Source: Pseudomonadota bacterium
GTDB lineage: Bacteria; Desulfobacterota; Binatia; Binatales; Binataceae
Direction: 5' to 3'
DNA: 64,000 bases
Assembly (NCBI GenBank): GCA_021324855.1
Contig: JAJPIG010000035.1
Span: 1 to 64,000, forward strand
Below, in pieces: positions 1-64,000 of this stretch (position 1 is the stretch's first letter; the number at the start of each line of letters is the position of its first letter). A program made the translations under genes and the position numbers. The notes under the pieces were generated by a model. The model saw only the letters and a program-made list of their open reading frames with translations, had not been told where the DNA came from and made no database searches.

Positions 1-27
1 CGCGAACCAAAAAAACCTTGATTTTAT

Positions 28-104
28 TGGTGGAGCTGAGCGGGATCGAACCGCCGACCTCCTGAATGCCATTCAGGCGCTCTCCCAAACTGAGCTACAG
101 CCCC
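28..104 (-). tRNA. tRNA-Ala (anticodon GGC)
   Basis: Read on the minus strand this is a full cloverleaf of 77 nt including a genomically encoded CCA (28-30). The 7-bp acceptor stem contains G3:U70, the alanine identity pair. The D-loop region reads GTAGCTCAGTTTGGGAGAGC, the anticodon stem is CCTGA/TCAGG around loop ATGGCAT, giving anticodon GGC, and the T-arm contains GGTTCGATCC. It decodes GCC/GCU. Confidence 0.97.
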
Positions 105-124
105 ACCTTCGGGAAAGAGCTTTC

Positions 125-153
125 AGCTAACCCAAACCCGCCAGCACAGTCAA
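125..153 (-). promoter_or_regulatory. Possible promoter of tRNA-Ala
   Basis: On the minus strand a TTGACT (-35, 148-153) is followed after 17 nt by TTAGCT (-10, 125-130), placing a start about 15 nt upstream of the mature tRNA 5' end. The -35 is good and the -10 is poor, so this is only a candidate. Confidence 0.3.
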
Positions 154-182
154 CTGAGCGTCCGGCGGCGCCGGGCGCGCGG

Positions 183-210
183 TTGACAATGTCGCCCGAT
201 TCGATATGCC
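183..210 (+). promoter_or_regulatory. Candidate sigma-70 promoter of the AhpD-like selenoprotein gene
   Basis: TTGACA at 183-188 is followed after 16 nt by TATGCC at 205-210, then a GGAGG at 230-234 and the ATG at 243. The -35 is a perfect consensus, and the layout gives a short leader of about 25 nt. Confidence 0.45.
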
Positions 211-242
211 GTTGAGCGTCGAAATCATCGGAGGCATTCACG

Positions 243-1484
243 ATGGCATGGGTCAGGATGGTTGGCCGCGAGGAAGCGACCGGCGCGCTCCGCGCCGAGT
301 ATGACCGGATCGCCGCGCAGTTCGCCGACCGCGGCGGCGGCGCGATTCCCGAGATAACCGCGATCCTGAGCCTCCGGCCCGATCTGATGATCGCGCGCAA
401 CCGCCTCTCCAACTCCTGCACGTTCGGCGGCTCCGGTCTCGGCCGCTACCGCGAGGAATTGATCGCGACCAGTATCTCGGCGCTGCTCAACTGCCGCTTC
501 TGAGGGATCGAGCACGCAGAGTTTCTGCGTCGACATGGCGGGGCGGACGAGGCGACGGTCGTCGCGATTTCGACCGACTGGCGCAGGGCGAAATTGTCGC
601 CGGCGGACTTCGCGATGCTTGAGTTCGGCGAGAAGCTGACTGTCATCCCCAGCGCGATGAGCGCGGGCGACGTGATCCCGCTTCGGGCAGCCGGGTTCGC
701 CGACCGCGAGATTGTCGCGATTACCGCCGCGGCTGCGTATCGCAATTTCATCACGCGCGTCGCCGACGGCCTCGGCGTCGAGCTGGGACAGCATGGCGGC
801 GGCTACTACGATCCCGCCGTGTTGAGCGCCTTCGGCGTAACGGAGGCTGCCGTCGGCGGCACGCTCTATTCGGACCGCGAGCGTTCGATAAGTGACGCCA
901 AGAAGGATTGGGCACGCGTCATTTTCTCGCGGCAGCGTCCTGACGACAGCCGGGCGTGCTGGATCGATACCGCCGAGCAGAGCGCCATCTGGGATGCCCC
1001 CGCCGATTTCAGAAATCTCGCGCCCGCCCTAAGCCTCAAACCTGACACGCTCGCGGCAACCGTCGAGTTCGCGAGCCTGATCGATCGGGACGGCTCGGGA
1101 TTGGGCGCGCGTATTAAGTCGGTCATCGGCCTGACGGTTGCCGCAACTGCCGGGCTTTCGTATCTCGGCGCCCACCACGCACAGCATCTGCTCGATTCCG
1201 GTGCAACGCCGCGCGAGTTACGTATCCTGATCGATAATCCCGCGGATGCTGCGCTCGATCCGCGCGAGCGCGAGGTGGTTGGCTTTTGCGAGAAGCTCAC
1301 GTGTGCGCCCGGCACGATGACGTGTGCGGACGTCGAAGGTTTGCGCGGTGTCGGCTTCGACGATCCCGCGATCGTGACGATCGTCGCTGCGGCCGCGTTC
1401 GCGAATTATTTGGGGCGCCTTGGCGCAGGCCTGGGCGCGATTCCCGAGGAATCGCTTTCAGAACCGGCGCGCACGGCGATTTGA
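243..1484 (+). CDS. AhpD-like (carboxymuconolactone decarboxylase fold) selenoprotein, two-domain
   Basis: Probable 413-residue protein read through an in-frame TGA at 501-503 as selenocysteine 87. The first half carries the AhpD peroxidase core with exact spacing: E72, 11 residues, C84, two residues, U87, three residues, H91 (CRFUGIEH). In AhpD this is the Cys-x-x-Cys redox centre with its proton relay, so Sec replaces the second Cys. The same frame stays open without a stop for another 327 codons, ending in a second, related domain (about residues 250-413) in which E, C and U positions are S, L and L but the His is kept. ATG 243 has GGAGG 8 nt upstream and a promoter candidate. A hairpin at 514-530 resembles a bacterial SECIS. 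Substrate is unknown; a thiol/selenol-dependent peroxidase role is inferred. The alternative, a nonsense-mutated pseudogene, is less likely because the UGA sits exactly at a catalytic position. Confidence 0.85.
514..530 (+). promoter_or_regulatory. Bacterial SECIS-like hairpin (AhpD-like selenoprotein)
   Basis: ACGCAGA (514-520) pairs perfectly with TCTGCGT (524-530) around loop GTT. The loop begins 17 nt after the UGA and its first base is G, as expected for SelB-recognised bSECIS elements, which lie inside the coding region just 3' of the UGA. Confidence 0.7.
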
Positions 1485-1568
1485 GAGCGAAACGCGCCCT
1501 CCGGCGACCGTCCGCGGATTACATTCACGGATTGCAAGTTCCGGGCGTGCTCCGAGCGCGGCTCCCGC

Positions 1569-3902
1569 TTACGGCATGGGAGGGGCGCTCTCCGATGGCT
1601 GCTCTGCCGGAGGTTCCGGGACGTGCGTTGCATAGCCGCATTCGTCTTTCTTCGGGCAGAGCCATCGCGTGCCGAGCCGCTTGGTCGTCTTCTCGACCAG
1701 GTAAGGTGAGCCGCAGTTTGGACACGCTTGCGCGATCGGCCGATCCCAGGACGCGAATTTGCACTTTGGATAGCGATCGCATCCGTAGAAAATCTTGCCG
1801 CGCCGGCTGCGCCGCTCGAGGATCTCGCCTTCCTTGCAATCTGGGCATCGCACGCCCGTTTTGACCGGCTCGGCCCGCAAACGTTTGATCCCATCGCAGT
1901 CCGGATAACCGGAGCATCCGAGGAACTCACCGAAGCGCGAACGCCGACGCACCATCGGCTTACCACATTTCTCGCAGGTCTCGTCGGTGGTCTCGGGCGC
2001 GGCTGATTCGCGGATCACGACCTTGCCCTGCTCGTCGCGCGTGAACTCCTTGGTGTTGGTGCACTTCGGATAGCGCGAGCAGGCCAGGAACTCGCCGTTG
2101 CGTCCCCACTTGATGACCATCGGGGCGCCGTCGATTTCGCACGGAATATCGGTCTTGAGCCCCTTGCGCTTCACCTCCGGCATCTTCTTCGCCGCCTCGG
2201 AGAGCCGTTTCTCGAACGGCCCGTAAAAACGCTTGAGCGCCTTGACCCAGTCTTCGCGCCCCTCCTCGATATGGTCGAGTTCTTCTTCCATCGAGGCGGT
2301 AAAGCCCACTTCGATGATATCCGGGAAAGCCTGCACCAGGAGATCGCTGACCACGCGGCCGAGCGACGTCGGGCGGATACGCTTGCTCTCGTCCTCCTCG
2401 ACGTATTCGCGGTTCAGGATGCTGGTCATGATCGCGGCGTAGGTCGAAGGCCTTCCGATGCCCTTATCCTCGAGTTCCTTGATCAGCGTCGCCTGGGTGA
2501 AGCGCGGCGGCGGCTGCGTGAAATGCTGCTCCGGCGTGAAGCCCAGCAGCTTCACGATCTCGCCCTCCGTGATCGCGGGCAGCGTCGCCTCGCCGTTCTC
2601 GTCGTCGACTGTGGAATCGTCACGTCCTTCGATATAGACGCGCATGAAGCCGTCGAACTTGGTGACCTGGCCGGTTGCGCGGAAGACCGCTGCGCCAGCT
2701 TCGATATCGACCGTGGTGCGATCGTAGACCGCCGGGTTCATCTGGCTGGAGACAAAGCGATTATAGATGAGCGTGTAGAGCGCGAGCGCGTCTTTGTCGA
2801 GATAATGGGCAAGCGATTCGGGATCGCGTTCGAGCGCAGTAGGACGAATCGCCTCGTGAGCTTCTTGCGCCTGCTTGCCCGAGCGATAGAAGTTCGGTCG
2901 CTCCGGCAGATAGTTTCGGCCGTAGCGCTTCTCGATATGCTCGCGAACCGCGGCCAGCGCCTGGTCGGAGACCCGCGGCGAATCGGTACGCATATAGGTG
3001 ATGAGACCGACGGCACCCTGGTCGCCGAGATCGACGCCCTCGTACAGACGCTGCGCGATCTTCATCGTGCGCGACGGCGAGAAGTAGAGCCGGCGCGCCG
3101 CCTCCTGCTGTAATCGCGATGTGATGAAAGGCGGGGCGGGGTTGCGCCGGACCTCGCGCTTTTCGATGCTCGCGACCTTGAAGGTCGCGTTCTCGCAAGT
3201 CGCGACGATCTCCTTCGCCTCGGCCTCGGGGAGCTTGTAGGCTTTGTTGTCAATGCGGTTGCCGCGATGGCTGTAAAGCCGGGCCGTAAACGGGGGTGGA
3301 TTCGCCGCTTCGAGACGCGCGTCCAACGTCCAGTATTCCTCGGGACGAAAGGCTTCGCGCTCCTTCTCGCGCTCTACGATTATTCGGAGCGCGACCGACT
3401 GAACGCGGCCGGCGCTAAGCCCGCGCTTCACCTTGTCCCACAGCAGCGGAGAAATCTGGTAGCCCACCAGGCGATCAAGGACACGCCGCGCCTGTTGTGC
3501 ATCGAAAAGCTTCCGGTCGAGGTCGCCCGGATGAGCGAGTGCCTCGCGCACCGCGGCGGGCGTGATTTCATGGAGCAGGATGCGATGGACCTCGGCCTTG
3601 GTTTTGCCGAGGTGCTCGGCGATATGCCACGCGATCGCCTCGCCTTCACGGTCGGGATCGGTCGCGAGATAGATGACCGCCTTGTTCTTGGCATCCTTGC
3701 GGATGCCTTCAAGAACTTTCGCCTTACCGCTAATCACGTGGTATTCGGGGCGGAAATCGTGCTCGATATCCACTCCGAGCTTGCTTTTCGGGAGATCGAC
3801 TACATGACCAACCGACGCCGTCACTTGGAAGTCCGAGCCGAGATAACGCTTGATGGTCTTCGCCTTAGCCGGCGATTCAACAATAACGAGGTTTTTGCTC
3901 AC
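1569..3902 (-). CDS. topA: DNA topoisomerase I (type IA)
   Basis: 777-residue type IA topoisomerase that relaxes negatively supercoiled DNA through a transient 5'-phosphotyrosine bond. The N-terminal Toprim domain begins MSKNLVIVESPAKAKTIKRY and carries the acidic TDPDREGE motif (81-88). The catalytic tyrosine is Y303 in the GLITYMRTDS motif. After about residue 570 there are four C-terminal zinc-ribbon repeats; the two middle ones have complete Cys pairs (CEKCGKP...C...C and CPDCKEG...C...C), the last ends CPKKDECGY, and the first has an incomplete Cys set. Length is normal for a topA with several zinc ribbons. It lies 54 nt downstream of dprA on the same strand, the common dprA-topA arrangement. 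Confidence 0.98.
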   Translation of the reverse strand: MSKNLVIVESPAKAKTIKRYLGSDFQVTASVGHVVDLPKSKLGVDIEHDFRPEYHVISGKAKVLEGIRKDAKNKAVIYLATDPDREGEAIAWHIAEHLGKTKAEVHRILLHEITPAAVREALAHPGDLDRKLFDAQQARRVLDRLVGYQISPLLWDKVKRGLSAGRVQSVALRIIVEREKEREAFRPEEYWTLDARLEAANPPPFTARLYSHRGNRIDNKAYKLPEAEAKEIVATCENATFKVASIEKREVRRNPAPPFITSRLQQEAARRLYFSPSRTMKIAQRLYEGVDLGDQGAVGLITYMRTDSPRVSDQALAAVREHIEKRYGRNYLPERPNFYRSGKQAQEAHEAIRPTALERDPESLAHYLDKDALALYTLIYNRFVSSQMNPAVYDRTTVDIEAGAAVFRATGQVTKFDGFMRVYIEGRDDSTVDDENGEATLPAITEGEIVKLLGFTPEQHFTQPPPRFTQATLIKELEDKGIGRPSTYAAIMTSILNREYVEEDESKRIRPTSLGRVVSDLLVQAFPDIIEVGFTASMEEELDHIEEGREDWVKALKRFYGPFEKRLSEAAKKMPEVKRKGLKTDIPCEIDGAPMVIKWGRNGEFLACSRYPKCTNTKEFTRDEQGKVVIRESAAPETTDETCEKCGKPMVRRRSRFGEFLGCSGYPDCDGIKRLRAEPVKTGVRCPDCKEGEILERRSRRGKIFYGCDRYPKCKFASWDRPIAQACPNCGSPYLVEKTTKRLGTRWLCPKKDECGYATHVPEPPAEQPSESAPPMP

Positions 3903-3956
3903 CCTTCTGAGAACCTCCTGCTCATCCGCCTCAGCCCGCTGGCTATCCTGCCTGAG

Positions 3957-5132
3957 CTACGAGAGCGAAAAAAGCTTCCCCGGATGTTGCGTGATAAGGC
4001 CGCGCAGTTCCAAGTCCATTAATAACGTAAGCACAGTCTGTGCCTTTAGCCCGGAGAGTTCAATAATCGAGTCGACATGGAGCTTTTCGACATTTTTGAA
4101 GCAGTTTAATAGCTTTTTGACATCTTTTGATTCGTCGTCAATGCTCAAAGTCGCAACGCGCGCTGTTTGTGCTGGGTCACGTTTTGGAAAAACAAGGTTA
4201 TTCCTTGGTTTATTACCAACTGAATCGGATTGATGGGTGGAAGGCTCCAAGCCGACCAGTTGGGGCGCCAGCTCCTCGATCACATCCTCGACGCATTCGA
4301 CCAGCCGTGCACCGTCTTTTAAGAGGCGATTACTGCCCCGGCTCCGCCCCGACATCGGGCTGCCCGGAACGGCGAAAACCTGTCGGTTCTGCTCCAATGC
4401 CGTGCGCGCTGTGATCAGCGACCCACTGCGTTCGGCCGCTTCGACCACTACTACGCCCAAGCTCAACCCGGAAAGGATGCGATTCCGGCTCGGGAAATTC
4501 TCTGCGATGGGCGGCGTGCCGACCGGCAGCTCGCTGATCAGCGCACCGCCGCCACTCACGATCGCCTCAGCCAGGCTGCGATTCTCGGCCGGATAGACCA
4601 CGTCGATGCCGCAGCCGAGCACCGCGATCGTGCGTCCGCCGGCATCGAGCGCCCCCTGATGCGCCTCGGAATCGATTCCGCGGGCGAGGCCGCTCACCAC
4701 GATGAATCCTTTCGCCGCCAACTCCAGTCCGAGCCGACGCGCCATTCGACGGCCCGCCTCGCTCGCCGCCCGCGCTCCGACCACCGCGACGAACTTCTTC
4801 TCGCCGGCCACTAGCTCGCCCTGGACGAACAATGCCGGCGGCGGATCGGCGATCTCGCGCAGATTCACGGGGTAATCCGCGTCGGACCATCGGATTAGAC
4901 GTGCACCGATCCGGGGCAATTCGCAGAGCTCGCGCTCAAGCGCCTCGAAGTCGTTGAATTCGCGGATTCTGCGGGCGACCGGTCGCGGCAATCCGGCGGC
5001 GACCAGTTCACGTTCATCCGCCGCGAAAATTTTTTCGGGTGATTCGAATTTCTCCAGCAGAAGGCGCGCGATGCGTGGTCCGATTCCTCGCACGCGGCGC
5101 AATGCCAGCCAATAGGCGTCCTGGGTTGCCAT
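3957..5132 (-). CDS. dprA: DNA-processing protein DprA
   Basis: 391-residue DprA/Smf protein, which loads RecA on incoming single-stranded DNA during transformation. An N-terminal helix-hairpin-helix region (about 1-70, RVRGIGPRIARLLLEKF) precedes the Rossmann-like core with VVGARAASEAGRRMA, VSGLARGIDSEAHQGAL and AVLGCGIDVVYP. The core ends near GSPMSGRSRGSNRLLKDGA, followed by a C-terminal winged helix (about 325-391, VDSIIELSGLKAQTVLTLL). The DNA for the winged helix and linker (about 3960-4250) is visibly AT-richer than the rest of the gene. It is upstream of topA on the same strand. Confidence 0.97.
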   Translation of the reverse strand: MATQDAYWLALRRVRGIGPRIARLLLEKFESPEKIFAADERELVAAGLPRPVARRIREFNDFEALERELCELPRIGARLIRWSDADYPVNLREIADPPPALFVQGELVAGEKKFVAVVGARAASEAGRRMARRLGLELAAKGFIVVSGLARGIDSEAHQGALDAGGRTIAVLGCGIDVVYPAENRSLAEAIVSGGGALISELPVGTPPIAENFPSRNRILSGLSLGVVVVEAAERSGSLITARTALEQNRQVFAVPGSPMSGRSRGSNRLLKDGARLVECVEDVIEELAPQLVGLEPSTHQSDSVGNKPRNNLVFPKRDPAQTARVATLSIDDESKDVKKLLNCFKNVEKLHVDSIIELSGLKAQTVLTLLMDLELRGLITQHPGKLFSLS

Positions 5133-5324
5133 TCGTTTACCGGCGTTTGTCGAGAACGGCTTCGGCGGCTGGCAACCTTAGCTTGACCGGCCGGATGTAA
5201 TCAATTAGTAAAGACGGAACCGCGTGGGTTATTGTCCATCACATCGCCCCTTTTTGCCGCGCCGTGTTGTCTGAGGCCGGCGATGGTCGAAACTGAGGAT
5301 GCGTCGGGCGGGGGGAGTATGCTC

Positions 5325-5885
5325 ATGAAGCTCAATGAAACATCCGCCGCTGAAAAGCAAATCCTGATTTTCAGCTTCTATCGCGATGCCGAGTTGCGCG
5401 GCGCGCGTCTGCTGATGAATCTGCTCAACCATCTCAAGAGCGCCGAGGCCCAGCTCAAGATGTCGCGCCATCTGGCCGACGAGACCCGCCATGCCTGGCT
5501 GTGGACCAAACGCATCGCCGATCTCGGCGGCGCCCCGATGCTCATCGACGACGGCTACCAGCGCCGCCTCGGCCTGCGCACCGGCGTCCCCAAGAGCATC
5601 ATCGACCTGCTCGCGCTGACCGTGGTGGTCGAGGAGCGGGCGCAGAATCGCTACGAGGCGCATGCTGCCATGCCCAACGTCGATCCGGAGACGCGCGAGG
5701 TCCTGAAAGCGGTCACCGAGGACGAGGCTTGGCATCTGTCGTGGATCGAACGCGAGATGCGCGCGCTTGCGCGGGCCGAAGGCAACGAGCGCCGCGCCGA
5801 CGAGTCGCTCGAACGCTATCGCGCGATCGATCGCGAAGTATGGGCGACCCTCGCTGCCGACGAGGCCGAGTGGCTGAACGCCTGA
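5325..5885 (+). CDS. Ferritin-like domain protein (probable diiron)
   Basis: About 186-residue all-helical protein with the repeated acidic/His pattern of ferritin-like diiron proteins: a Glu in the first helix (FYRDAELRGARLL), DETRHAWLW in the second, VVEERAQNRY in the third and EDEAWHLSWIERE in the fourth. Similar proteins are annotated as ferritin-like or MiaE-like; the exact reaction cannot be assigned. Start chosen at ATG 5325 because a GGGGGAG lies 7 nt upstream; an in-frame ATG at 5319 is also possible, and longer starts at 5283 or 5232 lack a ribosome binding site. Divergent from dprA, convergent with pyrF (4 nt apart). Confidence 0.8.
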   Translation: MKLNETSAAEKQILIFSFYRDAELRGARLLMNLLNHLKSAEAQLKMSRHLADETRHAWLWTKRIADLGGAPMLIDDGYQRRLGLRTGVPKSIIDLLALTVVVEERAQNRYEAHAAMPNVDPETREVLKAVTEDEAWHLSWIEREMRALARAEGNERRADESLERYRAIDREVWATLAADEAEWLNA

Positions 5886-5889
5886 GCGT

Positions 5890-6792
5890 TCAGCCGGTCC
5901 CAACCGCTCCCGACTGTTTCGTCCGCCGCCTCAGGGAGTCGTTGAGCGCGCGGCGCATCGCCGCGGCCGCCTTTGATGCTGCCGCGCCCGGCGATGCACC
6001 GGTCTCTTTCGTGTAGGCGTACATTAGACTCCGGCTCGCATTCACGATGACACCCAGGCCGTCCTCGCGCGCGCCGGCCACCGCATCGTCGGCGCTGGCG
6101 CCTTGCGCGCCGTAACCGGGCATCAGGATGATTGCGCGGGGCATCAGCGAGCGAGCGCGCCGCGCATGGTCGGGATAGGTTGCGCCGACTACCGCCCCGA
6201 TCGGGCTCAAGCCCGCCGCCGCGATAAACTCCGAGCCCCATCCGTTCACGCGCCCCGCAACGCGCTCCCAGAGCTTCCCGCCACCCACGATTTCCAGGTC
6301 CTGGAATTCGCCCGATGAAGGGTTCGAGGTCTTGACCAGCACGAACAATCCGCGCCCGGCGCGCACCCGCGCCAGAAACGGCATGATCGCGTCGCTGCCG
6401 AGATATGGATTGACGGTCGCCGCATCGCATCCGAATTCGCCGCCGCCGAGAAACGCTTGCGCATAGGCGGCCGAGGTCGAGCCGATATCGCCGCGCTTGG
6501 CGTCGGCGATGGTGACGAGGCCGCATCGGCGCGCCGCCGCGATCACCTCGGCGAGCGCGCGAAGGCCGTCGAGTCCGCGGGCCTCGAAGAACGCGAGCTG
6601 CGGCTTGACGGCAATTACATGAGGCGCGCAGGCTTCCACGATTTCGCAACAGAAGCGCGCGAGCGTATAGCCGCGCGGCACGCCCGGCGCGTCAGGCGCA
6701 TCAAGCTGTGGATCGATGCCGAGCACGGCGAGGCTCTGCTTCGCGCGCTGCGCCTCGACTACCCGATCGACGAATTCATTTCCTGCTGGCAT
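5890..6792 (-). CDS. pyrF: Orotidine 5'-phosphate decarboxylase (type 2)
   Basis: 300-residue OMP decarboxylase, last step of UMP synthesis. The catalytic Asp-x-Lys-x-x-Asp array is seen as DAKRGDI (D97, K99, D102), preceded by LGIDPQLD, and followed by the PYLGSDAIMPF, VKTSNPSSGEFQ and MPGYGAQG loops typical of the long type 2 (about 270-310 residue) subfamily. The start overlaps the 3' end of the upstream HTH gene by 17 nt, so the two are probably cotranscribed. Confidence 0.97.
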   Translation of the reverse strand: MPAGNEFVDRVVEAQRAKQSLAVLGIDPQLDAPDAPGVPRGYTLARFCCEIVEACAPHVIAVKPQLAFFEARGLDGLRALAEVIAAARRCGLVTIADAKRGDIGSTSAAYAQAFLGGGEFGCDAATVNPYLGSDAIMPFLARVRAGRGLFVLVKTSNPSSGEFQDLEIVGGGKLWERVAGRVNGWGSEFIAAAGLSPIGAVVGATYPDHARRARSLMPRAIILMPGYGAQGASADDAVAGAREDGLGVIVNASRSLMYAYTKETGASPGAAASKAAAAMRRALNDSLRRRTKQSGAVGTG

Positions 6793-7183
6793 AGCTACTG
6801 CGACGCCGATTTCGCTGAATCTGCTTCAACCAGAACGCGCCGATCGTAGTCAGCGTTTGCGCTGCTTCGCAGTTGGCCTCTAATTCTGGTCCCATGAAGA
6901 CAATCGCGACGATTCGAGGCGCAATATTACGCACCACACGGATCTCCTCTAGCGCGAGATAACGCGCCAAACGCAGGGCGGTCTCCGGCGTAATCGCCCG
7001 CTCACCCTTGAGAATCTCGTACATGCGGGTCGCCGGCGCCCGCAATGCCATCGCCAGTTCGTGCGCGCTTACCCCTGCATCCCGGTGAGGTCTTGCGGGA
7101 AGATTATCTGATTCCGGCACTGGGGCAAGCTTTTTCGCCTTACTCTCTTTAGCTGTCGAGAGTTCCCTCCTTCCCCCGGTCAA
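6776..7183 (-). CDS. XRE/HigA-like helix-turn-helix protein with an internal insertion
   Basis: 135 residues. Residues about 38-72 (SAHELAMALRAPATRMYEIL then KGERAITPETALRLARYLAL) match the HTH of HigA-type antitoxins and RHH-independent XRE regulators. In HigA proteins the HTH is followed at once by a segment like TSPEFWLNLQ. Here TIGAFWLKQIQ appears only after about 34 extra residues, so the family core seems interrupted by an in-frame insertion. No HigB-like toxin is next to it: upstream is a racemase-fold enzyme and downstream pyrF, which it overlaps by 17 nt. An orphan regulator is the cautious call. The start could also be an internal site, as the first 30 residues are low-complexity. 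Confidence 0.65.
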   Translation of the reverse strand: MTGGRRELSTAKESKAKKLAPVPESDNLPARPHRDAGVSAHELAMALRAPATRMYEILKGERAITPETALRLARYLALEEIRVVRNIAPRIVAIVFMGPELEANCEAAQTLTTIGAFWLKQIQRNRRRSSYASRK

Positions 7184-7207
7184 CGATCGTGAGTCAACGT
7201 ATTCGAT

Positions 7208-7987
7208 TCAGGCGGCGGTTTCCGTCCGAGGCTTCGAAAATTTCCCCGACAGCAGCGTGCCGGCGTTGGGAACCGTCGTGTCGAGGCCGAGCGCCAGCAG
7301 CATCTGCCAGGCCGTGCAGACCGCGGCCGATACCACCGGGATTCCGCATTCCGCCTCGACCTCGGGAATCGCGGCCAGCGACGGCATCTGAACGCAGGCC
7401 GACAGCACCAGCGCATCGACGTGGTTAAGCTTGAGCCGCCGGTAAATCTCGACCAGACGCATCGGATCCTGCGCCGCGACTTCTAGATTGTCGGGAATCT
7501 CGAGCGTGACGAAATCGGCCACACCGATGCCTTCATTCTCGAGGTACTCGACGACCAGCTTCGTGAGCGGCTTCATGTACGGCGCGACGATAGCGACCCG
7601 TTTCGCACCGAGTGCTTGAAGGCCGCCGACAAGCGCGCCCGCGCTGGTGACGACCGGCGCTGGCGCGCCGTTCTCGACCGTCCGCTGATGGAGCCGCTGC
7701 TCGGAAATCCGATGGTAGCCGTGGCCCATGCTCATGATCGCGACCAGGCAGGCGTAGCCGAGCACGTCGACGCGGGCATCGGAAAGCTCGACGGCGCATC
7801 GTTCCGACTCGGCGTCCATCGCGGCGAGTTCCTCCTTGGTCACCTTGCGCATCCGCATCCGGCTCGAATGGAAAGTAAAGCGCTCGGGCGCAATCGCCTC
7901 GCGCGCGCGGAGCATCGCGGGGATTTCCGTCTCCATCGTGACGTTGGAGCTGGGGACGATCTGACCGATACGAAACGTGCGGGACAT
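7208..7987 (-). CDS. Asp/Glu racemase-superfamily enzyme (maleate isomerase/arylmalonate decarboxylase-like)
   Basis: 259 residues from ATG 7987. The N-terminal IVPSSNVTMETEIP is the substrate-binding signature of maleate cis-trans isomerases and arylmalonate decarboxylases. Two Cys sit in the expected catalytic places, in LGYACLVAIMS and LSACVQMPSL. A longer reading from a TTG at 8053 adds 22 residues without family character, so ATG 7987 was chosen. The reaction (cis-trans isomerisation, racemisation or decarboxylation of a small dicarboxylate) cannot be decided from sequence. No catabolic neighbours point to a substrate. Confidence 0.85.
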   Translation of the reverse strand: MSRTFRIGQIVPSSNVTMETEIPAMLRAREAIAPERFTFHSSRMRMRKVTKEELAAMDAESERCAVELSDARVDVLGYACLVAIMSMGHGYHRISEQRLHQRTVENGAPAPVVTSAGALVGGLQALGAKRVAIVAPYMKPLTKLVVEYLENEGIGVADFVTLEIPDNLEVAAQDPMRLVEIYRRLKLNHVDALVLSACVQMPSLAAIPEVEAECGIPVVSAAVCTAWQMLLALGLDTTVPNAGTLLSGKFSKPRTETAA

Positions 7988-8121
7988 GGGCGAGATGTTC
8001 CCGCGCCGCGACGCGATACGCAAGCACGCGACGAAGCGCTTTTTAAAAGCCAATTTCCGATGTCACGCTCGTTTACGCTGCGCGGCGTCCTCCAACGCCT
8101 GGCGGACTATGCGCGGAAAGA

Positions 8122-9837
8122 TCAGATTGGCATGCGATAGCCGTAAAACTCGTGGTCTTCGTTATAACCGCCTTGGCCCGCGCCGAGGTGCGTGAAATCG
8201 GCAACGAATTCGATCGCCGCAATCCACTTGACTTGTTTGAATCCAAGTTCGTTCTCGCAACGCAATCTGAGCGGCGCGCCGTGCAGCACGGTGACCGGAT
8301 GGCCGTTCATCTCATACGCGAGAATCGTCAGATGGTGTCGCATGTTCTCGAGTTTGTGGACGTCATAGTAACGTCCGCCCTCGCCGCCCTCGGCGAATGA
8401 GTAAAAAACCACGTAGCGCGCAGCGGGCAGGGGCCTGACCTCCTCGATGATTTTTGCCATCGGCACGCCGCCCCATTTCGCGACGCCCGACCATCCCTGG
8501 ATACAGAAATGGCAGGTAATCTGCTCCTGCTTCGGCATTGCTTTGAGTTCGGCGAAGGAAAAATCCCGCGGCTTTTCGACGAGGCCGTCGACGCGCAGCT
8601 TGTAGTCCGCGAACTGGCCGGCGACCAGCGCATTATATTCGTCGGACGCGGGCATCGTGCCGTTGGGCCAGAAGTACTCAGAGATGTCGCTTTCGGAATA
8701 TTGGTTGGAAGGATCCCACCATTCGGCGACGCCCTTCAGCCAACCGATCAGGAATTCTCCGGTTTTTTGGACCGCGCGTGCGTGATTCAGCGTGATCGGC
8801 GTGGCGAGCGCCCACGCGATGGCGACAATAATCATTGCGGCGATGAAAATGAACAATCCTTCCGGACCCGTGCCGTTATTGCCGGCGAACATATGATTGA
8901 GATTCGGCAAGAGACCGGTGACAAAGACCATCGTCACATGGATGAAAATGAAAAACAGAAACCACGCGAGGACGATGAAATGTATCGAGCGCGCCGCTTG
9001 CCGGTGCAGCATCCGGCCGAACCATCCAGTCTTGTTTGAAATCGCTGGCGCCTGCATCAGCCCGGTGACGATCGCGAGCGGCGCCGCGATAAATACCGTC
9101 ACAAAGTAAGACAAGAGCTGCAAGCCATTGTATCTGACCCATTCCTCTTCAACGGGAAAATTCAGCGAGAGATATTGAATCGCGGTCGAAAGCGCGTTGG
9201 GAAAGACGGCCCAAGTGCGCGGAACGATCCGCTCCCATTGGTGCGTGGAAAAGAGCATCACGTAAAAGATCGCGCCGTTGAGCGTCCACAGCAGATCGCA
9301 CGAGAAATGCCACCAGCGCGCCAATCCAATCGAATGGCGAATGCCGGGAATGCCGAGCCATCCGGGAAGCGTCACCGAATCGTCTTTGGCGGTCCAGATA
9401 CGATCGGCCGGCACCGGATGCTGAAAGCGAAACCATTCGGAGCCGGGGGTGCAATCGCGGTTCCAGTAGAGCCGCGGATGGTCCGCGAGAATTTGCAGGC
9501 CGGCGCGAATGATGAAAAACATCAGGAACAAATTGAAAAAATGCTGCCATCGCAGCCACGCCGGAAAGCCCTGATAGTGAATCGGCACGGAACTTTGTCC
9601 GGGATAGCGCGCGATGAAATGCGCTACGACGGGAATCTGCCGCAGCTCCTGCGCCGCCGGAATTCCAACAATCAGAAGCGCGAGGCCGAGGGGGATCAAC
9701 CACAGCAAATTGAACCAGCGGCGGCCGATTCGTACGCGAGGAGTCACGCCCCATTGTGGCGGCAGCCAGTGACTGAGCCGCACGCGGTCGTCGGCGTGAG
9801 TCAGTCGCGCTTCAAGCGGATCGCTCAGTTCAGCCAT
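8122..9837 (-). CDS. Membrane cytochrome b / molybdopterin (sulfite-oxidase-type) fusion oxidoreductase
   Basis: About 571 residues. The N-terminal two-thirds is a membrane domain: hydrophobic helices near residues 40-60, 90-115, 175-200, 235-265, 285-310 and 335-360, with conserved His (LRWQHFFNLF, LARWWHFSCDLLW, AARSIHFIVLAWF, FIHVTMVF) suiting a diheme b-type cytochrome. The C-terminal third is a YedY/sulfite-oxidase-like molybdopterin domain with CHFCIQGWSGVAKWGGVPM, whose Cys before IQGWS is the expected Mo ligand, and GAPLRLRCENELGFKQVKW. In the MsrP/MsrQ system these functions are on two proteins; here they are fused, with the Mo domain at the C terminus. Start set at ATG 9837; an upstream in-frame ATG at 9942 adds 35 Arg-rich residues that do not look like a Tat signal. 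Substrate unknown. Confidence 0.85.
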   Translation of the reverse strand: MAELSDPLEARLTHADDRVRLSHWLPPQWGVTPRVRIGRRWFNLLWLIPLGLALLIVGIPAAQELRQIPVVAHFIARYPGQSSVPIHYQGFPAWLRWQHFFNLFLMFFIIRAGLQILADHPRLYWNRDCTPGSEWFRFQHPVPADRIWTAKDDSVTLPGWLGIPGIRHSIGLARWWHFSCDLLWTLNGAIFYVMLFSTHQWERIVPRTWAVFPNALSTAIQYLSLNFPVEEEWVRYNGLQLLSYFVTVFIAAPLAIVTGLMQAPAISNKTGWFGRMLHRQAARSIHFIVLAWFLFFIFIHVTMVFVTGLLPNLNHMFAGNNGTGPEGLFIFIAAMIIVAIAWALATPITLNHARAVQKTGEFLIGWLKGVAEWWDPSNQYSESDISEYFWPNGTMPASDEYNALVAGQFADYKLRVDGLVEKPRDFSFAELKAMPKQEQITCHFCIQGWSGVAKWGGVPMAKIIEEVRPLPAARYVVFYSFAEGGEGGRYYDVHKLENMRHHLTILAYEMNGHPVTVLHGAPLRLRCENELGFKQVKWIAAIEFVADFTHLGAGQGGYNEDHEFYGYRMPI

Positions 9838-10131
9838 TGTCTCAATTGAAATCTCTCCTACGCCCCTTCGGCGGGCGGCAGATGCATCGCGGGCAAACAG
9901 CACGGCCTTTCGCGCCATAGCAAAACGCAAGCGCTTTCGCATCCTGCGAGGCTCGATTGGGCTTTGAGACGTTCCAGAACATCCAGAGCGAACCTATCGC
10001 ACCGACCTGCCCAAAGATGGCGCGGAACGGCTTTTGCTCTCGACTTCGACCCAGTTATCGCCGAGGATAGGGAGTCGGCGCAAGTTACTCCCGCTCCTCG
10101 AAACGCCAAATCAGCAAGACGGGGTTCATTT

Positions 10132-11388
10132 GTGAGGAGCCGCTTAAAGATTCTGATCACGGGTCTGGCAATTGGCGCAACGCTGCTGACGGCGTCGATC
10201 GCGCCCGCGCGCATCCTGATTGCCTCCGGGATGACCGCGATTCGCCAGATGGTACTCGCAGGCCGGATGGAAGGCGCGGTCCGGCTGCTCAAATCCGACT
10301 ATGATTTGAAAACACCGGGCGGATTGCATGCGCTGCGCGATTTCTCGCTTTTCGTGTTGCGCCAGGGACTCAACGATGCCGATTCCTTCGAGCGATGTTA
10401 CGCGGCGACCGCGCTCGCGGCCCACGACGACTGGAGTGGACGCCCGATCATCGTGCAGGCGCTGAACTCGCCGAATCTGCTGATCCAGAAGGCCGCGCTC
10501 GAAGGTCTGGCGCAGGCCAACAACGGTGAGGCGCTCCGGATTCTGGAAAACTTTTACCGCTTAAGCAGTCCAATCAGCCGGACGATCGCGATCCAGGCGA
10601 TCGCACAGGTGAGGACTCCCGCCGTGATGCCGCTGCTGCTGCAGGCCACGCGCGACCCGAACTCGAGTGGCGCCTTCTGGGCCGTCAACGGGCTCGGCCG
10701 CATGGGCGATCGCGACGCGCTGCCCTACCTGCAACGGCTGCTGGCGAAATCGATCGATCCGATGATGCGCACCGAGGCGGCTCATTCGATGATCCTGCTC
10801 GGCGACCGCACGCCGATCGACACGCTCGAGGTTGGGCTCGCCAGTGCTGAGTCCGACGTTGCCGCCGAGGCGGCGCTGGCGCTCGGCGACGCGCGCGATC
10901 CGGCTGCCGTCGATCTGCTGAAAGAGGTAATGGCGAGCGAGCGCGCAGCCGCGCAGGTGCGGCTTGCTGCCGCGGTTGCACTTACTCACTACGGGAATCC
11001 CGAGGGGCTGCCGATGCTACAGCGGGCGCTCGACGACGAGCGGAATCGGAACGATATCTATATTATCTCGATGCTGGACCATCTCGACTTCGCGGTCGGC
11101 CGATCGCTGATTGTCGATGCGACGCGTTCGGGGTCGCAGGAGATCCGGCTGACGGCTTACGAAATTATCGGTCGCTCCGGCGGCGATCCGGAGGTCGGGT
11201 TGTTAAGCAACGCGCTGCGTCAGACCGGCGATCAGACTGAACGGGCGCAGATCGCGTGGTCGCTCGCGCGCATCGGCCGTCCGGCTTCGATTCCGGTCCT
11301 GCTCGAGGCGATCCAGGACCCGACGCCCGAAATCCGCGACACCGCGGCCGAGGGGCTGGCGCAAGTCGCGGACAAGGCGTTGCAGTAA
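10132..11388 (+). CDS. HEAT-repeat protein with N-terminal signal/anchor
   Basis: About 418 residues from GTG 10132. The N terminus (VRSRLKILITGLAIGATLL then TASIAPARI) is a signal peptide or membrane anchor, and the rest is a continuous array of HEAT/PBS-lyase-type alpha-helical repeats, for example VMPLLLQATRDPNSSGAFWA, ALPYLQRLLAKSIDPMMRTE, SDVAAEAALALGDARDPAAV and ASIPVLLEAIQDPTPEIRDT. Such arrays are protein-binding scaffolds; the partner is unknown. An ATG at 9964 in the same frame would add 56 residues with no recognisable character ahead of the signal, so the GTG was preferred. Confidence 0.75.
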   Translation: MRSRLKILITGLAIGATLLTASIAPARILIASGMTAIRQMVLAGRMEGAVRLLKSDYDLKTPGGLHALRDFSLFVLRQGLNDADSFERCYAATALAAHDDWSGRPIIVQALNSPNLLIQKAALEGLAQANNGEALRILENFYRLSSPISRTIAIQAIAQVRTPAVMPLLLQATRDPNSSGAFWAVNGLGRMGDRDALPYLQRLLAKSIDPMMRTEAAHSMILLGDRTPIDTLEVGLASAESDVAAEAALALGDARDPAAVDLLKEVMASERAAAQVRLAAAVALTHYGNPEGLPMLQRALDDERNRNDIYIISMLDHLDFAVGRSLIVDATRSGSQEIRLTAYEIIGRSGGDPEVGLLSNALRQTGDQTERAQIAWSLARIGRPASIPVLLEAIQDPTPEIRDTAAEGLAQVADKALQ

Positions 11389-11416
11389 GCCGGCGGCTGA
11401 TGTTCCCGGAGTTTTC

Positions 11417-11468
11417 CCCCATCCTAACCTTGCTACGCGCTTTTTTGCGGGGAAAGGTTAGGATGGGG
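11417..11468. repeat. 15-bp perfect inverted repeat between convergent genes
   Basis: CCCCATCCTAACCTT (11417-11431) is exactly repeated as its reverse complement at 11454-11468 with a 22-nt spacer containing a T run. It sits between the convergent HEAT-repeat and glycosylase genes, so it may act as a bidirectional terminator or be one copy of a REP-like intergenic palindrome. There is no U-tract after either arm. Confidence 0.7.
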
Positions 11469-11499
11469 CCGTGATCGAAGACCTGTGCGGGGCGATACA

Positions 11500-12174
11500 C
11501 TAGCGGGGCTTTTTACGCGCGGCTTGCGGCGGGCGGCCGCTGGCGTCCGGCAGTATCAGGCGGACACTTTGCCATAGGTACCATACGGCTACCGAGCGAA
11601 ACGGACGCCATCGCTCGCCGATTTCGCGCATCTCCCTGGGCGTCGGCGGGCGCTCGAAATGGTACGCGCGATGAATCGCATTGCGTACGCCGAGATCATC
11701 AACCGGAAACACGTCGGGCCGCCCGAGATTGAACATCAGGAACATCTCGGCGGTCCATCGCCCGATTCCCCGAACGCGCGTCAGGTGCTGGATAATCGCT
11801 TCATCGTCCATGCGCGCGAAGCGATGGAAATTGATCTCACCGTCGGCGACGTGGCGCGCGAGGTCGCGGATATAGAGGAGCTTCTGGCGCGAGAGCCCCG
11901 CCCTGCGCATCGCCCCGGCCTCGGCCTCAATCACCTGGCGCGGGCTCGGGAAGCGGACGCCGGGGAAAAGCGCGACGAAGCGATCGTAGATCGCCTGCGC
12001 GGCGCGGCCTGCAAGTTGCTGAAAGATGATCGCGCGTACGAGAGCCTGGAAGCGTTCGGGCCGCCGCACCATTCGATACGGCCCCACCTGGCGAATAAGA
12101 TCGGCGAGAATCGGATCGGAGCCGCGCAGATGGCGCAGCGCGGCGCGAAGATATGGCGGCGCGGCCGGCTTCAT
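11500..12174 (-). CDS. AlkA-type DNA-3-methyladenine glycosylase (HhH-GPD)
   Basis: 224 residues from ATG 12174. The HhH-GPD core is clear: the hairpin LTRVRGIGRWTAEMFLMF followed by the Gly/Pro-Asp loop DVFPVDDLGVRNAI, whose Asp is the catalytic residue of the AlkA/Mag family. The upstream FQALVRAIIFQQLAGRAAQA helix is also typical. It would excise alkylated purines in base-excision repair. A TTG at 12228 gives a longer reading that lacks family support. Confidence 0.92.
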   Translation of the reverse strand: MKPAAPPYLRAALRHLRGSDPILADLIRQVGPYRMVRRPERFQALVRAIIFQQLAGRAAQAIYDRFVALFPGVRFPSPRQVIEAEAGAMRRAGLSRQKLLYIRDLARHVADGEINFHRFARMDDEAIIQHLTRVRGIGRWTAEMFLMFNLGRPDVFPVDDLGVRNAIHRAYHFERPPTPREMREIGERWRPFRSVAVWYLWQSVRLILPDASGRPPQAARKKPR

Positions 12175-12288
12175 ACCGTCAATTCGGCCGAACTCCTGGC
12201 CGACCTTGGTTCGCAATCCGGGGAGCAAGGGATAATCCTGCGATCATGCCTTACGTCGAACGACTGATTCAGTCAGAAGGAGGATACG

Positions 12289-13365
12289 ATGTCAAAGATA
12301 AAGCCGCTCGCCCGCGCCGATGAATTTTGCCTCCGCTTCGGATTGCGCCTCCCGATCCTGCTTGCGCCGATGGCGGGCGCCAGCGCGCCGTCGCTTTCGA
12401 TCGCGGTCGCGAATGCCGGCGGACTCGGCGCATGCGGCGCGCTGCTGATGAAACCCGCCGAGATCACCGGATGGGCCGAAGAATTTCGCGCCGGCAGCAA
12501 CGGGCCTTTTCAGCTCAACCTCTGGATTCCCGATCCGCCGCCCCCTCGCGACGCTTCGCATGAGGCGCGCGTGCGCGAGTTCCTTGCACACTGGGGACCC
12601 GCGGTCGCCGCGGACGCCGGCGATGCCACGCCGCCGGATTTCGCGGCGCAATGCGAGGCGTTGCTTGCCGCCGCGCCGCCGATCATCTCGTCGGTGATGG
12701 GTCTTTATCCGCCGGAGTTCGTCGCGCGGCTCAAGCGCAAAGGCATCGCGTGGTTCGCTAACATCTCGACGGTCGCAGAGGCGCGCGCCGCGGAAGCGGC
12801 AGGCGCAGACGTCATCGTAGCGCAGGGGATGGAAGCCGGCGGACATCGTGGATGCTTCGACGCCGCGATGGCCGAGCAGCAAATGGTCGGGCTATTCGCG
12901 CTGGTGCCTGCGGTGGCGGATGCGGTGAAGGTTCCGGTGGTCGCAACTGGCGGCATCGCGGACGCCCGCGGAGTCGCGGCGGCGCTGGCGCTCGGGGCGA
13001 GCGCCGCGCAGATCGGCACCGGCTTCCTGCGCTGCCCGGAAGCAAAGCTGAATCCCGCTTGGGCACGCGCGCTCGGCGAGACGCCGCCCGAGGGCACGAT
13101 CGTGAGCCGCGTCTTCAGCGGCCGCGCCGGACGGAGCATCGCAACCGACTACGTCCGTGCCGCGATTGCTCCGGGAGCGCCTGCGCCGGCGCCCTACCCG
13201 GTTCAGCGCGGACTCACGGCCGCGATGCGGGCGGCGGCGGCGCGGGCCGGCGACGTGCAGCGGATGCAGGCGTGGGCGGGACAATCGGCGGCGCTGGCGC
13301 AGGCGCGTCCGGCGGCGGAAGTGGTGCGGGATTGCTGGGACGGCGCGCAGGCGATCCTGGGCTGA
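12289..13365 (+). CDS. Nitronate monooxygenase / 2-nitropropane dioxygenase family FMN enzyme
   Basis: 358-residue TIM-barrel flavoprotein. Family motifs are present: LLAPMAGASAPSLSIAVANA near the N terminus, ADVIVAQGMEAGGHRG (catalytic His region), VPVVATGGIADARGVAAALA and LGASAAQIGTGFL for FMN phosphate binding, then SGRAGRSIATDYV. These enzymes oxidise alkyl nitronates such as propionate-3-nitronate. ATG 12289 has a strong AGAAGGAGG ribosome binding site just upstream. It converges on the ABC substrate-binding gene 8 nt away with no terminator visible. Confidence 0.93.
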   Translation: MSKIKPLARADEFCLRFGLRLPILLAPMAGASAPSLSIAVANAGGLGACGALLMKPAEITGWAEEFRAGSNGPFQLNLWIPDPPPPRDASHEARVREFLAHWGPAVAADAGDATPPDFAAQCEALLAAAPPIISSVMGLYPPEFVARLKRKGIAWFANISTVAEARAAEAAGADVIVAQGMEAGGHRGCFDAAMAEQQMVGLFALVPAVADAVKVPVVATGGIADARGVAAALALGASAAQIGTGFLRCPEAKLNPAWARALGETPPEGTIVSRVFSGRAGRSIATDYVRAAIAPGAPAPAPYPVQRGLTAAMRAAAARAGDVQRMQAWAGQSAALAQARPAAEVVRDCWDGAQAILG

Positions 13366-13373
13366 GGATCCTC

Positions 13374-14957
13374 TCAATGGTGCGGCGAGACCCAGACCTT
13401 TTCGAGCCGCGTCGGGCGCATCGGATTCAGCACGAAGTCGTGGACCCAGGGCTGATGAATCACGTAGGCGACCGGGTTATAGAGAAACACCCACGGCGCA
13501 TCGTCAACGATGATCTTCTCCGCTTGATCGTATAGCGCGTAGCGCTTTTTCAAATCCGTCACCGGCGCCGCTTCCTTAAGCAGCGCCTCGACGCGCGGGT
13601 TGTAATAGAAGGTATCGTTGTTCGCGCCCCATTGGCTGCGCGAAAACAGCACGTCAAGAAAATTAGACGGGTCCGGGAAATCGGCCTCCCATCCGAACAC
13701 CATGAACGGCACGTTGTTGGGCTGGCGCACTGCGTCGAGCAGCGGCGCAAGCGCGATCGGCTTGAGCGTGAGATCGACGCCGACCAGTGCGAGATCCTGC
13801 TGGATCGATTGCCCGACCATCAGCTCGGTCTGATCGGCAAGCAGCCAGAGTTTGACGTTGAGTCTTTTCATTCCGGCTTCAGCCAGCAGTTGTCGCGCGC
13901 GATCCGGATCGTACGGGTAGCCCTTCAAATCCGGATCGAAGCCGGGCAACGTCGGCGGCATCACGCCGTGCGCGACCACGCCGCGTCCGTTGAGTAGCGC
14001 GATCAGCTTGTGCTTGTCGATCGCATAATTGAAGGCCTGCCGCACGCGCAGGTCGGTGAACGGCGCCATCTGCGAGTTCATCCCGAGGTATTGGGTGGCG
14101 ACGGTCACCTGGTGAGTGGTGAGGCGCTTGAGCGACGGCGTCTTCATCACATAGACGAACTCGGCGGTCGGAATCGCGGAGACGTCGATCTCGCCGGCCT
14201 CGAATTTGAGCCACTCAAGTTCCGCGCTGACGCCGAGCAGATCGACGACCGCGTCGAGCTTCGGCAAATCGCGGATGAAGTAATGAGGATTTTTGACCAT
14301 CACGATACGCTGGCCGCCGATCCATTCCTTGAGCATGAACGGGCCGCTGCCGACCGGATGGCGCGAGAAATCCTCGCCCCAACGCTCGACGGCCTCGTGC
14401 GGCACGGCTGCCGCGAACGGCATCGCAAGCTTGTCCACGAAGATCGGATCGGGCGCGCGCAGATGAAAGATGATGGTCCAGGGATCGGGAGTGACGATGC
14501 CGCTCAGATGCGCCGCGCGGCCCGCGATAAACTCCGGCGCGCCCTGAATCGAGCGGAAATATTCCATCCCCTTCGAGTTGGTCTTCGGGTTCAATACGCG
14601 CTCGATCGCGTAGCGAAAATCCGCACTCGTCACCGCGCGGCCGCTCGTAAAGCGGATGTCACGACGCAGATGAAACGTGAAGACGGTCGCATCGGGCGAG
14701 ACGGTCCATGAAAGCGCGGCGTCGGGATGCAGCTTCACGTCGGCGTCGCCGTAGCGCACCAGCGTCGAGAAAAGCATCTGCTCGAACAACCACGAGACCG
14801 TGTCGTAGCCGGCGGCCGGATCGAGCGTCGGGACGTCGTTGACCTCGGCGAGCCGCAGAACACTCGTGCCGGGCGCAAACTCGGGTGCGCCGCCGCCATT
14901 GCATGCGGAGGCGGCGGCGAAAACCAGCGCGGCGAGGATTTTCAGTGCGGCGCGCAT
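13374..14957 (-). CDS. ABC transporter substrate-binding lipoprotein (oligopeptide type, SBP_bac_5)
   Basis: 527 residues. The N terminus is a lipoprotein signal, with lipobox ASAC and lipidated C19. The body is the family 5 binding-protein fold: VPTLDPAAGYDTVSWLFEQM, TFHLRRDIRFTSGRAVTSAD, DFRYAIERVLNP, HPVGSGPFMLKEW and LRVRQAFNYAIDKHKLIALL. It would bind peptides or another small solute in the periplasm for the two permeases encoded 3 nt upstream on the same strand. No ATPase gene is in the operon. Confidence 0.93.
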   Translation of the reverse strand: MRAALKILAALVFAAASACNGGGAPEFAPGTSVLRLAEVNDVPTLDPAAGYDTVSWLFEQMLFSTLVRYGDADVKLHPDAALSWTVSPDATVFTFHLRRDIRFTSGRAVTSADFRYAIERVLNPKTNSKGMEYFRSIQGAPEFIAGRAAHLSGIVTPDPWTIIFHLRAPDPIFVDKLAMPFAAAVPHEAVERWGEDFSRHPVGSGPFMLKEWIGGQRIVMVKNPHYFIRDLPKLDAVVDLLGVSAELEWLKFEAGEIDVSAIPTAEFVYVMKTPSLKRLTTHQVTVATQYLGMNSQMAPFTDLRVRQAFNYAIDKHKLIALLNGRGVVAHGVMPPTLPGFDPDLKGYPYDPDRARQLLAEAGMKRLNVKLWLLADQTELMVGQSIQQDLALVGVDLTLKPIALAPLLDAVRQPNNVPFMVFGWEADFPDPSNFLDVLFSRSQWGANNDTFYYNPRVEALLKEAAPVTDLKKRYALYDQAEKIIVDDAPWVFLYNPVAYVIHQPWVHDFVLNPMRPTRLEKVWVSPHH

Positions 14958-14960
14958 CGC

Positions 14961-15773
14961 TCAACGCCCGCGCCGGCGCAGGTAGCCATAGCCGAGCAGA
15001 TTGAATCCCATCACCGCGTAAAAGATCGCAAGGCCGGGAAAGGTCGCGAGCCACGGCGCGGTTCGGAAATAAATCGTCGCCTCCTCGATCATCCGGCCCC
15101 ACGACGGCGTCGGCGGCGGCACGCCGAGGCCGAGGAAACTCAGGCCCGCATCGAGCAGCAGCGTGCCCGAGGTGCCGAGCGCGGCCATCACGACGATTAT
15201 CGGCATCACGTTCGGCAGCAAATGGCGGACGATCAGCCGGCGCGGCGGCGCCCCCAACGCGCGCGCGGCGATAACAAAATCGCGCTGGCTGAGCGTCAGC
15301 GTTTCGGCGCGCACCACGCGCGCAATCTGGGTCCATGAGACCAGGCCGATTACGGTCAGAATCGTAATCAGGCTCGGACCAAGCACCGTCACCAGCGCCA
15401 TCGCGAGCAGCAGGCCGGGCAACGTCAGCATCACGTCGGTGAAGCGCATCAAAAGGAAATCGACCGTGCCACCGAAGAACCCCGCGCCGAGCCCGATCGT
15501 GACGCCGATCGCGAGCGTCACCAGGACCGCGGCGATGCCGACGGTCAGCGAGATGCGCGCGCCATAGATGATGCGCGAGAGCACGTCGCGTCCGAGTTCA
15601 TCGGTGCCGAGCGGAAACGCGGCGGACGGCGGACCGGGATTGCCGTAGGTTGGCGCGACGGCGCGCGTCGGATCGTGCGGCGCGATTACCGGCGCCAGCA
15701 CCGCGACTATGATCAATCCGGCGACCATCAGCGCGCCCGCAAGCTCCATCCAGTTGACGGACCGCCGCGTCAT
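14961..15773 (-). CDS. ABC transporter permease (DppC/OppC type)
   Basis: 270-residue inner-membrane permease with the BPD_transp_1 fold. Landmarks are the N-terminal extracytoplasmic loop ending PLGTDELGRDVLSRIIYGAR, the EAA coupling loop near RDFVIAARALGAPPRRLIVR, and the C-terminal LDAGLSFLGLGVPPPTPSWG. The start overlaps the stop of the DppB-type gene by 4 nt (ATGA), so the pair is translationally coupled, and the substrate-binding gene follows after 3 nt. Confidence 0.94.
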   Translation of the reverse strand: MTRRSVNWMELAGALMVAGLIIVAVLAPVIAPHDPTRAVAPTYGNPGPPSAAFPLGTDELGRDVLSRIIYGARISLTVGIAAVLVTLAIGVTIGLGAGFFGGTVDFLLMRFTDVMLTLPGLLLAMALVTVLGPSLITILTVIGLVSWTQIARVVRAETLTLSQRDFVIAARALGAPPRRLIVRHLLPNVMPIIVVMAALGTSGTLLLDAGLSFLGLGVPPPTPSWGRMIEEATIYFRTAPWLATFPGLAIFYAVMGFNLLGYGYLRRRGR

Positions 15774-16699
15774 GGCGCCTGCTCCAGCCGAATGCGCGGA
15801 TCGAGCCAGAGGTAAAGCAGGTCGACGGCGAGGTTCGCGACCACGATCAGGAAGGCCGCAAACAGCACCGTACCCATGATCAGCGGGATGTCGAGGTTGA
15901 AGATTGCCTCAAACGCAAGCCGCCCGATTCCCGGCCAGTCGAAAACCGTCTCGGTCAGCACCACGCCCGAGAGCAGCCCTGCGAGATCGAGACCCGCCAG
16001 CGTGACCAGCGGCAACAGCGCGTTCGCCATCGCATGCTTAAACATCGTGCGCGCCGGCGACAGTCCCTTGCCGCGCGCGGTGCGGACGTAATCCTGCCCG
16101 AGCGCTTCAACCAGGTTGGTATGCAGGATGCGCGAGTAGTAACCGGCCGAGCCGAGCGCGAGCGTGATGGTCGGCAGCACCAGGCTTCGCGGCCCCTCGA
16201 AGCCGCCGAGCGGAAAATCGCGAAGATAGAGCCCGCCCGCGATCAGCAGCATCGTGCCGAGCCAGAATACCGGCATCGAGACCAGGCCGAGCGAGAACAC
16301 GAGGAGCGTGTGATCGATCGGACGATCGTGCCAGGCCGCGGCCACCGTTCCCATGAGCACGCCGAGGATCAGCGACAACGCCATCGCGGAGACGGCAAGG
16401 ATCGCGGTCGCCGGGAAGCGGCTGACGATTAACGCCGTGACGCTTTGGCGGCGGATGTACGAGCGGCCAAGATCGCCGTGCAGCGCGCGATCAAGATAGC
16501 GGCCGTACTGAACGTAGAGCGGCTGATCGAGGCCGAGCTCATGGCGAATGGTCGCGAGTGTCTGCGGGTCGGCTTTCGCGCCGGCCATCGCGACGGCGGG
16601 GTCGGCGGGAATCACGAACGCGATGAGGAACGTTATGAGCGAGGTGCCGAGCAGCACAACGGCGCCGAACACGATTCGCCGCGCGAGATAGATGAGCAT
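15770..16699 (-). CDS. ABC transporter permease (DppB/OppB type)
   Basis: 309-residue permease, first gene of the three-gene set. It shows the DppB landmarks: LLGTSLITFLIAFVIPADPA near the N terminus, LGLDQPLYVQYGRYLDRALHGDLGRS (split here: LGLDQPLYVQYGRY then HGDLGRSYIRRQ), the EAA loop around DYVRTARGKGLSPARTMFKH, and TVFDWPGIGRLAFEAIFNLD near the C terminus. It pairs with the DppC-type protein as the membrane pore. ATPase subunits must come from elsewhere. Confidence 0.94.
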   Translation of the reverse strand: MLIYLARRIVFGAVVLLGTSLITFLIAFVIPADPAVAMAGAKADPQTLATIRHELGLDQPLYVQYGRYLDRALHGDLGRSYIRRQSVTALIVSRFPATAILAVSAMALSLILGVLMGTVAAAWHDRPIDHTLLVFSLGLVSMPVFWLGTMLLIAGGLYLRDFPLGGFEGPRSLVLPTITLALGSAGYYSRILHTNLVEALGQDYVRTARGKGLSPARTMFKHAMANALLPLVTLAGLDLAGLLSGVVLTETVFDWPGIGRLAFEAIFNLDIPLIMGTVLFAAFLIVVANLAVDLLYLWLDPRIRLEQAP

Positions 16700-16705
16700 C
16701 GGCGG

Positions 16706-16957
16706 CTAGCTTGCGAGAATTCCGCGCGCAGCGAGTTCGCGCGCGAGCTTGCGGCGTGCGCGTTCGGCGCGTCGGGCGGCGGCGCCGCCGACCGCCGTAT
16801 CATCGAGGCTCGCGCGCTCGTCGGGGGTGAGAAGCGCGAGAAGCTGATCGATTTCGGCAAGCGCCGACCGCTCATCTTCCGAAAGATGCGCCGCTCGGCG
16901 CAGCGCCGCATGATACTCGAGCAGCGCAGAAATCGAAGAGAAGCGATTCGGTTTCAC
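16706..16957 (-). CDS. Small hypothetical protein coupled to the VIT1-type transporter gene
   Basis: 83 residues starting at GTG 16957, which overlaps the TGA of the upstream transporter gene (GTGA), an arrangement of translational coupling. The protein has an acidic helical middle (LSEDERSALAEIDQLLALLT) and a basic Ala/Arg-rich C-terminal helix (AARRAERARRKLARELAARG). No family is recognised. A longer in-frame ORF from 17083 runs inside the transporter gene and was not accepted. Confidence 0.55.
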   Translation of the reverse strand: MKPNRFSSISALLEYHAALRRAAHLSEDERSALAEIDQLLALLTPDERASLDDTAVGGAAARRAERARRKLARELAARGILAS

Positions 16958-17682
16958 AGCGATGGCACGCTGCCCAGCGGCGCGATCGCAAGCCCAATCA
17001 GATAGCCGGCCGCCGCCGCGCTCATCGCGATCGTGAGAAACCGCAGCCCCGAAAGCCAGCACCGCTCGCGATTGGCGAGCCACCCCTGGAAATAGCCGAC
17101 CGTAAACAGCGTCAGCGCCGTCGTCGCCATCGCGGCGATCAATCCAGCGTGAACCGTGGCGATAAAGATGAACGGCAGTAGCGGCACCAGCGCGCCCGTG
17201 AGGAACGCCGCACCCATCGTGATGCCGTCGAGCAGCGCATTGCCGCCGGCGCTGCCGAGTCCATAAAGTTTGGCTTCGACGGTGGTGAGCAAGGCATGCG
17301 GCGAGCCGCTGAGCAGCTTAACCACGCGATACGCGGCCTCGCGCGTGAGCCCTTCACCAGCGAGCTTTTCCAGCAGCTCCTCCTGCAGGACGTAAGGTTG
17401 CGCGGCGGCTTCCTGCCGGGTGCGCGCCAACTCGCCGCGAATCACTTCGACCTCGGCGCGCGTGCCGAGATACGCTCCCGCGCCCATCGAGAGCGCTCCT
17501 GCCGCGGTCGAGGCAAGCGCCGCCATGATGATCTGCGTGCGGCCGTTAACCGCGCCGCTCAATCCCGCCAGTACGCCGGCGGTGGTAAGGACGCCGTCCT
17601 GCACGCCGAAGACGATCTCACGCACGCTCGAGAGGCGTTCGAAGAGGCGCCGCTTTTCGGCGGGATCGAGCGCGACGGCCAC
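16954..17682 (-). CDS. VIT1/CCC1-family divalent metal (Fe/Mn) transporter
   Basis: 242-residue membrane protein of the vacuolar iron transporter type. The N-terminal REIVFGVQDGVLTTAGVLAG is the family signature, followed by ALSMGAGAYLGTRAEVEVIR, a cytosolic metal-binding helical region rich in Glu (EELLEKLAGEGL), and three C-terminal membrane helices. It probably moves Fe2+ or Mn2+ across the cytoplasmic membrane. The start is GTG 17682, only 3 nt after the peroxiredoxin gene, so metal transport and peroxide defence are cotranscribed. The next small gene overlaps its stop. Confidence 0.9.
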   Translation of the reverse strand: MAVALDPAEKRRLFERLSSVREIVFGVQDGVLTTAGVLAGLSGAVNGRTQIIMAALASTAAGALSMGAGAYLGTRAEVEVIRGELARTRQEAAAQPYVLQEELLEKLAGEGLTREAAYRVVKLLSGSPHALLTTVEAKLYGLGSAGGNALLDGITMGAAFLTGALVPLLPFIFIATVHAGLIAAMATTALTLFTVGYFQGWLANRERCWLSGLRFLTIAMSAAAAGYLIGLAIAPLGSVPSL

Positions 17683-17685
17683 CGG

Positions 17686-18213
17686 CTAAAGATCGCTTTC
17701 GAGGGGACCGAAGCCGGCGCCCGGCTGCCATTCCGCCGGACACAGGCGGCCGGTGCGGATGGCCCGCACGATGCGCAGCGTTTCGCTTACGCTCCGTCCG
17801 ATGTTGAGCGGGCATGCCATGGCGAAAGCGATCTCGCGCCTGCGATCGACTACGAAGGTCGCGCGCAGAGCGACCTTCTTCGTTTCGTCGAAAACTCCGT
17901 AAGCGCGTGCGACTTCGCCGCGTTCGTCTGCGAGCAAGGGGTAATCGATTCCACCCAGCTCGCGAATCCAGCGGATGTGACTCTCGGCCGAATCGACGCT
18001 GACGCCGATCAGGCTGGTGTTCTCAGCGCGGAACTCGGCGATCCGATGATGAAATCCAACCACCTCGGTCGGGCAGATGAACGAAAAATCGCGCGGGTAG
18101 AAGAACAGCACCAGCATCTCGGTCGTGATCTGCCGGAGCGCGAGCCGATCGATTCGATCGCCTTTCGCGCACGGCAGGTCGAAGGGCGGCGCAACATCAC
18201 CGGGCTTGAGCAT
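17686..18213 (-). CDS. Peroxiredoxin (AhpC/TSA, 2-Cys type)
   Basis: 175-residue peroxiredoxin. The peroxidatic Cys is C47 in FYPRDFSFICPTEV and the likely resolving Cys is C158 in GRLCPAEWQPG, the position used in typical 2-Cys AhpC/Prx1 proteins. DERGEVARAYGVFDE and TFVVDRRREI are also conserved. It reduces peroxides with thioredoxin or AhpF-like donors. It leads a short operon with the VIT1-type transporter. Confidence 0.93.
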   Translation of the reverse strand: MLKPGDVAPPFDLPCAKGDRIDRLALRQITTEMLVLFFYPRDFSFICPTEVVGFHHRIAEFRAENTSLIGVSVDSAESHIRWIRELGGIDYPLLADERGEVARAYGVFDETKKVALRATFVVDRRREIAFAMACPLNIGRSVSETLRIVRAIRTGRLCPAEWQPGAGFGPLESDL

Positions 18214-18266
18214 CGCTATTCACCGAAGCACCTGAAGTACTCAAGGGAGCGACCAATTCAAAGAGG

Positions 18267-19004
18267 CTACTCAATCTCATAGACCAGCGAAACAGTCGCA
18301 GGCACCGTGATCTCGTTGGGCTGGACCGGCGTAGGCGCGCTCGCCGCCGCCATCGCCATCATCCGCGGCTCGACCGGCATCGGCCGGGGCTCCGAAATCG
18401 TCGAGGCGCTCGCGATGCGTCCGAGCTTGACCCCCAGCGCGGCGGCGAGCGCCTGTGCCTGCGTCTGCGCATCCTTGGAAGCCTTCGTGATCGCTTCGCT
18501 GCGCGCATGACCGTCGTCCTGGAGCGCGAAATTCAAAAAGTTGATCCGATTCGCGCCGGCCGCGATCGCGGTGTCGATCAATCCACCGAGCAGATCGATC
18601 GCGCCGGTTTGGATCGTGATCGAATTTTCGGCGCGATAACCGACGATCGTCGGCTTCGACTGCTCGGTTTGATTCGAATACTCGGGGTAGAGCGAATACC
18701 CCCCGGTCCAGACGCGGCCTTTGCCCTGGAGCTTGCCCTCGAGCGCCTTCACGACCTTTTGCGCAAGATCGGCGTTGAGGTTCGCGCACTCCTGCGCGGT
18801 GACGGCATGGGTCTCGATCGCGAGGTTGAGGAACGCGAGGTCAGGCGTCGCATGGGCTTCGCCATGGCCGCGCACTTCGATCGTGCGCAACGGCTGAGCA
18901 GACGGGGGCTGCGCCGGCATCATCGGGCCCTGCGCGCGCGCAGCAGGTAGAGCAGCCGCGAAAAGGATGATCGACGCGGTCGCCATTGTAATCCAAAGCT
19001 TCAT
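18267..19004 (-). CDS. SIMPL-domain (DUF541) periplasmic protein
   Basis: 245 residues from ATG 19004, chosen because AGGAGA lies 7 nt upstream; an upstream start at 19061 lacks this. A signal peptide (MKLWITMATASIILFAAALP then AARAQ) precedes the SIMPL/DUF541 domain, recognisable from IEVRGHGEAHATPDLAFLNL, GYRAENSITIQT and ARSEAITKASKDAQTQAQAL. Members are exported oligomeric proteins of uncertain role, some linked to oxidative stress. It is divergent from proS. Confidence 0.88.
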   Translation of the reverse strand: MKLWITMATASIILFAAALPAARAQGPMMPAQPPSAQPLRTIEVRGHGEAHATPDLAFLNLAIETHAVTAQECANLNADLAQKVVKALEGKLQGKGRVWTGGYSLYPEYSNQTEQSKPTIVGYRAENSITIQTGAIDLLGGLIDTAIAAGANRINFLNFALQDDGHARSEAITKASKDAQTQAQALAAALGVKLGRIASASTISEPRPMPVEPRMMAMAAASAPTPVQPNEITVPATVSLVYEIE

Positions 19005-19126
19005 CGATTCGTCTCCTGTCGGTTGCCTCGGCTTGAGGCTATCCTTATTGATGTTCAACACTGACGATTCAACTGCATCGACCAGCGGATCGCCCCGCTG
19101 CTGCTCAATGTTGACGGGATAACTGG

Positions 19127-20590
19127 ATGGCTTACAAGCAGGACGACAAGAAGGTAACCCCGCGCAGCCAGGACTTTGCGGCCTGGTACAACGATATCAT
19201 CCTGCGCGCGGAGCTGGCGGATTATTCGCCGGTGCGCGGATGTATCGTGTTCCGGCCCGACGGCTTCGCGGTCTGGGAAGCGCTGCGCGACGAGCTCGAT
19301 CGGCGCATCAAGGAGACCGGCGCGCGCAACGCCTATTTTCCGCTCTTCATCCCGCAAAGCTTTCTGCAAAAGGAAGCGCAGCATGTCCAGGGCTTCGCGC
19401 CCGAGGTCGCAGTGGTGACGCATGGCGGCGGGAAGGAACTCGAGGAGCCGCTGATCGTGCGGCCGACCAGCGAGACGATCATCAATCACATGTTCGCGCA
19501 ATGGATTCACTCGCATCGCGACCTGCCGCTGATGCTGAACCAGTGGTGCAACGTGGTGCGATGGGAGATGCGCACGCGGCTCTTTCTGCGCACCGCCGAA
19601 TTCCTGTGGCAGGAGGGGCATACGGCGCACGCGACACGCGAAGAGGCCGAGCGCGAGACGCTCACGATGCTCGAGACGTATCGCGGGTTCATCGAGGAGT
19701 TCCTCGCCGTGCCGCTAATCTACGGGCGCAAGAGCGCGGCGGAGCGCTTCCCCGGCGCCGAAGAGACATACACGGTCGAAGGCCTGATGGGCGACGGACG
19801 CGCGCTGCAGTGCGGCACCTCGCATTTTCTGGGACAGAATTTCGCCAAGGCGTTCGAGATCCGCTTTTTGGACGAGCAGAACCAGATGCAGTTCGCATGG
19901 CAAACGAGCTGGGGCGTTTCGACGCGCCTGCTCGGCGCGCTGGTGATGGTCCACGGCGACGACCAGGGTCTGCGGCTGCCGCCGGCGGTCGCCTCGACGC
20001 AGGTCGTGATCGTGCCGATCTGGCGCAAGCCCGAGGAACGCGAAAAAGTCCTGCACGCAGCGGCGAACGTGTTTCAGGCGCTCAAGACAGCGGGGGTGCG
20101 CGTGCGCGTCGATGAGCGAGAAGGCGTCACGCCGGGATTCAAGTTCAATGACTGGGAGATGCGCGGCGTGCCGCTGCGGATCGAGATCGGGCCGCGCGAT
20201 GTCGCCGCGGGCGAAGTAGTCGCCGCGCGCCGAGACCTTGCGGGGCCAACCGCGAAAAGCAAGCTGGTATCATCAACGGTCGCCGAGCGCGTGCCGGCGC
20301 TGCTCAATGAGATCCAGAAGAATCTGCTGACGCAGGCGCGCGATGCGATGCTGGCGAACACGCGGCAGTTCGATTCTTATGACGCGCTGCGCGCGCAAAT
20401 GGAAGGCGAAGGCGGGGGAGGCTTCGCGGACATCTATTGGTGCGGCAAGGCGGAGTGCGAAACGAAAATTCGCGAGGAGACCCGCGCGACCTGCCGCGCT
20501 ATTCCGCTCGATCAAAAGGTCGAGGTCGGCGCGTGCATCGTATGCGGCGAACCCGCCCCGGAACGCGCCCTCTTCGCGAAGGCGTATTGA
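19127..20590 (+). CDS. proS: Prolyl-tRNA synthetase, type 3 (archaeal/eukaryotic-like)
   Basis: 487-residue class II synthetase. The short form without the editing insertion is evident: motif 1 region NAYFPLFIPQSFLQKEAQHV, motif 2 VRWEMRTRLFLRTAEFLWQE, GHTAHATREEAE, motif 3 region with WGVSTRLLGALVMVHGDDQG, an anticodon-binding domain (VVIVPIWRK...), and the C-terminal zinc-like domain with CGKAECETK and CIVCGEPA. This archaeal/eukaryotic-like form occurs in scattered bacterial phyla. It converges with trpS 7 nt away. Confidence 0.97.
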   Translation: MAYKQDDKKVTPRSQDFAAWYNDIILRAELADYSPVRGCIVFRPDGFAVWEALRDELDRRIKETGARNAYFPLFIPQSFLQKEAQHVQGFAPEVAVVTHGGGKELEEPLIVRPTSETIINHMFAQWIHSHRDLPLMLNQWCNVVRWEMRTRLFLRTAEFLWQEGHTAHATREEAERETLTMLETYRGFIEEFLAVPLIYGRKSAAERFPGAEETYTVEGLMGDGRALQCGTSHFLGQNFAKAFEIRFLDEQNQMQFAWQTSWGVSTRLLGALVMVHGDDQGLRLPPAVASTQVVIVPIWRKPEEREKVLHAAANVFQALKTAGVRVRVDEREGVTPGFKFNDWEMRGVPLRIEIGPRDVAAGEVVAARRDLAGPTAKSKLVSSTVAERVPALLNEIQKNLLTQARDAMLANTRQFDSYDALRAQMEGEGGGGFADIYWCGKAECETKIREETRATCRAIPLDQKVEVGACIVCGEPAPERALFAKAY

Positions 20591-20597
20591 TAGAGAG

Positions 20598-22788
<2,191 letters not shown>

Positions 22789-22899
22789 CGAAGTCTTCAG
22801 CACCGCCCCTCAGGCTCGCGATTTTATACGATTGCTCAGTGGATGCGCGACCGGCGCGTTGAGCGCGATGACGTGCCATGATAATTGCCGGAGGTGCCG

Positions 22900-23763
22900 A
22901 TGCATCCGATAAAATCCGTCGGGCTCGTGGTCAAGCGCGACGACGAACGGGCGCTTAAGCTCGCGCGCCACCTTTGCCATTGGATTCGAGCGCAGGGTCT
23001 GATCGCGATCGTCGAAAGCCAGTTCGCAGGGCAGCTCGAAGCCGAACCGCACGACACGCGGGCGCTGGCGGCGCGCGCCGATCTGATCGTCGTGCTCGGC
23101 GGCGACGGCACGTTGCTCGGGGTCGCGCGGCTGATTGGAAAACGCGAGACGCCGATTCTCGGCGTGAATCTCGGCGGCCTCGGCTTCCTCACCGAAATCA
23201 CGGTCGATGAAGCGTTGCCGACCCTCGGACGGATCGTCGCCGGCGACTACGACGTCGACCGGCGCATCACGATCGAAGCGATCATCGAGCCGCGCGAGGG
23301 CTCGCATCGCCATCAGATTCGAAATTTTTGCGCGCTCAACGACGTGGTGTTGAATCGCCACGCGCTCGGCAAGATGCTCGACATGCACGTGACCGCGCGC
23401 GGGGAGTTGTTTTGCATCTATCGCGCGGATGGACTTATCATCTCGACGCCGACCGGCTCGACGGCTTACGCGCTCAGCGCCGGCGGCCCGATTCTTTACC
23501 CGACGCTCGCCGTTACGTTGCTCGCGCCCATCTGCCCGCATACGCTCACCAATCGCCCGGTCGTTCTGCCCGATGACTTCGAGCTGGAAATTCGACTGGG
23601 TCCAACCGACCACGACGCACGCGTTACGGTCGACGGCCAGGAGACGGCCGACGTCGGCCCGAGCGATCTCATCCGGATTCGCCGCGGCAGCCATGCCGTC
23701 GCGCTGGTGCGCTCGGCCCATCCGTACTTCGAAATCTGGCGCAACAAGCTGCGCTGGGGATGA
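22900..23763 (+). CDS. nadK: NAD kinase
   Basis: 287 residues from ATG 22900, which has GGAGG 5 nt upstream; the longer TTG start at 22885 is less likely. The phosphate-binding GGDGT motif is in VVLGGDGTLLGVARL, followed by NLGGLGFLTE, the catalytic-site CALNDVVLNRHALGKM, DGLIISTPTGSTAYALSAGG, and VDGQETADVGPSDLIRI. It makes NADP from NAD and ATP or polyphosphate. recN begins 28 nt downstream, a common nadK-recN pairing. Confidence 0.97.
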   Translation: MHPIKSVGLVVKRDDERALKLARHLCHWIRAQGLIAIVESQFAGQLEAEPHDTRALAARADLIVVLGGDGTLLGVARLIGKRETPILGVNLGGLGFLTEITVDEALPTLGRIVAGDYDVDRRITIEAIIEPREGSHRHQIRNFCALNDVVLNRHALGKMLDMHVTARGELFCIYRADGLIISTPTGSTAYALSAGGPILYPTLAVTLLAPICPHTLTNRPVVLPDDFELEIRLGPTDHDARVTVDGQETADVGPSDLIRIRRGSHAVALVRSAHPYFEIWRNKLRWG

Positions 23764-23791
23764 GGCGCTGCGCGGGGCGGAGGCGGATCGG

Positions 23792-25483
23792 ATGCTGATC
23801 GAACTGCGTATCCGCAACTTCGCCGTCATCAAGGAGGCGGAGCTCGTGTTCGGCCCCGGACTCAATGTGCTCTCGGGCGAGACCGGCGCCGGCAAGACCA
23901 TCATTATGAGTGCGCTCGGCCTGCTGCTCGGCATCCGCGCCTCGCCCGACATGATCCGCGCCGATGCGAAAGAGGCGACGGTCGAGGGGCTGTTCGAGCT
24001 TGAAGGCGATTCGCCCGCGATCGAGACACTCGGCGAGATCGCCGGTCACAATGGCAACCATGAGCTGCTGATTCGCCGCACAATCACGGAGGGTGGCCGC
24101 TCGCGCGTCGTGATCAACGATCAGATGGCGACGGTGCAGACGCTGGCGCGGCTCGGCGCGAGCCTGGTCCAGGTCTACGGCCAGCACGAGCAACAGACGC
24201 TGCTCCGCAACGAGAGCCATCGCCAGATCCTCGATCGTCACGCGGGACTCGAAGCGATGCTCGCGGAGTATCGCGCCGCATACGATCGCGCGCGCGAATT
24301 GCAGTCGCGGCTTGACGAACTTATGCGGCGCGAGAGCGAGCGCGCCTCGATGCTGGAGCTTGCGCGCTTCCGCGTGATGGAACTGGAACGCGCGAACCTG
24401 AAACCGGGCGAGGACGAGGAGCTAAATCGCGAGCGCGCGATGCTGGCCAACGCGGCGCGGCTGATGGCCGCGGCGGCGGAGGCGCATCAGATGCTTACCG
24501 GCGACGAGGCGGGCTCAATCGCGCGCGCCGGCGCGCGATTGAGCGAAGCCGCGGCGATCGATCCGAAGATCGCCGCAGCGCTCGAGATGGTCGCGGCGGC
24601 GCGCGCCAATCTCGACGAGGCGGCGCGCGCGCTCGAAGATTACCTGGACCGCGAGGCGGCCGATCCCGCCCGCCTCGAGCAGGTCGACGCACGGCTCCAG
24701 GAGCTGACGCGGCTCAAGCGCAAGTACGGCGGCTCGATCGAGAGCGCGATCGAAACCCTGGCTCGTTCGCGCGACGAGATCGCGGCATTGGAAAACGTCG
24801 AGAGCGAACGCGCGGCTGCGGTACGCGCGCTCGAAACGGCACTTAACGAGCTGGCGGCGATGGCCGACGAACTTCACAAGCGACGGCTTCGCGACGGCGC
24901 GGAGCTCGAGCGGCTGATGGCGGCGGAGCTTAAGACGCTCGGGATGCGCAACGCGGCGTTCGCGGCGCGCGTCACCGCGATCGACGCAAGCGAGGCCGGC
25001 CTCGTTCATCAGGGAATCGCTTTGGGCTCGTCAGGCGCGGACGCGGTCGAGTTCCTGCTTGCGCCGAACCTCGGCCAGACGCCGATGCCTCTCGGGAGGG
25101 TCGCTTCGGGCGGCGAGCTTTCGCGCGTGATGCTCGCGCTCAAGCGATTGGAGGCGCAGCGCCGCGGGCTGCCGACGATGATCTTCGACGAAGTCGACGC
25201 CGGAATCGGCGGCGAGATCGCGCAGGTCGTCGGGAGCAAGCTCAAACAGCTCGCGCGATTCCATCAGGTGCTGTGCGTCACTCATCTGCCGCAAATCGCG
25301 GCCTTTGCCGATCATCATTTCGTCGTCGAGAAGCTGGAGCGCGGCGGATCGACCACCAGCCGCGTGACAACGCTTGAGCCCGGCGAACGCACCGACGAAA
25401 TCGCGCGGATGCTGGGCGGAGCGCAAATCTCGGACAAGCTCCGGCGCGCCGCCCGGGAACTGATCGAACGGGCGCAAGGCTGA
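23792..25483 (+). CDS. recN: DNA repair protein RecN
   Basis: 563-residue SMC-like ATPase. Starts MLIELRIRNFAVIKEAEL at ATG 23792 with GGAGG about 8 nt upstream; upstream in-frame codons belong to the nadK shadow. Walker A is GETGAGKT (about 30-37). A coiled-coil middle of about 300 residues rich in Glu/Arg/Ala follows. The C-terminal lobe has the signature VASGGELSRVMLALKR, Walker B PTMIFDEVDAGIGGEIAQVV and the CVTHLPQIAAFADHHF switch. It acts in double-strand break repair. Confidence 0.97.
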   Translation: MLIELRIRNFAVIKEAELVFGPGLNVLSGETGAGKTIIMSALGLLLGIRASPDMIRADAKEATVEGLFELEGDSPAIETLGEIAGHNGNHELLIRRTITEGGRSRVVINDQMATVQTLARLGASLVQVYGQHEQQTLLRNESHRQILDRHAGLEAMLAEYRAAYDRARELQSRLDELMRRESERASMLELARFRVMELERANLKPGEDEELNRERAMLANAARLMAAAAEAHQMLTGDEAGSIARAGARLSEAAAIDPKIAAALEMVAAARANLDEAARALEDYLDREAADPARLEQVDARLQELTRLKRKYGGSIESAIETLARSRDEIAALENVESERAAAVRALETALNELAAMADELHKRRLRDGAELERLMAAELKTLGMRNAAFAARVTAIDASEAGLVHQGIALGSSGADAVEFLLAPNLGQTPMPLGRVASGGELSRVMLALKRLEAQRRGLPTMIFDEVDAGIGGEIAQVVGSKLKQLARFHQVLCVTHLPQIAAFADHHFVVEKLERGGSTTSRVTTLEPGERTDEIARMLGGAQISDKLRRAARELIERAQG

Positions 25484-25498
25484 TATCCATCGGCGCAT

Positions 25499-27838
25499 AT
25501 GGCAATTGACCGCCAGGCTTCTCTCGGCGAGCGGCAGCTCCAGGGCTTGACCACCGAGGAGGCGCGCAAGCGTCTTCTGGAGTATGGGCCGAACGCCGTG
25601 GCCGAGGAGAAGCAGCATCTGCTGCTGGCGCTGCTCGGCAAATTCTGGGCGCCGGTCCCGTGGATGCTTGAAGTTACGATTGTTCTCGAACTGATGTTGA
25701 GGAAGTTCATCGAGGGCTTCGTCATCGGGCTGTTGCTGATCTTCAATGCGTCGCTGAGCCTGCTCCAGGAAAATCGAGCGCGGAGCGCGCTCGAATTGTT
25801 AAAAAAACGGCTTGCCGTCCCCGCCCGGGTTTTGCGTGATGGCGTATGGCGGCTGGTTCCGGCGGAGGAATTGGTGCCGGGTGATTGCGTGCATTTGCAG
25901 TTGGGAGATGTTGTGCCGGCTGACATCAACCTGCGCGCGGGAGAAGTGCTGATCGATCAGTCGGTGCTTACCGGGGAGTCGGTGCCGAGCGAAATCGGCG
26001 AGGGCAAGACCGCTTACGCCGGTTCGCTGGTCCAGCGGGGCTGGGCGAACGGCGAGGTCATCGCAACCGGCAGTCGAACCTTCTTCGGCCGGACCGCCGA
26101 GTTGGTGCGTTCGGCGAAAACCGGCAGTCATTTGGAGAACATCATCTTCGCCATCGTGAAGTACATGGTTGCGATGGACACCGTCCTGGCGGCGGTCGTG
26201 TTTCTTTATGCCACCGCGATGCGGATGCCGCTCACCGATACGCTGCCGTTCGTGCTGATCCTGTTGGTCGCTTCGGTTCCGGTTGCGCTGCCCGCCACTT
26301 TCACGCTGGCGACGGCCCTCGGCGCCGTGGAATTAGCCGGAAAAGGCGTGCTGGTCACGCGCCTGTCTGCGATCGAAGAAGCGGCCGCGATGGACATGTT
26401 GTGCAGCGATAAGACCGGAACGATAACCAGGAACGAGTTATCGGTGGCGGCCTCCCACTCCTACCCGCCCTTCAACGATCAAGACCTCTTGCGGTTCGGG
26501 GCCTATGCGAGCGACGAAGCAGGCCGTGACCCGATCGATCTCGCGGTTCTCGCGGCTGCGAAAGCCGCGGGTATGCTCGCGCCCGGGACCCAGCGGTTCA
26601 AATTTATTCCATTCGAGCCGGCAACCAAGCTGGCCGAGGCTGTGATCATTCAGGATGGCAAGGAAGTGCATGTCCTTAAGGGAGCGCCGCAGGCGGTCGC
26701 CGCGCGCGCAGGCCATCCCGCCGACATCGACGCCGATGTCGCGCGGCTGGCGTCGGGAGGTTACCGGGTGCTGGCGGTAGCCGGCGGTCCCCAGGGCGCC
26801 ATCCGCATAATGGGGCTCCTCGCGCTTCACGATCCTCCGCGCGATGACTCGAAACGTTTAATCGCCGGTCTAAACGAATTGGGCGTACGCGTCGCGATGG
26901 TGACGGGAGACGGAATCGCGACCGCTCGGGCGATCGCCGCCGAGGTCGGGATCGCAGGCCGCGTTTGTACTTCGGCGGATCTGCGCAGGAACATCGAGCA
27001 GGCGCTCGATTGTGCGGTCTTCGCGAACGTCTTTCCGGAAGACAAGTTTCATCTGGTGCGCGTTCTCCAGAAGGCAGGGCATGTGGTTGGAATGACAGGC
27101 GACGGGGTCAACGACGCGCCCGCTTTGAAACAGGCGGAAGTCGGCATCGCGGTTGCCAACGCCACCGACGTGGCCAAGGCTTCCGCCAGCCTGGTGCTCA
27201 CCAATCCCGGTTTGATCGACGCGCTCGCGGCCGTCGCAACCAGCCGTTGCATCTACCAGCGGATGCTGACCTACACGCTCAATAAGATCATTAAGACCGT
27301 CGAGATCGGACTGTTTCTGAGCGTCGGCGTGATTCTGACCCGCAGCTTCATCGTCACGCCGCTGCTGATCGTCCTGCTGCTGTTCACCAACGACTTCGTG
27401 ACCATGTCAATCGCGACCGACCACGTCTTGCCATCCAGAATGCCCGATCGCTGGAAAATCCGGGCCCTGATGCTGGCGGGAATGAGCCTCGGCGCGCTCG
27501 TCCTGCTTCTGTCGTTCGGAATATTTTTGTATGCGCGCGCTGTTCTGCGCCTGCCGCTCCCTCAGTTGCAGACCCTGGTCTTCATAACCCTCGTGTTCAC
27601 CGGTCAGGGAATGGTCTACCTGGTGCGCGAGCGCCGCCATCTTTGGCATTCCGCGCCAAGCCGATGGATGGTGGTCAGCTCGATAGTAGATGTCGCGGTC
27701 GTCGGTTTGATGTCGCGGGCGGGGATTTTGATGTCGCCGTTGCCGGGTCCGCTGATCGGCTCAGTGCTTCTGACATGCGCGCTCTATCTGATTGCGCTCG
27801 ACTTTCTGAAGGTGCCAATTTTGCAACGCGCCCGCTGA
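25499..27838 (+). CDS. Plasma-membrane-type proton-pumping P3A ATPase
   Basis: 779-residue P-type ATPase. The phosphorylated Asp is D304 in CSDKTGTITRNELSV; the transport-site motif PVALP is at 261-265, the actuator loop is VLTGESVPSEIGEGKTAYAG, and the hinge is MTGDGVNDAPALKQAEVGIA. The short cytosolic nucleotide-binding domain and the PVALP motif fit H+-ATPases of subfamily IIIA. About ten membrane helices are visible. It would build a proton gradient or expel protons in acid conditions. It starts 15 nt after recN, without a clear ribosome binding site. Confidence 0.93.
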   Translation: MAIDRQASLGERQLQGLTTEEARKRLLEYGPNAVAEEKQHLLLALLGKFWAPVPWMLEVTIVLELMLRKFIEGFVIGLLLIFNASLSLLQENRARSALELLKKRLAVPARVLRDGVWRLVPAEELVPGDCVHLQLGDVVPADINLRAGEVLIDQSVLTGESVPSEIGEGKTAYAGSLVQRGWANGEVIATGSRTFFGRTAELVRSAKTGSHLENIIFAIVKYMVAMDTVLAAVVFLYATAMRMPLTDTLPFVLILLVASVPVALPATFTLATALGAVELAGKGVLVTRLSAIEEAAAMDMLCSDKTGTITRNELSVAASHSYPPFNDQDLLRFGAYASDEAGRDPIDLAVLAAAKAAGMLAPGTQRFKFIPFEPATKLAEAVIIQDGKEVHVLKGAPQAVAARAGHPADIDADVARLASGGYRVLAVAGGPQGAIRIMGLLALHDPPRDDSKRLIAGLNELGVRVAMVTGDGIATARAIAAEVGIAGRVCTSADLRRNIEQALDCAVFANVFPEDKFHLVRVLQKAGHVVGMTGDGVNDAPALKQAEVGIAVANATDVAKASASLVLTNPGLIDALAAVATSRCIYQRMLTYTLNKIIKTVEIGLFLSVGVILTRSFIVTPLLIVLLLFTNDFVTMSIATDHVLPSRMPDRWKIRALMLAGMSLGALVLLLSFGIFLYARAVLRLPLPQLQTLVFITLVFTGQGMVYLVRERRHLWHSAPSRWMVVSSIVDVAVVGLMSRAGILMSPLPGPLIGSVLLTCALYLIALDFLKVPILQRAR

Positions 27839-28001
27839 GCCATCCACAGCAGCTAAGTTACAGATTCGGAGAAAGTTGATTGTTTCTTTCATCCGCCTGA
27901 TCGCCGGCGATTTCGGCGCGGCGGGCTTTTCCGCTATCCTTGCCGCCTTGCCTTCCGCCGACGAGCATAATCGCACTTCCGTTCCATTGCTTCGGTTCAC
28001 G

Positions 28002-29165
28002 ATGCTGTGGTTGGCGGGCTTCGATCTGCGCATCACAGTGCTTGCGATCCCGCCGATTATACCGCTGATCCATCGCGACCTCGGGCTCAGCGAAGCCGGT
28101 GTCGCCGCGCTGACCGGATTGCCGGTGCTGCTGCTGGCCTCCGCAGCGACGCTGGGCTCGATGCTTATCGCGCGCTTTGACGCACGCCGGGCGATCATCT
28201 TCGGCCTTGCGCTGATTGGGGTGGCGTCGGCGCTCCGCGGCGTCGGCCCGTCGCTCCCGATGCTGTTCACGATGACCTTCCTGATGGGCGCAGGCATCGC
28301 TATCACGCAGCCGGCCCTCCCTTCGCTGGTCTATCATTGGCTCCCGGAGCGTATTGGAATTGCTACCGCGATTTACACCAATGGTCTTTTGATGGGCGAG
28401 GTGATCGGCGCCGCGCTTACGACTCTCTCGTTGGTGCCGATCGCCGGAAGCTGGCAGGGTGCGTTGGCAATCTGGGGAATCATCCCGATCGTCTCGGCGC
28501 TGATACTATGGCGGACCACGCCGGCCCTCGGACGGCGGCGCGAAGCGGATGAGCGCCCCGGATGGTTCCCCGATTTCCGCGATGCCGCCACGTTGCGGCT
28601 CGGTCTCACTCAGGCCGGCACCTCGATCGCCTACTTCGGCGCGAACGCGTTCATCCCGGACTATCTGCATTCGATACACGCGTCGCATCTGATCGCTCCA
28701 TCGCTCGGATGGTTAAACGCCGGGCAGATTCCGGCATCGATCGTGGTCGGCCTTTTTCCGGCGCTGTTCGTCGGCAAGCCGCGATCGATCCAGGCCGGCG
28801 CGATCGGTACGCTGTTGGGCCTGCTGATGTTCTTCGCACCGTATGCGTGGTGCCGGATGGCGGGCGCGGCGTTGATCGGTTTCGCATCCTCGGTCGCGTT
28901 CGTGGTCAACTGGGTCTTCCCGCCGCTGCTCGCAAAAAGCCCGGACGACATCCATCGGATGACCGCCGGGATGTTCACCATCGGCTACGGTCTGGCGTTC
29001 ATCATGCCGCTTTTGGGCGGCGTCGCATGGGACCGCACGGGAATCGCCGCGACTTCGCTCGCGCCGGTCGCGATCGGCGCGATTTTCCTGTTCATGGGCC
29101 CAATGGGTCTCACGATCCCGCAGCGTGACCTGCGCGAGGCCGAACGCGTCGCGGAAAGCGGTTGA
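28002..29165 (+). CDS. MFS transporter, CynX/NimT (cyanate/nitroimidazole) type
   Basis: 387 residues from ATG 28002 with about 12 membrane helices. The N-terminal FDLRITVLAIPPIIPLIHRD and LGLSEAGVAALTGLPVLLLA resemble CynX/NimT carriers, as do GAGIAITQPALPSLVYHWLP and GIATAIYTNGLLMGEVIG. The frame is open from a TTG at 27876 that has GGAG 4 nt upstream, so a 42-residue longer protein is possible. The solute is unknown. The amidohydrolase gene starts 84 nt downstream in the same direction. Confidence 0.88.
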   Translation: MLWLAGFDLRITVLAIPPIIPLIHRDLGLSEAGVAALTGLPVLLLASAATLGSMLIARFDARRAIIFGLALIGVASALRGVGPSLPMLFTMTFLMGAGIAITQPALPSLVYHWLPERIGIATAIYTNGLLMGEVIGAALTTLSLVPIAGSWQGALAIWGIIPIVSALILWRTTPALGRRREADERPGWFPDFRDAATLRLGLTQAGTSIAYFGANAFIPDYLHSIHASHLIAPSLGWLNAGQIPASIVVGLFPALFVGKPRSIQAGAIGTLLGLLMFFAPYAWCRMAGAALIGFASSVAFVVNWVFPPLLAKSPDDIHRMTAGMFTIGYGLAFIMPLLGGVAWDRTGIAATSLAPVAIGAIFLFMGPMGLTIPQRDLREAERVAESG

Positions 29166-29249
29166 TCGGCGAGTCGAAACCCGCCGCCTCTTCCAACCGC
29201 ACAGGGATCAGGGATAAATAAGAACTTACCGCACAGGAGGTGTATCCTA

Positions 29250-30767
29250 ATGGCCCAGGGATTCGACACTGTGCTCCGAGGCGGGTGTGTAATCGACCCC
29301 GCTCAGTCGATCAACGGTATCAACGACGTTGCGATCAAGGACGGCAGGATCGCCGCGATCGGAAAAGAACTCGATACCAGCGGCGCCGAGGTTATCAATG
29401 TCGCGGGCTCGATAGTCACGCCGGGCCTGGTCGATATCCACGTCCACGCTTACGGCATGCTGGGGTTCGCGTGGCCGGACCGGGTCGGGATTACGCAGGG
29501 CGTCACGACCTTCGTCGAGCCCGGCGGCCCGGGCGTCATATCGTATCCCGAGTACCGGGCGCTGACTCGCGGCGCGTTGATCACCAACCTCTATTGCGGT
29601 GCCTACATCAGCCCGACGGGCATCAGCGGCATCGAGGTCGTCGATGGCGACATCCGCGAGCTGGTTGATATTCCGATCGCTGAGTGGATCGATCTCGTCG
29701 AAGCGAACCGCGACGACATCCGTTATCTCAAGGTTGGAGCGTTCTCGAATTACGGCGCCGGTGTGGTGAAGCTCGGCAAGGGGATGGCGGACATCCTCGG
29801 GCTGCCGCTCTATATCCACATCGGCGATTTCATGAAGAGCTACAAGACCACCACGACGCCGACCGCCTTCAACATGGCGGAAAAGGGCGACATGGTGACG
29901 CACATCTATCATTCGAACCCCGGGAGCATCCTGGAGGACGACGGCCGAGTGCGTCCCGAGGTCTACGCGGCCGAGAAGCGCGGCGTGCTTTTCGATATCG
30001 GATACGGCGCGTACAACTTCAGCTTCGTGACGGCGGAAAAGGCGCTGCCGCAGGGCATCGTCCCGCATATCATCAGCTCCGATTTGCAGCAGGTGAACGT
30101 CACGGGGCCGTGCTACTCGCTCGCCAACGTGATGTCGATTTTCCTGAAGCTGGGGCTCACGCCCGAGCAGATCATCGAGCGCGTGACGATCAACGCGGCT
30201 CGCTCAGTCGGCTTGGAAGATCGGCATGGTACGCTGCACGTCGGACGCGCGGCGGACATCACGGTCCTTAAGATCGAAGAGGGCGACTTCGAGTTTGCCG
30301 ACACGCAGGGCAACAAGCGCAAAGGTAATCAGCGCTTCATGCCGACGATGGTCTTCAAGGACGGCCGCCGCCATCCGATCGATATGGAGATCGCGCAGGA
30401 ATATAACAACTGGTGCATGGACGTCGCGACCGACCATATCCCGGAAGCGGCCATGCGACTGAGCCCGATCCAGAAGGATTTCATCGGCGCGCTGGCCCGC
30501 GCGATTGACGACGTGCGCTGGGAGGCGAAGGAGTTCAACACTGTCTATGTCAGCATGCCGACGGCGATCGAATTGCATCGTCGCTTCCAGGCCACACAGC
30601 GGGCGGTTGGGCTTCCGCTCAAGGATGCGCTGCTTGCCCTGATGGCGTGCATGTTCGATTCGCCGTTCACCTATCAGTCGGGCGTGGTGATCGCGCGCCA
30701 GCCGCGCGAGTTCATTATGGAGCGCCTGGCTGCGGTGGCCAACGGCCACGCGCAGGCGGCGGCCTGA
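29250..30767 (+). CDS. Amidohydrolase-superfamily metal-dependent hydrolase with long C-terminal extension
   Basis: 505 residues. The opening DTVLRGGCVIDPAQSINGIN and the metal motif PGLVDIHVHAYG (HxH) are those of dihydroorotase/deacetylase-like amidohydrolases; VTHIYHSNPG supplies another His and HIISSDLQQVN the catalytic Asp. The catalytic part ends near residue 365 (GTLHVGRAADITVLKIEEGD). About 130 further residues follow (for example LSPIQKDFIGALARAIDDVR) that are not part of the usual fold. ATG 29250 has a strong AGGAGGTG 8 nt upstream. The substrate, a cyclic amide or N-acyl compound, is not known. A Rieske protein gene follows 24 nt later. Confidence 0.9.
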   Translation: MAQGFDTVLRGGCVIDPAQSINGINDVAIKDGRIAAIGKELDTSGAEVINVAGSIVTPGLVDIHVHAYGMLGFAWPDRVGITQGVTTFVEPGGPGVISYPEYRALTRGALITNLYCGAYISPTGISGIEVVDGDIRELVDIPIAEWIDLVEANRDDIRYLKVGAFSNYGAGVVKLGKGMADILGLPLYIHIGDFMKSYKTTTTPTAFNMAEKGDMVTHIYHSNPGSILEDDGRVRPEVYAAEKRGVLFDIGYGAYNFSFVTAEKALPQGIVPHIISSDLQQVNVTGPCYSLANVMSIFLKLGLTPEQIIERVTINAARSVGLEDRHGTLHVGRAADITVLKIEEGDFEFADTQGNKRKGNQRFMPTMVFKDGRRHPIDMEIAQEYNNWCMDVATDHIPEAAMRLSPIQKDFIGALARAIDDVRWEAKEFNTVYVSMPTAIELHRRFQATQRAVGLPLKDALLALMACMFDSPFTYQSGVVIARQPREFIMERLAAVANGHAQAAA

Positions 30768-30791
30768 GAACCGGAGACTCGCAACGTTTCG

Positions 30792-31109
30792 ATGGCTGAA
30801 TCCGACTGGATTGTGATCGAGGGCGTCAACCCGGCGACCGCTCAGTACCCGCTGGGCGTCGCTGCCGGCGGAGAGGAGATTCTGATTTTCCGCGTCGGCG
30901 CAAAGCTCTGCGGCATCCAGCGCATCTGCCCGCACCAGGAAGCCGACCTTGAGGGCGGCAAGGTCATGGGCGAGATGCTCAAATGCCCGCATCATGGATA
31001 CATCTTTCGCTTCGACACAGGCCGTTGCCTTAATTTTCCCGGCGTCAACGCCGATGTATACGAGGTCTCGACCGATAACGACACGCTGCGCGTACGCCGC
31101 CGCACGTGA
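30792..31109 (+). CDS. Rieske [2Fe-2S] protein, soluble ferredoxin type
   Basis: 105-residue stand-alone Rieske domain. The two cluster-binding boxes are present with correct spacing: C46-P-H48 in RICPHQEADLEGG and C65-P-H-H68 in LKCPHHGYIFRFDTGRCLNF. Length matches Rieske ferredoxins (about 105 residues) that deliver electrons to oxygenases or assist other redox enzymes. It is 24 nt after the amidohydrolase gene and 34 nt before the rhodanese-like selenoprotein gene. No oxygenase is adjacent. Confidence 0.95.
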   Translation: MAESDWIVIEGVNPATAQYPLGVAAGGEEILIFRVGAKLCGIQRICPHQEADLEGGKVMGEMLKCPHHGYIFRFDTGRCLNFPGVNADVYEVSTDNDTLRVRRRT

Positions 31110-31143
31110 GCGAACTGGATTGGAATTAACTCGGTTAATCCGG

Positions 31144-31650
31144 ATGTTTACGAATCCGAACTTGATGATGAAGTGGAAGCAGGCAATAGTCGCGGGATTC
31201 GCGGTGCTGATCGGGATCGCGTTGATGCCGGTCCCGCCGGTGCGCGCGCTCAGCCTGTCTTCGCTTATCGGTAATAGTTCCGAACCTGACAACATCAAGA
31301 AGATTCACGTCGCCGAACTCGTCGCCCTGATGCACAATCCCAGGGCGCACGTCGTCATCTATGATGCGAATCTGAATGACGTGCGGGCAAAATACGGGAT
31401 CATACCCGGCGCGCGGCTGCTGAGTTCAGCCGACGGATACGATCTCTCTGAACTGCCGGCGGACAAGCATGCGAAGCTGGTCTTTTACTGCACCAACCTG
31501 CATTGAATGGCTTCCGATGAAGCCGCCCGGCGGGCGGCAAAGGCCGGTTACTCGGACCTCTTCGAAATGAAAGACGGCATCGTGGGATGGGACGCCGCAG
31601 GCGAGCCGCATGTGCCCCTCGCCTCCTACAAATCGGCATCCGCCGATTGA
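31144..31650 (+). CDS. Exported rhodanese-like selenoprotein
   Basis: Probable 168-residue protein read through an in-frame TGA at 31504-31506 as selenocysteine 121. Before the UGA is a signal peptide (MMKWKQAIVAGFAVLIGIAL then MPVPPVRALS) and the first half of a rhodanese domain ending AKLVFYCTNLH. After it the same frame continues UMASDEAARRAAKAGYSDLF then EMKDGIVGWDAAGEP, exactly the second half (AA...GY...M..GI.GW..AG.P). The normal rhodanese Cys corresponds to C116, and U121 sits five residues later, where many relatives have a second Cys. A hairpin at 31522-31538 looks like a SECIS. Starts at 31144, 31165 or 31168 are all possible; the last two give the most compact signal peptide. A periplasmic sulfur or selenium transfer/redox role is inferred. 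Confidence 0.82.
31522..31538 (+). promoter_or_regulatory. Bacterial SECIS-like hairpin (rhodanese-like selenoprotein)
   Basis: GCCGCCC (31522-31528) pairs perfectly with GGGCGGC (31532-31538) around loop GGC. The loop starts 22 nt after the UGA and begins with G. The geometry (7-bp stem, 3-nt loop, G first) is the same as the hairpin at 514-530, though the bases differ completely. Confidence 0.68.
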
Positions 31651-31665
31651 GTCTTCCCGATCCTG

Positions 31666-33471
31666 TTGCGTGTGAGCGTTGAGCCCCGCCGCGAGACGCC
31701 CGCACGTGTGACTTTGCGCGAGACCACTCCGCGCGCGCTTCTCCTCGGTGTCCTGCTCGCGCTGATTCTCGGCGCAGCCAACGCGTACCTCGGCCTTTTC
31801 GCAGGGATGACGGTCTCCGCCAGCATCCCGGCGGCCGTCATCTCGATGGCGATCCTGCGCGCGCTTGGCGGCGCGACGATACTAGAGAACAATCTCGTGC
31901 AAACAGTGGCATCGGCGGGCGAGGCGGTCGCGGCCGGCGCGATCTTCACTTTTCCGGCGCTGGTCATCATGGGATATCGCGGCGCGCTCTCGTACTGGCA
32001 CATCACGATCCTGTGCCTGGTGGGCAGTACGATGGGCAGTTGGCTGATCGTTTTCATGCGCCGCGCGTACATCGTCGAGGAGCATCTGCCGTTTCCCGAA
32101 GGGGTTGCATGTGCCGAGGTGCTGCGCGCGGGCGAGGCGGCCGGTCGCGCGAAGCCGCTCTTGTGGGGCGGGATCATCGCGGCTAGCGTCAAGGCGGCAC
32201 AGGATGTGATCGGTTTCGCGCCGCGTGCGGTCGCGGGGGCGCGATGGTTCGCGGGCGGCGCATTTGCAGCCAGCTTCAATCTTTCCGGTGCGCTGCTTGG
32301 CGTCGGCTATATCGTCGGGTTTCGTATCGCAGCGCTGGTCTTCGCCGGCGGCGCGCTGGCGAATCTGATCGCGATTCCGATCGCAACCGCGATGTATCCG
32401 GAGCTGCATCGGCTGACGGCTGGCGATGCGGCGCATCAAATCTGGAGCAACCAGACAAGATATCTCGGCGTGGGCGCGATGCTGGTCGGCGGCCTTACGA
32501 CCATCTGGCGACTTCGCACGCGAATCGGGCGCGCTGTTAGCGAGAGCGTTGCTATTATTCGCGGCGCGTCACACCCCGTGGTCGTGCCGCGCGAAGAGAC
32601 CGATGTCTCGACGTCGACCGTCCTGGGCGCGGTGGCGCTTTGTGTCCCGGCCCTGTTTGCGATCGCATGGTTGCTTTCGGGGCGCGTCTGGCTCGCCGTC
32701 ATCCTTGCGATCGTTCTGGTGATCCTGAGCTTTTTCGGCTCGGCGATTGCCGGCTACCTGACCGGGCTGGTGGGGGCATCGAACAATCCGATCTCAGGCG
32801 TCACCGTTATCGTGTTACTCGGCGTAGCGATGCTTCTAAAGCTCCTCGGACTCGACTCGGCGGACGGCGCGCGGCTCGCGATCATGACCGGGGCGGTGAT
32901 CTGCGTGGCAGCCGCGATGGCCGGCGACTCGCTCCACGATCTGGCTACCGGCTATCACGTCGGGGCAACGCCGCGCGCGCTCGAGATCGGCGTGCTGATC
33001 GGCGCGATCGCATCGTCGTTCGTGATGGCGCCCGTGCTAAACGTGCTGATCGACGGTTACGGAATCGCTGGAGCTGCGCACGCCGGACCCGGCGCGCTCC
33101 CCGCCCCGCAAGCTTTCCTGATAGCCGGGGTGGCGCGGGGCGTGTTCGGCTCCAATCTTCCCTGGACGATGATCGGAACGGGCGCGGCGTTGGCGATCGC
33201 CGTAGCGGCCATCGATCGATGGCTCGAATCGAGCGGACGGAGACTGCGCCTGCCGGTGATGCCGCTTGCGTTGGGACTTTATCTGCCGTTTGGCCTCGGT
33301 ATAACGATCATGATTGGTTCGCTTGCGAATCTTTTCCACCCACGCGAAGACCGAGAAGGCGGGAACGTCGGATTACTTTTTGCCGCCGGGCTGGTCGCCG
33401 GCGAAGCATTGATGGGCGTGGCGAACGGCGCGCTGGTTACGATTGGCGCGCGATTACCCGTGATCAGATGA
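31666..33471 (+). CDS. OPT-family oligopeptide transporter
   Basis: About 600-residue membrane protein with some 14-16 hydrophobic helices. Family features are GAANAYLGLFAGMTVSASIP in the first helices, ENNLVQTVASAGEAVAAGAI, LPFPEGVACAEVLRAGE and, near the C terminus, MPLALGLYLPFGLGITIMIG. OPT carriers import peptides, and some bacterial or plant members move metal chelates. There is no ATG at the start; TTG 31666 or GTG 31672 is used, 15-21 nt after the selenoprotein stop, suggesting the same transcript. Confidence 0.9.
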   Translation: MRVSVEPRRETPARVTLRETTPRALLLGVLLALILGAANAYLGLFAGMTVSASIPAAVISMAILRALGGATILENNLVQTVASAGEAVAAGAIFTFPALVIMGYRGALSYWHITILCLVGSTMGSWLIVFMRRAYIVEEHLPFPEGVACAEVLRAGEAAGRAKPLLWGGIIAASVKAAQDVIGFAPRAVAGARWFAGGAFAASFNLSGALLGVGYIVGFRIAALVFAGGALANLIAIPIATAMYPELHRLTAGDAAHQIWSNQTRYLGVGAMLVGGLTTIWRLRTRIGRAVSESVAIIRGASHPVVVPREETDVSTSTVLGAVALCVPALFAIAWLLSGRVWLAVILAIVLVILSFFGSAIAGYLTGLVGASNNPISGVTVIVLLGVAMLLKLLGLDSADGARLAIMTGAVICVAAAMAGDSLHDLATGYHVGATPRALEIGVLIGAIASSFVMAPVLNVLIDGYGIAGAAHAGPGALPAPQAFLIAGVARGVFGSNLPWTMIGTGAALAIAVAAIDRWLESSGRRLRLPVMPLALGLYLPFGLGITIMIGSLANLFHPREDREGGNVGLLFAAGLVAGEALMGVANGALVTIGARLPVIR

Positions 33472-33507
33472 ACCTCCAAACTTTTGCGGGTTGCGATTTT
33501 ATGCGTC

Positions 33508-33537
33508 TTGACCTTACTCGAGCTGGCGAAATAAAGT
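33508..33537 (+). promoter_or_regulatory. Candidate promoter of the tandem secreted-protein genes
   Basis: TTGACC (33508-33513) and TAAAGT (33532-33537) separated by 18 nt lie 56 nt upstream of the ATG at 33593. This is the only sigma-70-like pair I see in the 121-nt gap after the OPT gene. Confidence 0.35.
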
Positions 33538-33592
33538 CCGGTAGTCCTGCAAAGACAATTATTGCAAGGGAGCGCGCAAGCGTACCGCGTTA

Positions 33593-34204
33593 ATGATAGC
33601 TCGCGTCAGGCTGGCATTTGTCGCATCGGTCCTTGCTTTGGGATTGTTCTGCCTTTTGATCGCTCCTGTGGCGCACGCCGGCCTTGGTGGGATTAAGGCC
33701 CCGAACGGACAGAAATTGTTCGAGTTTGGGTTGCTCGGCTCGGGGCCGTTGACGAATCCGTGCACGCCTGATTGGGGCACGTGCACGTTGAACGCGGGAG
33801 TAAATGGCAACGTCATCAACGCGGGATCGAGCCTCAACGAGACGATGGCTTGGAGCAACGATTCAGCCATCACGAGCGCCGGCGAAACCTGCTACACCGC
33901 GGCTGGAAACGGGACAATTGTCGCGAAGAAGGGCGACCAGATTGACTTCATCTTCAATGGTCTGCTGTGCGGAGACAGCGATACTTTCATCCCCAGCAGC
34001 CTGAACGCGACCTATATAGTGACCGGCGGCACGGGCCGCTTCGCGACCGCGGTTGGCTCCGGGAATTTCACGCAGAACAATTTTAACGTGAACAACGATT
34101 TAACCGGTCATCCGAAAGCCGGCGCCGTGGTGGTCGGCGCGGCAGCGATCGTCCGTTTCGACGGCACGCTTACGAAAGGCCCGGCAGTGAAGCCACAGCC
34201 ATGA
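33593..34204 (+). CDS. Secreted GGTG-motif beta-barrel-like protein A
   Basis: 203 residues with a clear signal peptide (LVLAS-type: RLAFVASVLALGLFCLLIAP then VAHAG). The mature part has paired Cys (TNPCTPDWGTCTLN, AGETCYTAAGNGT, NGLLCGDSDTF) suggesting disulfides, and ends with YIVTGGTGRFATAVGSGNFT. The GGTGRF turn is characteristic of allene-oxide-cyclase/dirigent-like beta barrels, so that fold is suggested, not proven. The following gene is a paralogue overlapping by 4 nt. Function unknown. Confidence 0.8.
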   Translation: MIARVRLAFVASVLALGLFCLLIAPVAHAGLGGIKAPNGQKLFEFGLLGSGPLTNPCTPDWGTCTLNAGVNGNVINAGSSLNETMAWSNDSAITSAGETCYTAAGNGTIVAKKGDQIDFIFNGLLCGDSDTFIPSSLNATYIVTGGTGRFATAVGSGNFTQNNFNVNNDLTGHPKAGAVVVGAAAIVRFDGTLTKGPAVKPQP

Positions 34205-34782
34205 GTGCCCGACGGCTTCCGATGATTCGCGCAAAAGTTTCGCTCACGATCCTCGCGGCAGCGATCGTCTTCCTGCTCGGCTCAGCCATTTCGCATGCGC
34301 AGGCGGTCGGTCCTTCGCCGATCAAGGGTCAGACTCTGTTCCTCTTCTCATTCATCGGCGCGGGACCGTCGACAGTGATGTGCGATGATGCTGGGAATTG
34401 CACGTCGACGTTTACCGGCAAAGCGAACGGCGCCGCGATCGGTCTCAACGCCGCCGTGTCGTCCTCATTTACGTGGAACATCGAAAATGGCGGAATCATT
34501 AGTGCTGGTGACATTTGTTATCTCGCAGCGGGCACCGGCACCGTCACGACCAAGGCGAAGGGGCAATTGACGTTCTCGCAGGTGGGGTTGCTGTGCGGGC
34601 CGCTCGACGGCTTTTCCCCCGCGGATTTCAACGGCGCCTTTACAGTGACCGGTGGCACGGGAAAATTCACCGCTTCAGTCGGTGGTGGCGGAGCAACTGC
34701 AAGCAGCGATTCCAACGGGTTCGTGCTGCTTTTCGCCGAAGGCTCGCTCACTTGGAAAGGCGCTGCGCCGCCAGCCGGATAA
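34201..34782 (+). CDS. Secreted GGTG-motif beta-barrel-like protein B
   Basis: 193 residues, signal peptide (ILAAAIVFLLGSAISHAQA) and the same layout as the preceding protein: VMCDDAGNCTSTF, AGDICYLAAGTGTVTTKAKG, QVGLLCGPLDGFSPADFNGA and FTVTGGTGKFTASVGGGGAT. Shared Cys spacing and the GGTG(R/K)F motif mark a tandem duplication. The ATG overlaps the previous stop (ATGA), so the two are translated together. The C terminus is shorter than that of protein A. Confidence 0.8.
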   Translation: MSARRLPMIRAKVSLTILAAAIVFLLGSAISHAQAVGPSPIKGQTLFLFSFIGAGPSTVMCDDAGNCTSTFTGKANGAAIGLNAAVSSSFTWNIENGGIISAGDICYLAAGTGTVTTKAKGQLTFSQVGLLCGPLDGFSPADFNGAFTVTGGTGKFTASVGGGGATASSDSNGFVLLFAEGSLTWKGAAPPAG

Positions 34783-34942
34783 TTCCACGAAAAATCTCAG
34801 CGTCACTCACCACATAAATCTTCGCGAGACCTTGTCAACACGGCGGGGCATGTGTGACTATCGCTTCCGTCGACCCGCCAGGCTTCATCCCATCCCAACT
34901 CTCCACCTGAGCCGCTTGGCGCGGGCAAAAAGGAGAAGCAAA

Positions 34943-35602
34943 ATGGAATGGAACAGCAAGAACGGCTTCAACTGGTGCGAGATTGTTGACCTCGACACGC
35001 TCGTCGGACGACTGATTCAGCCGGATACACGGCCCGGAAAATGGTCCGGCGAGGACATCAGACGCGCCCTCGGACTCTACAATTATGAAAACCGGCGCCA
35101 TTCCGATCAGCGCCGAGGAATCACACTGGTCAACAATGATATCGCCGGCACGGCCGGCACCTCGCCCGGCATCAGCATCTCTTTCCAGCCCCTGCTGCCC
35201 GGCGAGCGCGAGGATTTCCATCGCCACAATTACGTCGCTATCTACTACTGGGTGCAAGGCGAGGGTTATACGGTAATCGATGACGACGGTATCGATCGCG
35301 AAGAGCACCGCATCTACTGGAAGGGCGGCGATGTGGTTAGCGCGCCCGCCTGGTGCAATCATTCGCACGTCTGCACCGGGACTGAACCAGCCATCCAGCT
35401 CGCGATCCATGATTTTCCCGAGCTGTGCTTCAAACGCGCGATGCTCTCCGAGGATCCCGATGGCGCGCAATATCTGCGGCACATGGTGAAGGGGCAGGTG
35501 CCGAGCTTCAACGCACTTGACACCGAAGCCGACCTTGCCGAACGCAGCCAGCGCATCGCGATCAAACAGGGCGTGCCGTCGCCTAGCGGCGGCGGTAAAT
35601 AA
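34943..35602 (+). CDS. Cupin-domain protein (gentisate-dioxygenase-like)
   Basis: 219 residues from ATG 34943, which follows AAAAGGAGAAGC; a longer in-frame ORF from 34652 overlaps the previous gene and is rejected. The cupin core is visible as FHRHNYVAIYYWVQGEGYTV (metal His pair) and WKGGDVVSAPAWCNHSHVCT (second His motif). The pattern resembles gentisate 1,2-dioxygenase and related ring-cleavage cupins but the protein is only one cupin long. Metal-dependent dioxygenase or binding protein; substrate unknown. Confidence 0.85.
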   Translation: MEWNSKNGFNWCEIVDLDTLVGRLIQPDTRPGKWSGEDIRRALGLYNYENRRHSDQRRGITLVNNDIAGTAGTSPGISISFQPLLPGEREDFHRHNYVAIYYWVQGEGYTVIDDDGIDREEHRIYWKGGDVVSAPAWCNHSHVCTGTEPAIQLAIHDFPELCFKRAMLSEDPDGAQYLRHMVKGQVPSFNALDTEADLAERSQRIAIKQGVPSPSGGGK

Positions 35603-35620
35603 TCGAACGCTCCGTGCGCG

Positions 35621-35649
35621 GCGAAGCAGCCGATGATCGGTTGCTTCGC
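35621..35649. terminator. Strong hairpin between convergent genes (bidirectional terminator candidate)
   Basis: GCGAAGCAGCCGA (35621-35633) pairs with TCGGTTGCTTCGC (35637-35649) over 13 bp with one G-U and a 3-nt loop. It sits between the convergent cupin and DUF1329 genes. No U-tract follows, so a factor-dependent or simply stabilising role is equally possible. Confidence 0.5.
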
Positions 35650-35674
35650 GACTGGGCATTATTGATGGGCGCGA

Positions 35675-36982
35675 TCAGCGCAGGACCTGCGCGAGGCCGT
35701 CCACGGTGTTGAATTCCTTGACGTTGTCGTAGTAATCGATGCCGCCCGCATTGCGGCAATCCTGGTTCGCCACGTCCCATTGTCCCTGCGGGTTCGAGGT
35801 CTGGGCCGCTGTCATGTGATCGTTCTGCAGGTCGTACATCGCCTGCCAGAAATTGCCGGTTTCGTACTGCGGGTCCTGTCCGGGCACCGGCGACGCAATG
35901 TGTTCGAGCGGCATGATCTTCCATAATTTCAGATTGCTATCGTAAATGTCCTTCCACAGAGCATTGCCGCTTACCTTGTCGACCCACATGATCTGTTTGC
36001 CGTAACAGTATCCTTTGGCTTGCGACGGGATGCGGCGGATGTCGATCACCCAGGTGTCACGGACCTCCCATTTGCCGATCTTCGGAGTGGGAAAGAAAAT
36101 CGACGGATAATAATTAGAAAGCGTGCCGAGCGCCTTTGCGTCGGCATTCACCAGCGTGATGATTTTTTGATCGCGCAGGAAGGTCGCATCGAAGCGCGTG
36201 ATACCGCCGTTGAAACCTGTGCGTGGATCGTCCTGCGTGTAGTCGGTGCCGATAAACGGCGAGCATCGCGCCGCGCTCGACAGGCGAAGCGATCGGCGCA
36301 GGGCTGGGATGAACAGGAACAGATCCTCGGGCTTGGTCGGATCGAGGTAATAGAGCGTCAGGTTGGTCAGGTAGCGGGTCTCCTCAGGGAAGGTCACCTG
36401 GATCCACTCGCTGTAGTCGATCCCCTGCCCAGCCGGCAAATAGATGGGCATCCCGGGCTCACTGATGTGGCCCATGCGCCGATAGCTCTCCTTGACCTCT
36501 TCGCTGGTCATGTGGCCGAACCGATCGACCAGGTAGGCGGGGATACCCTTGGTGCTGCAGATTTCGTAAGGCACGTAGCGGTACCACTCGTCGACCAGAA
36601 TTTCCCATCCTTTACGCGGACCGCTGGGATCGGGGAACGGCCGCCCCGCTTCGTACCCGGAGAGTGTATGCTCGCCGTCGGGAAGATCCACGATTTTGAC
36701 CTGACTGGCATACTTCTCCGTATTCTGAACGTAAGCGGAGTTCACGCGCCAGTTACTGGTGGGTCCAATCTCAATGCGCACGTCGGGTGGAAATTTGAAG
36801 AAGGCGTTGCCTTCAAAAAGCACTACCATCCCGTCCGGCATGAAGTCCCGGTATTGCTGCCAGTTCTGCTTCGTGATGACAGTGCCGACCGGGATGCCGC
36901 CACCGGCTTCGGCGGCGAGAGCAGGAGTGGCAAGCACCAGCATGAACGCGACCCCAAACAGACCTTCAAGAGCCCGCTTCAT
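35675..36982 (-). CDS. DUF1329 outer-membrane-associated protein
   Basis: 435 residues with signal peptide (LEGLFGVAFMLVLATPALAA) followed by the DUF1329 fold, a LolA/LolB-like half-barrel. Typical segments are GTVITKQNWQQYRDFMPDGM, FPEETRYLTNLTLYYLDPTK, FIPALRRSLRLSSAARCSPF, DDPRTGFNGGITRFDATFLR and IMWVDKVSGNALWKDIYDSN. DUF1329 genes often accompany hydrophobic-compound degradation or RND-type lipid export. Here the neighbours are a cupin gene and an unrelated lipoprotein gene. The exact role is unknown. Confidence 0.9.
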   Translation of the reverse strand: MKRALEGLFGVAFMLVLATPALAAEAGGGIPVGTVITKQNWQQYRDFMPDGMVVLFEGNAFFKFPPDVRIEIGPTSNWRVNSAYVQNTEKYASQVKIVDLPDGEHTLSGYEAGRPFPDPSGPRKGWEILVDEWYRYVPYEICSTKGIPAYLVDRFGHMTSEEVKESYRRMGHISEPGMPIYLPAGQGIDYSEWIQVTFPEETRYLTNLTLYYLDPTKPEDLFLFIPALRRSLRLSSAARCSPFIGTDYTQDDPRTGFNGGITRFDATFLRDQKIITLVNADAKALGTLSNYYPSIFFPTPKIGKWEVRDTWVIDIRRIPSQAKGYCYGKQIMWVDKVSGNALWKDIYDSNLKLWKIMPLEHIASPVPGQDPQYETGNFWQAMYDLQNDHMTAAQTSNPQGQWDVANQDCRNAGGIDYYDNVKEFNTVDGLAQVLR

Positions 36983-37185
36983 AGTCCCAGCCCTCGCTTT
37001 TCGCGCTCGATCGCCCGGTCTAAGCCCCCATCCGAGGCAAGGAACGCTAATATTTTGATGAAATATATCTAATGCTAGTAGAGGCTAATGCCGGGACTAA
37101 GTCGATGTCAAGAGCATCGTCGAGTCTTGACGTTTATAATCGGTGCTAGAGAAACCCGACAGCGGGGCCGAGGACAACAATCGAA

Positions 37186-37833
37186 ATGAAATCCCTTCCG
37201 GCGTGTCTCGCCTTTTTGGTCTGGGGCTTGATGGTGATTGGCGCAGGATGCCAATCGGAGGAAAAACCCGCCGCGCCGGCGGCACCGCAAAGAACCGAGG
37301 TGGTCATCTTCAACCCTTCTCCACCTCCCGTCATCGAGGACAATGGGCGATGCTGGACCGATTCGGTTGCTGTGAATCGGCCCGGGGTCTGGCGATGCAT
37401 GCGCGAGAACATGATCTTCGACCCATGCTTCGCGATCGCCCACGAGCCCCAGAGAGTGATATGCGGCGCGGATCCCACCAAGGGGGAGCGTGGCTTCGTG
37501 CTGAAGCTCACCGAGCCGCTTCCCGCTCAGTTGCCGCTTGCGGATCGCTCGGCGCGGCCCTGGCTGATCGAGCTTGCCGACGGATCGATCTGCTCGGCGG
37601 CGACCGGAACGATGGCCGCGATTGAGGGCGAGTCGGTGCGATATCCATGCACCGGGCCCAAACTCGATACGGGCGGCAAGGAACTGGTCTATACCGGACT
37701 GCTCGGCACGATGTATCCCGGGAAGCTTTGGACCGCGGACCAGGTCTGGTTCACCGTCGAACCTAACGAAGAAGGCTTGCCGTACAAGCTCACGAAGCGT
37801 CAGACGGTCGCGATTCGCCGCGTGTGGGAATGA
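37186..37833 (+). CDS. Hypothetical lipoprotein
   Basis: 215 residues with a lipoprotein signal ending in lipobox IGAGC (C22), then a Pro/Ala linker and a Cys-containing domain (GRCWTDSVAVNRPGVWRCMR, IFDPCFAIAHEPQRVICGAD, DGSICSAATGTMAAIEGESV). The even Cys number suggests disulfides outside the cytoplasm. A TATAAT lies at 37135-37140 but without a convincing -35. No family is recognised. Divergent from the DUF1329 gene across about 200 nt of AT-richer DNA. Confidence 0.75.
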   Translation: MKSLPACLAFLVWGLMVIGAGCQSEEKPAAPAAPQRTEVVIFNPSPPPVIEDNGRCWTDSVAVNRPGVWRCMRENMIFDPCFAIAHEPQRVICGADPTKGERGFVLKLTEPLPAQLPLADRSARPWLIELADGSICSAATGTMAAIEGESVRYPCTGPKLDTGGKELVYTGLLGTMYPGKLWTADQVWFTVEPNEEGLPYKLTKRQTVAIRRVWE

Positions 37834-37854
37834 ATTGCGCGCAGCGCGCTTCGA

Positions 37855-38604
37855 CTACTCGGACAGATCGTCGATCGTTGCGCTGCCTTTCGGATGGCGC
37901 GCCGTGCCGAGATAGCTCAGTATATGCCGCCTGAGGTCGGCCTGAATTTCATCGATCGAGCCGCGCGCGTCGATCGTGATGAATCCGAATTCATTGGCGA
38001 GCCGCTTGTACTCCTCGATAATCCGCCGCTGATAGCGCTGGAACGATTCGAAGATGTCGCTGCCGAGCGCGAGATGCATCCCTGACTCCCAGTAGTCCAT
38101 GCCCTTGCCCTGCACCACGCGCGGCACCAGCGTTTCGACATCGATGTCGAGGTAAAAAACGCGATCGGGTATCAGCGCCATCTGGAACAGCTCGCGCGAC
38201 CAGGCCGGATCGGCGCCCATCACCGTGTTGCGGGCGAAGGCGGTGTACATGTAGCGGTCGGCAATCACGATAAACCCGGCCTGCAGCGCCGGCAGGATTT
38301 CATGTTCGAGGCGATCGGCGAAATCCGCCGCGTAGAGCAGGCTGAAGGTCGTCACGGTCAGTTGATGGCCCGCCTTGGCCTCGTTGATCGTCGCCGAGAG
38401 CAGCGGCGAGCGCGTCCATCCGGTGTTGCTGACCGCGAAACCCTCCAGCTCGAGCCACGGCCTCAGCAGCTCGATCTGCGTCGAGCGTCCAACGCCGTCC
38501 GTGCCTTCGATCACGATCAGATGACCGGGCAGCGGCTTCTCTTCGAGATACGGCAGCCCGTGTCCGTACCATCGCTTGCCGTTATTTCCCGAGTGATTGT
38601 TCAT
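37855..38604 (-). CDS. Thymidylate-kinase-like protein with altered Walker A (paralogue 2)
   Basis: 249 residues from ATG 38604. The thymidylate-kinase fold is clear: IEGTDGVGRSTQIELLRPWL (P-loop), VTTFSLLYAADFADRLEHEI and the DR motif IADRYMYTAFARNTVMG. The P-loop Lys is replaced by Arg (R40 in GTDGVGRST), a change that normally impairs NTP binding. The N terminus and C terminus are longer than in canonical Tmk (about 210 residues). The gene overlaps the 3' end of its paralogue by 23 nt. It may be a regulatory or inactive partner; dTMP phosphorylation is doubtful. Confidence 0.85.
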   Translation of the reverse strand: MNNHSGNNGKRWYGHGLPYLEEKPLPGHLIVIEGTDGVGRSTQIELLRPWLELEGFAVSNTGWTRSPLLSATINEAKAGHQLTVTTFSLLYAADFADRLEHEILPALQAGFIVIADRYMYTAFARNTVMGADPAWSRELFQMALIPDRVFYLDIDVETLVPRVVQGKGMDYWESGMHLALGSDIFESFQRYQRRIIEEYKRLANEFGFITIDARGSIDEIQADLRRHILSYLGTARHPKGSATIDDLSE

Positions 38605-39409
38605 GATTCTCTTGCGTGCGCGGCGTCCGGCCGTAGCCGTCAAGCACTTCCTGCATCATCTTGCGAAAGAGCTGCTGCTGTGCGGGAATCTCGTCAACGG
38701 CGTCGATGGTCCGAAAGCCGTACTCGACCGCGAGTTGATCGTAAATCTCGAGCACGCGGCTCTGGAACAAACGGAAGCTCTCGATCGGCTCGGTCGAGAG
38801 CCCAACATCCATCCCGGCCTCGTGATACTTGAGCTTGGCGCGCCCGGCCAGGAGCCGCTCGAGCGAGACGTCGATCGGCACGCGAAAGTAGAGCGTGAGA
38901 TCGGGACGCGGCGCAAAGTTATAGACCGATCGGACCCATCCGGGATGCACTCCACGCGCAACATCGCGGGCGAACGCCGTGTAGACGTAGCGGTCGGCAA
39001 GCACGATCATCCCGCCCTTGAGTGGCGGAAGAATCTGGTAGGTGAAGCGGTCGGCGAAGTCGACCGCGTGGAGCAGGCTGAACGTGGTCGGGGTGAGCAG
39101 GTTCTTCCGCTTCCCACGGCGCATCGCATTGCGCACCAGCCGCGAAGAGTTCCATTCTGTGAAATAGACCGGATAGCCGCGCGCCCGAAGCCATCGCGCA
39201 AGCAATTGCAATTGGGTCGATTTGCCCGAACCGTCGATGCCTTCGACTGCGATCAGCCGCCCGGGATACGGATGCGGCGAATCGAGCAGGCTGCGGCGAT
39301 TGGAACTAGCCGCGATCGCTGCATGCGCGCCCTTCAGTCCGTTGCTGCCGCCATTTCCGACGGACGATGTCGAGCGGTTGTCAGATAAATCATCGTCAGG
39401 CATCGCCAT
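38582..39409 (-). CDS. Thymidylate-kinase-like protein (paralogue 1)
   Basis: 275 residues. An intact Walker A (VEGIDGSGKSTQLQLLARWL, K63), the DR motif LADRYVYTAFARDVARG, and TPTTFSLLHAVDFADRFTYQ place it in the thymidylate kinase family. About 50 low-complexity residues precede the kinase and about 20 follow. It shares the TTFSLL-ADFADR and TAFAR blocks with the next gene, showing a tandem duplication. Whether it is the housekeeping Tmk cannot be told from the window; the divergent ends argue for a specialised kinase. Confidence 0.88.
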   Translation of the reverse strand: MAMPDDDLSDNRSTSSVGNGGSNGLKGAHAAIAASSNRRSLLDSPHPYPGRLIAVEGIDGSGKSTQLQLLARWLRARGYPVYFTEWNSSRLVRNAMRRGKRKNLLTPTTFSLLHAVDFADRFTYQILPPLKGGMIVLADRYVYTAFARDVARGVHPGWVRSVYNFAPRPDLTLYFRVPIDVSLERLLAGRAKLKYHEAGMDVGLSTEPIESFRLFQSRVLEIYDQLAVEYGFRTIDAVDEIPAQQQLFRKMMQEVLDGYGRTPRTQENHEQSLGK

Positions 39410-39614
39410 CTGCTGACCAGCCCCCGCCCCGGTGCTCGAAAATTTTAGACCACGTAATCATAGCATGGTGGTTGCCGTCCAGCCGCTGGTCTATTCTTGA
39501 ATGATAACATTCTCTAATTTTCTGCAAACAACGTTTTGATGAAACGACCTCTGAGTATTACGCGCTCGATGCATCTGCTGGCGCCGCACTCGCTCGCCTT
39601 CCAGGCTGATTCTC

Positions 39615-41222
39615 ATGGCCGATAGCCAGACCGCCGTACAACATCGTGAATCACCGCCGACGCCGGCGATAGAACCGTCGCACAAATGGCTTGTTGCGAT
39701 CGCCGTGATGCTCGGTGCGACGCTCGAGATCCTCGACAGCTCCATCGTCAACGTTTCTTTGCCACATATGCAAGGCACGTTCTCGGCGAGCGTCGATCAA
39801 ATCGCCTGGGTCCTGACGAGCTACCTGGTTGCCGCCGGCGTGATGATTCCGATGACCGGCTGGATCTCGTCGCGCTTCGGACGCAAGCGCTACTTCCTGT
39901 TCTCGATGACCGGGTTCGTGATTGCCTCGATCATGTGCGGCGCAGCGCAATCGCTCGCCCAAATCGTCGTCTTTCGATTGCTGCAGGGCTTTGCCGGCGC
40001 CGCGATGATCCCCTCGTCGCAGGCGATTCTGATGGAGACCTTTCCGCCGAACGAACAGCAGATGGCGATGGCGGTATGGGGCATCGGACTGCAGCTCGCA
40101 CCGATCGCGGGGCCGACCGTCGGCGGTTGGATCACCGACAATCTGAACTGGCGCTGGAATTTCTACATCAACGTGCCGGTCGGAATCGTCGCGCTGATCA
40201 TGGCTTCCGCATTTCTCCATGACCCGCCTTATCTGCGTCAGCGCCGCACGCGGGGACGTGTCGACTGGCCCGGAATCGCGCTCCTGATGATCGGTATCGG
40301 CTTGCTCGAAATCGTCGTCGATCGCGGGCAGCGCTCGGAATGGTTCGCGGCGCTGTGGGTGCGTTACTTCACGGCCGCCTCGATAATTGCACTCACCCTG
40401 ATGATTTGGCGCGAGCTGCGCTTCTCCGAGCCGGTGATCGATCTTCGTATCCTCACGATTCGCGACTTCCTCATCATGGTGGTGCTCGGCACCTTCAATA
40501 TCGGCGCGCTTTATATCGTGAATCTGGTCAACCCGCTCTTTCTGCAGGAGCTGATGGGTTACACCGCGTGGAAGGCAGGTCTGCTGATGGTTCCGCGCGC
40601 GCTCGGTACGCTCGCCGGGATGTTGATCATCGGACAACTCGGCCGCAAGAGCTACGACACGCGTCCATTTCTCGGCTTCGGCTTCGTGATCATCGCGATT
40701 GGCTTCTACTACGCGACCGGATGGGACTTGCAAGTCGATGCGTGGGGCGTCGGCTGGGTAACGCTCATTCAGGGTTTCGGTATGGGCGTCGTCTTTCCGA
40801 TCATGTCGTCGACGGCGCTCGCCTGCGTCTCGCGCGAGCGGATGGGCTTTGCGGCCAGCATGTACAACATGGTGCGCAATATCGGCGCGTCGATCAGTCT
40901 CTCAGCCGCGACCGACGTGCTGGTCAGCCACGAGCAAATTCATCAATCGCGTCTGGTCGAGCATTTCTCCGTCTTCGAGGCCTGGAAGATGAGCCAGCGG
41001 ATGCCGCGGACGCCGGGCGCCCCCTCATTCCACTTTCTCCCGCAAATTGTCACGCATCAGACACAAGGGCTCGGCGAGGTTTACGCGACGATCCAGGCAC
41101 AGGCCGCGATGCTCTCATTCAACGACATCTATCGGATTTTGGCCTTCACGATGCTCGCGATGGCGCCGTGGTTCGTGCTGCTCGGCAAGCGGCGCGCCGC
41201 GGGCGGCCCCGCCGGCCATTAG
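39615..41222 (+). CDS. DHA2-family MFS drug efflux transporter (EmrB/QacA type)
   Basis: 535 residues with about 14 membrane helices. The first helix and loop LEILDSSIVNVSLPHMQGTF and the motif ISSRFGRKRYFLFSMTGFVI are typical, as are RLLQGFAGAAMIPSSQAILM and GIGLQLAPIAGPTVGGWITD in helix 5. It exports hydrophobic compounds with proton exchange. It stands alone in the + direction, without an adjacent membrane-fusion protein gene, and its stop overlaps the end of the convergent macro-domain gene by 4 nt. Confidence 0.95.
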   Translation: MADSQTAVQHRESPPTPAIEPSHKWLVAIAVMLGATLEILDSSIVNVSLPHMQGTFSASVDQIAWVLTSYLVAAGVMIPMTGWISSRFGRKRYFLFSMTGFVIASIMCGAAQSLAQIVVFRLLQGFAGAAMIPSSQAILMETFPPNEQQMAMAVWGIGLQLAPIAGPTVGGWITDNLNWRWNFYINVPVGIVALIMASAFLHDPPYLRQRRTRGRVDWPGIALLMIGIGLLEIVVDRGQRSEWFAALWVRYFTAASIIALTLMIWRELRFSEPVIDLRILTIRDFLIMVVLGTFNIGALYIVNLVNPLFLQELMGYTAWKAGLLMVPRALGTLAGMLIIGQLGRKSYDTRPFLGFGFVIIAIGFYYATGWDLQVDAWGVGWVTLIQGFGMGVVFPIMSSTALACVSRERMGFAASMYNMVRNIGASISLSAATDVLVSHEQIHQSRLVEHFSVFEAWKMSQRMPRTPGAPSFHFLPQIVTHQTQGLGEVYATIQAQAAMLSFNDIYRILAFTMLAMAPWFVLLGKRRAAGGPAGH

Positions 41223-41749
41223 CCCTTTTCGTTCATTTTCGCGAGGACGCGCTCGAATGCATCCAGCGCCTCGCGATCGAAGAGCACGATTTCGACCCGT
41301 TTGAGTGATGTCGGCCCGAGCAAGTGATCGCGGATCACGGTGAGCATCACTTCGGCGCACCGTGCCACCGGAAATCCGGCGACGCCCGTGCCGATGGCCG
41401 GGAAGGCAATTGATTCGAGATGCTTTTCCTCGGCGCGGCGCAGCGAGTTTTCCGTGGACGCGCGGAGATTCTCCTCGGTCGTGCGGCCGCCGAGACTCAT
41501 GCTGGCAGCATGGATGACGTAGCGCGCAGCGAGCTTTCCGCCGCCGGTGAGCGCCGCCTCGCCGAGCGGGATGCGGCCGATGCGATCGCATTCCGCCTGA
41601 ATCGTCGGTCCGCCCTTGCGCCGGATCGCGCCCGCCACGCCTGCCCCGAGTTGCAGATCGTTGTTCGCGGCATTCACAATCGCATCGACCCGCGACTCGG
41701 TGATGTCGCCCTGCCGCAGCCTAACGATGTCGCGAAACTTCGGGGCCAT
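41219..41749 (-). CDS. Macro-domain protein (ADP-ribose binding/O-acetyl-ADP-ribose deacetylase type)
   Basis: 176 residues from ATG 41749, with GGAGGAGAC just upstream; longer starts to 41896 overlap the divergent gene and lack support. The macro signature is complete: VDAIVNAANNDLQLGAGVAG, RIPLGEAALTGGGKLAARYV, IHAASMSLGG and SIAFPAIGTGVAGFPVARCA. Such proteins hydrolyse O-acetyl-ADP-ribose or ADP-ribosylated targets. No ADP-ribosyltransferase or toxin partner is seen nearby. Confidence 0.94.
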   Translation of the reverse strand: MAPKFRDIVRLRQGDITESRVDAIVNAANNDLQLGAGVAGAIRRKGGPTIQAECDRIGRIPLGEAALTGGGKLAARYVIHAASMSLGGRTTEENLRASTENSLRRAEEKHLESIAFPAIGTGVAGFPVARCAEVMLTVIRDHLLGPTSLKRVEIVLFDREALDAFERVLAKMNEKG

Positions 41750-41813
41750 CGGTGTCTCCTCCATCGTGAACAGTGCGCGCTCGCTGCTTCTGTTATTATC
41801 GCCAGCGTCGCGG

Positions 41814-43403
41814 ATGTGTGAAGCCAGCCGAAGGTCCGTTCGCGTTCGTCCCCGGCGCATCGCGCCGCCCGCCGCGTCGATGCTCCTGCCCATCATGCTC
41901 GTTTTGATCGGATGCCGGTCCGGAGGCGCGCCGCCGCCCGGTTATCTCCAGGTTGACATCGATACCTCTCCACTCGCGCTCGATCCGCGGCTCGGTACCG
42001 ACGCGATGTCGAGCCGGATTGGAGAGTTGGTCTTCAATGCGCTCGTCCGGGTTGATGAGCATGATCAGTTCGCCGGCGATCTCGCCGCGTCGATCGAACG
42101 TCCGATGCCGACCGTGATCGTGTTTCATCTGCGGCCCGGGCTGCGCTTCTCTGACGGCCGCTCCCTCACAGCGCGCGATGTAAAATTCACTTACGACTCG
42201 ATTCTCGCCCCGGGATCAATCTCGCCCAAGGCTGCGATGTTCAGCGAACTGGCCGCCGTCGATGCGCCGGACGATACAACCGTCGTCTTCAGGATGCATC
42301 ATCCCTATGCCCCCGCGCTTGAGATGGCGACGGTCGGCGTGGTTCCCGCGGGCACACCGATCGGGCACCGAGGCGCGTCAGCCGCGTCCCTCGGCTCCGG
42401 TCCGTTCGCGGTCGAATCGTTCGTCCGCGATGAGCGCGTCATCCTGCGGCGCAATCCTTATCGCTCTGCCGCCCCCGGCGCTCCGCGCGGCATCGTGTTC
42501 AAAATCGTGCCGGACCCGACCGTGCGCGCTCTGGAACTGGCCGAGGGCATCTGCGATTTCGCGGAGAACAATATCGAGCCCAATCTCCTGGGCTATCTCG
42601 AAAAGCGGCCGGCGCTCGTGATCGAGCGCTTTCCCGGCACCACTTACCAATACCTGGCGTTCAACTTTCGCGACCCGCGTTTGAAAGACCTGCGCGTGCG
42701 AAGAGCGATCGCTTACGCGCTCGACCGGCGCGCGATCGTCGACCATCTGCGCTATCGAACCGCGCGGGTTGCGACCGGGATGCTTTCGCCGGAGAACGCC
42801 TATTACTTCGGCGATGTGAAGAATTATCCATATGATCCCGACCGCGCTGACGCGCTGCTCGATCAGGCCGGCTATCCGCGCGGCCTCGATGGATGGCGCC
42901 GGCTTGAGTTCGTTTACAAGACCACGCCCGAGGGGCAGCGGTTGGGCGAAGCTTTTCAGGCGATGCTCGGCCGCGTCGGTATCCGGCTGCGGATCCGCGT
43001 TAACGAGTTCGGCACGTTCTACGGCGACATCCAGCGCGGCAACTTCGACCTGATGTCCCTGCAATGGGTCGGCATCACGGACCCGCATCAATACCGGATG
43101 GTCTTCGACTCCCGGATGACGCCGCCGCGCGGTTTGAATCGCGGCGCTTACGCGAACCCCGCGATGGATCGGCTGGTCACGGCGGGCGACTCAACCCTCG
43201 ATCCTTCTGCGCGCCGCGCTGTCTATCGCAAGGTGCAGCAACTCGCGGCCGACGATCTCCCGTATGTCTCGCTCTGGTGGCAGGACAACGTGGTCGTGAT
43301 GAAACGCAGCCTCGGAGGCTTCCGGCCCTATCCGAACGGCAGCCTGCGCTCGCTCGCCGAGGTGACAATAGGGCCGCGCGCACTCGCGGAACGCGGACCG
43401 TGA
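41814..43403 (+). CDS. ABC transporter substrate-binding lipoprotein (oligopeptide type), second set
   Basis: About 529 residues. ATG 41814 gives a basic n-region (ASRRSVRVRPRRIAPPAAS) and then the hydrophobic stretch with lipobox MLLPIMLVLIGC; a start at ATG 41880 is also possible. The SBP_bac_5 fold is seen in DTSPLALDPRLGTDAMSSRI, FHLRPGLRFSDGRSLTARDV, FNFRDPRLKDLRVRRAIAYA and YDPDRADALLDQAGYPRG. It is the first gene of a coupled three-gene operon. Divergent from the macro-domain gene. Confidence 0.92.
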   Translation: MCEASRRSVRVRPRRIAPPAASMLLPIMLVLIGCRSGGAPPPGYLQVDIDTSPLALDPRLGTDAMSSRIGELVFNALVRVDEHDQFAGDLAASIERPMPTVIVFHLRPGLRFSDGRSLTARDVKFTYDSILAPGSISPKAAMFSELAAVDAPDDTTVVFRMHHPYAPALEMATVGVVPAGTPIGHRGASAASLGSGPFAVESFVRDERVILRRNPYRSAAPGAPRGIVFKIVPDPTVRALELAEGICDFAENNIEPNLLGYLEKRPALVIERFPGTTYQYLAFNFRDPRLKDLRVRRAIAYALDRRAIVDHLRYRTARVATGMLSPENAYYFGDVKNYPYDPDRADALLDQAGYPRGLDGWRRLEFVYKTTPEGQRLGEAFQAMLGRVGIRLRIRVNEFGTFYGDIQRGNFDLMSLQWVGITDPHQYRMVFDSRMTPPRGLNRGAYANPAMDRLVTAGDSTLDPSARRAVYRKVQQLAADDLPYVSLWWQDNVVVMKRSLGGFRPYPNGSLRSLAEVTIGPRALAERGP

Positions 43404-44320
43404 GAAGTTACCTCGCGCGCCGCCTCATCAGTTTGATTCCGGTCGCGCTTGGCGTCGTGACGCTGACCTTCGCGCTGATTCATCTGATTCCCGGCGATCC
43501 GGTCATCGCGATGCTCGGCGACAATGCATCGCCTGCCGACATCGTCAGCCTGCGCCATCGGCTCGGCCTCGATCGTCCGCTATGGGATCAGTACGCGGCC
43601 TTTCTTTACGGAATCGTGCACGGTGACCTTGGCCGTTCGATTTCCACCAACGAGCCGGTGGCGCGGCTAATCGCGGAGCGCTTCCCGGCAACGGTCGAAC
43701 TCGCGATTGCGGGCCTCGCGATGGCGATCCTGATCGCGTTTCCGCTCGGTTTCGCCGCCGGTGCGAATCCCGGCCGCGCGATCGATATCGGCGCGATGGG
43801 CTTCGCGATCGTCGGCGTTTCGATTCCGCATATCTATCTCGGACCGCTGCTGATGATCGTCTTCTCGCTCAATCTCGGATGGCTGCCATTGACCGGACGC
43901 GGCGGCCTGAGCCATCTGATCCTGCCCGCACTGACGCTCGGCGCCGCGCTCGCCGCGGTCCTGGCTCGGATGCTGCGCCAGAGCCTGGCCTCGGCGGGCG
44001 CCGCCGACTACGTTCGCACCGCGCTGGCGAAAGGGCTCAGCCGGCGCGCCGCGCTGGTGCGTCATGCCTTGCGCAATGCAATTACGCCGGTGGTGACGTT
44101 GCTCGGGCTGCAACTCGGAGGATTGCTCACCGGCACGATCGTCACCGAGATGATCTTTTCATGGCCCGGTCTCGGCCGGCTCCTGATCACCGCTATAAGC
44201 GCGCGCGATTACCCGCTGGTCGAGGGCTGCGTGCTGACCTTCGCGCTGACCTATGTGATCGTCAACCTCCTCACCGACCTCGCTTACGGACTCATCGATC
44301 CGAGGATCCGCGTGGAATGA
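43400..44320 (+). CDS. ABC transporter permease (DppB type), second set
   Basis: 306 residues starting at GTG 43400, whose GTGA overlaps the stop of the binding-protein gene. Landmarks: RSYLARRLISLIPVALGVVT, LIHLIPGDPVIAMLGDNASP, LGLDRPLWDQYAAFLYGIVH, the EAA loop DYVRTALAKGLSRRAALVRH and IFSWPGLGRLLITAISARDY. Inner-membrane pore subunit. Frame upstream of 43400 is a shadow of the preceding gene. Confidence 0.94.
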   Translation: MRSYLARRLISLIPVALGVVTLTFALIHLIPGDPVIAMLGDNASPADIVSLRHRLGLDRPLWDQYAAFLYGIVHGDLGRSISTNEPVARLIAERFPATVELAIAGLAMAILIAFPLGFAAGANPGRAIDIGAMGFAIVGVSIPHIYLGPLLMIVFSLNLGWLPLTGRGGLSHLILPALTLGAALAAVLARMLRQSLASAGAADYVRTALAKGLSRRAALVRHALRNAITPVVTLLGLQLGGLLTGTIVTEMIFSWPGLGRLLITAISARDYPLVEGCVLTFALTYVIVNLLTDLAYGLIDPRIRVE

Positions 44321-45123
44321 AGCGCCATCGTTTCAGCGTCTCGCTGGTAGTCGGCGTTCTGCTGGTGGGGACGTTGATTCTATGCGCGATCGCCGGCCCG
44401 CTCATCGTACGCGTGAACCCCGAGGCCATCGATCTCGCGCATACGCTCGCCCCGCCGGGCCCCGGCCATTGGCTCGGATGTGACGCGCTGGGGCGCGATC
44501 TGCTGGCGCGGATTCTATGGGGCGCACGAATTTCGCTCGGCGTCTCGAGCGTCGTCATCGCACTCTCGGTCATCGCCGGCAGTCTGATCGGCGGTTTTGC
44601 TGCCCTCGCGGGCGGCAGAACCGACGAACTCGTGATGCGCGCGGTCGATATCGTGCTCGCCTTTCCCGGCTTTCTGCTCGCGATCGCGCTCGCAGCGATC
44701 CTCGGCCCGGGATTGCCCGATCTCGTTATCGCACTCGCTGCGATGGGCTGGACGAGCTATGCGCGGCTGGTGCGCGGTGAGCTGCTTGCCCTTCGCGAGC
44801 GCGACTTCACCGTCGCCGCGCGCGCGCTCGGCGCGCGTTCTGCCCGTCTGCTGGTGCGGCATCTGCTGCCCGCGCTGAGCGGGCCTTTGATGGTGCAGGC
44901 GAGCTTCGGTATCGGCGGAATCATCGTCGCCGAAGCGGCCCTGTCGTTTCTCGGGCTGGGAGTGCTGCCGCCGGCGCCGAGCTGGGGCAACATGCTCGAT
45001 TCCGGCCGCGCGTTCATTTTGGTGGCCCCTCATCTGACCACCGCACCCGGCGTCGCGATCGGCCTCGCCGTGCTCGGCTTCAACCTGCTCGGCGACGGCC
45101 TCGCGCAGATGTTCGGATCGTGA
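44317..45123 (+). CDS. ABC transporter permease (DppC type), second set
   Basis: 268 residues from ATG 44317, overlapping the DppB-type stop by 4 nt (ATGA). Characteristic parts are WLGCDALGRDLLARILWGAR after the first periplasmic loop, the EAA loop RDFTVAARALGARSARLLVR and AALSFLGLGVLPPAPSWGNM. Completes the pore with the preceding permease. As in the set at 13.4-16.7 kb, no ATPase genes follow; the next gene is mtnA on the other strand. Confidence 0.94.
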   Translation: MKRHRFSVSLVVGVLLVGTLILCAIAGPLIVRVNPEAIDLAHTLAPPGPGHWLGCDALGRDLLARILWGARISLGVSSVVIALSVIAGSLIGGFAALAGGRTDELVMRAVDIVLAFPGFLLAIALAAILGPGLPDLVIALAAMGWTSYARLVRGELLALRERDFTVAARALGARSARLLVRHLLPALSGPLMVQASFGIGGIIVAEAALSFLGLGVLPPAPSWGNMLDSGRAFILVAPHLTTAPGVAIGLAVLGFNLLGDGLAQMFGS

Positions 45124-45128
45124 CCGGC

Positions 45129-46175
45129 TTAGTCTGTGGAGTCTCCGCGCTTGAGCGCCGCCAGCGATTCCGTGTAGGGCGGGCGCGCAACACCGCGCTC
45201 GGTGATGATCGCGGTCACCAGCTCGGCCGGGGTGACGTCGAAAGCGGGATTGAAGGTCTTTACGCCGCGTGGGGCAACCTGGCGGCCGGCGAATTCCGTG
45301 AGCTCGAGACCGCTCCGCTCCTCGATCGGAATAGCATCGCCGCTGCGGCATCCGAGGTCGATCGAGGAGAGCGGCGCCGCGACGTAGAACGGCACGCCGT
45401 GTCGGCGCGCCATCACGGCCAACGGATAGGTGCCAATTTTGTTGGCCACGTCGCCATTGGCCGCCGTTCGATCCGTGCCCACGATCACGCAGCTCACACC
45501 TCCTGCGCGCAGCACGCTCGCCGCCATATTATCCGCGATCACTGTGACCGGGATCTTGTCCTTGCGCAGTTCCCAGGCCGTCAGTCGCGAGCCCTGGAGG
45601 AACGGCCGGGTCTCGTCCGCGATGACGCTGACCTGCCTGCCGGATTCGCGCGCCGCTCTGACCACGCCGAGCGCGGTGCCGTAGCCGGCCGTGGCCAGCG
45701 CGCCGGCATTGCAATGCGTCAGAACCGTCAACGGGTCGTCGCGAAGCAGCGCGGCTCCATGGCGGCCAAGTGCACGATTCGCCGCGAGGTCCTCATTGTA
45801 GATTGCAAGCGCTTCATCACGAAGTCGACGATAGAGCGCGGAAGCATCGAGCGCGAGATTTTCGCCCAACACGCGGCCCATTCGATCGACCGCCCAGGCC
45901 AGATTCACCGCCGTTGGACGAGTGGCCTTGAGCGTGCGGGCAACGACTTCGAAACGCGTGCGGGCGCGCGCGCCGCTGAAGCCGCGCAATCCGAGCGCGA
46001 CGCCCATCGCGGCCGCTACGCCGATCGCCGGCGCGCCGCGAATCACCATCGTGCGGATCGCATCGGCGACCGCCCGATAATCGCGGCATACACGGATTAC
46101 TTCCCGAGCGGGCAGCAGCCGTTGATCGATCATGCGCACGCTGTCGGCGCGCCATTCGATGGTTTTTACGGACAC
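45129..46175 (-). CDS. mtnA: S-methyl-5-thioribose-1-phosphate isomerase
   Basis: 348-residue MtnA, the aldose-ketose isomerase of the methionine salvage pathway. Catalytic Cys and Asp are visible as C155 in LTHCNAGALATAGYGTALGV and D235 in VIVGTDRTAANGDVANKIGT. RGAPAIGVAAAMGVALG and RPTAVNLAWAVDRM are also conserved in the family. No other mtn genes are in the window. Convergent with the second ABC operon, 5 nt apart. Confidence 0.97.
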   Translation of the reverse strand: MSVKTIEWRADSVRMIDQRLLPAREVIRVCRDYRAVADAIRTMVIRGAPAIGVAAAMGVALGLRGFSGARARTRFEVVARTLKATRPTAVNLAWAVDRMGRVLGENLALDASALYRRLRDEALAIYNEDLAANRALGRHGAALLRDDPLTVLTHCNAGALATAGYGTALGVVRAARESGRQVSVIADETRPFLQGSRLTAWELRKDKIPVTVIADNMAASVLRAGGVSCVIVGTDRTAANGDVANKIGTYPLAVMARRHGVPFYVAAPLSSIDLGCRSGDAIPIEERSGLELTEFAGRQVAPRGVKTFNPAFDVTPAELVTAIITERGVARPPYTESLAALKRGDSTD

Positions 46176-46344
46176 GGGAAAGGCTGATTTGGATACGTTA
46201 CGTCGAAGGCCGATTACACACCGCTAAACAACTAAGCTACACATTATATCGCGAGAAATCGCTGCAAGAGTATCAAATATGATGGCGCAAACCGGCACTG
46301 AAGATCTCGCCTGGTGCGGCTCCGGATGTCACGTTGGCTGTGTC

Positions 46345-46752
46345 TCAAACCTTTTCGTACTCGCCGCGCGCTTTGCGTCTTACTGAACCAGCCTCGATCC
46401 AGCGGGTAATCGCAGCGAAAATTTCGGAGGGGCGCTTGCGCTTGATTCCGGGGACCGCACGCACATTGGATGCGCTGAATTCCTTCGGCAATCGTACTAG
46501 CACGTTGCTCCAATTGATCCGGCCGCGCGCCCGGCCGCGAGGCTGCAGTGCAGGACCCGATGGGCCGGCGGGTCGGGTGAATCGGCCAAGCTTGGTCTCT
46601 TGCTGCCTGAGGCGATTCAGTTCGGCTTCGTGACCGCGAATCTCCATTCGCAAGCGAGCCAACAACGAACGAGCCTGCGACTGAACGCGACGAAGTTCTG
46701 AAGTCACCCGCACAGCTCTTCTTTTGCCCGGCACGAACCTGTTCCTCAGCAA
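46345..46752 (-). CDS. Hypothetical protein with basic helix and C-terminal winged-helix-like segment
   Basis: Up to 135 residues. The N-terminal half is a basic heptad-rich helix (SELRRVQSQARSLLARLRME then IRGHEAELNRLRQQETKLG), likely coiled coil, followed by a Gly/Pro/Arg linker and a conserved-looking C-terminal segment (GRINWSNVLVRLPKEFSASN then KRKRPSEIFAAITRWIEAGS). The last part reads like a small DNA-binding or partner-binding winged helix. There is no ATG; TTG 46752, GTG 46734 or GTG 46713 could serve as start. No named family is recognised. Confidence 0.6.
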   Translation of the reverse strand: MLRNRFVPGKRRAVRVTSELRRVQSQARSLLARLRMEIRGHEAELNRLRQQETKLGRFTRPAGPSGPALQPRGRARGRINWSNVLVRLPKEFSASNVRAVPGIKRKRPSEIFAAITRWIEAGSVRRKARGEYEKV

Positions 46753-47113
46753 TCGGGCTGGTAAACTACACTACACTGAAATCGGCCTCAATAGTGGATG
46801 AACACGCAATTGCCTATCGGTTAATTGCATTTTAAATGTAATCGGATGTTGCCTCATTTTCGTTCGGAACCAGTGATTTTCAGCTAAAACCCGCGATCCG
46901 GAACCCCAAGAATTCCTGAATTTTCCACGTCAGTCAGCCACCATTTACCCTAGGCTTGCTCTGTCAAGAGTGATATAAGAGGCCCGATAATTCGAGCCAG
47001 ATGTTCGCCGCAAGTCTCAGCGCAATAGTGGATGTAAGAGCTAACGCGACGGCTTCATGCCGCGAGATGCGGAGGTCCGCAGGGGCGAGATCTGGAGATC
47101 GCAGGAGACGTTA
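46753..47113. other. AT-richer intergenic region upstream of the RRM gene
   Basis: No convincing gene. The stretch is clearly less GC-rich than its surroundings. The 12-mer CAATAGTGGATG occurs twice (46789-46800 and 47023-47034). Just before the RRM gene (47060-47107) there are several short GC-rich inverted repeats, for example GCGGAGGTCCGC and GATCTGGAGATC, so the mRNA leader may be structured. Confidence 0.5.
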
Positions 47114-47392
47114 ATGGGCCGTAGATTGTATGTCGGTAATCTCGCGTGGACCGTCACCGATCAAGACCTGCAGGACGTTTTCGCTGAGGCTGGTAAGGTC
47201 GAGAGCGCTCAGGTGATCATGGATCGTGCCACGAACCGCTCGCGCGGTTTCGGATTTGTCGAGATGGCGAACGACGAAGCCGCCGAGGCTGCAATCAAGA
47301 AGCTCAACGGCAGGGACGTCAAGGGCCGCGCGATTCGCGTCAATGAAGCGCAGGCGCGAAGTGGCGGCGGCGGACGCGACCGCGACCGTTAG
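47114..47392 (+). CDS. RRM-domain RNA-binding protein
   Basis: 92 residues from ATG 47114 with GCAGGAGACG as ribosome binding site. A single RNA recognition motif: RNP2 is LYVGNLAW at the N terminus and RNP1 is RSRGFGFVEM; between them TDQDLQDVFAEAGKVESAQV is the first helix and strand. A short Gly/Arg/Asp tail (RSGGGGRDRDR) follows. Bacterial single-RRM proteins of this kind bind RNA non-specifically and are often cold-induced. The long AT-rich, possibly structured leader suits post-transcriptional control. Confidence 0.93.
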   Translation: MGRRLYVGNLAWTVTDQDLQDVFAEAGKVESAQVIMDRATNRSRGFGFVEMANDEAAEAAIKKLNGRDVKGRAIRVNEAQARSGGGGRDRDR

Positions 47393-47511
47393 CCGCAAAC
47401 GCGCCCCGCGCCGAATCACTGTGACGCGCGCGGCTTCACCGGCATAGCGCGCCGCCAGAGTTGAGATGCTGCTGGCGGTGGTTTCGAAATCCGTCAGACG
47501 GGAGTTGAGCC

Positions 47512-47913
47512 ATGATGACGTCCGACGAACGCAAAGCCCTCGCGATCAAGTTCATCGACAATTTCAGCCGCCGCGATCCGACGGTCTTCGCTGACAATGT
47601 CACCGACGATTTCGTCTTCGAGATCATGGGGCATCTGCCCGGGCTCGAACCACTGCGCGGCAAGGACAAGTTCTTGAGCGCGTTCATCCCGATGCTCGAA
47701 GGGGCGTTCCCCAAGGGCTTCAACTTCAAGTTTGTCACGGCCATCTGCGAGGGCCAGCACGTGGCGATCCAGGGCACTTCGGATACCACGGCGGCAAATG
47801 GACGCAAGTATGCCAACCGTTATCACTGGTACGTGCGTTTCGAAGGCGACAAGATCGCGCAACTCCGCGAGTACGCCGACACCGATCACATCCGGCAGAC
47901 GCTCGGAGATTAG
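47512..47913 (+). CDS. SnoaL-like / NTF2-fold protein
   Basis: 133 residues with the NTF2-like cone: an N-terminal helix RKALAIKFIDNFSRRDPTVF, FADNVTDDFVFEIMG, a second helix region and the strands HVAIQGTSDTTAANGRKYAN, YHWYVRFEGDKIAQLREYAD and TDHIRQTL at the end. These proteins are small-molecule isomerases, hydrolases or binding proteins; no substrate can be named. Starts at 47512 or 47515 (adjacent ATGs) are equivalent. Confidence 0.88.
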   Translation: MMTSDERKALAIKFIDNFSRRDPTVFADNVTDDFVFEIMGHLPGLEPLRGKDKFLSAFIPMLEGAFPKGFNFKFVTAICEGQHVAIQGTSDTTAANGRKYANRYHWYVRFEGDKIAQLREYADTDHIRQTLGD

Positions 47914-47951
47914 CGCACCCGCGGTCTCGCAGTCAGCTTTTTTCCAGAAAT

Positions 47952-47986
47952 AAAAGGGGCCGGATGGCTTTCACCACGCCGACCCC
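47952..47986 (-). terminator. Intrinsic terminator of the molybdenum hydroxylase/MoaD operon
   Basis: On the minus strand GGGGTCGG pairs with CCGGCCCC (one U-G), continuing after a bulged C into GTGGT/GCCAT closed by a GAAA tetraloop, followed directly by TTTTATTT. It is about 175 nt downstream of the MoaD-like gene. The plus-strand version is interrupted by a mismatch, so it works for minus-strand transcripts. Confidence 0.75.
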
Positions 47987-48160
47987 CGGTGCGCCGGGAA
48001 AAGGGGGGCAAACCCCGACCACCGGGCGCTAATTGTACGCAACCCAACGTCGCTTGCAATAGTTCAATCTATTGAATTCTACGTTTTTCCGTTCCGAGGC
48101 TTGCTATTCCAAGGCATTGCATGGCATGAAGTCGCAACCATCGGTCAAATCACCCGCCAC

Positions 48161-48430
48161 TCAAACCACCCCGCCACCGATAGCCGGTAGGAAGTAGATT
48201 TCGCTGTTCTCGCCGACCTTCGCCTGAATTCCCGCGGTCTCGACCTCGCCGTCGATCGAAACGACGAGCGATCCTTTGAGCTCGCCGTCATCGAGCAGGT
48301 GGCGGCTGATTCCCGGAAAGCTGCGCTCGAGGCTCTCGATCACCTGGCGCAGGTTTCGCCCCGACGCCATCACGCGTTCCGCGCCGCCGGTGAATTGTCT
48401 CAACAAGGCGGGAATAATTACCGTAGCCAT
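48161..48430 (-). CDS. MoaD/ThiS-family ubiquitin-like sulfur carrier protein
   Basis: 89 residues with the MoaD/ThiS beta-grasp pattern: VIIPALLRQFTGG first strand, LRQVIESLERSFPGISRHLL helix, and GENSEIYFLPAIGGGVV at the end. Sulfur carriers normally finish exactly at Gly-Gly, the residue that is thiocarboxylated; here two Val follow, as in carriers that need proteolytic trimming. It is last in the operon of Mo-hydroxylase subunits, 61 nt downstream of the large subunit gene, which suggests a role in its molybdopterin or sulfuration chemistry. Confidence 0.85.
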   Translation of the reverse strand: MATVIIPALLRQFTGGAERVMASGRNLRQVIESLERSFPGISRHLLDDGELKGSLVVSIDGEVETAGIQAKVGENSEIYFLPAIGGGVV

Positions 48431-48491
48431 CGCGTGCTTCCGGCGCTCGGGCCATCCTGAAGCGGCCCGAGCGCGCTGTGATCGAGTTGAA

Positions 48492-50816
48492 TCAGCGGCC
48501 CGCGGCGGCCTGGCCTTCGCGGCTGTTCCGATGCTCCTGCAGCGCCTTCATCAGGCGCGGCGGTGACATCGGCAACTCCCGCATCCGGACGCCTGTCGCC
48601 CGATAGATTGCGTTTGCAATCGCGGCTGGCGGCGGCACGATCGAGACTTCGCCCACGCCGCGCACGCCCAGTGGATGGGTCGGGTTGGGCACTTCGACCA
48701 GGATGGTTTCGATGGCCGGCAGGTCGAGACAGGTCGGCATCCGGTAATCGAGCAGGCCGGTGTTGCGCAGCACACCTTTGGAATCGTAGACGTATTCCTC
48801 ATTAAGCGCCCATCCGATGCCCTGCGCTGTTCCGCCCTGCAATTGACCCTCGACATAGCTCGGATGAATCGCAGTGCCGACGTCCTGCGCGATTGTCACC
48901 CGCAGGATCTGAACCTTGCCGGTGTCAGGATCAACCTCGACGTCGACGCAGATCGCGGCAAATGCCGGTCCCGCTCCTGCTCCTCCAGTGCTCACCGAAG
49001 CGCGGCCGACGACCGGCCCGCCGGTCCGGATGAACCGCGCGGCAAGTTCTTTCAGGGTCAACTGCTGCGGCTGCAGCACATCGCCGCGGGTCCGCAGGAC
49101 GCCGTTGTCGAACTCGACGTCGTCGGGCGTGCATTCCCACATTTTGGCGGCCCGCTCCTTGAGCTGGCGCACCACGTCCTGGGCGGCATTGTAGACCGCC
49201 ATCCCTGTGGCGAAAGTCACGCGGCTGCCTGCGGTCACGTCGGTGTAGCCGATCGAATCGGTGTCGGCGACTACCGGCCGGACTTCGTCGATCGGCAGCC
49301 CCAGCACTTCCGCCGCGATCATCGCCATTGAGGCGCGGCTGCCGCCGATATCGACCGAACCGGTGACGACGCTGGCGGTGCCGTCCTGATTTACATAGAC
49401 CGACGCCGACGATTGGAAGCCGGCGTTGAACCAAAAGCCGGCCGCGACGCCGCGCCCACGATTCGCGCCGGTAAGCTTGCTGTTGTAATGTTCGCTCGCC
49501 TTAAGCGCTTCGCACGTCTCGATGAATCCGATGCGTTTGAAGACTGGGCCGAACGGCTGCTGAGTGCCCTCGTGCGCGCCGTTCATGATGCGCAGGTCGA
49601 GCGGATCGATTCCGATTTGCTCCGCGAGTTCATCGAGGACGGTTTCGACGCCGAAGGCCGCCGCGGTCGCGCCGGGCGCACGGTAGGCGCAGGTCTTCGG
49701 CCGATTGACGACCACATCGTAGCCATCGATCAGGAGATTCGGGATGTCATAGGACGTAATGACGGTCATCGCTCCCGGAGCCATCGGCGAGCCTGGAAAA
49801 GCGCCTGCCTCATAAGCCATCCAGACCTGCGCGGCGGTGATGCGCCCCTCTTTCGTGACGCCGATCTTCACCCGCTCGTGGATTCCCGAGGTCGGACCCG
49901 TCGCGCGCAGCACCTCCGAGCGCGACATCGTGACCTTCACCGGATGGCCGGTCTTCTTCGCGAGCAGCAGCGCGATCGGCTCGCAATAGATTGTGGTCTT
50001 GCCGCCGAATCCGCCGCCGATCTCGCTCGGCACGACCTTCAGATTGCCTTCGGGCATCCCAAGCACCTTGGTCGCGAGGGTGCGCACAGTGAAACTGCCC
50101 TGCGTGCAGGTGTAGACCGTCGCATGTCCGTCGGGGTTCCAGATTCCGACCGAGGCGTGCGGCTCGATATAACCCTGATGAACAGTCGCGGTGCGGAACT
50201 CACGCTCGATCACGCAGTCGGCCGCATCGAAGCCGGCCGCCAAATCGCCGCGTTTGAATTGCAGATGGGTCGCGACGTTGGTCGGCTGGTCGGGGCCTTC
50301 TTCCTGGTTGCGCAGATCATCGATCAGGATCGGCGCGCCAGGCTTCATCGCTTCATCGGCCGTCATGACCGGCTCGAGCGGCTCATAATCAACCTCGATC
50401 AGTCTGAGCGCCTCTTCCGCGATATGAGGGCTGGTCGCGGCGACTGCCGCCACCGGATGGCCGTCATACAGGACTTTGCCGCGGGCGAGCACGTTGCACG
50501 ACAAATAGTAGGGGCTCACCTGCTGCTCGCCCATCTGCTGCGGTTTGCGATCGGCCTCGGGCAGGTCGTCGGCGGTGACGATGGCGCGTACGCCGGGAAG
50601 CTTCAGCGCCTTGTCAAACTTGATCGACTTGATCCGCGCGTGCGCATAGGGGCTGCGCAATATCTTTCCGAACAACATCCCGGGGAAATAGTAGTCAGCG
50701 CCGTAGAGCGCACGGCCAGTCACCTTCTCGATCCCATCGGGACGGATCGGACGGGTTCCGACTACGCGGTACTTATGGTGAGCTTCTTTCTTCACTGCCA
50801 TTTTTTTACCGTCCAT
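48492..50816 (-). CDS. Xanthine-dehydrogenase-family molybdenum-binding subunit (CoxL-like)
   Basis: 774-residue large subunit carrying the molybdopterin cytosine dinucleotide site. Seen are VGTRPIRPDGIEKVTGRALY, the Mo-pocket loop GGGFGGKTTIYCEPIALLLA, TCAYRAPGATAAAFGVETVL, and the C-terminal GVRGVGEVSIVPPPAAIANA with the catalytic Glu. The active-site loop reads AYRAPG, not the AYXCSFR of form I CO dehydrogenase, so a general hydroxylase of an aromatic or heterocyclic compound is more likely. Operon order is FAD, Fe-S, Mo subunit, MoaD-like. A second ATG at 50801 is an alternative start. Confidence 0.94.
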   Translation of the reverse strand: MDGKKMAVKKEAHHKYRVVGTRPIRPDGIEKVTGRALYGADYYFPGMLFGKILRSPYAHARIKSIKFDKALKLPGVRAIVTADDLPEADRKPQQMGEQQVSPYYLSCNVLARGKVLYDGHPVAAVAATSPHIAEEALRLIEVDYEPLEPVMTADEAMKPGAPILIDDLRNQEEGPDQPTNVATHLQFKRGDLAAGFDAADCVIEREFRTATVHQGYIEPHASVGIWNPDGHATVYTCTQGSFTVRTLATKVLGMPEGNLKVVPSEIGGGFGGKTTIYCEPIALLLAKKTGHPVKVTMSRSEVLRATGPTSGIHERVKIGVTKEGRITAAQVWMAYEAGAFPGSPMAPGAMTVITSYDIPNLLIDGYDVVVNRPKTCAYRAPGATAAAFGVETVLDELAEQIGIDPLDLRIMNGAHEGTQQPFGPVFKRIGFIETCEALKASEHYNSKLTGANRGRGVAAGFWFNAGFQSSASVYVNQDGTASVVTGSVDIGGSRASMAMIAAEVLGLPIDEVRPVVADTDSIGYTDVTAGSRVTFATGMAVYNAAQDVVRQLKERAAKMWECTPDDVEFDNGVLRTRGDVLQPQQLTLKELAARFIRTGGPVVGRASVSTGGAGAGPAFAAICVDVEVDPDTGKVQILRVTIAQDVGTAIHPSYVEGQLQGGTAQGIGWALNEEYVYDSKGVLRNTGLLDYRMPTCLDLPAIETILVEVPNPTHPLGVRGVGEVSIVPPPAAIANAIYRATGVRMRELPMSPPRLMKALQEHRNSREGQAAAGR

Positions 50817-50858
50817 ATCAGCGGAAGTTTCAGCCCTTGAAGCCGTCTGGCTTGTGGA

Positions 50859-51332
50859 CTAACCGCTTTCGCGGGCGGCATCGAGGACCGCACGCACGAT
50901 CTTGTCATAGCCAGTGCATCGGCAGAGATTACCCGCCAGATGGTAGCGGACCTCGGCCTCGGTCGGACGCGGAATCTTGTCGAGCAGCGCCTTGGCCGAC
51001 ATCAGGAAACCCGGCGTGCAGATTCCGCATTGCAGGCTCGCATGCTCCAGGAACTTGCGCTGCAGCGGATGAAGCTCCGCGCCGGTGGCCAGCCCTTCGA
51101 TAGTCTCGAGCTTATGACCCTGAGCTTCCACGCCCAGCATCAGGCACGAGCAGACCGGGCGTCCATCGACGAGGATCGTGCATGCGCCGCAATCGCCCGT
51201 GAGGCATCCTTCTTTTGTACCGGTCATGTGCAGTTCGTCGCGCAAAACCTCGAGCAGGCTTTGACGCGGCTCGCACAACAGCTCGACTGGCTCGTTATTG
51301 ATAACGGTTTCAACCAGAGTTCGTTTCGCCAT
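50859..51332 (-). CDS. [2Fe-2S] subunit of the molybdenum hydroxylase (CoxS-like)
   Basis: 157 residues. The N-terminal plant-type cluster is bound by CLTGDCGACTILVDGRPVCS and the C-terminal one by the pairs in SLQCGICTPGFLMSAKALLD and GNLCRCTGYDKIVRAVL. Length and order match small subunits of the xanthine oxidase family. It passes electrons from the Mo site to FAD. It lies 30 nt after the FAD-subunit gene and 42 nt before the Mo-subunit gene. Confidence 0.97.
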   Translation of the reverse strand: MAKRTLVETVINNEPVELLCEPRQSLLEVLRDELHMTGTKEGCLTGDCGACTILVDGRPVCSCLMLGVEAQGHKLETIEGLATGAELHPLQRKFLEHASLQCGICTPGFLMSAKALLDKIPRPTEAEVRYHLAGNLCRCTGYDKIVRAVLDAARESG

Positions 51333-51361
51333 GTTCTCTCCAGGAGATCGTCGCGGATGAT

Positions 51362-52231
51362 TTAGTTGCGCCGCGCCCGCTCTGCCGCGCGTTCCAGAGT
51401 GCGTCGCGTCAACACGCCCACCAGATGACGGCGGAATTCGGCTGTGCCGCGCATATCATCGATCGGCGAGGCCTGTTCGATCGCGAGCTGCGCGGCGTTC
51501 TCGATCGCCACGGCGTCGAACTTTTTACCGACCAGCGCTTGCGAAGCCTTGGCCGCGAAGAGCGGCGTCGGCGCCACCGCACCCATCCCGATTCGCGCGG
51601 CAGTGCATCTGTCGCCCTCGAGAGTGATCGCCGCGCCGATACCCACAACCGCGATGTCCATCTCGTTGCGCGGGATAAACCGGATATACGCATCGGCACT
51701 GTGCGGCGGCGGCGGCGGTATCAGCAGTTCAACGAGCAGCTCGCCGGGCTGGATCACAGTGCGTCCGGGCGAAACCACGAACTCCTCGACCTTGACCTGA
51801 CGCTCGCCCTTGGGCCCGACAAGCCGCGCGACCGCACCAAGCGCGATCAGCGCCGGAGTCGTATCGGCCGCTGGCGAGCCGTTGCACAAATTGCCGCCGA
51901 CTGAGGCGCGGCTCTGTATCTGCAGCGATCCGATCAGATGGGCTGCTTCAACGAGTCCCGGATAATGCCGGCGCAACGTCGCGTTTTCAAAAATCTCGAT
52001 GCACGGCGCCGCAGCGCCGAGGCGCAGGCCCGACTTTGGATCGAACGCGATCCCGGTCAGCGCCGCGATATGCTTCACGTCGACCACGTAATGGGGCCGG
52101 CGTACTCCCGCGCGCATCTGGATCAAGAGGTCCGTGCCGCCGCAGATCGGGCGGGCACTGTCGCCGTGTTTGGCCAGTATACCGACCGCCTGTTCGAGCG
52201 AGGTCGGCGCTTCATAATGGATTTCGTGCAA
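51362..52231 (-). CDS. FAD-binding subunit of the molybdenum hydroxylase (CoxM-like)
   Basis: 289 residues, promoter-proximal gene of the operon. The two FAD-contact motifs of CoxM proteins are ARPICGGTDLLIQMRAG and QIQSRASVGGNLCNGSPAAD. The C-terminal CO_deh_flav_C part contains RTLERAAERARRN at the end. It accepts electrons from the [2Fe-2S] subunit and passes them to an external acceptor. Confidence 0.96.
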   Translation of the reverse strand: MHEIHYEAPTSLEQAVGILAKHGDSARPICGGTDLLIQMRAGVRRPHYVVDVKHIAALTGIAFDPKSGLRLGAAAPCIEIFENATLRRHYPGLVEAAHLIGSLQIQSRASVGGNLCNGSPAADTTPALIALGAVARLVGPKGERQVKVEEFVVSPGRTVIQPGELLVELLIPPPPPHSADAYIRFIPRNEMDIAVVGIGAAITLEGDRCTAARIGMGAVAPTPLFAAKASQALVGKKFDAVAIENAAQLAIEQASPIDDMRGTAEFRRHLVGVLTRRTLERAAERARRN

Positions 52232-52409
52232 GTTGGCCTAAGCCTCCCTAAAGAAACTCAGCATGTCCGGTGAGCGAATCCGGTCCAATATCTCCAATCA
52301 GAATAGCCCAGCGGACCCGCCAACGAAAAGCCTTCGGAGCCTGTCGCGCTCGGCTAAGCGGCTGCCTTCGTCCTGCCGACCGCGGAAGTTTATGTACCGT
52401 GAACGCGGG

Positions 52410-53507
52410 TCATTCCCGGAAGCCGAAACGCGCGGCTTTTGCGGCTGCGGCGCGGGCCAGCACCGGCGCTTCATTGACCATCACGGCGTAGCGCTCGTCG
52501 GTGGTATCGCCGCGAGCGTAGCGAGCATAAAGCTGCTCGACGACGGTCGCGGTTTTCCAGTATGCCCACGCGATGTGAAAATCGATTCCGCTGACGTCGC
52601 GGCCGCTCCGCCGCGCGTAGCGCTCGACCAGCTCGGCGCGCGTCATGAAGCCGGCGCGCAGCGTATGGTTCTCCGCCGGGTTGAGCGCCAGCAACTCGGC
52701 CGGATCGGATCGATCGCGCCAGTAGGCGAGCGCGATCCCGAGATCGACCATGGGATCGCCGATCGTCGACATCTCCCAGTCGAGCACCGCGGCCACGCAC
52801 GCTAAATCATCGGCCAGCATCACGTTGTGCAGGAAGAAATCGTTGTGAATCAGCGTCGGCGGCATCGCCGACGGAAGATGTTCGACGAACCAGGCGCCCA
52901 GCCGGTTCATTAGCGGCACTTCGCGCGTTTTCGCCCGCTCCCAGCGCTCCATCCAGCCCTTGACCTGGCGCCCCAGGAAACCCTCGGGACGGCCGAGGCC
53001 GTCAAGCCCGATGCGCTCGTAGTCGACGCGATGGAGGTCCGCGAGCGCGTCGATGAACGCGAGCGAGGCGCGCGCACAGGCCTCGGGAGAGTTGGCGAGC
53101 ACGGCTGGGAGCGGCTCGCGCTTGCGAATCACGACTCCGCGCCGGCGCTCCATGATGAAGAACGGCGCGCCGATGATCGCGGCGTCGTCACAGTAAAGCA
53201 TCGCGCGCGGCGCGGGCGCGTACTCCTCCCGCAATCGCGAGAGCACGCGATACTCGCGGCCCATGTCGTGCGCAGATTTTGGCAGCTCGCCATGCGGTGG
53301 CCGACGCATCACCCACTCGGCTGCGCCGCAGCGGATCAGATAGGTCAGATTCGAATGGCCGCCGCGAAACTGCCGGACTTCGAGCGGTCCCTCGGCGCCT
53401 GGGAGGCGATCCCGCAGATACTCTGCAAGCCGGCGGCGATCGAATTCGTCTTCGGCGCGAACCTCCGAATATTCGGCTTCGCTCGCAGGTTCAGAGCTGG
53501 CGCTCAT
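52410..53507 (-). CDS. Phosphotransferase family protein (APH fold, ACAD10/11-like kinase)
   Basis: 365 residues from ATG 53507, 8 nt after the acyl-CoA dehydrogenase stop. The kinase core is seen as FRGGHSNLTYLIRCGAAEWV, LIHNDFFLHNVMLADDLACV (catalytic loop with Asp) and AVLDWEMSTIGDPMVDLGIA (metal-binding Asp). This is the family fused to acyl-CoA dehydrogenases in ACAD10/11, where it phosphorylates hydroxyacyl-CoA intermediates for their removal. Cotranscription with an acyl-CoA dehydrogenase supports the same use here. The longer frame to 53675 is a shadow of the dehydrogenase gene. Confidence 0.93.
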   Translation of the reverse strand: MSASSEPASEAEYSEVRAEDEFDRRRLAEYLRDRLPGAEGPLEVRQFRGGHSNLTYLIRCGAAEWVMRRPPHGELPKSAHDMGREYRVLSRLREEYAPAPRAMLYCDDAAIIGAPFFIMERRRGVVIRKREPLPAVLANSPEACARASLAFIDALADLHRVDYERIGLDGLGRPEGFLGRQVKGWMERWERAKTREVPLMNRLGAWFVEHLPSAMPPTLIHNDFFLHNVMLADDLACVAAVLDWEMSTIGDPMVDLGIALAYWRDRSDPAELLALNPAENHTLRAGFMTRAELVERYARRSGRDVSGIDFHIAWAYWKTATVVEQLYARYARGDTTDERYAVMVNEAPVLARAAAAKAARFGFRE

Positions 53508-53514
53508 CCGAAGT

Positions 53515-54720
53515 TCAGTCTTTCCAGCGGCGAAGTTCGCGCCGCGCGATAGCCATCCGATGGACCTCGTCGGGGCCGTCAACGATCCGGAGCGCGCGGC
53601 TGTCGCGCCAGAAGCGCGCGATCGGTGTGTCGTCGCTGACGCCCATCGCGCCGTGAACCTGGATCGCGCGGTCAAGCACGCGCATCACCATGTTCGCCGC
53701 CATCACCTTGATCATCGAGATTTCGTTGCGCGCCTCGCGCTTGCCCGCAGTGTCCATCTTCCAAGCGGCATGCATCACCATCAGCCGCGTCGCATCGATC
53801 TCGATGCGCGACTCCGCAATCCATTCCTGGATGTTCGCCTTGTCCGCGAGCAGACTGCCGTGAGTGAAGCGGGTGTTGGCGCGCTTGCACGCCAGTTCCA
53901 GCGCGCGTTCAGCGACTCCAATCGTCCGCATGCAATGATGAATCCGGCCGGGACCGAGCCGCGCCTGCGCGATCGCGAAGCCGTCGCCCTCCTTGCCGAG
54001 CAGGTTGGTCGCCGGTACGCGGCAATCTTCGTAACGAATTTCGCAATGACCCCCGCCGCCCGTGTGACCCATCACGGGTACGGGCCGGATGATGTTAAAG
54101 CCGGGCGTGCCGGCCGGCACGATGATCTGGCTGGCACGCCGATGAGGCGGCGCGGCGGGGTCCGTGACCGCCATCACGATCGCGAATCCGGCGTGCATCG
54201 CGCCGGTCGTGAACCACTTATGACCATTGATCACGTAATCGTCGCCGTCACGGACCGCGCGGGTCTGAAGCTGGGTGGGATCGGAACCCGCGGTTTCCGG
54301 CTCGGTCATCGAGAAGCAGGTGCGCATCTTGCCTTCGAGGCACGGCTTAAGCCAGCGCTCATGCTGCTCGCGGGTGCCGAACTCAGCGAGAATTTCCATG
54401 TTGCCGGTGTCGGGCGCCATGCAGTTGAACGCGCGCGGACCGATCGGACTGCGTCCCATTATTTCGCAGAGCGGCGCGTACTCGTGATTGCTCAGTCCCT
54501 GGCCCCATTCGCGGTCGGGCATGAAAAAGTTCCACAGCCCTTCGCGCTTGGCGCGCGCGCGAATTTCGGTGACGATCGGCGGCTCGCGATGCTCGTCGTC
54601 GGAGGCGGCGACCTGCTGCTCGGCGAGCCTTTCGTTCGGATAGACGTGCTCGTCCATAAACGCGGCTACGCGCCTGCGCAATTCTTCGACACGTGGCGAA
54701 AACGCAAAATCCATCGTCAT
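53515..54720 (-). CDS. Acyl-CoA dehydrogenase (ACAD10/11-like)
   Basis: 401-residue flavoprotein of the acyl-CoA dehydrogenase family. The FAD/substrate motif CFSMTEPETAGSDPTQLQTR and the following YVINGHKWFTTGAMHAGFAI are diagnostic; RANTRFTHGSLLADKANIQE and QVHGAMGVSDDTPIARFWRD mark the C-terminal domain. It lies 7 nt after the LLM oxidoreductase stop and 8 nt before the kinase gene, forming a compact three-gene operon. The dehydrogenase plus APH-kinase pair suggests use of 4-hydroxy or unusual acyl-CoAs. Confidence 0.95.
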   Translation of the reverse strand: MTMDFAFSPRVEELRRRVAAFMDEHVYPNERLAEQQVAASDDEHREPPIVTEIRARAKREGLWNFFMPDREWGQGLSNHEYAPLCEIMGRSPIGPRAFNCMAPDTGNMEILAEFGTREQHERWLKPCLEGKMRTCFSMTEPETAGSDPTQLQTRAVRDGDDYVINGHKWFTTGAMHAGFAIVMAVTDPAAPPHRRASQIIVPAGTPGFNIIRPVPVMGHTGGGGHCEIRYEDCRVPATNLLGKEGDGFAIAQARLGPGRIHHCMRTIGVAERALELACKRANTRFTHGSLLADKANIQEWIAESRIEIDATRLMVMHAAWKMDTAGKREARNEISMIKVMAANMVMRVLDRAIQVHGAMGVSDDTPIARFWRDSRALRIVDGPDEVHRMAIARRELRRWKD

Positions 54721-54726
54721 CCCGCC

Positions 54727-55803
54727 TCAGGCGTATTTCGCGATAATTTCGCGGCCGAACTCCGAGATCAACTCGCGGCCGTCCGTGCCGTTGACCCGTA
54801 CCACGAATTGCGTGATGCCGGCCTTCTCGAGGGCCTTGATACGCTCGATAATCTCGCCGGCCGAACCAGTCAGGCTCATCTCGCGAATCAACTCCTCGGT
54901 CACGTAGTTCTCTTCGCCGGGCTTGAGAAAGATCAGATGTCCAAGATGGATTTCCTGGTAGCGCTTCTCGAGCGGCGTTTTCATCTTCATCAGATAATCG
55001 CGATGATACTTCTCGGCCAGCGGCCGCAGAGCCGGCGTGCCGAAGCGGCCGACCGGAATCTCGCCCGGTTCCCAGTAAGGATGAAGCGCAACGGCCGAAT
55101 GCGGTCCGACGCGATTGATGACGCGCGGCGAAGTGATCGACTCGCCCGGCCGCAGCACGCAAGTCGATGCCAGCGCGATCGCCGCCTTAACCTGCCCGCG
55201 CCGCCCGCTCGCCTCGGCAGCCTGATTGATACGTTTAAGACTTTCGCGCACGCCCTCCAGGTCGCATCCGGCGTAAATCCAGCCATCAGCGATTTCGCCC
55301 ACCAGCTCCTGCATCCTGGGCGCGTTGGCGGCGAGATAGATCGGGATGTGATCGCGAATATTGATAAAGCCCATCTCAGGATGCAGGAATTTGATTGCGC
55401 GGACTTCCTCGCCCTCGCGATATATCGCTTCGCGGCCGGCGAGCAGATCGCGGATGATCGTAACATCCTCGCGAATTTCGCGGCGCGACCGGGGACCCAT
55501 GCCCATCACGTTGCGGCCGGTGAAGCCGGCGCCGATGCCGAGAATGATCCGCCCGGGTGCGATTTCATTCAGCGTCGCCATCGCGTTGGCCGTGATCGGC
55601 GCGATCCGGTTGCCCGCGATGAGCACGAACGTGCCGAGCTTGATCCGCCGCGTGCGGTCCGCCGCCAGCGCCATCGAGGAGAAGACCTCGCTGTAGCACA
55701 TGTGCGAATCGTCGAACCACGCGTTGTTGAAGCCGTACTCCTCGGCGCGCTTCACGTCCTCCCAGGCGCGGATGTAGGTGGGAAAGCTGATTCCGAATTC
55801 CAT
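54727..55803 (-). CDS. LLM-class (luciferase-like, probably F420-dependent) oxidoreductase 1
   Basis: 358 residues from ATG 55803, with GGGAGG upstream. TIM-barrel luciferase-like fold: MEFGISFPTYIRAWEDVKRA, DRTRRIKLGTFVLIAGNRIA, NEIAPGRIILGIGAGFTGRN and IYLAANAPRMQELVGEIADG are the usual blocks, the last part ending TQFVVRVNGTDGRELISEF. Members use reduced F420 or FMN. First gene of the operon with acyl-CoA dehydrogenase and kinase. Confidence 0.93.
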   Translation of the reverse strand: MEFGISFPTYIRAWEDVKRAEEYGFNNAWFDDSHMCYSEVFSSMALAADRTRRIKLGTFVLIAGNRIAPITANAMATLNEIAPGRIILGIGAGFTGRNVMGMGPRSRREIREDVTIIRDLLAGREAIYREGEEVRAIKFLHPEMGFINIRDHIPIYLAANAPRMQELVGEIADGWIYAGCDLEGVRESLKRINQAAEASGRRGQVKAAIALASTCVLRPGESITSPRVINRVGPHSAVALHPYWEPGEIPVGRFGTPALRPLAEKYHRDYLMKMKTPLEKRYQEIHLGHLIFLKPGEENYVTEELIREMSLTGSAGEIIERIKALEKAGITQFVVRVNGTDGRELISEFGREIIAKYA

Positions 55804-55891
55804 GGCGTCCTCCCGCGAGCGCTTCCTATCCGCACACAATCACAAGCCATTATCGACGCGCAATCTGGTAGGATAGCTGGTCTCTGACGCC

Positions 55892-56773
55892 ATGAAGATC
55901 GGCCTCGCCGCAATCGGAATCGGCGCTGGTGCGCAGCCACAAGTGATGAGCGCGGCCGCGCGGGCGGCCGAGCACGCCGGCTTCGCGCGGCTCTGGATCG
56001 GCGAGCATGTCGTGCTGTTCGACTCGCACGATTCGCGCTATCCGTACTCCCCCGACGGGCGCTTTCCACTCGCTGGCCCGGTCGATTGGCTCGATCCGTT
56101 CGTCGCGCTCGGCTATGCGGCTGCGGTCACCGATCGGATCGGACTTGCGACCGGGATTTGCCTGCTGCCCGAGCATCATCCGGTGATTCTCGCCAAGACC
56201 GCCGCCACACTCGATCACGTTGCGCGCGGGCGCTTCAGCCTGGGAATCGGAATCGGCTGGATGGCGGAGGAATTCGCGGCGCTCGGAATTCCGTTCGCGC
56301 GGCGCGCCGAACGGACGCGCGAGTATGTCGCCGCGATGCGCCGCTTGTGGAGCGACGAGAGCGCAAGTTTTCACGGCGAATTCGTTAATTTCGATTCGGC
56401 GCGGAGCTTCCCCAAACCGGGGCGCGGGCGCATACCTATCATCGTCGGCGGCGAGAGCGATGCGGCCCTGCGGCGCGCCGCCGAATACGGCGATGGATGG
56501 TACGGATTCAACCTCGGCATTGCCGAAGTGTCCGAACGGATCAGACGGCTGCGGGGATTTATAGCAGCACGTGGCCGCGACATGAGCGGCTTCGAGATCG
56601 TCGTCGCCCCGTTCAGCAAACCCTGCATGCCCGCCGATCTGGCGGGCTATCGTGAAGCCGGTGTCGATGAAATCGTCATCGTCGAGAGTCCGCCCAACGA
56701 GGCGCACCGGGTTGATCGATGGATCGACGAGCTGGCGCACCAATGGCTCGCGCCGGCGGCAAAGCCGCCGTAA
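55892..56773 (+). CDS. LLM-class (luciferase-like, probably F420-dependent) oxidoreductase 2
   Basis: 293 residues. The opening MKIGLAAIGIGAGAQPQVMS and ARAAEHAGFARLWIGEHVVL, then DRIGLATGICLLPEHHPVIL, LGIGIGWMAEEFAALGIPFA and RIPIIVGGESDAALRRAAEY are typical of F420-dependent LLM oxidoreductases (TIGR-type families of about 290 residues). It is divergent from the LLM/acyl-CoA dehydrogenase operon, 88 nt away, and is a different subfamily from its neighbour. Substrate unknown. Confidence 0.93.
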   Translation: MKIGLAAIGIGAGAQPQVMSAAARAAEHAGFARLWIGEHVVLFDSHDSRYPYSPDGRFPLAGPVDWLDPFVALGYAAAVTDRIGLATGICLLPEHHPVILAKTAATLDHVARGRFSLGIGIGWMAEEFAALGIPFARRAERTREYVAAMRRLWSDESASFHGEFVNFDSARSFPKPGRGRIPIIVGGESDAALRRAAEYGDGWYGFNLGIAEVSERIRRLRGFIAARGRDMSGFEIVVAPFSKPCMPADLAGYREAGVDEIVIVESPPNEAHRVDRWIDELAHQWLAPAAKPP

Positions 56774-56883
56774 CGTTTGCGGCTTGCATTTGAGCGCGCG
56801 TTCACGGATACGATCATTGCTTCGCGAGTCCGCTGACGGCGGGCTTCGCCATTTAATCAACAAATTCGGCAAAGGAGATCATT

Positions 56884-57492
56884 ATGAAGCTTTTTCTGAC
56901 CCCGGGTGCCTGCTCGCTGTCACCGCATATTGCGCTGAGAGAGGCGGGATTGCCGTTTGACTTCGAGCAGGTGGACCTCAAAACCAAGACCACCAAGAGC
57001 GGCGCTGACTATCGCCAGGTCAATCCGAAAGGCGCAGTGCCGGCGCTTCAGCTCGACAACGGCCAGGTGCTCACCGAAGGTCCGGCGATCGTGCAGTATA
57101 TCGCCGATCAGAAGCCGGCGGCGAAGCTGGCGCCCGCGGCAGGCACGCTAGAGCGCTACCGACTCCAGGAATGGCTTAACTATATCTGCTCCGAGTTGCA
57201 CAAGACCTTTGTGCCGCTGTTCAACCCGGCATCGACCGAGGACCAGAAGCAGGCCGCGAAGACCATGATCGGCGCGCGGTTCGATCACGTAAACAAGAGC
57301 CTCGCCGGTAAGCAGTATCTTCTCGGCGAGGGATTCACGGTTGCCGACGGCTACCTGTTCGTGATTCTTACCTGGGCGAAGCACGTCGGCATGGATCTCA
57401 GCCGCTGGCCGGAGCTCAACTCGTTCTTCGATCGTATCTTCAAGCGCGACGCGGTGCAGTCCGCGATGAAGGCCGAGGGCTTGATCAAGTAG
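56884..57492 (+). CDS. Glutathione S-transferase, beta class
   Basis: 202 residues. Beta-class GST with catalytic Cys10 in MKLFLTPGACSLSPHIALRE, the cis-Pro region NPKGAVPALQLDNGQVLTEG, PAIVQYIADQKP and the C-terminal LLGEGFTVADGYLFVILTWA (N-capping box of helix 6). It conjugates or reduces electrophiles with glutathione. ATG 56884 has AAAGGAGAT upstream. A strong hairpin follows the gene at 57512. Confidence 0.95.
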   Translation: MKLFLTPGACSLSPHIALREAGLPFDFEQVDLKTKTTKSGADYRQVNPKGAVPALQLDNGQVLTEGPAIVQYIADQKPAAKLAPAAGTLERYRLQEWLNYICSELHKTFVPLFNPASTEDQKQAAKTMIGARFDHVNKSLAGKQYLLGEGFTVADGYLFVILTWAKHVGMDLSRWPELNSFFDRIFKRDAVQSAMKAEGLIK

Positions 57493-57511
57493 ATGATCGA
57501 AAAAATGGCGC

Positions 57512-57555
57512 AACGCAAAGCGGCGGGCGCGACATGGCTCCCGCCGCTTTGCGTT
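57512..57555. repeat. 16-bp perfect inverted repeat downstream of the GST gene
   Basis: AACGCAAAGCGGCGGG (57512-57527) and its exact reverse complement (57540-57555) enclose a 12-nt loop. It starts 19 nt after the GST stop and could end that transcript. Read on the minus strand it is followed after 6 nt by TTTTTT (57500-57505), so it also resembles an intrinsic terminator in that direction. It marks the border to the transposase remnants. Confidence 0.65.
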
Positions 57556-57789
57556 CGGGCGTACGCCGTTATCGCTTTGGTGCCGACGGACGTGTGGCCC
57601 ATGCGGATGCCTTCCATGGATGCGGGAGTACTGCCGATAGTGTTCCTCGCGACCTTCCCGGATCAAATTCGCCGAATCTTCCAAGAAAGGACGCCGTTGC
57701 TCGGCTTGGAACGCGGCGAGGCACGACAAGGCGGCGTGATCGATGAAACCAACGTTTATGCGAGATGGTGCCTCATCCGCCAGCCCTAA

Positions 57790-58003
57790 CGGGCGCGCAC
57801 CACAGGCAAAGTCGAGAACGCCGTCAAGTATGTAAAGCGCAACGCGCTGGCGGGCCGGCGCTTCAGTTCGTGGGATGACCTCAACAATTGGCTCGAGCGT
57901 TGGAGCGTCAAGGTCGCCAATCGGCGCGTGCACGGCACTCCACGAGCGAGCGATCGATCGTTTCGCCCATGAACAATTCACGCCATGCGAACTGCTCAAC
58001 CGA
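57790..58003 (+). pseudogene. IS21-family transposase (IstA) fragment, frameshifted
   Basis: Frame 57790-57972 reads RARTTGKVENAVKYVKRNAL then AGRRFSSWDDLNNWLERWSV, the C-terminal half of an IstA integrase core, and ends early. The continuation HERAIDRFAHEQFTPCEL is in another frame from about 57930, so one frameshift separates the pieces. No 5' part, istB or terminal repeats are present; a dead remnant. Confidence 0.8.
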
Positions 58004-58150
58004 CGCCACTTCAAGACCCAGGTCGAGGCAAACATGGCGCTGTTCTATTTCATCGAGGGCTTCTACAACCCGCATCCCCGCCACTCGGCACTTGGTTATC
58101 TCTCGCCGATCGAATACGAGCGCAATCCACCGAGACGACGCGAATCAAAC
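58004..58150 (+). pseudogene. IS3-family transposase (OrfB) C-terminal fragment
   Basis: The frame reads FKTQVEANMALFYFIEGFYN then PHPRHSALGYLSPIEYER, the well-conserved end of IS3-group OrfB integrases (YIEGFYNP-RRHSALGY-SP). It directly abuts the IS21 remnant in the same reading frame as that fragment's shifted part, so two elements have been joined by deletion. No start, no upstream catalytic DDE region. Confidence 0.8.
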
Positions 58151-58356
58151 TACGAGGAGCTCGACCGCTCTGCGCACCGCTTGGCCGGCCAAGTCGGCCG
58201 GGGTGCGCGGCGCCGCAGTCTCGACCAAAGAGTCCATAACGCTTTTCGGCTCGCTCTCAGATGCGAGCGGTGGGCGCATGATCATGCTGCCAATCGCCAA
58301 GCACTGCAGCCTGGCACTGGGGAGCGGTCCAGGTATGGGACACTTCCAAAGGCTAA

Positions 58357-58637
58357 GGCCATGTGGGAACGGGCTTCAAGCGCACTGCGGGCGTGCGGTC
58401 AAACAGTTCATCGCCGCACCGCACGGCCGGCACGCGATCGAGCAATGTCCGTCTACATTCCGGAGTTCAACCCTATCGAATACCTCCGGAGTTACTGGAA
58501 GCATCACGAACTGCCCAACTGCTGTCCCTCGCGACTTCGGCGAGCTGAGCTATCGGGCGCGTTGCGCGCTACGCCCGATGCGTAGGCGTCCGCCACTGGT
58601 CCACTCTTTCTGGGGTCAGGCGCAATTGTCACTATGA
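58357..58637 (+). pseudogene. IS630-family transposase C-terminal fragment, frameshifted
   Basis: Three pieces in two frames reconstruct the end of an IS630 DDE transposase: GRAVKQFIAAPHGRHAIEQ, then VYIPEFNPIEYLRSYWKHHE then LPNCCP, then RDFGELSYRARCALRPMRRR then PPLVHSFWGQAQL. The P-x-FNPIEYL block carries the last catalytic Glu. At least two frameshifts make it inactive. The about 200 nt between 58150 and 58357 hold no recognisable gene. Confidence 0.78.
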
Positions 58638-58657
58638 TATCCGATAACTAATAATTA

Positions 58658-59293
58658 TTACCGGATGATCGAGACGCCGCGAGCCGTTAGTTCGTTTCCG
58701 ACCGTTTCGTCCGATGATGGATCGACGGCACGAGTTAAGTTCCAAAGCACCACAGCATTAAACCCCAGCGCTTGAGCATCTTCTGCCGTCCACTTGACGC
58801 AGACGTCACGTGCGAGGCCGCAGATGAATATCTTTTCGACCCCACACTCTCGAAGAAATCCCGCCAGTCCGGTCGGCGGTCGATTGCCGTGTTCATCCCA
58901 GTTGCCTCGAAAAGCACTGTACGAGTCCACTTTCGGGTCCGTACCCTTTCGAAGGATCAGCATCGCGTACTCCCAGGGTACACCGGGATACAATTCCGCG
59001 CCGGCTGACCCTTGAACACAGTGATCCGGCCAGAGAATTTGCTCGTGTCCGTAAAGTTCAATTTTGTCCATGGGCTTCTTGCCCGCATGGCTGCTGGCGA
59101 AAGACCGGTGTCCTCGTGGATGCCAATCCTGCGTCGCAACGACGAGATCGAACTGCTTTTGCTCGAGCAGATTCAGTATCCCGGGAACAATCTCGTCTCC
59201 CTTCGGCACGGGAAGCGCGCCACCCGGCATAAAATCAAGCTGAAGATCGACGACTAGCAACGCTTTTTTCTCAGGTTGGATTTCTCGCCGCAT
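58658..59293 (-). CDS. pncA: Nicotinamidase / pyrazinamidase
   Basis: 211-residue isochorismatase-fold amidase that converts nicotinamide to nicotinate for NAD recycling. Visible are VVDLQLDFMPGGALPVPKGD (catalytic Asp), ATQDWHPRGHRSFASSH (metal Asp/His/His), GKKPMDKIELYGHEQILWPD, HCVQGSAGAELYPGV and the nucleophile Cys in CGLARDVCVKWTAEDA. Length is normal. It sits between insertion-sequence remnants and an ftsH fragment, in DNA of lower GC than the core, so it may be acquired. Confidence 0.95.
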   Translation of the reverse strand: MRREIQPEKKALLVVDLQLDFMPGGALPVPKGDEIVPGILNLLEQKQFDLVVATQDWHPRGHRSFASSHAGKKPMDKIELYGHEQILWPDHCVQGSAGAELYPGVPWEYAMLILRKGTDPKVDSYSAFRGNWDEHGNRPPTGLAGFLRECGVEKIFICGLARDVCVKWTAEDAQALGFNAVVLWNLTRAVDPSSDETVGNELTARGVSIIR

Positions 59294-59698
59294 ATTTGAC
59301 CACTTTGGAGGATATTATACGGCAGTCATACGGCGTGGTCGTGCCGAAAAGAAAGCTCGAGGTGTGGAAGCAAGTGCCGAGATCATTGCAGTACGGATGA
59401 GGTGCCGACTGATTTCAATGGGGTTCTCAAAAAGGATTTGATGATCGAGCGAGGCGGTTGGTCGCATCGATACAGAGACGCCAAGGCTTTGCCAACGCAT
59501 GCGCCGCCGTGTGCCGAACGCGCCGGGGCGCTTTTCCGCTTAAATTAAGAGCGCGCTCCAGAAGCAACGGACGCTGATAGTGGGCATTATCCACATACGC
59601 TCCATCGGTGTAACAATTTAAGGAATGGCGTTTGCCAATCTTCCAACGCGACGCAGAGCGACGGGCAAAGAACTGGAAATAACCCAAATGCAGGATCC
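59294..59698. other. Intergenic region with no recognisable gene
   Basis: About 400 nt of lower-GC DNA between pncA and the ftsH fragment. Short open frames exist on both strands (for example 59427-59687 minus) but none shows domain character or a ribosome binding site. It may be decayed sequence of the same accessory island. Confidence 0.4.
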
Positions 59699-59965
59699 AC
59701 GAACATCAACAAAGAGGCCCAGCCGAAAACCCAATTTCCTCAAAGATTGTGGTTGTGGTGGCTGCTTTCGATGGTTTTGCTTCTTGCGCGGAGCTTTTTC
59801 AACCTGTGGTCCGGATCGTCCTCCGAAGTCGCTGTCATTCCCTACTCCACCTTTCTCGAGCAGGTGCGGGCAGATAACGTTGCTAAAGTCCACATCGTCG
59901 CGGATACCATCACTGGAACTTTACCCAACGGCTTGCTGCCCCATCTGAATGACGTTCCTGTGTGA
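59699..59965 (+). pseudogene. Truncated ftsH N-terminal fragment
   Basis: The frame reads STNINKEAQPKTQFPQR then LWLWWLLSMVLLLARSFFNL then WSGSSSEVAVIPYSTFLEQV then RADNVAKVHIVADTITGTLP and stops. This is the N-terminal membrane helix plus the start of the FtsH extracytoplasmic domain (the Y-S-x-F...V...V.I motif). AAA+ and protease domains are absent. Nothing supports a functional product; a left-over from rearrangement is the likely explanation. Confidence 0.75.
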
Positions 59966-60014
59966 GTTAATCTTTCTGAATGCCCTCCGAAAACGAAGCG
60001 CGCTGCGGCTCGTT

Positions 60015-60344
60015 CTATCGACGTCCACCGCCGCCGCGAAAGCCTCCGCCGCCGCGAAAGCCGCCCATTCCTTGAAAACCTTCACCTGCATGCCCGAAAC
60101 CGCCGCCGTGGTAGAACACCATATGATGGCCATGCTCGTAGTGTTCTTCCCAAGGATGGTGAACGGCAAAGACAGGATCATATCCCCAGCTATTGCCCCA
60201 ACCCCATGCGTACGGCGCATAACCGTAAGCCGGGTACCCGGGGTAGCCGTAACTGTAGCAACCGTTCAGACAACCTGCGACGCAACCAACCAAAAAGAGA
60301 GTTTTGATCGATCGCAGCAATCTTTGATTTCCCTGACAGCGCAT
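60015..60344 (-). CDS. Small Gly/Tyr/His-rich exported protein
   Basis: 109 residues from ATG 60344, which begins right after the stop of the upstream gene. The N terminus LLRSIKTLFLVGCVAGCLNG then CYS resembles a lipoprotein signal with more than one Cys option. The rest is low complexity: YSYGYPGYPAYGYAPYAWGW, a His/Trp/Glu stretch (HHPWEEHYEHGHHMVFYHGG) and a GGFRGGGG tail. His clusters could bind metal. No family recognised. Last gene on this strand of the efflux cluster. Confidence 0.65.
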   Translation of the reverse strand: MRCQGNQRLLRSIKTLFLVGCVAGCLNGCYSYGYPGYPAYGYAPYAWGWGNSWGYDPVFAVHHPWEEHYEHGHHMVFYHGGGFGHAGEGFQGMGGFRGGGGFRGGGGRR

Positions 60345-60345
60345 G

Positions 60346-60852
60346 TCATGGCGCTCCCCACGCCGGCTTGCCGTTCTCGTGGTAGAACGCCAAACCCGGA
60401 GTCTGCGACTTCGGGATGTCCAAAGCCGTCCGCAGACGGCCGTCCGGACCATAGAGGCCGAGTCCGGGCTCGCCAGCCTTACCCAGCGCCATCGTGGCCC
60501 GCAATCTGCCGGCCTGGTCGAACAAATCAATTCCCGGCGTACCGTCTGCATTGATATCCACAGTCAGCCGGGTGCGACCATCCGAGTCGTCAAGGTTGAA
60601 GCCTACCGCGCCGTCGCGCGTCACACCTATCGCGCCGCGAAGTTTGCCAGCGCTGTCGCGCAACAGAAATTGTTGCGCTTGCAAGGTATCAGAAATCCCT
60701 GAACTCGACTGACCCATGGTTAACAATGCAGTGCAGAACACCAGCAGCGCACCCGCTATTAGGCGCAATCGCCTGTTGCTGCTCTGCAGTCCGGCCTGTT
60801 GTGATTCCAACCGTGAAAGCCGCTCCAGTAGGTCATTCGCCGATTCTGCCAT
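60346..60852 (-). CDS. Hypothetical membrane-anchored protein with repeated DGR motifs
   Basis: 168 residues from ATG 60852 (a 60897 start is possible). A short coiled coil (LLERLSRLESQQAGLQSSNR) is followed by one membrane helix (LRLIAGALLVFCTALLTMG) and then four imperfect beta repeats of about 25 residues: LRDSAGKLRGAIGVTRDGAV, LDDSDGRTRLTVDINADGTP, LFDQAGRLRATMALGKAGEP and LYGPDGRLRTALDIPKSQTP. The repeat D-x-x-G-(K/R)-x-R suggests a periplasmic beta-structure. Function unknown. Confidence 0.75.
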   Translation of the reverse strand: MAESANDLLERLSRLESQQAGLQSSNRRLRLIAGALLVFCTALLTMGQSSSGISDTLQAQQFLLRDSAGKLRGAIGVTRDGAVGFNLDDSDGRTRLTVDINADGTPGIDLFDQAGRLRATMALGKAGEPGLGLYGPDGRLRTALDIPKSQTPGLAFYHENGKPAWGAP

Positions 60853-60936
60853 AATCAGCTCGCTGCTCTTTTCCCTGATCTGCCAAAGACCGATCAAATT
60901 ACGATGAGCGCTCTTGGGAACGAGTCGACCGGGGCG

Positions 60937-62451
60937 TTACAGCCCCGACAAAGATTCCGCGGTAGCCTCATCCACCGCCGCCTTCGCCACTGAAAACCCG
61001 TATAAGGCGTTGGCGTACTCGGCATCATCATAGGTGTAAAAACGTTGGGCGTCTTCCAGTTCCACGATGTTGGTCAGTCCCGCTTCGTAGCGCTTCTCTG
61101 CAAGCTCGAGTTGCGCGCCTGAGGCGGCCAAGGCTTTTTCCGCCCGCTCGATGCGCTCCAGGGAAGTCTGCCAGTTCAGAAAGGCCGTTTGTACCTGGAG
61201 AATGATTTGCTGCTGCAGATCCTCGATCCCATCCTGCACCGACCTTTGCCGGGCCTTGGCCTCGGCGATCTGATCGGTCGTCAGAAAGCTATTGAAAATC
61301 GGCCATGTAATCAGGACGCCGAGATTGTAGTTGTTCGCGGCCGGCAAACTCGTGCCCATCGCCGAGTAACCGCCAACTGCATTGACTGTAGGATAATAGT
61401 CACTTTTGTATTCGGTAATTTGAGCGCCAAGCGCTTTCGCCTGGTTGTCCAAAGCAAGAAGATCCGGGCGCGAGCGCAGGGCGCGTTCCAATAGGGGCCG
61501 AAGCGTCGTAGTAATCGGAAAATAGGTGAGAATGTCAGCTAAATGGTATTCAGGGGCCCGGTCGCTCAAGCCCAAAGCGTTACTGAGTGCTATTTTCGCG
61601 TCGGCATATTGATTGCGGGAATCGAGTAAATGAAGTTGAGCACGTTCCAATTCGGCCTGCGTCACATACACGTCCAACTGCGGCCGAAGCCCCGCCGCGG
61701 CTTTAACCTGCGCCTCATGAAGATGAAACCGGCGCTGCTCCACGGCTTTTTCGTAGACTCTTATCAATTGCTTCGCTTCGAGAACGCCAAAATATCGACG
61801 GGAAACCTCGAAAATTAGCTGGAGTTTTGCAAACTGCTCGTCTGCCAAAGCTGACTGTGCTTCGAAGTTTCGTTGATAGACATAGTTGCGATGGCGCCCG
61901 AAGTCGAAGAGAAACTGCGAAACCGCCAGGCCACCCATATAATTGTTGCTGGTATTCGAGCTCTGGGAGAAATCGTTACTGGGCAAATCATGATTGCGCC
62001 CGGTCATTCGTGGGAATGCGGCCTCGGGATCGTAATAACTGGTATTTCCGATGCCATTGTCGGTGCTGCCCAGATCTTGCGCCACTCCAAACACCTGTGG
62101 ACCCAAATATGAACGCGCCTCGCCGATTCTGGCGGTCGCGGCGTTGACATTCTCCTGTACCTCCCTGATTCGGGGGTGATACCGGATGGCTATGGAAATC
62201 GCCTGCTTAAGCGTGAGTTCGGCATTCGGCGAAAAGGGCATCGCAGTTGGCGCCCTCGGTATTTGCAGGACACTTGCGCTGATTGGCATTGGCAGGCCCG
62301 CAGACGCGGGCAATTGAAAGATTTTGGCGCCGGCTGGCGCGGGACTTGAAGCCGGCGCCACAGTCCCGCTTTGGTCCGCGAACGCTAGGTTTTGCGCAAC
62401 GAAGAGAACGAAAGCCAGGAGAAGAATGAAAGAAACGCGTCGGCAGTCCAT
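60937..62451 (-). CDS. TolC-family outer membrane efflux protein
   Basis: 504 residues with signal peptide (RRVSFILLLAFVLFVAQNLA). The OEP repeat architecture is present: LTLKQAISIAIRYHPRIREV, a long helix with QRNFEAQSALADEQFAKLQL, the second-repeat opening LRPLLERALRSRPDLLALDN and LAEKRYEAGLTNIVELEDAQ near the end. It would form the trimeric outer-membrane channel for the adaptor and RND pump encoded upstream on the same strand. Confidence 0.93.
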   Translation of the reverse strand: MDCRRVSFILLLAFVLFVAQNLAFADQSGTVAPASSPAPAGAKIFQLPASAGLPMPISASVLQIPRAPTAMPFSPNAELTLKQAISIAIRYHPRIREVQENVNAATARIGEARSYLGPQVFGVAQDLGSTDNGIGNTSYYDPEAAFPRMTGRNHDLPSNDFSQSSNTSNNYMGGLAVSQFLFDFGRHRNYVYQRNFEAQSALADEQFAKLQLIFEVSRRYFGVLEAKQLIRVYEKAVEQRRFHLHEAQVKAAAGLRPQLDVYVTQAELERAQLHLLDSRNQYADAKIALSNALGLSDRAPEYHLADILTYFPITTTLRPLLERALRSRPDLLALDNQAKALGAQITEYKSDYYPTVNAVGGYSAMGTSLPAANNYNLGVLITWPIFNSFLTTDQIAEAKARQRSVQDGIEDLQQQIILQVQTAFLNWQTSLERIERAEKALAASGAQLELAEKRYEAGLTNIVELEDAQRFYTYDDAEYANALYGFSVAKAAVDEATAESLSGL

Positions 62452-62508
62452 GGTTCTACTACTCCAACTTCGGAATTAAATTGTGTTTTGGTCTTTACGA
62501 CACTTGTT

Positions 62509-63678
62509 TCAACCGACGCCTCCGGTCGTTCGATTCGCCTCATGGGTTGGTTGTTGCAGGCTGCAGCGCACCTGCTCGCCGGGACTAAGCGCGTTGCTAT
62601 ACGTTCCCACGACCAGCGATTCGGGATTGAGTCCGGAAGTTACCTCCACGCTGTTGCCGTTGGTAATCCCCGTCGAGATCGGAATTTCAGCGAGCCGCCC
62701 CTGCTTGATGACCATGACGTGAGCCGATTCGCCGCTGCCTTGAACCGCCGCACTCGGCACAATCAGAGCATTATCATGCCGCACTAAATCGAGCGTCACG
62801 TGGGCATAAGCTCTCGGATAAAGCACTCGGCCCGGATTGTCGAGATCCACCTCAGTGAGCATGGTTCGCGTTGCAAGATCCAAAGAGTTGGCGAATCTTG
62901 CGACCTCGCCCTTGAACACCCGGTTTGGAAATTCGTCGAAGCGCAGGATGGCCGGCGTCCCACGATGAATAAAAGGATAGGACCCTTCCGGCACATATAC
63001 ATAAACCCGCAGCTTGTCTATCTGCGCGATGGTGAGGATGGGACCACCTCCGGTTCGATGCCCTCCGGCCCCCTCGGTTGCTCCTGGAGAAATCAGACCG
63101 GAAGTCTCGTCGACGCCAAAATCGCCGCCGCCGGCGCGGATCAGAGCGCCCGGATCGGCGAACCTGCCGGTTATCACACCGTCAAAGGGAGCAACGATTT
63201 TCGTATACTGGACCATGGTATCGAGCGTACGCATCGCCGCCTGCGTTTCCTGGTACTTGGCGTAAGCCATATCGACGTCTTCCTGAGACACCAGGCGCGG
63301 GTCAGTCTCTTGCACCCGCTTCAGCCGGTCATAGGTGATCTTGGCTATTTCGAGGCTCGCCTGCGCCCGGGCAAGATTGGAATGCAGCTCCGGCACTTCG
63401 ATTTGCGCGAGAAGCTGCCCCGCCTTCACCCAATCGCCTTTGTCCACGAATATGCTCCGCAGATAGCCGGTGACTTTGGCGTGCAAAGCCGCTTCATAAA
63501 AACCGACCACGTCACCGGGCAGATCGATACTGCGCACCATCTCACCCACCTGCGGATGAATCACGCTAACCGTCGGTTCGGGTGGATCGGCGGGTGCATC
63601 CGGCTTCCCGCCGCAGCCGCACGCCACAACCATCAAGACCGTAACTATCATCGCGATAGTTTGCTTCGCGATGCTCAC
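62509..63678 (-). CDS. RND efflux periplasmic adaptor lipoprotein (membrane fusion protein)
   Basis: About 389 residues from GTG 63678, chosen because GAGGAGG is upstream and GTGA overlaps the RND permease stop. N-terminal lipobox region is VLMVVACGCGG. The lipoyl half ALHAKVTGYLRSIFVDKGDW, the hairpin helix with LARAQASLEIAKITYDRLKR, the second lipoyl half IVAPFDGVITGRFADPGALI and the beta-barrel PEGSYPFIHRGTPAILRFDE are all seen. Couples the inner-membrane pump to the TolC-type channel 57 nt downstream. Confidence 0.92.
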   Translation of the reverse strand: MSIAKQTIAMIVTVLMVVACGCGGKPDAPADPPEPTVSVIHPQVGEMVRSIDLPGDVVGFYEAALHAKVTGYLRSIFVDKGDWVKAGQLLAQIEVPELHSNLARAQASLEIAKITYDRLKRVQETDPRLVSQEDVDMAYAKYQETQAAMRTLDTMVQYTKIVAPFDGVITGRFADPGALIRAGGGDFGVDETSGLISPGATEGAGGHRTGGGPILTIAQIDKLRVYVYVPEGSYPFIHRGTPAILRFDEFPNRVFKGEVARFANSLDLATRTMLTEVDLDNPGRVLYPRAYAHVTLDLVRHDNALIVPSAAVQGSGESAHVMVIKQGRLAEIPISTGITNGNSVEVTSGLNPESLVVGTYSNALSPGEQVRCSLQQPTHEANRTTGGVG

Positions 63679-64000
63679 TTCGATTCCTCCTCTAAAGTAG
63701 CTGAATAGAACGGCTCGAACATCCATTGTATTAAAATCAATGCGAGAACTGTCGAGACCGCCAAACCTTCTATAGCGGTTCGCGCCAGTGGCGCCGAAGC
63801 TTCTGAAGTAAGTGCGATAGGAAGCAGTCCCACGACCGTCACCAAGGTTGTAATGAGTATCGGCCGCATCCTGATTCGCGCCGAATGAACCACCGCCTCA
63901 CGCAGTTGATCGCCCTGGCGCAGCCGCTCGTTGGCGAAGTCAACCACGAGGATGGAATTCGACACCGCAATCCCGACCATCTATATGATGCCCATGAACG
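63675..64000 (-). pseudogene. RND efflux permease, C-terminal part, with in-frame TAG (truncated by window end)
   Basis: Only the last about 108 codons are in the window. The protein segment VGIAVSNSILVVDFANERLR then QGDQLREAVVHSARIRMRPI then LITTLVTVVGLLPIALTSEA is the conserved helix 11-12 region of AcrB/CusA-type pumps, ending in WMFEPFYSATLEEESK. The family reads FMGII(F/Y/M)MVGIAVSNSIL; here FMGII is followed by TAG (63981-63983) and then MVGIAVS. The gene is therefore either inactivated by a nonsense mutation or carries an assembly error. Internal re-initiation at the ATG after the TAG would leave no functional pump. The upstream part lies outside the window. Confidence 0.7.

Follow-up and report, generated by a model that had tools for sequence, protein, structure and literature searches.

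The locus at positions 31144-31650 (plus strand) of the window, by which we mean the whole stretch of 64,000 nucleotides analysed, raises the question of whether a rhodanese-like gene seemingly broken by a stop codon is a remnant or an intact selenoprotein gene. The in-frame TGA at 31504-31506 is codon 121 of this frame, which runs on to a stop codon of its own, also TGA, at 31648-31650, giving a protein of 168 residues when the internal UGA is read as selenocysteine (Sec121). An earlier note, made from the sequence alone, had claimed that rhodanese halves lie on both sides of the TGA in one frame to 31650, and this was confirmed: the read-through translation scored 30.7 bits against PF00581 (Rhodanese; curated cut-off 22.2) over residues 57-151 (31312-31596), and the match, profile positions 3-101 of 102, covers the whole domain and spans both halves. 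The N-terminus resembles a signal peptide (probable residues 1-35, 31144-31248), with KWK followed by a hydrophobic stretch and a cleavage-like VRA-LS; the layout is similar in the relatives L063 and L034, and the three proteins have [VA]RA-[LF]S in common. An alternative start is possible at Met8/Met9. As read from these features, export of the protein is plausible. The frame is thus confirmed as one rhodanese domain, probably exported, that is split in frame by a UGA, and the gene is most likely intact and encodes an exported selenium-containing protein that handles sulfur.

The earlier note had regarded absence of the Sec machinery as fatal to its proposal. All of the components by which we recognise a genome with bacterial selenoproteins, namely SelA, SelB, SelD and tRNA-Sec, are present in the genome to which the window belongs (3.75 Mb, 96% complete). 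SelA scored 579.1 bits (cut-off 267.9), SelB 369.6 bits (cut-off 242.25) and SelD 392.2 bits (cut-off 125), and the top tRNA-Sec match reported by ARAGORN was a tRNA-SeC with anticodon tca. SelD of this genome itself holds one TGA, at its CKAAGU site. SelB was above the cut-off in 37 of the 41 genomes of the same family, and among the 23 with a UGA rhodanese only G412 gave no SelB match at E 1e-80. This assembly, which carries its UGA rhodanese at L125, consists of about 530 contigs and is 85% complete.

With regard to the UGA codon itself, 26 of the 41 family genomes matched the window rhodanese (E 1e-8) at 29 places, 24 of which contain one TGA, and the matches span codon 121 at 45-63% identity, apart from a weak match of 37% in G432. 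The codon five positions after the catalytic cysteine (C+5) is UGA in 23 of the 26 genomes. A copy with Cys at this place was found in five genomes, either in tandem with a UGA copy (G121, G418 and G420) or alone (G284 and G419), so that an in-frame UGA is aligned with Cys in homologues, as is characteristic of bacterial selenoproteins. The motif filter of this first count demanded Sec or Cys at C+5, and the count was repeated unfiltered; the best matches at the 29 loci (several per genome) then had U in 26 cases, Cys in two and Glu in one (L134, in G432). The homologue alignment proposed in the earlier note thus gave Sec or Cys at residue 121 in 25 of the 26 family genomes (a UGA copy in 23, Cys alone in two). 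The note had also held that a sense codon other than Cys in related genomes would speak against a selenoprotein; such a codon, for Glu, does occur in G432, but in a rhodanese of a different type, with a CxU frame. The tandem Sec and Cys rhodaneses (L115/L135, L034/L136 and L126/L137) are followed by an OPT gene in all three genomes, which belong to one genus, and they offer a natural comparison of what selenium contributes.

A similar picture was obtained in the wider phylum, where 70 of 395 genomes matched at E 1e-5. Of 35 loci (the best 30 places and five further loci, each represented by its best match), 19 had Sec at residue 121, 12 had Cys, three had Gly and one had a gap, which amounts to Sec or Cys at C+5 in 31; the four loci with Gly or a gap resemble ordinary rhodaneses. 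Residue 116 (codon 31489-31491), the position of the catalytic cysteine of rhodaneses, was Cys in all 35. When the window gene was compared with its Sec relatives L063, L064, L034 and L036, pN/pS was 0.29, 0.41, 0.49 and 0.53 before the TGA and 0.32, 0.25, 0.34 and 0.36 after it, respectively, and was thus lower downstream than upstream in three of the four pairs; these values come from uncorrected proportions at far diverged sites (pS 0.50-0.69). In plasmids the window rhodanese gave one match, in Deinococcus taeanensis (38.1% identity, E 3e-6). Two Sec rhodanese domains, L054 and L055, lie near each other in one genome, each with a separate UGA and hairpin.

A hairpin of 7 bp with the apical loop GGC (31522-31538, plus strand) starts 15 nt past the UGA. 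The bSECIS model demands a loop of 3-9 nt, a stem of 4-16 bp, a G at the first or second loop position and a distance of 16-37 nt from the UGA, and, as far as the available part of that source specifies, the window hairpin agrees with it in loop, stem and a UGA-to-loop distance of 22 nt (PMC13188914). Folding of the single sequence did not set the hairpin region apart from its shuffles (z -0.5 to -1.3). Compensatory changes were examined against 500 shuffles in 140 cells, drawn from a phylum set of 21 Sec sequences in which two stretches are identical, leaving 20 distinct ones. Pairing was found in 90.7% of the cells compared to 77.0% in the shuffles, both sides had changed in 16 cells compared to 4.7, and the covariation score was 0.367 compared to 0.139, none of these values being reached by any of the 500 shuffles. 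Two other measures were unexceptional, namely the number of pairs changed on both sides (3 vs 2.4, equalled or exceeded by 221 of 500 shuffles) and that of further pair types (8 vs 6.3, equalled or exceeded by 48 of 500). Only 26-68% of cells paired when the hairpin frame was slid along the sequence, and RNAalifold recovered the same hairpin.

Synonymous resampling of the 21 phylum Sec sequences gave 133 of 147 cells paired (z 8.0, reached by 0 of 2000 trials), whereas the control of three Cys sequences, out of 20 Cys domains in the wider locus set, gave 16 of 21 (z 0.8, reached by 668 of 2000). In the family, where identical 45-nt stretches were counted once, 148 of 154 cells were paired among the 22 distinct Sec sequences (z 7.6, a level that none of 2000 resamplings reached), and 30 of 35 among the five Cys copies (z 2.4, reached by 42 of 2000). 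It should be underlined that pairing alone is weak evidence in the family set because the AARRA peptide favours pairing. Codon usage gave a sharper result than pairing: in the Sec copies the synonymous codon difference at hairpin codons 6-10 was 0.15 of pairs compared to 0.47-0.60 elsewhere in the gene, while in the five distinct Cys copies it was 0.40 at the hairpin codons and 0.30-0.40 elsewhere. The synonymous codons of the hairpin are thus frozen in the UGA copies, which is not seen in the Cys copies.

These results bear on two explanations that dispense with Sec. That the source organism decodes UGA as an amino acid other than Sec, for which we found no support, is rejected by the TGA with which the window gene, like many of its Sec relatives, itself ends, by the Sec machinery (tRNA-Sec, SelA, SelB and SelD) of the genome and by the residue aligned in the family, which is Sec/UGA or Cys in all but one of the 26 genomes, and may be set aside as exceedingly improbable. 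One TGA in a lone genome would look just the same if the TGA were a real stop, or a sequencing error, with the second half of a pseudogene decaying behind it; but 23 family genomes share the TGA at this codon, and purifying selection acts on the downstream half, which also carries the covarying hairpin; together these observations refute this explanation and leave it a negligible probability. The reading of the frame as a selenoprotein in the earlier note is supported, and what looks like a broken gene in environmental genomes is most likely a conserved selenoprotein gene.

The AlphaFold2 model, built with 34 sequences, had a mean pLDDT of 82.6 and a pTM of 0.68; residues 51-160 form a block with pLDDT 93-97, and the N-terminus is weak. 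The predicted fold is that of a rhodanese, as for a member of PF00581: the model superimposed on GlpE (1gmx) with Z 14.7 and an rmsd of 2.1 over 106 aligned residues, and Foldseek returned 45 matches at E 0.001. Among the matches was 1qxn, a polysulfide-sulfur transferase from Wolinella, which Foldseek listed at E 4.7e-4 and which VIA superimposed with Z 12.3 and an rmsd of 4.5 on 111 residues. In the alignment of 34 sequences Cys116 is invariant and its spacing to Gly135 is 19 in all of them, compared to 17 in the protein of contig C22 and in canonical rhodaneses, for instance L083, 18 in YgaP and 19 in the CxU protein of contig C9 (see below for both contigs). Judged from this spacing, the segment that holds Sec121 exceeds that of the canonical rhodaneses compared by two residues, and the extra residues would be located in the active-site loop. 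We found no matching paper on the chemistry of this loop in the open-licence literature searched.

The earlier note had stated that rhodanese-related selenoproteins are reported, and such proteins are indeed already catalogued: the available part of the catalogue gives five forms, with the motifs UxxS, UxxG, CxU, UxxG and UxxxxU, the first being a rhodanese-like domain-containing selenoprotein (PF00581, UxxS, WP_010941598.1) (PMC13188914). As far as this entry goes, the window gene resembles the first form in having PF00581, one Sec and a UxxS motif (U-M-A-S), and the two are probably of the same type, an equation made by motif. WP_010941598.1 is presumably a Geobacter protein. In the family of Geobacter argillaceus, where matches at 1e-4 came from 11 of 13 genomes, the best matches at 20 loci had Cys at C+5 in 12 cases, Gly in three and Glu in five, and no CxxxxU rhodanese was found among the 20. 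One of the five Glu loci is a CxU frame with a UGA; the other four lack the catalytic Cys and lie in proteins that have a CxxxxC domain as well. The 12 loci with Cys at C+5 read CxxS there, so that a Sec version would read UxxS, which backs the equation with the first form without proving it.

The best match among the NCBIfam models was TsoB, the fifth form (NF045694, UxxxxU), to which residues 104-156 align at model positions 104-156, from which we infer that Sec121 probably corresponds to the second U of the UxxxxU motif. Membership was rejected at 39.7 bits (cut-off 805): the TsoB model has 572 positions and a name like that of a rhodanese/DsbD fusion, whereas the window protein is a single domain of 168 residues, and its motif is CxxxxU, with Cys at the first position. 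It shares with the third form (LYCAU, NF041203, CxU) the combination of Sec and a retained catalytic Cys, but was rejected as a member at 27.8 bits (cut-off 115), its Sec being at +5 and not at +2. PQQ_CXXCW (TIGR03865) was likewise rejected (32.8 bits, cut-off 128.05). The classical single-domain rhodaneses GlpE, PspE and YgaP have the fold and the position of the Cys in common with the window protein. In YgaP the aligned segment is one residue shorter than in the window protein and offers neither Cys nor Sec at the equivalent of position 121, and the same presumably applies to GlpE and PspE with regard to Cys or Sec at this place. The motif CxxxxU did not occur in any of the papers listed by a search of one open-licence collection. 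The window gene is a new example of a catalogued kind of protein, and its novelty is modest.

Upstream of the gene, on the same strand, lie a Rieske [2Fe-2S] ferredoxin (30792-31109) and an amidohydrolase/deacetylase-like metallohydrolase (29250-30767). Elsewhere, a Rieske homologue and a close amidohydrolase homologue were found near the gene only in a genome of the same genus (L063/L113), with weak partial amidohydrolase matches (35-39% identity) near it in L127 and L132. Downstream, the frame of an OPT family transporter (31666-33471, plus strand; TIGR00733, 497.9 bits; start of the mechanical ORF at TTG) begins 15 nt after the rhodanese gene. In 17 of the 26 matching family genomes an OPT homologue follows the rhodanese within 1.5 kb and in the same orientation; in nine it was not found within the 1.5-kb flanks, and in two of these, G284 and G304, it was not found in stretches of 19 kb around the rhodanese either. 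Glutathione is a cargo of some OPT transporters in other organisms, and a glutathione-type thiol is for this reason our guess, a weak one, at the substrate. The linkage suggests that a peptide-like thiol of this type may be processed before import, and it makes the role of a rhodanese selenoprotein approachable through the cargo of one transporter. A joint treatment of rhodanese, selenoprotein and oligopeptide transporter was not found in the open-licence literature searched.

As read from sequence, UGA conservation, the SECIS signature, the Sec machinery, the exchange of Sec and Cys, the predicted fold and the OPT linkage point to the following scheme, in which Sec insertion as such, export, the redox pair and the substrate are the parts that we infer. 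Owing to the hairpin after the UGA, SelB and Sec-tRNA(Sec) would decode codon 121, and translation would run past it to the stop at 31648. Cys116, the usual rhodanese nucleophile, would take up a sulfane sulfur or form a mixed disulfide, and Sec121 would resolve this adduct via a sulfur-selenium bond, freeing reduced sulfur or a thiol. The protein would then be a reductase of sulfane sulfur or disulfides in the periplasm and not a plain sulfurtransferase. The earlier note had likewise suggested an active pair of Cys116 and Sec121 in a transferase or reductase, and the pair and this role may well be correct. Taken together, we consider it likely that the gene encodes a selenoprotein with Cys116 as nucleophile and Sec121 as resolver, probably an exported periplasmic sulfane-sulfur/disulfide reductase that is linked to the OPT transporter.

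The main competitor is a selenoprotein that is nevertheless a true sulfur or selenium transferase, in which Cys116 carries a persulfide or perselenide and Sec121 only speeds the transfer. The rhodanese fold and the presence of the Wolinella transferase 1qxn among the structure matches are in line with this, but a plain sulfurtransferase needs no second redox residue, and 25 of the 26 family genomes and 31 of 35 wider loci retain one at C+5, as either Sec or Cys; we find the transferase unlikely. A reductase with Cys116 and Sec121 as its pair is thus preferred. An extension of the reductase reading, which we put forward as tentative and rather doubtful, is that the protein would represent a distinct periplasmic selenoenzyme class, with a lengthened segment in which Sec resolves the bond formed by Cys, operating as one unit with the OPT transporter for uptake of sulfur peptides, in genomes whose rhodaneses may carry Sec at C, C+2 and C+5.

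The genome of the window contains three rhodaneses with Sec at three different active-site positions. Besides the window gene, there is a VTT-rhodanese fusion (C22:84286; L018:4263-5231) in which UGA takes the place of the catalytic Cys codon (TIURTQKRSA) and whose top-ranking homologue elsewhere (L083 in G121; 198 genomes searched) has Cys, and a CxU rhodanese (C9:231643; L019:3623-3958) reading CTU in LYCTUNNEASS, which is nearest to NF041203 yet reaches only 70.1 bits (cut-off 115). The accessible parts of the open-licence literature searched made no mention of a downstream OPT gene, of tandem Sec and Cys copies or of Sec at three rhodanese positions. The other case that the earlier note had seen in the window, at 240-749, is an AhpD-like frame with a CMD domain and a TGA at 501 (LNCRFUGIEH, CxxU); it scored 82.3 bits against TIGR01926 (cut-off 81.8) and belongs to a type listed in the available part of the catalogue. 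All five Sec genes inspected (the three rhodaneses, SelD and the AhpD-like gene at 501) have a predicted hairpin after the UGA whose loop carries a G at its first or second position. Further CxU frames with UGA occur in L134 of G432 (VTYCTULHEATS) and in L102 of G401 (IFYCAUTDEHTA), and L087 of G119 is a rhodanese with two UGA codons (LYUTUPDEYTS), a UxU form akin to the CxU type.
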